DNA of 19,098 bases from Hyphomicrobiales bacterium (GTDB lineage: Bacteria > Pseudomonadota > Alphaproteobacteria > Rhizobiales > Beijerinckiaceae). The translations under genes were made by a program, and so were the position numbers. Location: positions 1 through 19,098 of the forward strand of contig JAQGKN010000631.1 in the NCBI GenBank assembly GCA_028290085.1, given 5' to 3'. This document shows, in pieces, positions 1 to 19,098 of this stretch. Within the stretch, counting starts at the first letter, position 1. Every line of letters starts with the position of its first letter. Under the pieces are notes generated by a model, which was given only the letters and a program-made list of their open reading frames with translations, ran no database searches and was not told the DNA's origin.

Positions 1-1654
1 CGCCTTCCGCCACCTCATGCCGGAAGCCTGCGCGATGATCGAGGCGCGGCTGAGCGACCTTCGGCTGAAGAACGGCGCGATCATCAGCAAGATTGAAGAC
101 GAGCTTTCGGGAGCCCTCAGCGCGCGGGGCATCGTTGCCGATGTGAAGGGGCGCGAAAAGACGCCGTATTCCGTCTGGAAGAAGATGGAACGCAAGTCCA
201 TCGCCTTCGAGCAGTTGTCCGACATCTTCGGGTTCCGCCTGATCGTCGGCACCATCGAGGATTGCTACCGCGTCGTCGGCATCATCCACACGAAATGGCC
301 CTTCGTTCCCGGCCGTTTCAAGGATTACATTTCGACGCCCAAGCAGAACGATTATCGCTCGCTGCACACGACGGTCGTGGGTCCGGGACGTCAGCGCGTC
401 GAGTTGCAGGTTCGCACCGAAGACATGCACGACATCGCCGAGCACGGCATCGCCGCGCATGCGCTCTACAAGGACGGTCGCGCCGCCGACACCGACGTTC
501 TCTCGCGCGAAAGCCGCGCCTATCGCTGGCTGCGCCGGACGATCGAACTGCTGGCCGAAGGCGATTCGCCGGAAGAATTTCTCGAGCATACGAAGCTCGA
601 ATTGTTCCACGATCAGGTGTTCTGCTTCACGCCCAAGGGGCGTCTCATCGCGCTGCCGCGTGGAGCAACGCCAATTGATTTCGCTTACGCGGTCCACACC
701 GACGTCGGCAACAATGCTGTGGGCGCCAAGATCAACGGCCGTATCGCGCCGCTGCTCTCCGAATTGCAGAACGGCGACGAGGTCGAGGTGGCCTGCGCCG
801 AGGGGCAGGTGCCGCCGGCCGCCTGGGAGGCGCTGGTCGTCACCGGCAAGGCCCGCTCCTCCATCCGCCGCGCCACGCGCGATGCCGTGCGCGAACAATA
901 CGCAGGCCTCGGCCGTCAGATCGTCACACGCGCCTTCGAGCGCGCGGGCAAGCCATTCTCCGACGAGAAGCTGAAGGGCGCCTTGCCGAGACTCGCGCGC
1001 CAGACCATCGAGGATGTGCTGGCAGCTGTCGGGCGCGGCGAGATGTTTTCTGGCGATGTCGTGAAGGCTGTGCATCCGGATTTCAAGGACGAGCGTAAAG
1101 CGGGGCCAGGCGTCGACAAGACGGAGCCGGGCTGGTTCGGCCTGAAGAAGGCCGCGAGCCTCGTCTTCAAGGTGCCGGGCGCGGCGCCGCCGGACGATTC
1201 GCAATCCATCCCCATTCGCGGTCTCTCTGGCGATCTGCCGGTGCGCTTCGCACCCAACGGCGGCGCTGTGCCCGGCGACCGCATCGTCGGCATTCTGACG
1301 CCGGGCGAGGGCATCACGATCTATCCGATCCAGTCGCCCGCGCTGATGGATTTCGACGACCAGCCCGAGCGCTGGCTCGATGTGCGCTGGGATATCGACG
1401 AAGACCGCAAGGATTACTTCCCCGCGCAGCTCATCGTGACTGCGATCAACGAGCCGGGAACGTTGGGCATGATTGCCTCGGTGATCGGCGACGCCGGTGC
1501 GAACATCGATCACATCGAATTCGTCTCGCGCTCACCCGACTTCCGCGACATCGTGCTGGATATCGAAGTGCTGGACCTCAAGCACCTCAACGCGATCATG
1601 TCGCAGCTGAAGGCCAAGCCGGTTGTATCGAAGGTGGAGCGCGTGAACGGATAG
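1..1654 (+). CDS. rsh: Bifunctional (p)ppGpp synthetase/hydrolase Rsh, 5'-truncated by the window edge
   Basis: Makes and degrades the stringent-response alarmone (p)ppGpp in the cytoplasm. The reading frame is open from base 2 (Ala-Phe-Arg-His-Leu-Met...), so the Met codon at 17 is internal and the N-terminal hydrolase (HD) domain lies outside the window. Residues counted from that Met: synthetase domain about 40-152, with GREKTPYSVWKKM (45-57), the NDYRSLHT nucleotide-binding segment (111-118) and VELQVRT (128-134); TGS domain about 198-260 (VFCFTPKGRL, HTDVGNNAVGAKING); helical linker about 270-350; C-terminal ACT domain about 470-545 (AINEPGTLGMIASVIGDAGA). The zinc-finger-like linker reads FAPNGGAVPGDRIVGILTPG and lacks the paired cysteines found in other RSH proteins, as I recall for alphaproteobacterial Rsh. 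The visible 550 residues fit a family length of about 740. The next gene starts 92 bases downstream and is unrelated to the stringent response. Confidence 0.96.
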   Translation, partial: AFRHLMPEACAMIEARLSDLRLKNGAIISKIEDELSGALSARGIVADVKGREKTPYSVWKKMERKSIAFEQLSDIFGFRLIVGTIEDCYRVVGIIHTKWPFVPGRFKDYISTPKQNDYRSLHTTVVGPGRQRVELQVRTEDMHDIAEHGIAAHALYKDGRAADTDVLSRESRAYRWLRRTIELLAEGDSPEEFLEHTKLELFHDQVFCFTPKGRLIALPRGATPIDFAYAVHTDVGNNAVGAKINGRIAPLLSELQNGDEVEVACAEGQVPPAAWEALVVTGKARSSIRRATRDAVREQYAGLGRQIVTRAFERAGKPFSDEKLKGALPRLARQTIEDVLAAVGRGEMFSGDVVKAVHPDFKDERKAGPGVDKTEPGWFGLKKAASLVFKVPGAAPPDDSQSIPIRGLSGDLPVRFAPNGGAVPGDRIVGILTPGEGITIYPIQSPALMDFDDQPERWLDVRWDIDEDRKDYFPAQLIVTAINEPGTLGMIASVIGDAGANIDHIEFVSRSPDFRDIVLDIEVLDLKHLNAIMSQLKAKPVVSKVERVNG

Positions 1655-1665
1655 GGCATCCGGGA

Positions 1666-1684
1666 AATCTCACGATATGAGATT
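1666..1684. promoter_or_regulatory. Inverted repeat AATCTCA-N5-TGAGATT, candidate operator
   Basis: This is a perfect 7-base dyad with a 5-base spacer (arms 1666-1672 and 1678-1684), 12 bases after the rsh stop codon. Its right arm overlaps the first two bases of a TTGACA hexamer at 1683-1688. The position suggests an operator for the oxygenase genes. As RNA the hairpin is AU-rich with no trailing U run, so it would be a poor terminator for rsh. Which regulator binds is unknown. The symmetric pairs do not give a T-N11-A LysR box. Confidence 0.4.
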
Positions 1685-1710
1685 GACACCCCAGCCGGGC
1701 AGCTTAGAAA
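1683..1710 (+). promoter_or_regulatory. Candidate sigma-70 promoter for the oxygenase genes
   Basis: A perfect TTGACA (1683-1688) is followed after 16 bases by TAGAAA (1705-1710), a 4-of-6 match to TATAAT. It lies 37 bases upstream of the start codon at 1747, in the only gap between rsh and the catabolic genes. Alphaproteobacterial promoters generally keep the -35 better than the -10, which fits. The overlap with the dyad at 1666-1684 suggests regulated initiation. There is no experimental support. Confidence 0.4.
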
Positions 1711-1746
1711 ATCGACCCCGACAAGCGCTTCACAAGAGGTCACCAG

Positions 1747-3024
1747 ATGCCCCGTTCCTATGTCATCGACGATCCCGAGAAGGGCGTATTCCTTCTCGAT
1801 CGCGAAGTTCACGTCTCCGAGGAAGTGCTGCGCGAGGAGATGCGCAAGATCTTCGCCAAGTGCTGGATCTATGTGGGTCACGGCTCCGAGCTGAAGAAGC
1901 CCGGCGACTTCCTCACCCGCCGCGTCGCTGGCCGCCCCGTGATCTTCGTGCGCGACCAGAAGGGCGAGGTGCAGTGCCATTTCAACACCTGCCGCCATCG
2001 CGGCGCGCTGGTCTGCGCGGACCGCGCGGGCAATGCCCGGCGCTTCTTCTGCGTCTACCACGGCTGGATCTACGGCAATGACGGCAAGCTGAACCGCGTA
2101 CCCGGTGACGAGGCCTACACGGCCGCCTTCGACAAGGAAGAGCTCGCCCTCAAGAAGCCGGCCAAGTTCGAAAATTATCGCGACTTCTGGTTCATGTCGC
2201 TCGATCCTGAAATCGTGCCCCTGGAGGAATATCTGGGCCGCACAACCGAATATCTCGATCTGGTCATCGACCAGTCGCCGTCGAACCAGATGGAAATTCT
2301 CCCCGGCACGCAGGAATACGACGTCGGCGCCAACTGGAAGCTGATGGTCGAGAACAGCGTCGACGACTATCATCTGCCCTCGACCCACGCGACCTGGCTG
2401 AACTTCATGGCCAATTCCGGCGTCAAGGTCGAGCCGCCCAAGGAGAAGGGCCTCGTCCTGCCCACCAAGGGCTACGCGGTCGATCTCGAAAACGGTCACT
2501 TCACGACCGACAACGTCAACTTCCGCGGCCGTCCCGTCGCCAAGTGGATTTCCCTCTATGGCGACGCCGCCAAGGGCGAGATCGAGGAAATCCGCAAGGA
2601 GCTGGTCGAGCGTCTGGGCGAGGAGCGCGCAACGCGCGTGGCCGACACCAACCGCAACCTCGTCATCTTCCCGAACCTCGTCATCAACGACGGCTCGTCG
2701 GTCACCGTCCGTACCTTCTATCCCGAAGGCGTCGGCCGCATGCATGTGACGGCCTGGGCGCTTGGCCCGGTCGAGGAAACCGAGAATGCGCGTGCGCGCC
2801 GCCTCGATGCCTTCCTCACCTTCTACGGCCCGGGCGGCTTCGCGACGCCCGACGACGTGGAGGCGCTGGAACTCGTGCAGCAGGGCCTTGCCAACTGGTC
2901 GGACGACCGCTGGTCGGAAATGTCCCGCGGCATGGGCCGTGAAGGCGAACAGCTCAATTCCGACGAACACCACCTGCGCATCTTCTGGCGCCATTGGAAC
3001 GCAATGATGGGAGCAGAGGCATGA
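1747..3024 (+). CDS. Rieske aromatic ring-hydroxylating oxygenase, alpha (large) subunit
   Basis: Catalytic subunit of a ring-hydroxylating dioxygenase that adds O2 to an aromatic ring using electrons delivered by a separate reductase or ferredoxin. The 425 residues match the family's usual length. The N-terminal Rieske [2Fe-2S] site is Cys82-x-His84-x17-Cys102-x2-His105 (CRHRG ... CVYHGW). The C-terminal mononuclear iron site has Asp206 (bridging), His209 and His214 (ENSVDDYHLPSTH), with the third ligand Asp369 or Asp370 in GPGGFATPDDVEALE. The start is supported by GAGGT at 1736-1740, six bases upstream of ATG. The stop overlaps the beta-subunit start (ATGA), so the two are translationally coupled. 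The neighbouring decarboxylase-family protein hints at a carboxylated aromatic substrate, but the substrate cannot be read from the sequence. No ferredoxin or reductase gene lies nearby. Confidence 0.93.
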   Translation: MPRSYVIDDPEKGVFLLDREVHVSEEVLREEMRKIFAKCWIYVGHGSELKKPGDFLTRRVAGRPVIFVRDQKGEVQCHFNTCRHRGALVCADRAGNARRFFCVYHGWIYGNDGKLNRVPGDEAYTAAFDKEELALKKPAKFENYRDFWFMSLDPEIVPLEEYLGRTTEYLDLVIDQSPSNQMEILPGTQEYDVGANWKLMVENSVDDYHLPSTHATWLNFMANSGVKVEPPKEKGLVLPTKGYAVDLENGHFTTDNVNFRGRPVAKWISLYGDAAKGEIEEIRKELVERLGEERATRVADTNRNLVIFPNLVINDGSSVTVRTFYPEGVGRMHVTAWALGPVEETENARARRLDAFLTFYGPGGFATPDDVEALELVQQGLANWSDDRWSEMSRGMGREGEQLNSDEHHLRIFWRHWNAMMGAEA

Positions 3025-3521
3025 CGCTCCAGATGGCACAGGCCGTGACCCGCGCCGAGGTCGAGGACTTCCTCTTTCACGAGGCAGCACTGCTGGATGA
3101 ATGGAAGCTCGACGAGTGGCAGACGCTGCTCGCCGACGACGCGACCTATCTGATCCCGCCCAACGACGATCTCGATGGCGACTATCGCAAGTCGCTATTC
3201 ATCATCGCTGATGATCGCGAGCGCATCCGCCAGCGCATCATCCGCGTGCTGGACCCCAACTGCCACGCCGAACATCCGAAGTCGCGCACGCAGCGCATCG
3301 TCGGCAATTTGCGGCTGCTGGGGCAGGAGGACGACATCACCATCGTGGCCGCCAACTTCATCTGCTACCGCTATCGCCGCTACGAACGCGTCGGCCAATA
3401 TGTCGGCAACTACCGATATCGTTTGCAGCGTCATGAAGGCTCGTTCCTCATCAAGGAGAAGCGCGTCTTCATTCAGGCGAACGAACTCGGCCAGCTCGGC
3501 TCCGTCAGCATCATCCTGTAA
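3021..3521 (+). CDS. Aromatic ring-hydroxylating dioxygenase, beta (small) subunit
   Basis: Non-catalytic small subunit (166 aa, SnoaL/NTF2-like fold) that assembles with the alpha subunit, usually as an alpha3beta3 hexamer. Family traits visible: an N-terminal helix with VEDFLFHEAALLDEWKLDEW, the strand segment LLADDATYLIPP, IADDRERIRQRIIRVLD, the HPKSRTQRIVGN segment and the C-terminal strand FLIKEKRVFI. ATG at 3021 is chosen over an in-frame TTG at 2994 because it overlaps the alpha stop as ATGA and has GGGAG about eight bases upstream (3009-3013). Having a beta subunit separates this enzyme from the alpha-only phthalate 4,5-dioxygenases and points towards benzoate-, terephthalate- or cumate-type enzymes. 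That placement is from memory of the families, not an alignment. Confidence 0.9.
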   Translation: MTLQMAQAVTRAEVEDFLFHEAALLDEWKLDEWQTLLADDATYLIPPNDDLDGDYRKSLFIIADDRERIRQRIIRVLDPNCHAEHPKSRTQRIVGNLRLLGQEDDITIVAANFICYRYRRYERVGQYVGNYRYRLQRHEGSFLIKEKRVFIQANELGQLGSVSIIL

Positions 3522-3533
3522 GGCCAAGCCCCC

Positions 3534-4520
3534 ATGGCAGACCTGAAACTCACACTGGCCTGCTGGGATTATGATCGCACGCGCCCGCTCATCGACGGGC
3601 GCGTGAAGGCGCAGGGCATCGATCTCGATGTGAAGATGCTGCGGCCGCGCGAGATGTTCCCGCGCATGCTGGAGAAGCAGGAGTTCCACGCCTCGGAGCT
3701 CTCGCTTGCCTCCTATGTGAGCCTGAAGGGCAGGGGCGATTGCCCCTTCCAGGCGCTGCCGGTGGCGGTGTCCAAGATCTTCCGCCATTCCTGCATCTAC
3801 GTGCGGCCTGGCGCCAACATCAAGAAGCCGGAAGACCTGCGCGGTAAGCGCGTCGGCACCACTCAATATGGTTCGACGGCCGCCGTCTTCATGAAGGGCA
3901 TGATCCAGGACGAATACGGCGTCGCCCCGCATGAGATGCACTGGTTCATGGGCGGTCTCGACGCTCCGACGCAGACGCCGCTGATCCCGCTCACCGTGCC
4001 TAACAATGTGCGGCTGGATTTCCTGCCCGACGGCAAGACGCTGGAGGCGATGATGGAAGCGGGCGAACTCGACGCGCTCTTCTCGATCTACCTGCCCAAG
4101 ATTTTTCTCGCGGGCTCGCCGAACTGCAAGCGCCTTTTCCCGAACTTCAAGGAAGTCGAGAAGGACTATTACAAGCGCACGCACATCTTCCCGATCATGC
4201 ACACGATCGCGTTGCGCTCCGACGTGTTGCGCGACGAGCCCTGGGTTGCCGCGAGCCTCTACAAGGCGCTTTGCGAAGCCCGCGACATCGCGGTGGAAGG
4301 CCTCTACGACACCGACGCTTTGCGGCTGGCACTTCCCTGGCTGCTCGATCACGTGGAGGAGGCGTGGTCCGTCTTCGGGCACGATTTCTGGGCCTATGGG
4401 CTGGAAGCCAACCGCCCGACGCTGGCCGCGCTCGGCCGTTATGTCTACGAACAGGGCTTTTCGCCCCGCGTCGTGCTACCTGAGGAAATCTTCCTGCCGG
4501 GCCTCGATACCCCGGCGTAG
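3534..4520 (+). CDS. 4,5-dihydroxyphthalate decarboxylase-family protein (Pht5-like; often annotated as an ABC substrate-binding protein)
   Basis: Cytoplasmic protein of 328 residues with the type II periplasmic-binding-protein fold and no signal peptide, which favours an enzyme over a transport protein. The family's characterised member decarboxylates 4,5-dihydroxyphthalate to protocatechuate. Recognisable blocks are ACWDYDRTRPLIDGRV (9-24), the ELSLASYVSLKGRGD segment (55-69), FRHSCIYVRPGANIKKPEDL (83-102), GKRVGTTQYGSTAAVF (104-119) and FPIMHTIALRSDVL (219-232). It follows the beta subunit by 12 bases with a weak ribosome site, so it is probably in the same operon. The family is large and mostly uncharacterised, so the exact substrate is open. 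Its pairing with a ring hydroxylase supports decarboxylation of a dihydroxylated or diol aromatic acid. Confidence 0.8.
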   Translation: MADLKLTLACWDYDRTRPLIDGRVKAQGIDLDVKMLRPREMFPRMLEKQEFHASELSLASYVSLKGRGDCPFQALPVAVSKIFRHSCIYVRPGANIKKPEDLRGKRVGTTQYGSTAAVFMKGMIQDEYGVAPHEMHWFMGGLDAPTQTPLIPLTVPNNVRLDFLPDGKTLEAMMEAGELDALFSIYLPKIFLAGSPNCKRLFPNFKEVEKDYYKRTHIFPIMHTIALRSDVLRDEPWVAASLYKALCEARDIAVEGLYDTDALRLALPWLLDHVEEAWSVFGHDFWAYGLEANRPTLAALGRYVYEQGFSPRVVLPEEIFLPGLDTPA

Positions 4521-4544
4521 CTGTCACGCCGCCGGTGCACCGTC

Positions 4545-5498
4545 ATGGCCCTCAAGATCAGTCTGCGCCAGCTCGAATACTTCAATCAGGTTGCCCGCGC
4601 CGGTTCCGTCCGCAAGGCCGCCGAAGCGCTCAATGTCGCGCAACCGGGCGTCACACGCACCATCAAGGATCTGGAAGATCTCCTTGGCGTCGAGCTGTTC
4701 GCGCGCGCCAGCAACGGCGTCACGCTGACCAAGTTCGGGCAGATCCTGCTTCGGCATTCCAATGCGGCGCTGGATGAAATCCAGTCCGGGCTCGATGAGC
4801 TCGACGCGGTGAAGGACGCGGGCGAGGGGCAAATCGTGCTCGCCGGGCCGACCGTCAGCATGTCGCGCATTCTTCCGCGTGCCATCGCGCGGCTGAAAAA
4901 CCGCTGGCCCATGGTCAAGGTCTCCCTGCATTCGGGCACCAATGCGCAGGCGCTGGCCGCCCTTCGGGATGGGGAAGCCGACATCTTCTTCGGGCGGCGC
5001 GGCACGCCCGACCAGATGCAGGACCTGCATTTCGAGCCGCTGTTTCAGGACCGGCTCGTGATCGTCGCGGGCGCGCAGAACCCGCTGACCGAGCATCCCG
5101 CTTACGAGATCGCCGATCTCATCGAACTGCCCTGGATCATCCCCTCCATCGACTCGAGCTTCAAATCCTTCGTCGATCAGGTTTTCCGGACCAACGATCT
5201 GGCGCCACCGCGCAATTGTGTGGAGATGAGCTTCGGCCCGTCCATGTGGGTCTATCTGGAAGAGACGGGCGCCATCGCGGCCATGCCGAGCAATCTGGTG
5301 GCCGACGACATCCAGGCGGGCCGCATCAGCATCCTCAAGACCGACGACAAATGGGTGCTGCCGGAGTTCGGTATCGCGCTCAGGGGCGCCTCCCGGTCCA
5401 ACCGTATGACGGGCGCAATGGTGCAGGAGCTTCGCCGCGTCGCCCTCCAGCGCAAGCAGCAGCTCAACCACGTCGTGACCGCGTTGCGCCTGGGCTGA
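4545..5498 (+). CDS. LysR-family transcriptional regulator
   Basis: DNA-binding regulator of 317 residues, the usual LysR length. The winged helix-turn-helix occupies about 6-66 (LRQLEYFNQVARAGSVRKAA, then NVAQPGVTRTIKDLEDLLGV, then LFARASNGVTLTKFG), followed by a linker helix and an effector-binding domain at about 95-300 (GQIVLAGPTVSMSR, FFGRRGTP, LVIVAGAQNPL). It starts 24 bases after the decarboxylase-like gene on the same strand and has no clear ribosome site, so its translation may be coupled. LysR genes are more often divergent from their targets, so the same-strand, promoter-distal position is slightly unusual and implies autoregulation with the operon. Its likely targets are the oxygenase genes upstream and the binding-protein gene downstream. 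The ligand is unknown. Confidence 0.92.
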   Translation: MALKISLRQLEYFNQVARAGSVRKAAEALNVAQPGVTRTIKDLEDLLGVELFARASNGVTLTKFGQILLRHSNAALDEIQSGLDELDAVKDAGEGQIVLAGPTVSMSRILPRAIARLKNRWPMVKVSLHSGTNAQALAALRDGEADIFFGRRGTPDQMQDLHFEPLFQDRLVIVAGAQNPLTEHPAYEIADLIELPWIIPSIDSSFKSFVDQVFRTNDLAPPRNCVEMSFGPSMWVYLEETGAIAAMPSNLVADDIQAGRISILKTDDKWVLPEFGIALRGASRSNRMTGAMVQELRRVALQRKQQLNHVVTALRLG

Positions 5499-5617
5499 CA
5501 GCCAATTTAGTTATGGCCGCCGTCGATTTTGGTATCACCGCGCCTCCCGGTCGCCGCGCTATGCTCGCGGCAACAATGGATCGATCCAAAGATGATCGGC
5601 CAATCGGGGAGGAAACC

Positions 5618-6694
5618 ATGTTCGATCGCGATAGCGAAGAGAGCTGCCCTGGGGCAGGCGCGCCCTCGCGCCGCGAGGCGCTGGCGCTTCTGGCCGGAGG
5701 TCTGGCAGGCCTGGCATCCACGGGCGCATCCGCGCAGGCAGACGATTTTTATCGCGGCCGGAACATCGATCTGATCGTCGGCTTTCCGCCCGGCGGCAGT
5801 AACAATCTCTACGCGCGCGTTCTGGCGACACATCTGGGCAAGCACATCCCCGGTAACCCGGGAATCATCGTCCGCAACATGCCGGGCGCTGGCAGCATGA
5901 CCGCGGCGGCCCATGTCTTCAATTCGGCGGCGCAGGACGGCACGACGCTGGCCATCGTCGCGCCGACCCTGCCGCTCAACGAGCGGCTGACGCCCGGCGG
6001 GTTGCGCTTCAAATCCTCCGAATTCGGCTGGGTCGGCCGCATCAATTCGCTCGTCAACGTCATCTTCGTGCGTGGCGACTCGGTGAAGACCCTGGGTGAC
6101 GTGCTCACGACACCGGTGCGGCTGTCGGCGACGGGGGCAGGCTCCGCCATCACCGTCTACCCCAACGCGCTCAACTACATTCTGGGCACGAAGTTCGACA
6201 TCGTGCGCGGCTATTCGGGCTCGATGGAGGGCATGCTCGCGGTCGACCGTCGCGAGGTGGATGGCCATTGCACCGGCTGGGACACACTGAAGACGAGCCA
6301 CCCCGACTGGATCGCGGGAAAGAGCATCAGTCTCCTCGTCCAGTTCGCCTCCAAGCGCCACCCCGAACTCAAGGACGTGCCGACCGCCCTCGAATTCGCG
6401 AAAACCCCGCAGCAGGAACAGATGCTTCAGGCCATCGTCAACGCGGCTGAAGTCGGCACGTCCTTCTTCACGACGCCCAACGTGCCGCCGCAGCGCCTCG
6501 CGCTGCTCCAGGGTGCCTTCAGCCGCTGCATGGAAGACCGCGAATTCCTCGCGGATATCGAAAAGCTGCAGATCGGCATCGATCCGATGGACGGCAAGCG
6601 CCTCGGTGAAATCGTCGCTGACGTCGCCAAGGTCGCCGATGACCTCGTGCCCGGCCTTCAGCAGGCGACCCTCATGGTCGCAGGCAGGAACTGA
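5618..6694 (+). CDS. Tripartite tricarboxylate transporter substrate-binding protein (TctC/Bug family)
   Basis: Periplasmic binding protein for carboxylated compounds, normally the capture component of a TctABC-type transporter. ATG at 5618 is chosen because GGGGAGGAA (5606-5614) lies just upstream and the export signal follows directly. The longer open frame back to 5216 only overlaps lysR. The 358-residue product has a twin-arginine-like signal (PSRREALALLAGGLAG) ending near ASAQA-DD, about residue 41. Bug-family blocks are LIVGFPPGGSNNLYAR and IVRNMPGAGSMTAAAHVF in the first lobe and SATGAGSAITVYPNALNYI in the second. Terephthalate uptake in other bacteria uses a protein of this family (TphC), which is suggestive next to a ring hydroxylase. 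No tctA or tctB membrane gene is in the window, so it must share a permease encoded elsewhere or act as a sensor. Confidence 0.88.
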   Translation: MFDRDSEESCPGAGAPSRREALALLAGGLAGLASTGASAQADDFYRGRNIDLIVGFPPGGSNNLYARVLATHLGKHIPGNPGIIVRNMPGAGSMTAAAHVFNSAAQDGTTLAIVAPTLPLNERLTPGGLRFKSSEFGWVGRINSLVNVIFVRGDSVKTLGDVLTTPVRLSATGAGSAITVYPNALNYILGTKFDIVRGYSGSMEGMLAVDRREVDGHCTGWDTLKTSHPDWIAGKSISLLVQFASKRHPELKDVPTALEFAKTPQQEQMLQAIVNAAEVGTSFFTTPNVPPQRLALLQGAFSRCMEDREFLADIEKLQIGIDPMDGKRLGEIVADVAKVADDLVPGLQQATLMVAGRN

Positions 6695-6738
6695 AAACCT
6701 TCACGCCTCAGAGCAGTCGAACGTAACGGAGCTATCCC

Positions 6739-7806
6739 ATGACCGAGCAGCCCAAGACACGTGAGTTCATGACAACATGGCACACCTCCGCCCGGTCCTA
6801 TCTTCCGGCCTGGGCGAAGCGCAACAAGTCGAGCCTGATGGAATCGGGCAAGAGCACGCGCGCGCTGCCCATGTTCCGCGCCTTCGATCTGCTGGAAAAG
6901 CCCAATCAGCAGATCGCTTTGCTGATCAATGCCGACCACCGCATCGGTGTCGAGAGCGTCTGCGGCGCGCAGCAGGAGTTCGTCCGTCACGTCGACTTCG
7001 ACACAGTCTATTTTCAGTTCGCCGGTGAGACGACCATCGAGACCGAATTCGGCGCATATTCCATGATGCCAGGCGACATCATGCAAATCCCCGAGGGCAT
7101 CGCGCACCGCAGCGCTGGCTCCGCCGACAGCCTGCGCTGGTTTGCGTTCGTGAATGCGCCCTTCACGCATTTCATGACCAACGAGGACGAGGTCAGCACG
7201 ACCCGCTTCAAGGTGACCCGCGCCAATGGCCCGGACTGGAAAATCCCCGCCGACCGCCAGACCTCGCCACGCGATCGCGTTGTCGAGCGGATGGTCTGCT
7301 GGGACGACAAGCCCGACGATCTCTCGCTGTTCAACCGCGATTACGCCGATCTCGTGCCCGCAAGCAGCACCAGCCCGCGCGAGGCCAAGAGCGGTATTCT
7401 CAAGCTGCGCGCCTTCGACCTGTTCAAGGAAATCGCCGGCACCAGCGGCGAGCCCAAGCCCGTGATGCGCGGCAAGCATCTGGAGATCAAGGTCTACAAT
7501 ATCATCGGCGAGCAGTTTGCTTTCCACCGCGCGCTGCGCAGCGAAGAGGTCCGCATCCAGTTTCGCGGCAATGCGCTCGACCAGTCCGAGACTGGCAACG
7601 CCGATACGGCGCCTGGCACGGTGACCGTCATTCCGCGCGGCATCGGCCACAGCGTCATCACGGTGCCCGCAGATTGTCCGGAATTCCTGCGGCTGAATTT
7701 TTACAGCGAGCTGCCGTGGTCCTATCCCCACGACGTGACGAAGCACCACTTCGACAGTCACTTCGAGATTGCGACCGAAGTCGTCGTAAAGGCAGCCTGG
7801 CGCTAA
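6739..7806 (+). CDS. Bicupin protein, homogentisate 1,2-dioxygenase-like; possible non-heme iron ring-cleavage enzyme
   Basis: Predicted soluble protein of 355 residues with two RmlC-like cupin domains, about 75-145 and 245-325. Cupin motif 2 is present in both (GDIMQIPEGIAH 112-123; GTVTVIPRGIGH 293-304). The second domain also carries His263-x5-Glu269 (FHRALRSE), matching the spacing of the iron ligands in homogentisate 1,2-dioxygenase (HRNxMSE), with His304 as the likely third ligand. The first domain has His84 and His123 but no acidic residue at the matching place, so it probably binds no metal. ACGGAG stands seven bases before the ATG, and the gene follows the binding protein by 44 bases. 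The protein is shorter than true homogentisate dioxygenases (about 440 residues), so a different ring-cleavage or isomerase role is possible. Cupin fold: confident. Reaction: inferred. Confidence 0.7.
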   Translation: MTEQPKTREFMTTWHTSARSYLPAWAKRNKSSLMESGKSTRALPMFRAFDLLEKPNQQIALLINADHRIGVESVCGAQQEFVRHVDFDTVYFQFAGETTIETEFGAYSMMPGDIMQIPEGIAHRSAGSADSLRWFAFVNAPFTHFMTNEDEVSTTRFKVTRANGPDWKIPADRQTSPRDRVVERMVCWDDKPDDLSLFNRDYADLVPASSTSPREAKSGILKLRAFDLFKEIAGTSGEPKPVMRGKHLEIKVYNIIGEQFAFHRALRSEEVRIQFRGNALDQSETGNADTAPGTVTVIPRGIGHSVITVPADCPEFLRLNFYSELPWSYPHDVTKHHFDSHFEIATEVVVKAAWR

Positions 7807-7837
7807 GGCCGAAATGGCAAATACGCTCGCCTGTTGC

Positions 7838-7919
7838 CGTCATTGCTAGCGGAGCGAAGCAATCCAGAGTGGTCTCGCAGCCTCTGGATTGCTGCATCGC
7901 TTTGCTCTTCGCAATGACG
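7838..7919. repeat. Interspersed palindromic repeat, 82 bases
   Basis: A nested inverted repeat fills most of the gap between the bicupin and aldo/keto reductase genes. The outer arms are CGTCATTGC (7838-7846) and GCAATGACG (7911-7919). The inner arms are GCAATCCAGAG (7859-7869) and CTCTGGATTGC (7882-7892), around a 12-base loop. Between them are partly matching AGCGGAGCGAAG-like segments of unequal length. The sequence resembles the multicopy CGTCATTGCGAGCG... palindromes that I recall from Bradyrhizobium, Rhodopseudomonas and relatives. It is probably a small non-autonomous element, and its transcript would form a stable hairpin between two genes. Confidence 0.8.
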
Positions 7920-7949
7920 TGCTGCGACCAAACACGGAGATGAATTCCC

Positions 7950-8942
7950 ATGGAAAACGCGGCACGTCCGGCACGCGCCATCGGTGGAAGCGGCCTGCGC
8001 GCCTTTCCTCTAGGCCTCGGCTGCGCGTCACTTTCAGGCGCATACGGCCCATCCGACGAGGCTGACGCGCTCCGCCTTCTCCACATGGCCTGCGAGCGCG
8101 GCGTGACGCTTTACGACACCTCCGACAAATACGGCTGGGGCCACAACGAGGAGCTGCTCGCCAAGGCCTTCGAGGGCGCGGGCACCAGCGTCGTCATCGC
8201 ATCGAAATTCGGCAACATGGCGGGTCGCGACGGCCGCATCGCCGATGGCACGCCCGAAAACGTCTTCGCGTCCTGCGAGGCCAGCTTGAAGCGCCTGCGG
8301 CGCGACGCCATTGACCTCTATTACATTCACCGTATCGACCCGAGCGTGCCCATCGAGGAGACGGTCGGCGCCATGTCGCGGCTCGTCGAGCAGGGCAAGG
8401 TTCTGGCGCTCGGCATCTGCGAGGCCAACCCACAGACGCTGCGCCGCGCGCACGCGGTGCATCCGATGAGCGCGATTCAGAGCGAATATTCGATTCTCTA
8501 CCGCGCAGAGGCCGAAGAGGTGCGCCAGACCTCGCGTGAACTCGGCATCAGCTTCGTGGCATACGCCCCGCTGGGACGCGGCCTGTTGACCGGTGCCGTG
8601 GCTCCGGGATCGCTCGGCGAAAAGGACGAACGTCTGCGCCATCCGCGTTTCGCGCCCGAAAATCTCGCGCGCAATCTGGCGCTGGTGGCCTGCCTCGAAG
8701 AGGTCGCGCAGGCGCGCAGCTGCACGTCGAGCCAGATCTCGCTGGCCTGGCTGCTGGAGCAGGGGGACGATGTGATCCCCATCCCCGGCACCAAGACGAT
8801 GAGCCGCCTGATCGAGAATATCGAGGCCGCGTCCATCATCCTGTCGGCAGCCGAGATTGCCTTCATCGCGGCCTCGATCCCTGCCGATGCGGCAGCGGGA
8901 TTGCGATACCGTGCCGAGCACATGAAGAACATGTTTCTTTAG
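7950..8942 (+). CDS. Aldo/keto reductase
   Basis: NAD(P)H-dependent oxidoreductase of 330 residues with a TIM-barrel fold, reducing a carbonyl or oxidising an alcohol. The catalytic tetrad is complete: Asp56 and Tyr61 (YDTSDKYGWG), Lys86 (IASKFG) and His127 (YYIHRID). The cofactor-binding segments are YAPLGRGLLTG (205-215) and IPGTKTMSRLIENI (278-291). ATG at 7950 is preceded by GGAG (7935-7938), ten bases away. It is separated from the bicupin by the palindromic repeat and is followed after 63 bases by a hydrolase gene. In a catabolic cluster it could oxidise or reduce a ring-derived intermediate, but the family is broad and the substrate is unknown. Confidence 0.9.
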   Translation: MENAARPARAIGGSGLRAFPLGLGCASLSGAYGPSDEADALRLLHMACERGVTLYDTSDKYGWGHNEELLAKAFEGAGTSVVIASKFGNMAGRDGRIADGTPENVFASCEASLKRLRRDAIDLYYIHRIDPSVPIEETVGAMSRLVEQGKVLALGICEANPQTLRRAHAVHPMSAIQSEYSILYRAEAEEVRQTSRELGISFVAYAPLGRGLLTGAVAPGSLGEKDERLRHPRFAPENLARNLALVACLEEVAQARSCTSSQISLAWLLEQGDDVIPIPGTKTMSRLIENIEAASIILSAAEIAFIAASIPADAAAGLRYRAEHMKNMFL

Positions 8943-9005
8943 GCGCGATTGAGTGGCATCAGGTCCACACGCGCGCAGACAATAGACGAAAATCAGGGAG
9001 CGGAA

Positions 9006-9908
9006 ATGGCAGAGCAGATCGTCGAATTCGTCTCCGATGGGCTGAAGCTCATCGGCACCGTCAGCACACCGGAGGGCCTGTCACCCGACGACAAACGCCC
9101 GGCCTTCATCGTGCTGCACGGCTTCGGCAGCACGCGCCATGCCGGCAATGTCGTCACGCCCTGCGCGATGCTCAACAAGCTCGGCTATGTGACGCTGCGC
9201 TTCGACATGCGCGGCTGCGGCGAGAGCGAAGGCGAGCGCGGCCGGCTGATCTGCCTCGAACAGGTCACCGACACGCGCAACGCCCTGACGATGCTTCAGC
9301 AGCACGCCAACATCGATCCGGCGCGCATCGGCGTCATGGGCAGCAGTTTCGGCGCCGCGGTCGCGGTCTATACGGCTGGGTCCGACAAGCGCGTCGGGGC
9401 TTGCGTCTCTGCTTCTGGTTGGGGCAATGGCGCCCTCAAATTCGAAGGTCAGCACTCTGGTCCCGGCGAGTTCGAGCGCTTCAAGAAAATGCTCGCCGAC
9501 GGCAAGGCGCATCGCGAGAAGACCGGGCAGGCCATGATGGTTTCGCGCTACGATATCGTGCCGATCCCCGTGCACCTGCGCGGCAACGTGCTCAAAGGCT
9601 CCATCATCGACATGCCCGTCGATACCGCCCAAAGCATGTACGACTTCACGGCCGAGGACATGATTGCCGAAATCGCGCCGCGGCCGGTGCTGCTGATGCA
9701 CAGCGCCGTTGATTCCGTGACGCCGACCGTTCAGACGATCCGCATGTTCGAGCGTTCGAAATCACCGACCGAGCTGCACCTGTTCTCGGGCACCGATCAC
9801 TTCATGTTCGCCGAGCACAACACGCGCGTCCATCAGGTCGTCACCGCCTGGCTCGAGGCCTTCTTCCCCGTGAGCGGTGAGCCGGCCCCGATGGTCGCAG
9901 GGCACTGA
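9006..9908 (+). CDS. Alpha/beta hydrolase
   Basis: Serine hydrolase of 300 residues, predicted cytoplasmic (no signal peptide). The oxyanion segment is LHGFGSTRH (37-45), the nucleophile elbow GSSFG has Ser114, the acid is probably Asp236 (HSAVDSVTP), and the base is His265 (GTDHFMF). DMRGCGESEG (67-76) is typical of the esterase/acylaminoacyl-peptidase-like branch. ATG at 9006 is preferred over an in-frame TTG at 8949 because AGGGAG (8995-9000) sits five bases before it. In this neighbourhood it may hydrolyse an ester of the aromatic substrate or a ring-cleavage product, which is inference from context only. Confidence 0.88.
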   Translation: MAEQIVEFVSDGLKLIGTVSTPEGLSPDDKRPAFIVLHGFGSTRHAGNVVTPCAMLNKLGYVTLRFDMRGCGESEGERGRLICLEQVTDTRNALTMLQQHANIDPARIGVMGSSFGAAVAVYTAGSDKRVGACVSASGWGNGALKFEGQHSGPGEFERFKKMLADGKAHREKTGQAMMVSRYDIVPIPVHLRGNVLKGSIIDMPVDTAQSMYDFTAEDMIAEIAPRPVLLMHSAVDSVTPTVQTIRMFERSKSPTELHLFSGTDHFMFAEHNTRVHQVVTAWLEAFFPVSGEPAPMVAGH

Positions 9909-9914
9909 CTTATC

Positions 9915-9949
9915 TGGCGCCGCATCCGCCATTGACGGATGTGGCGCCA
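9915..9949. terminator. Strong 14-base hairpin after the hydrolase gene
   Basis: TGGCGCCGCATCCG (9915-9928) pairs with CGGATGTGGCGCCA (9936-9949) around a seven-base loop. The one imperfect pair is G-T, a wobble in RNA. It begins seven bases after the hydrolase stop codon and ends 68 bases before the next gene. No U tract follows, so it is not a textbook intrinsic terminator. It could act as a Rho-associated terminator, an mRNA-stabilising 3' end or an attenuating hairpin for the binding-protein genes. Confidence 0.5.
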
Positions 9950-10017
9950 ACCCCAATGCTGAAGACCTGAAGGACGTCGCCGGGTTCTCCCGCAATGAAC
10001 GCCCAATGGGAGGAATT

Positions 10018-11040
10018 ATGTCTTTGAAGATCATTCTCGCCGCGCTGACGCTCGGCCTCTCCGCAGGTGCGACATCGGCACTGGCCGCCGATCAGGCGAC
10101 AATCGATGCCGCCCGCAAAGAGGGCGAACTCACCTGGTACACGACCGAAATCGTCAACCAGCACGTGCGCCCGGCCGCAGCCGCCTTCGAGAAGAAATAC
10201 GGCGTGAAGGTCAATTACGACCGCGCCAATCCGACCTATATCGAGTTGCGCGTCATCACCGAGGCCAATGCCGGAAAGATCCAGGCAGACGTCGTCGACG
10301 GAACCGCCACCAGCGTGATGCTCCGCCGTGAAGGTCACATCCTGCAATGGGTGCCGGAAAACAATTTCGACAAGCAGTTCGTCGATCCCGAGGGTTATTG
10401 GATCACCACCAATGCCTACGTGCTGACGCCCGGTTTCAACACCGAGCTCGTGCCCAAGGGCACTGAGCCCAGGAACTATCAAGACCTGCTCGATCCCAAG
10501 TGGAAGGGCAAGATGGTCTGGAACGCGACGCCTGTGACATCGGCGGGGCCGGGCTTTGTTGGCACGGTGCTGACCTCGATGGGCGAGGAAAAGGGCATGG
10601 CCTATTTGCGCGCGCTCGCGAAGCAGAATGTCGCCGCCGTCTCAAGCTCAGGCCGGCAGGTGCTCGATCAGGTGATCGCGGGCGAATATTCCATCGCGCT
10701 GCAGATCTTCAACAACCATGCATGGATCAGCGCGCAGAAGGGTGCACCGGTGAGCTGGATTCCGATGGAGCCGTCGCTCGGCGTTCTCTCCGTCATGTCG
10801 GTTGTGAAAACCTCGGCGCATATGAACGCGGCCAAGCTCTTCGTCGAATTCCTGACGTCTGAAGAGGGCCAGATCCTCATGCGGGATGCGGGCGAATTAC
10901 CCGTCCATCCCAAAGTGCCTCCGGCAGATCCGACGTTGCGTCCCGACGGCGTGCATTTCAAGGCACTTTTCCTCAGCCCCGAGCAGATCGACAAGTCAAT
11001 GCCGTCTTGGGCCAAGACCTTCAACGAAATTTTCCGTTGA
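10018..11040 (+). CDS. ABC-type extracellular solute-binding protein (iron(III)/family 1-like)
   Basis: Periplasmic binding protein of 340 residues. A Sec signal peptide (hydrophobic ILAALTLGLSAGATSALAA, cleavage near residue 23) follows ATG at 10018, which has GGGAGGAA at 10008-10015. The longer frame upstream would bury the signal, so it was rejected. The mature protein begins with ADQATIDAARKEGELTWYTT and has DLLDPKWKGKMVW and SMGEEKGMAYLRALAKQN, typical of the group annotated as iron(III) or family-1 solute-binding proteins. Many of these bind organic anions or opines rather than iron, so the ligand is not called. No permease or ATPase gene is next to it. The next gene is a diverged paralogue. 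Confidence 0.87.
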   Translation: MSLKIILAALTLGLSAGATSALAADQATIDAARKEGELTWYTTEIVNQHVRPAAAAFEKKYGVKVNYDRANPTYIELRVITEANAGKIQADVVDGTATSVMLRREGHILQWVPENNFDKQFVDPEGYWITTNAYVLTPGFNTELVPKGTEPRNYQDLLDPKWKGKMVWNATPVTSAGPGFVGTVLTSMGEEKGMAYLRALAKQNVAAVSSSGRQVLDQVIAGEYSIALQIFNNHAWISAQKGAPVSWIPMEPSLGVLSVMSVVKTSAHMNAAKLFVEFLTSEEGQILMRDAGELPVHPKVPPADPTLRPDGVHFKALFLSPEQIDKSMPSWAKTFNEIFR

Positions 11041-11105
11041 TAGGCCAGGCTTCATACGGAACACTCAAGGTGTGTGGAACGGCAGCACGGTTACGCGGGA
11101 GCAAC

Positions 11106-12161
11106 ATGGTGGATATATCAAGGCGCCTACTGTTTGCTCTCACGCTGGGCGCGGCTCTCGTCCCAGGGGCCGCGCAGGCGCAAACCGTTGATTTCTCCGC
11201 GATGGCACTGGACGCCACACCGGACCGGGTCGCGCGCATTCAAAAAGCGGCCGAAGCCGAAGGCATCTTGATCGTCTACGGCTCGGCGCCCATGGAGGAC
11301 ATGTCGACGATTTTCTCGGCCTTCGAGGCGAAATATCACATCAAGGTGCGCTATTGGCGCGCCGGCCCGCAGGAGGTCATTCGTCGCGCCGAGACCGAAT
11401 ATCGGGCTGGCCGCTACGAGGCTGACATCGTGCAGGCCAACGGCCCGACGATGGAGGCCTTGCGACGCGAAAATCTGTTCCAGAAAGTATTGTCGAAGGC
11501 ACAGGACGACCTGCTGCCGCAGGCCGTGCCGGACCACCATGAATGGGTGGGCGAGCGGCTGAACATCGTCATCGGCGCTTACAACACGAAGTCTGTTCCG
11601 GCTGCGAGCGTGCCTGCGACCTACGAAGACTTCAGCGATCCCAGCTGGAAAGGGAAACTCGCCGTCGAGGCGACGGATTATGACTGGTTTGCCACGGTCG
11701 TCTCCGCCATGGGCGAGCAAAAGGGCATTGCGACCTTCCGCGAAATAGCATCGAAGAATGGCCTGTCTGTACGCAAGGGGCACACGCTGCTCACCGCGCT
11801 GGTCGCAGCGGGCGAAGTGCCGGTCTCGCTCAATGTCTTCACCTACAAGGTGGATCAATTGGTGAAAGAGGGCGCACCCATAGCGCCGCTGCTCATTCCC
11901 CCAGCTGTCGGGCGCGTGAACGGCATTGCCGCCATGCGACGCCCCTCGCACCCAAATGCGGCTCTGCTCTATTACGAGTTTATGCTGACCGATGCGCAGC
12001 ACATACTGATGGCGCGAGACTTCACGCCGACGAACCAGCGCGTGCAGGCACTGCCCGCCGGGCTCGTGCTTCAATTTGTCGACTCGGCCAAGTTGCTCGA
12101 CGAGGGCGATAAGTGGACGAAGCTCTGGAAAGAAATAACGAGCCTTCGCCCCGCGAATTAG
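11106..12161 (+). CDS. ABC-type extracellular solute-binding protein, diverged tandem paralogue
   Basis: Second periplasmic binding protein, 351 residues, 65 bases after the first. ATG at 11106 is preceded by GGGAG (11097-11101). The signal peptide carries a twin-arginine-like SRRLLF followed by a hydrophobic core and AAQA-QT (about residue 25). Homology to the preceding gene shows in matching blocks: DPSWKGKLAV for DPKWKGKMVW, AMGEQKGIATFREIASKNG for SMGEEKGMAYLRALAKQN, and HPNAALLYYEFMLTDAQHILMARD for the corresponding HMNAAKLFVEF block. Identity between the two is clearly low, so the duplication is old or the two were acquired separately. The gene ends 21 bases before the convergent purF end. 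Its partner permease is not in the window and its ligand is unknown. Confidence 0.86.
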   Translation: MVDISRRLLFALTLGAALVPGAAQAQTVDFSAMALDATPDRVARIQKAAEAEGILIVYGSAPMEDMSTIFSAFEAKYHIKVRYWRAGPQEVIRRAETEYRAGRYEADIVQANGPTMEALRRENLFQKVLSKAQDDLLPQAVPDHHEWVGERLNIVIGAYNTKSVPAASVPATYEDFSDPSWKGKLAVEATDYDWFATVVSAMGEQKGIATFREIASKNGLSVRKGHTLLTALVAAGEVPVSLNVFTYKVDQLVKEGAPIAPLLIPPAVGRVNGIAAMRRPSHPNAALLYYEFMLTDAQHILMARDFTPTNQRVQALPAGLVLQFVDSAKLLDEGDKWTKLWKEITSLRPAN

Positions 12162-12168
12162 CGGGGCG
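12147..12168. terminator. GC-rich hairpin between convergent genes, candidate bidirectional terminator
   Basis: CGCCCCGC (12147-12154) pairs perfectly with GCGGGGCG (12161-12168) around GAATTA. The hairpin includes the last codons and the TAG stop of the binding-protein gene and lies in the short space before the convergent purF stop at 12183. It has no clear T tract on either side, so intrinsic termination would be weak. Confidence 0.45.
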
Positions 12169-12182
12169 GCGGTCGCGCCTGA

Positions 12183-13688
12183 TCAGCCGGTTTCCGCGAG
12201 CAGCGACAGCTGCTGCTTGCCAGTCTCGCCCATGACGTCGGTCAGATGCGTTGGGTAGTCGCCGGTGAAGCAATGATCGGTGAATTGCGGCCTCAGGGCA
12301 TCGCGCTTCTCGTAACCCATGGCGCGGTAGATGCCATCGACAGAAATGAACGCCAGGCTGTCGCAGCCCATATACAGGCGCATTTCTTCGAGCGTGTGCG
12401 TCGCGGCAAGCAGTTTCTCGCGCTCTGGCGTGTCGATGCCGTAATAATCGGGGTGCGTGATTGGCGGCGAGGAAATGCGGAAATGGACTTCCGCCGCACC
12501 GGCTTCGCGCATCATGCGCACGATCTTCAGCGAGGTCGTCCCACGCACTACGGAATCGTCGATGAGGATGACGCGCTTGCCCTCGATGACCGAGCGGTTG
12601 GCGCTGTGCTTCATGCGCACGCCCAGCTCTCGCACCGATTGCGTCGGCTGGATGAAGGTGCTGCCAACTTAATGATTGCGGATGATTCCGAGTTCGAACG
12701 GGATGCCCGACTCGCGCGCATAGCCGATGGCGGCGGGCACGCCGGAATCCGGCACGGGAACGATGACGTCGGCTTCGATACCGGCCTCGCGCGCCAGTTC
12801 CGCGCCCATCCGCTTGCGCACGTCGTAGACGTGGCGACCGTGGACGTAGGAATCGGGACGGGCGAAATAGATATATTCGAAGATGCAGGGACGTGGCGCC
12901 TGCGGAGGGAAGGGCTTGTGGCTTTCGATGCCACTTTCCGAGATCACGACGACCTCGCCATTCTCGATGTCGCGCACGAAACGCGCGCCGATGATGTCGA
13001 GTGCGCAGGTTTCCGACGCCAGGATGTAATGACCGTCGAGTTCGCCGAGAACGAGCGGCCGAATGCCCAGCGGATCGCGCGCGCCCATCATCTTCTTGTT
13101 GGAGAGCGCGACGAGCGAATAGGCGCCTTCGAGATAGCGCAGCGCTTCGATGAAGCGGTCGAGAATGCGCGGCTTGCGGCTGCGGGCCACGAGATGCAGC
13201 ACGACTTCGGTGTCTGACGTGGACTGATAAATAGCACCTTCGCGGATCAAGTCGCGGCGCAGGGTCAGGCCGTTGGTGAGATTGCCGTTATGGGCGACGG
13301 CGAAGCCGCCGGTGTCGAGTTCGGCAAACAGCGGCTGAACGTTGCGAAGAATAGTCTCACCGGTCGTCGAATAGCGCACATGGCCGATCGAGGCGGAGCC
13401 AGGCAGGCGGTCGATGGTCTTGGCCGACGAGAAGTGATCGCCCACGAGGCCGAGCCTGCGTTCCGAGTTGAAGCGCTTGCCATCAAACGCGACGATGCCC
13501 GCTGCTTCCTGTCCGCGATGCTGAAGGGCATGCAGCCCCAGAGCCGTGATGGCCGCAGCTTCCGGATGCCCGAAAATGCCGAAGACTCCGCATTCTTCCC
13601 GAAGGCGATCCGAATCGAGATCCAGATCGTCAATCGCAGCAACGCCGGATCCGGCATGGCCCGATTGGGCCTCGTGAGCGCTCACCAT
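12183..13688 (-). pseudogene. purF: Amidophosphoribosyltransferase purF, interrupted by an in-frame TAA
   Basis: PurF catalyses the first committed step of purine synthesis (PRPP + glutamine to phosphoribosylamine). The start at 13688 follows a strong GGAGGGGAG (13695-13703). A 32-residue leader precedes Cys33 (EECGVFGIFG), the residue exposed by propeptide removal as the glutaminase nucleophile. Other visible blocks are QHRGQEAAGI, GHVRYSTTG, AHNGNLTNG and the PRPP loop VILIDDSVVRGTTS. After GIIRNH, codon 340 is TAA (12671-12669) where homologues have Tyr of the conserved YVGRTFIQP loop. Reading then continues in the same frame for 161 codons (VGSTFIQPTQSVRELGVRMK...) to the natural stop. 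The conserved Arg of that loop is also replaced, by Ser. Total span, 501 sense-length codons, is normal. As written, the gene would yield a protein without its PRPP site. True decay or an assembly error are both possible. A recoded stop is unlikely because TAA ends other genes here. Confidence 0.88.
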
Positions 13689-13774
13689 GGAAGTCTCCCC
13701 TCCGGCCGCGGCCAGGAAGTTGGATGTCGGCGAAAAGCTATAACAGACGCATCGGGTTAGCCCCACGCGTCCTC

Positions 13775-13803
13775 TAGATAGGTAATGTTCGTCCAATTGT
13801 CAC
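13775..13803 (-). promoter_or_regulatory. Candidate purF promoter
   Basis: On the minus strand GTGACA (13803-13798), one mismatch from TTGACA, is followed after 17 bases by TATCTA (13780-13775), which is only a half match to TATAAT. It lies in the 137-base gap between cvpA and purF, about 87 bases upstream of the purF start. It would allow purF to be transcribed separately from cvpA. Confidence 0.3.
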
Positions 13804-13812
13804 ATGGACGAA
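13788..13812. promoter_or_regulatory. Inverted repeat TTCGTCCA-N9-TGGACGAA, candidate operator
   Basis: This is a perfect 8-base dyad (13788-13795 and 13805-13812) in the cvpA-purF gap. It covers the -35 box and the upstream part of the spacer of the candidate purF promoter. The overlap suggests a binding site for a regulator of purF. It does not match the E. coli PurR operator as I remember it. As a hairpin it has no T tract and would be a weak terminator for cvpA. Confidence 0.4.
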
Positions 13813-13825
13813 TGCGCGCGGCAGA

Positions 13826-14464
13826 TCACAAACCACGCGACGCAGGCGACGTGCTGCGATTGGGCGCGCTGGGCGCAGCATCCGTGCGGCGGCCCGGCGC
13901 GGGTGACGGGGCAGGTGACGGCGTCACGTCTTCCGGCGCGGGCTCATCCCCCTTGGGCTTCTTGAACTTGTTGAGGAATGTGCTCTCCGGATCGTCCGGC
14001 AGCATAGCCATCAGCTGGTCGCCGGTGGCCTGAAGCAAAGGCTTCGTGCGCGCGTTCTTCACCCATTCGGGCTGCGACTTATCGGGCACCAGCCAATTGA
14101 AGAACACAAAGGCGACGACACAGAGCAAAAGGCCACGTCCAGCGCCGAAGAGGAAGCCCAGCGAACGGTCGAGCGCACCGACCTTTGAATCGAGAATGGC
14201 GTCGGAAAGACGGACAGTCAGGATCGACACGATGATCAGCGTGACGAAGAAGACAGCACCTGCTGCAACCGCGAGTGCCACCGAGTCCTTCTGGACGTAG
14301 GTCTTCACGAAGGGCAATACGAGCGGGTGAAAATAATAGGCGGCTGCCGCAGCCGCTGCCCACGAACCAATGGCCAGCACTTCACGCGTGAAACCGCGCA
14401 GCATGGACAAAAGCGCCGAAAGCAGCACGACGACGATCAGACCAAGATCTAGATAGGAAGGCAT
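13826..14464 (-). CDS. cvpA: CvpA family membrane protein
   Basis: Inner-membrane protein of 212 residues. In E. coli the homologue is needed for colicin V production and is co-transcribed with purF, and its basic function is still unclear. The start at 14464 (MPSYLDLGLIVVVLLSALLS) matches the family's N terminus. Longer frames begin with an unrelated Arg-rich stretch. Four hydrophobic segments are visible at about 6-22, 28-45, 62-85 and 104-122, with the family motif SMLRGFTREVL after the first. The C-terminal tail from about 165 is rich in Pro, Ala and Ser and probably disordered. The ribosome site is weak (GAGG about 11 bases upstream). Gene order cvpA-purF is the classical one. Confidence 0.9.
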   Translation of the reverse strand: MPSYLDLGLIVVVLLSALLSMLRGFTREVLAIGSWAAAAAAAYYFHPLVLPFVKTYVQKDSVALAVAAGAVFFVTLIIVSILTVRLSDAILDSKVGALDRSLGFLFGAGRGLLLCVVAFVFFNWLVPDKSQPEWVKNARTKPLLQATGDQLMAMLPDDPESTFLNKFKKPKGDEPAPEDVTPSPAPSPAPGRRTDAAPSAPNRSTSPASRGL

Positions 14465-14536
14465 GTGTTCTGGGCCTCGCCGCGAGCGAAAACGATTCGG
14501 GGTCAGCCCCATCCGCACCGCGCTGCGCATTCTATA

Positions 14537-14556
14537 ACGGAGGTGTTTGGCTCCGT
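14537..14556. terminator. Small hairpin between radA and cvpA
   Basis: ACGGAG (14537-14542) pairs with CTCCGT (14551-14556) around eight bases. On the minus strand the hairpin comes 31 bases after the radA stop and is followed by TATAG rather than a T run. It may partly end radA transcripts, so cvpA may have its own promoter. None is obvious in the remaining gap. Confidence 0.25.
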
Positions 14557-14586
14557 CACCCCTGCCGCGGCCGGGGTTCACAAGGT

Positions 14587-16023
14587 TCAGGCCGGAAGGG
14601 CCGCCGTCCGTGAGCGTGAAGGCGCCGCCGTTTCACGCGACGGGCTGCGCGGCACGCCGCCTGCTGCGATATCTGCGACGAGGGCAGAAATGTGCCCGCA
14701 GGCCCGAACCGGGATGGCCGGGCTCTCGCCTTCGCGCGAGGTCGCCGGCGCGACCGCTGCCGCAAAGCCGAGTTTGGCTGCTTCCTTCAGTCGCAACCCG
14801 GTGTGGACAACCGGACGCACCGCGCCAGACAGGCCGAGTTCTCCGAAAAAGACTGTGTCAGGCGGTAGGCGCGCGCCCGTCAGCGACGAGACGAGCGCCG
14901 CCGCCGCCGCGAGATCCGCCGCCGGCTCACCAATTTTCAATCCGCCGGCGACATTGAGATAAACATCGTGTTGCCCGAGCCGAACCCCGGCATGCGCCTC
15001 GAGAACGGCGATGACCATGGACAATCGCGCTGTGTCCCAGCCCACGACAGCCCGGCGCGGGGTGCCGAGCGATGTGGGCGCGACCAGTGCCTGGATCTCC
15101 ACCAGAACCGGACGTGTGCCCTCCATTCCCGCGAAGACGGCTGCGCCGGGCGCCGAGGCATCGCGTCCTGACAGGAACAAAGCGGAGGGATTGGAGACTT
15201 CGCTGAGACCCAAGCCCGTCATTTCGAACACACCGATCTCGTCGGTGGGCCCAAAACGGTTCTTCACAGCGCGAAGAATGCGGAAATGGTGCCCGCCATC
15301 GCCTTCGAACGAGACGACCGCATCGACCATGTGCTCGACGACGCGCGGCCCGGCGATCTGACCGTCCTTGGTGACGTGGCCCACGAGAATGACGGTCGAC
15401 CCGCTGGTTTTGGCATAGCGAATGAGGGCCTGTGCCGAGCCACGTACCTGCGTGACAGTGCCCGGCGTAGCCTCGACCTTGTCGGTCCACATGGTCTGAA
15501 TGGAATCGATGACGACGAGGGCAGGGCGCGGGCCCTGCATGAGCGTCGCCGTAATATCCTCGACACTCGTCTCGGCGGCGAGTTCGACCGGCGTCTTGGC
15601 AAGCCCCAGACGCTCGGCGCGCAGGCGCACCTGTGCCACCGCTTCTTCGCCCGAGATATAGACGACGCGATGGCCCTTGGCGGCCAGCGTCGCGCAGGCC
15701 TGGATCAGGAGCGTCGATTTTCCAATGCCGGGTTCGCCGCCGATGAGAATGACTGAGCCCGGCACAAAGCCGCCGCCGGTCACCCGGTCGAGTTCGCCAA
15801 TACCAGAGACGATGCGCGGAGCAGGCTTGCTTTCGCCTGAGAGTCCTTCCAGCGGGAACACGCGCCCCTTCCGCGCACCGATGGCACCTTGGGCGCCTAT
15901 GCCCGAGGCAGAATTTTCCTCGATGATGCAATTCCATTCGCCACAGGCTTCGCAGCGTCCGACCCATCGCTGGGTGATCGCGCCGCAATTCTGGCAGATG
16001 AACTGAGAGCGTGCCTTCGCCAT
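14587..16023 (-). CDS. radA: DNA repair protein RadA
   Basis: RecA-like ATPase (478 aa) that promotes branch migration and processing of recombination intermediates. Domains in order: N-terminal C4 zinc finger Cys10-x2-Cys13-x10-Cys24-x2-Cys27; Walker A GEPGIGKST (96-104); Walker B region LVVIDSIQTMW (169-179); the RadA signature KNRFG (254-258); and a Lon-protease-like C-terminal domain (about 300-455, with LNVAGGLKIGEPAADLAAAAAL-type sequence). The start at 16023 gives MAKARSQFICQNCG, the usual N terminus. It lies seven bases after the stop of the small upstream gene, so the two are surely co-transcribed. The frame is open further upstream, but that portion overlaps the small gene in another frame. 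Confidence 0.95.
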   Translation of the reverse strand: MAKARSQFICQNCGAITQRWVGRCEACGEWNCIIEENSASGIGAQGAIGARKGRVFPLEGLSGESKPAPRIVSGIGELDRVTGGGFVPGSVILIGGEPGIGKSTLLIQACATLAAKGHRVVYISGEEAVAQVRLRAERLGLAKTPVELAAETSVEDITATLMQGPRPALVVIDSIQTMWTDKVEATPGTVTQVRGSAQALIRYAKTSGSTVILVGHVTKDGQIAGPRVVEHMVDAVVSFEGDGGHHFRILRAVKNRFGPTDEIGVFEMTGLGLSEVSNPSALFLSGRDASAPGAAVFAGMEGTRPVLVEIQALVAPTSLGTPRRAVVGWDTARLSMVIAVLEAHAGVRLGQHDVYLNVAGGLKIGEPAADLAAAAALVSSLTGARLPPDTVFFGELGLSGAVRPVVHTGLRLKEAAKLGFAAAVAPATSREGESPAIPVRACGHISALVADIAAGGVPRSPSRETAAPSRSRTAALPA

Positions 16024-16030
16024 GTGTAAC

Positions 16031-16270
16031 TCAGGCCCCTGAGCAGGAAAGGCGCGGACGATAGGGGCGGCCAATGCCAGCATGCCCAAGATACACGCGC
16101 AATTCGCCGAGCTGGCGCTCCAGCGCAATCTCTGATTCACGCAATTCGTCGAGTGCAGCACGCACCAGGGCTGTCACATCGGCGCAATCGGCCTTGCCAC
16201 GCGCCTTGCTACGCCACTGGGCGCGCGGAGAATTCAGCTCATACGAGAGGGTCTCGGGCGAATCGGACAT
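16031..16270 (-). CDS. Small conserved-looking protein of unknown function between alr and radA
   Basis: A 79-residue product I do not recognise. ATG at 16270 is preferred over one at 16291 because GAGG lies eight bases before it (GAGGTGCAGAAC), while the upstream ATG has none. The N-terminal third is polar and Arg-rich (SPRAQWRSKARGKADCADVT). The middle forms a charged amphipathic helix, ALVRAALDELRESEIALERQ and the next ten or so residues, with a heptad-like leucine pattern that could form a coiled coil. The tail is short and basic. There is no signal peptide or membrane segment. It sits 64 bases after alr and 7 bases before radA in the same direction. Tight spacing, a good ribosome site and typical codon use support a real gene. 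Confidence 0.7.
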   Translation of the reverse strand: MSDSPETLSYELNSPRAQWRSKARGKADCADVTALVRAALDELRESEIALERQLGELRVYLGHAGIGRPYRPRLSCSGA

Positions 16271-16334
16271 GTTCTGCACCTCAGAAATCATGAGGAGAAC
16301 AATACCGGAACAAACCCGATTTCACCAGCCCCAT

Positions 16335-17450
16335 TCATTCCGTGACGTAAACGCGGTGATAACGCTGGCCGAGCCTTGTGAGGACCTCGTAGCCGATCGT
16401 TCCTGCGCGCGCGCCCAGATCGTCGATGGAGATTTCGGGACCGAGCAGGCAGGCGCGGGTGCCTGCGCGCACATCGGTCTCGGGCACATCGGTAATGTCG
16501 AGCACGGTGAGGTCCATGGACACGCGCCCAGCGAAGGGGACGCGGTGCCCCGCGACGATCGCTTCTCCGCCCGGCTTCGCATCGGTGGACATGGCCTGCC
16601 GGGGCAGACCGTCGGCATAGCCAATGCCGATCGTTGCCAGTCGGGTGCGCCGATTGGCAGTCCATTGCGCGTTGTAGCCGACCTTTTCACCAGCCTCGAT
16701 CACGCGCGTTTGCAGGATGGGCGCGTCGAGCCGCAAGACTGCGCGCATCGGATTGTCGAGGCCTGGCGTCGGGTTGCCGCCGTAGAGGGCGTAGCCCGGA
16801 CGCACCAGGTCGCCAAAGGGCTGCTCGGGCAGGAACAGCGCCGAGGAATTGGCAAGGCTCGCGCGCATCGGCGGCAGCAGCGCGCGGATCTCCGCGAAGC
16901 GCTCGATCTGCTGCCGGTTGAGCGGGTCGCCGGGGTTCTCCGACGCCACGAAATGCGTCATCAGAAGATCTGCATTCAGCCGCAGCGCAGCCAGATCGGG
17001 AATTTCCGCCAACCCCGCGCCAAGCCGTTTCATGCCGGTGTCGACATGCAGTGCACACGGGGCGGCCCCCGCGGCGGCCACCCAAAGCCGCGCTTCGCTG
17101 AGCGAGCCGAGAACTGGCCGCAGGTTCAGGGCTAGGCAGGGCTCCACGGCTGTGGGCAAAAGGCCATTCAGCACATAGATATCGACCTTCGAATCCAGCG
17201 CGCGCACGCGCCGTGCCTCGCTGACGTGGGCAACGAAGAACACCTTGCAGCCCGCCGCGACCAGCGCGGGCACAGCGGCTTCGATGCCGATGCCATATGC
17301 GTCTGCCTTGACGACGGCGGCGCAGGTTGCGGGCGCGACGCGCATCGCGAGTTGACGCCAGTTCTCCGCGAGTGCGGCGAGGTCGATCGTGAGAACCGCC
17401 TGCGCGTCGCCTGCCTTCGGGCCGGATGTCGAGGGAGGTGCGGTAATCAC
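16335..17450 (-). CDS. alr: Alanine racemase
   Basis: PLP enzyme (371 aa) that interconverts L- and D-alanine, supplying D-Ala for peptidoglycan. The PLP lysine is Lys48 in VVKADAYGIG and the second catalytic base is Tyr259 in EKVGYNAQWTANR. Other family blocks are LHVDTGMKRLG (134-144), RPGYALYGGNP (217-227), IGIGYADGLPR and GRVSMDLTVLDITD. The start is GTG at 17450, overlapping the dnaB stop as GTGA, so translation is coupled to dnaB. The overlap and the position of the TIDLAALAEN block, about 20 residues in, support this start. Confidence 0.95.
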   Translation of the reverse strand: MITAPPSTSGPKAGDAQAVLTIDLAALAENWRQLAMRVAPATCAAVVKADAYGIGIEAAVPALVAAGCKVFFVAHVSEARRVRALDSKVDIYVLNGLLPTAVEPCLALNLRPVLGSLSEARLWVAAAGAAPCALHVDTGMKRLGAGLAEIPDLAALRLNADLLMTHFVASENPGDPLNRQQIERFAEIRALLPPMRASLANSSALFLPEQPFGDLVRPGYALYGGNPTPGLDNPMRAVLRLDAPILQTRVIEAGEKVGYNAQWTANRRTRLATIGIGYADGLPRQAMSTDAKPGGEAIVAGHRVPFAGRVSMDLTVLDITDVPETDVRAGTRACLLGPEISIDDLGARAGTIGYEVLTRLGQRYHRVYVTE

Positions 17451-18958
17451 TCGTATTCGCGCTCCGGCGATTGATCCTCACGCGCCAGATTGCCGAACCG
17501 GGTCATCTCCGCCTCGAACGAAAGTTCGACGGTGCCGGTGGGGCCGTGACGCTGCTTGCCGATGATAACTTCGGCCTTGCCGTGCGCGCGTTCCATCTCC
17601 GACATCCAGGTGATGTGCTCTTCCGAACCCGGCCGGGGCTCGCGGTTCTTCAGGTAATATTCCTCGCGATACACGAAGACCACCACGTCGGCGTCCTGTT
17701 CGATCGAGCCAGATTCACGCAGATCGGACAATTGCGGGCGCTTGTCCTCGCGGTTCTCGACCTGTCGGGATAATTGCGACAATGCCATGACCGGCACGTT
17801 CAGCTCTTTCGACAGCGCCTTCAGGCCGGTCGTGATTTCGGTCAATTCCTGAACGCGGTTCTCGCCCTTGGACTTGGAGCCCGACAGCAGCTGGAGATAG
17901 TCCACGACGAGAACGTCGAGGCCGCGCTGGCGCTTGAGGCGGCGGGCACGCGCTGCGAGCTGCGCAATCGAGATGCCGCCGGTCTGGTCGATGTAGAAGG
18001 GGATCTGCTGCATCTTCCGCGCCGCTTCCGCGATGCGGTGAAACTCCTGATCCGTCATGTCGCCGCGACGAATCTTGTAGGAGGCCACGCCCGATTGCTC
18101 GGCGATGATACGCGTGGCCAGCTGCTCGGCCGACATTTCGAGGGAGAAGAAGCCGACGACGCCGCCATTGAGCGTCTCGTTCGAGCCATCAGGCTTCACC
18201 CTGGATTCGTAGGCCTTGGCGATGTTAAAGGCGATGTTCGTTGCGAGTGCGGTCTTGCCCATGCCGGGGCGTCCCGCGACGATCACGAGATCGGAGCGCT
18301 GCAGGCCGCCCATCTTGGCGTCGAGATCGATGAGGCCAGTAGACACGCCCGACAACTTACCGTCGCGCTCGTAGGCTTGCGCGGCCAGGTCGATGGCGGT
18401 CGTGAGCGCGTCGGAGAAGCGCTGGAATCCGCCATCGTAGCGGCCCTGTTCCGCGATTTCGTAGAGGCGGCGCTCCGCTTCCTCGATCTGCTCACGCGGC
18501 GCGGAATCAACGGGCGAATCGTAGGCGGCGTTGACGATATTTTCGCCGATGCCGATCAGGTTACGCCGGATCGCGAGATCGTAGATCGTGCGGCCGTAAT
18601 CCTCCGCATTGATGACGGTCGTGGCTTCGGATGCGAGTCGCGCCAGATATTGCGGCACGGTGATGCCGCCCAGGTCGTGGTCGCCTAGAAAAGTCTTCAG
18701 CTTGACGGGTGTTGCGACCTTGCCCGCTCTGATCAGCTGCGAAGCGATCTCGAAGATGCGGCGATGCAGCTCTTCGGAAAAATGATCGGGCTTGAGAAAG
18801 TCGGACACGCGATCGTAAGCGTCGTTGTTGACGAGGATCGCGCCAATGAGCGCCTGCTCCGCTTCAATATTATGCGGAGCGACGCGATAGGTTGGTGTGT
18901 TCACATCATGAGCGGCCACAAGATTGAGCCGGCCCGCGAATTGTTCGACGGCTGCCAT
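17447..18958 (-). CDS. dnaB: Replicative DNA helicase DnaB
   Basis: Hexameric 5'-3' helicase of the replication fork. Starting at 18958 (MAAVEQFAGRLNLV) gives 503 residues, the usual alphaproteobacterial size. The frame extends upstream to 19054, but that part is unlike DnaB. The N-terminal primase-interacting domain covers about 25-170 (PHNIEAEQALIGAIL). The RecA-like domain has Walker A GRPGMGKT (229-236), FFSLEMSAEQLA (270-281), Walker B LVVDYLQLL (350-358) and the ALSQLSRQVENR DNA-contact region. A segment of about 15 residues (KPDGSNETLNGG) sits before the SLEMS motif. There is no intein. The ribosome site is weak (GAGA). It is the first gene of the minus-strand group in the window and overlaps alr by four bases. 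Confidence 0.96.
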   Translation of the reverse strand: MAAVEQFAGRLNLVAAHDVNTPTYRVAPHNIEAEQALIGAILVNNDAYDRVSDFLKPDHFSEELHRRIFEIASQLIRAGKVATPVKLKTFLGDHDLGGITVPQYLARLASEATTVINAEDYGRTIYDLAIRRNLIGIGENIVNAAYDSPVDSAPREQIEEAERRLYEIAEQGRYDGGFQRFSDALTTAIDLAAQAYERDGKLSGVSTGLIDLDAKMGGLQRSDLVIVAGRPGMGKTALATNIAFNIAKAYESRVKPDGSNETLNGGVVGFFSLEMSAEQLATRIIAEQSGVASYKIRRGDMTDQEFHRIAEAARKMQQIPFYIDQTGGISIAQLAARARRLKRQRGLDVLVVDYLQLLSGSKSKGENRVQELTEITTGLKALSKELNVPVMALSQLSRQVENREDKRPQLSDLRESGSIEQDADVVVFVYREEYYLKNREPRPGSEEHITWMSEMERAHGKAEVIIGKQRHGPTGTVELSFEAEMTRFGNLAREDQSPEREYE

Positions 18959-19014
18959 ATGTCTCGACGATAAAGAGGGGCGGTACGCGATTCGACGAAA
19001 CGAACCGGCAGCGA

Positions 19015-19043
19015 GTGATACGCCTGCCTGGCCCGTCCGCCAA
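19015..19043 (-). promoter_or_regulatory. Candidate dnaB promoter
   Basis: On the minus strand TTGGCG (19043-19038) and TATCAC (19020-19015) stand 17 bases apart. Each matches the sigma-70 consensus at four of six places. The -10 lies about 57 bases upstream of the dnaB start. It is consistent with a separate dnaB transcript even though ribosomal protein genes (rplI) often lie just upstream in this group. Confidence 0.3.
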
Positions 19044-19052
19044 CCACATTGC

Positions 19053-19094
19053 ATGTGTGCTCCCGCACTCGCGAGTGCACGGGGGACACAGCAA
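19053..19094. terminator. Long imperfect inverted repeat upstream of dnaB
   Basis: The core is the perfect palindrome GCACTCGCGAGTGC (19065-19078). It is flanked by CCCG/CGGG and TGTGT/ACACA arms with small bulges, so the whole 40-base region can fold back on itself. It probably marks the end of the gene to the right of the window (minus strand) or regulates dnaB. Its right side is near the window edge, so the context is incomplete. Confidence 0.4.
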
Positions 19095-19098
19095 GCGT

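Follow-up and report, generated by a model that had tools for sequence, protein, structure and literature searches.

The stretch of DNA analysed here (the window, 19,098 bases) is one contig of the draft genome of a Hyphomicrobiales bacterium, which comprises 3,527,062 bases in 682 contigs and is 69.62% complete and 0.66% contaminated. Its purF gene, encoding glutamine PRPP amidotransferase (PurF), is broken by a single in-frame TAA, and this raises the question of whether the cells have lost the enzyme, read the codon in an unusual way or have been misrepresented by their draft sequence. We give a probability of about 60% to the last of these, namely that the consensus of a fragmentary and probably thinly covered draft is locally wrong at the TAA. 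The stop in purF is most likely not a new kind of biology, being either such an error or a very recent null allele.

The interrupted purF frame and its genomic setting

The single in-frame TAA described in the original prediction is present at residue 340 of PurF, on the minus strand, and the rest of the frame is open from its ATG to a natural TGA at positions 12185-12183 (Table 1). The locus does not have the uninterrupted frame of a member of the TIGR01134 family; with X written at the stop, its translation matches TIGR01134 positions 1-432 at 498.4 bits, which is above the curated cut-off of 350 bits. Scores were also obtained for the first part alone and for the last 150 codons (Table 1). 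As had been claimed, the part downstream of the stop retains the motif ILIDDSVVRGTT of the PRTase domain, which we take to be the PRPP-binding motif, together with the natural end of the gene. Relatives with solved structures are 1ao0, 1gph, 6lbp and 1ecb, and the alignment of the window protein with the first of these, B. subtilis PurF (1ao0), is gapless around the stop site. Among at least 80 matches listed for the first part, the best-listed named records belong to Beijerinckiaceae and other Hyphomicrobiales, and the closest organism-named homologue among the best 120 of 8,000 scored is PurF from a 'Hyphomicrobiales bacterium' MAG. A viral scan gave one distant relative (44%).

Table 1. Positions of purF, its altered codons and the adjacent genes in the window
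Feature	Position	Strand	Basis
purF first part, glutaminase domain and start of PRTase domain, 339 codons	12672..13688	minus	ATG at 13688
ORF holding purF first part	12669-13796	minus	TIGR01134 positions 1-304, 344.6 bits
In-frame TAA, residue 340, Tyr in 120/120 homologues	12669..12671	minus	homologue alignment
Ser codon, residue 343, Arg in 120/120 homologues	12660..12662	minus	homologue alignment, relatives' loci
purF second part, putative PRPP-binding motif ILIDDSVVRGTT, TGA end	12183..12668	minus	profile match and ORF list
ORF within purF second part	12183-12635	minus	TIGR01134 positions 317-432, 121.2 bits
cvpA-like open frame, upstream of purF	13826..14581	minus	ORF list
radA-like gene, open frame	14587..16161	minus	ORF list

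Upstream of purF lie two open frames that we take to be cvpA-like and radA-like genes. On its other side, positions 1666-12163 hold a cluster of dioxygenase and substrate-binding-protein genes which matches the nearest genome in our sample (G025) at 79-91%. The counterpart of this cluster in G025 is on contig L333 (C80) and the G025 purF on contig L113 (C112), so the cluster and purF do not have the same arrangement in both drafts. The contig starts inside a RelA/SpoT-family gene (positions 2-1654, TIGR00691 positions 161-686), which is cut by the contig end. An Rfam search of the window gave no match.

A second purF elsewhere in the genome had been offered as one explanation. A TIGR01134 profile search of the whole genome gave one match, at the window locus itself (498.6 bits, with one internal TAA), and found no second purF in the assembly, which lacks about 30% of the genome. 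The comparison with sister genomes proposed in the original prediction was made with the same profile on 61 genomes (60 relatives and this draft), and 55 of these gave a score above the cut-off, no fewer than four of the matches being less than full length. Only in this draft does a stop lie inside purF; the other 54 of the 55 genomes are free of one. The remaining six genomes have purF fragments (two) or distant matches only (four). With respect to the rest of the purine pathway, purD, purL and purM are present in the draft and contain no internal stops, and purH was not found in it, as can happen in a genome that is about 70% complete.

These observations bear on the main rival reading, which we regard as unlikely yet serious: that the stop is real and marks an allele whose function was lost very recently in the cells sampled, perhaps through a single clustered mutation event. 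The cells would then use salvaged purines, or depend on another purF lying in the unassembled portion of the genome. The assembly contains the stop and gave no other purF, and the missing purH would be consistent with loss and also with incompleteness. Housekeeping genes that have been inactivated recently are intact but for one disabling change, and in this the window purF is like them; it is unlike them in that purD, purL and purM are unbroken here and the stop occurs in no sister genome.

A double change in a conserved motif

According to the original prediction, the stop takes the place of the Tyr that begins a conserved YVGRTF loop. The Tyr is indeed replaced, but the motif does not otherwise stand as described, since it reads *VGSTF (the asterisk being the stop), with Arg343 changed to Ser as well. 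Both residues are invariant in the homologue alignment (the best 120 of 8,000 scored), and YVGRTF was found in all 30 of the relatives' loci that were read. Judged from these alignments, this is not a position that ordinarily varies. What sets the window gene apart from the PurF family is a stop in place of an invariant Tyr, and Ser in place of an invariant Arg, in the flexible-loop motif of the PRTase domain.

The rest of the protein was assessed at 258 near-invariant columns, defined as those with at most one deviating sequence of 121. Window PurF has three unique deviations at these columns (Leu200 to Met, the stop, and Arg343 to Ser), and therefore the gene is conserved apart from the altered patch and one conservative change. 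By itself the count is unexceptional, as 5 of the 121 sequences have at least three unique deviations; two unique deviations within four columns occur in one of the 120 other homologues. A second small cluster of differences is seen at 13086-13091 on the minus strand, where residues 200-201 are Met-Met and the homologues have Leu (120/120) and Ile (115/120).

The purF of G025 is 87.9% identical to that of the window over 1,502 bases. Over 501 codons the two genes show 149 synonymous and 20 non-synonymous differences, with the stop counted among the 20. There is a single base difference in each of codons 340, 341 and 343. These three differences lie within eight bases, each being G or C in G025 and A or T in the window, and the one in codon 341 leaves the amino acid unchanged. 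A short patch covering codons 340-343 was probably miscalled in the consensus, and the living cells would then probably have an ordinary full-length PurF. The loss of two invariant residues within four codons, in a gene that is conserved elsewhere, speaks for such an error.

The altered 19 bases, AATCATTAAGTTGGCAGCA (12658-12676, minus strand), have one mismatch to a sequence that we take to be the end of IS1, and their G025 counterpart has four; this comparison was chosen after the fact. With the mismatch base left open, the 19-base pattern occurs in at least 120 stretches of the viral collection. The 38,160 19-mers of the window (both strands) include two that match an 800-base stretch of contig L129, presumably IS1, with at most one mismatch, and these two may be read as the patch site on each strand. 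A donor for the patch elsewhere in the organism's own genome was considered and rejected, AAGTTGGCAGCA being found at the purF site only. We give only a slight chance to a real break made by a short templated patch, after which the bacterium would lack its only purF and would need purines from neighbours, with gene loss at its first step.

We take YVGRTFI to be residues 329-335 of E. coli PurF, so that the stop would lie inside the flexible loop. According to two papers, this loop spans K326-L350 in E. coli, where I335 and Y74 form a wall of the ammonia channel (PMC7953260), and the PRTase loop closes over the PRPP site (PMC7953260, PMC7056826), a closure that is required for formation of the ammonia channel (PMC7056826). 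A truncated product, which would lack the remainder of the loop and the PRPP motif, is not expected to synthesise phosphoribosylamine. The two parts of PurF might instead act as separate proteins, the second made from an internal start such as the GTG at 12635, which opens a 150-codon ORF containing the PRPP motif. This is extremely unlikely, since no sequence resembling a ribosome-binding site was seen by eye before that GTG, the flexible loop would be cut, and the Ser at 343 would be left unaccounted for.

Isolated stops elsewhere in the draft

A scan for stops with a codon model, which was seeded from nine genes and later retrained on called frames, covered 101 contigs (100 besides the window), with 516,072 bases, 336 called genes and 376,902 coding bases. 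It gave 30 candidates, and five of these (purF and four others) were confirmed inside genes by comparison with relatives; five is a lower bound, because some of the 30 were judged only by eye. Six further candidates were checked with Pfam (contigs L270, L263 twice, L305, L254 and L299); four have domains to one side or to either side of the stop, as at gene ends, and two gave no family match.

All four other interrupted genes, named after their Pfam families, contain TAG. In an acyl-CoA dehydrogenase (L280, position 5474) it stands where the relatives' loci have Tyr in 14 of 14 cases. In a PMT_2 glycosyltransferase (L317, position 7245) the aligned relatives' loci have Tyr in 9 of 12 cases, G025 included, Thr in one and Ala in two, and nine codons after the TAG this gene has Cys for the Trp of G025. 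A DUF6328 gene (L347, position 599) has TAG where G025, the sole relative found among 45 others, has Gln. The fourth, a DPRP photolyase-related gene (L282, positions 951-2420), carries TAG at a codon that is Lys in G025; it is broken a second time near its end, where it lacks one base relative to G025. The frameshift rule in our protein-locus scan flagged nothing, yet it missed this lacking base. One of the three stops that the same scan flagged was rejected, as it lies in a wrong-frame antisense ORF.

Two samples serve for comparison. A scan of G025 (226,023 coding bases, 22 candidates) found, as judged by eye, no isolated stop in an intact gene, and in 450 protein-locus pairs from relatives (131,953 residues, many of the pairs from the purF neighbourhood) the nine stops flagged are all, again by eye, in non-matching tails. 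One G025 candidate (L335, position 16201, minus strand) lies in a gene fragment, GGFYGWP*SYYG, that has several other stops close by and resembles a pseudogene in decay.

With purF left out, four stops in about 125,600 codons of this draft compare with none in about 75,300 codons of G025 (p about 0.15), and with none in about 207,300 codons of G025 and the relatives' loci together (p about 0.02, a value that pools samples scored differently and leaning to essential genes). These values make an excess of stops in the draft suggestive at most. On the codon usage found here 2.80% of random substitutions would give a stop. If random error accounted for all five stops in 125,634 codons, about 180 substitutions would be implied, or near 5 per 10,000 bases. 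Such a rate is high for an assembly and possible where coverage is thin. The isolated stops in four other sampled genes make it more likely that assembly error is general, or that several null alleles have newly arisen, than that the cause is specific to purF.

The same set of stops bears on two explanations in which the codon would be translated. Read-through by a suppressor tRNA or in a leaky context, giving full-length PurF, draws some support from the fact that all five confirmed stops are TAA or TAG and that three of the five stand at Tyr of the relatives, against 17% expected (share 0.166, chance about 0.035). The other two, however, stand at Gln and Lys positions. The draft gave 12 tRNA matches, of which ARAGORN read 11, and no stop-reading anticodon was found among these in a tRNA set that is clearly incomplete (genome 69.6% complete). 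Moreover, TAA and TAG each terminate 47 of the 299 called ORFs. Read-through, which the original prediction had listed unranked beside assembly error and gene loss, would alone be insufficient to restore the motif because Arg343 would still be Ser, and we consider it very unlikely; the other two options are retained.

Reassignment of TAA, or of TAA and TAG, to an amino acid has nothing in its favour except that the frame stays open beyond the stop, and of all the explanations it is the one we find hardly credible. The five in-frame stops stand in place of three different residues (Tyr three times, Gln once and Lys once), where reassignment would call for one, and neither codon is rare at gene ends: the 299 called ORFs, a count that includes interrupted ORFs, end with TGA in 205 cases and with each of the other two at the frequency given above. 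The earlier judgement that reassignment is unlikely, which cited TAA ends at 3519-3521 and 7804-7806, holds on this wider count, and both of those ends are present.

Consensus error or recent null allele

Base-level errors occur in fragmentary draft assemblies, and the present case resembles them in that one draft shows scattered single defects in conserved genes that are intact otherwise. From its contig sizes and completeness, the draft appears to be metagenome-derived; it is presumably thinly covered, and the reads would then lack support for the patch. Isolated in-frame stops in four other genes, one of which also has a missing base, would fit a consensus error in purF. The excess of stops is only suggestive, however, and the rate that it would imply is high for an assembly. 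At the reference-invariant columns of the neighbours of purF on the same contig there are no deviations (radA 234 columns, cvpA 53, 287 in total; the test wanted six references, so dnaB with three, whose query was also out of frame, and alr with five were not counted), which would also speak against frequent error. In addition, very recent null alleles would give an identical sequence picture.

Clustered multi-base mutations do occur in nature, and in a very recent null allele the remainder of purF would not have had time to decay. On the other hand, a real null in purF would need at least four more fresh nulls in a small sample of the genome, or a separate cause for those stops.

If the TAA is a consensus error, auxotrophy should not be inferred from one stop in a fragmentary draft, and checking the same draft for similar isolated stops is a cheap test. 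If it is real, gene loss would have been caught at its first step in an organism auxotrophic for purines, whose group has purF free of stops in 54 of the 54 other genomes over the cut-off.
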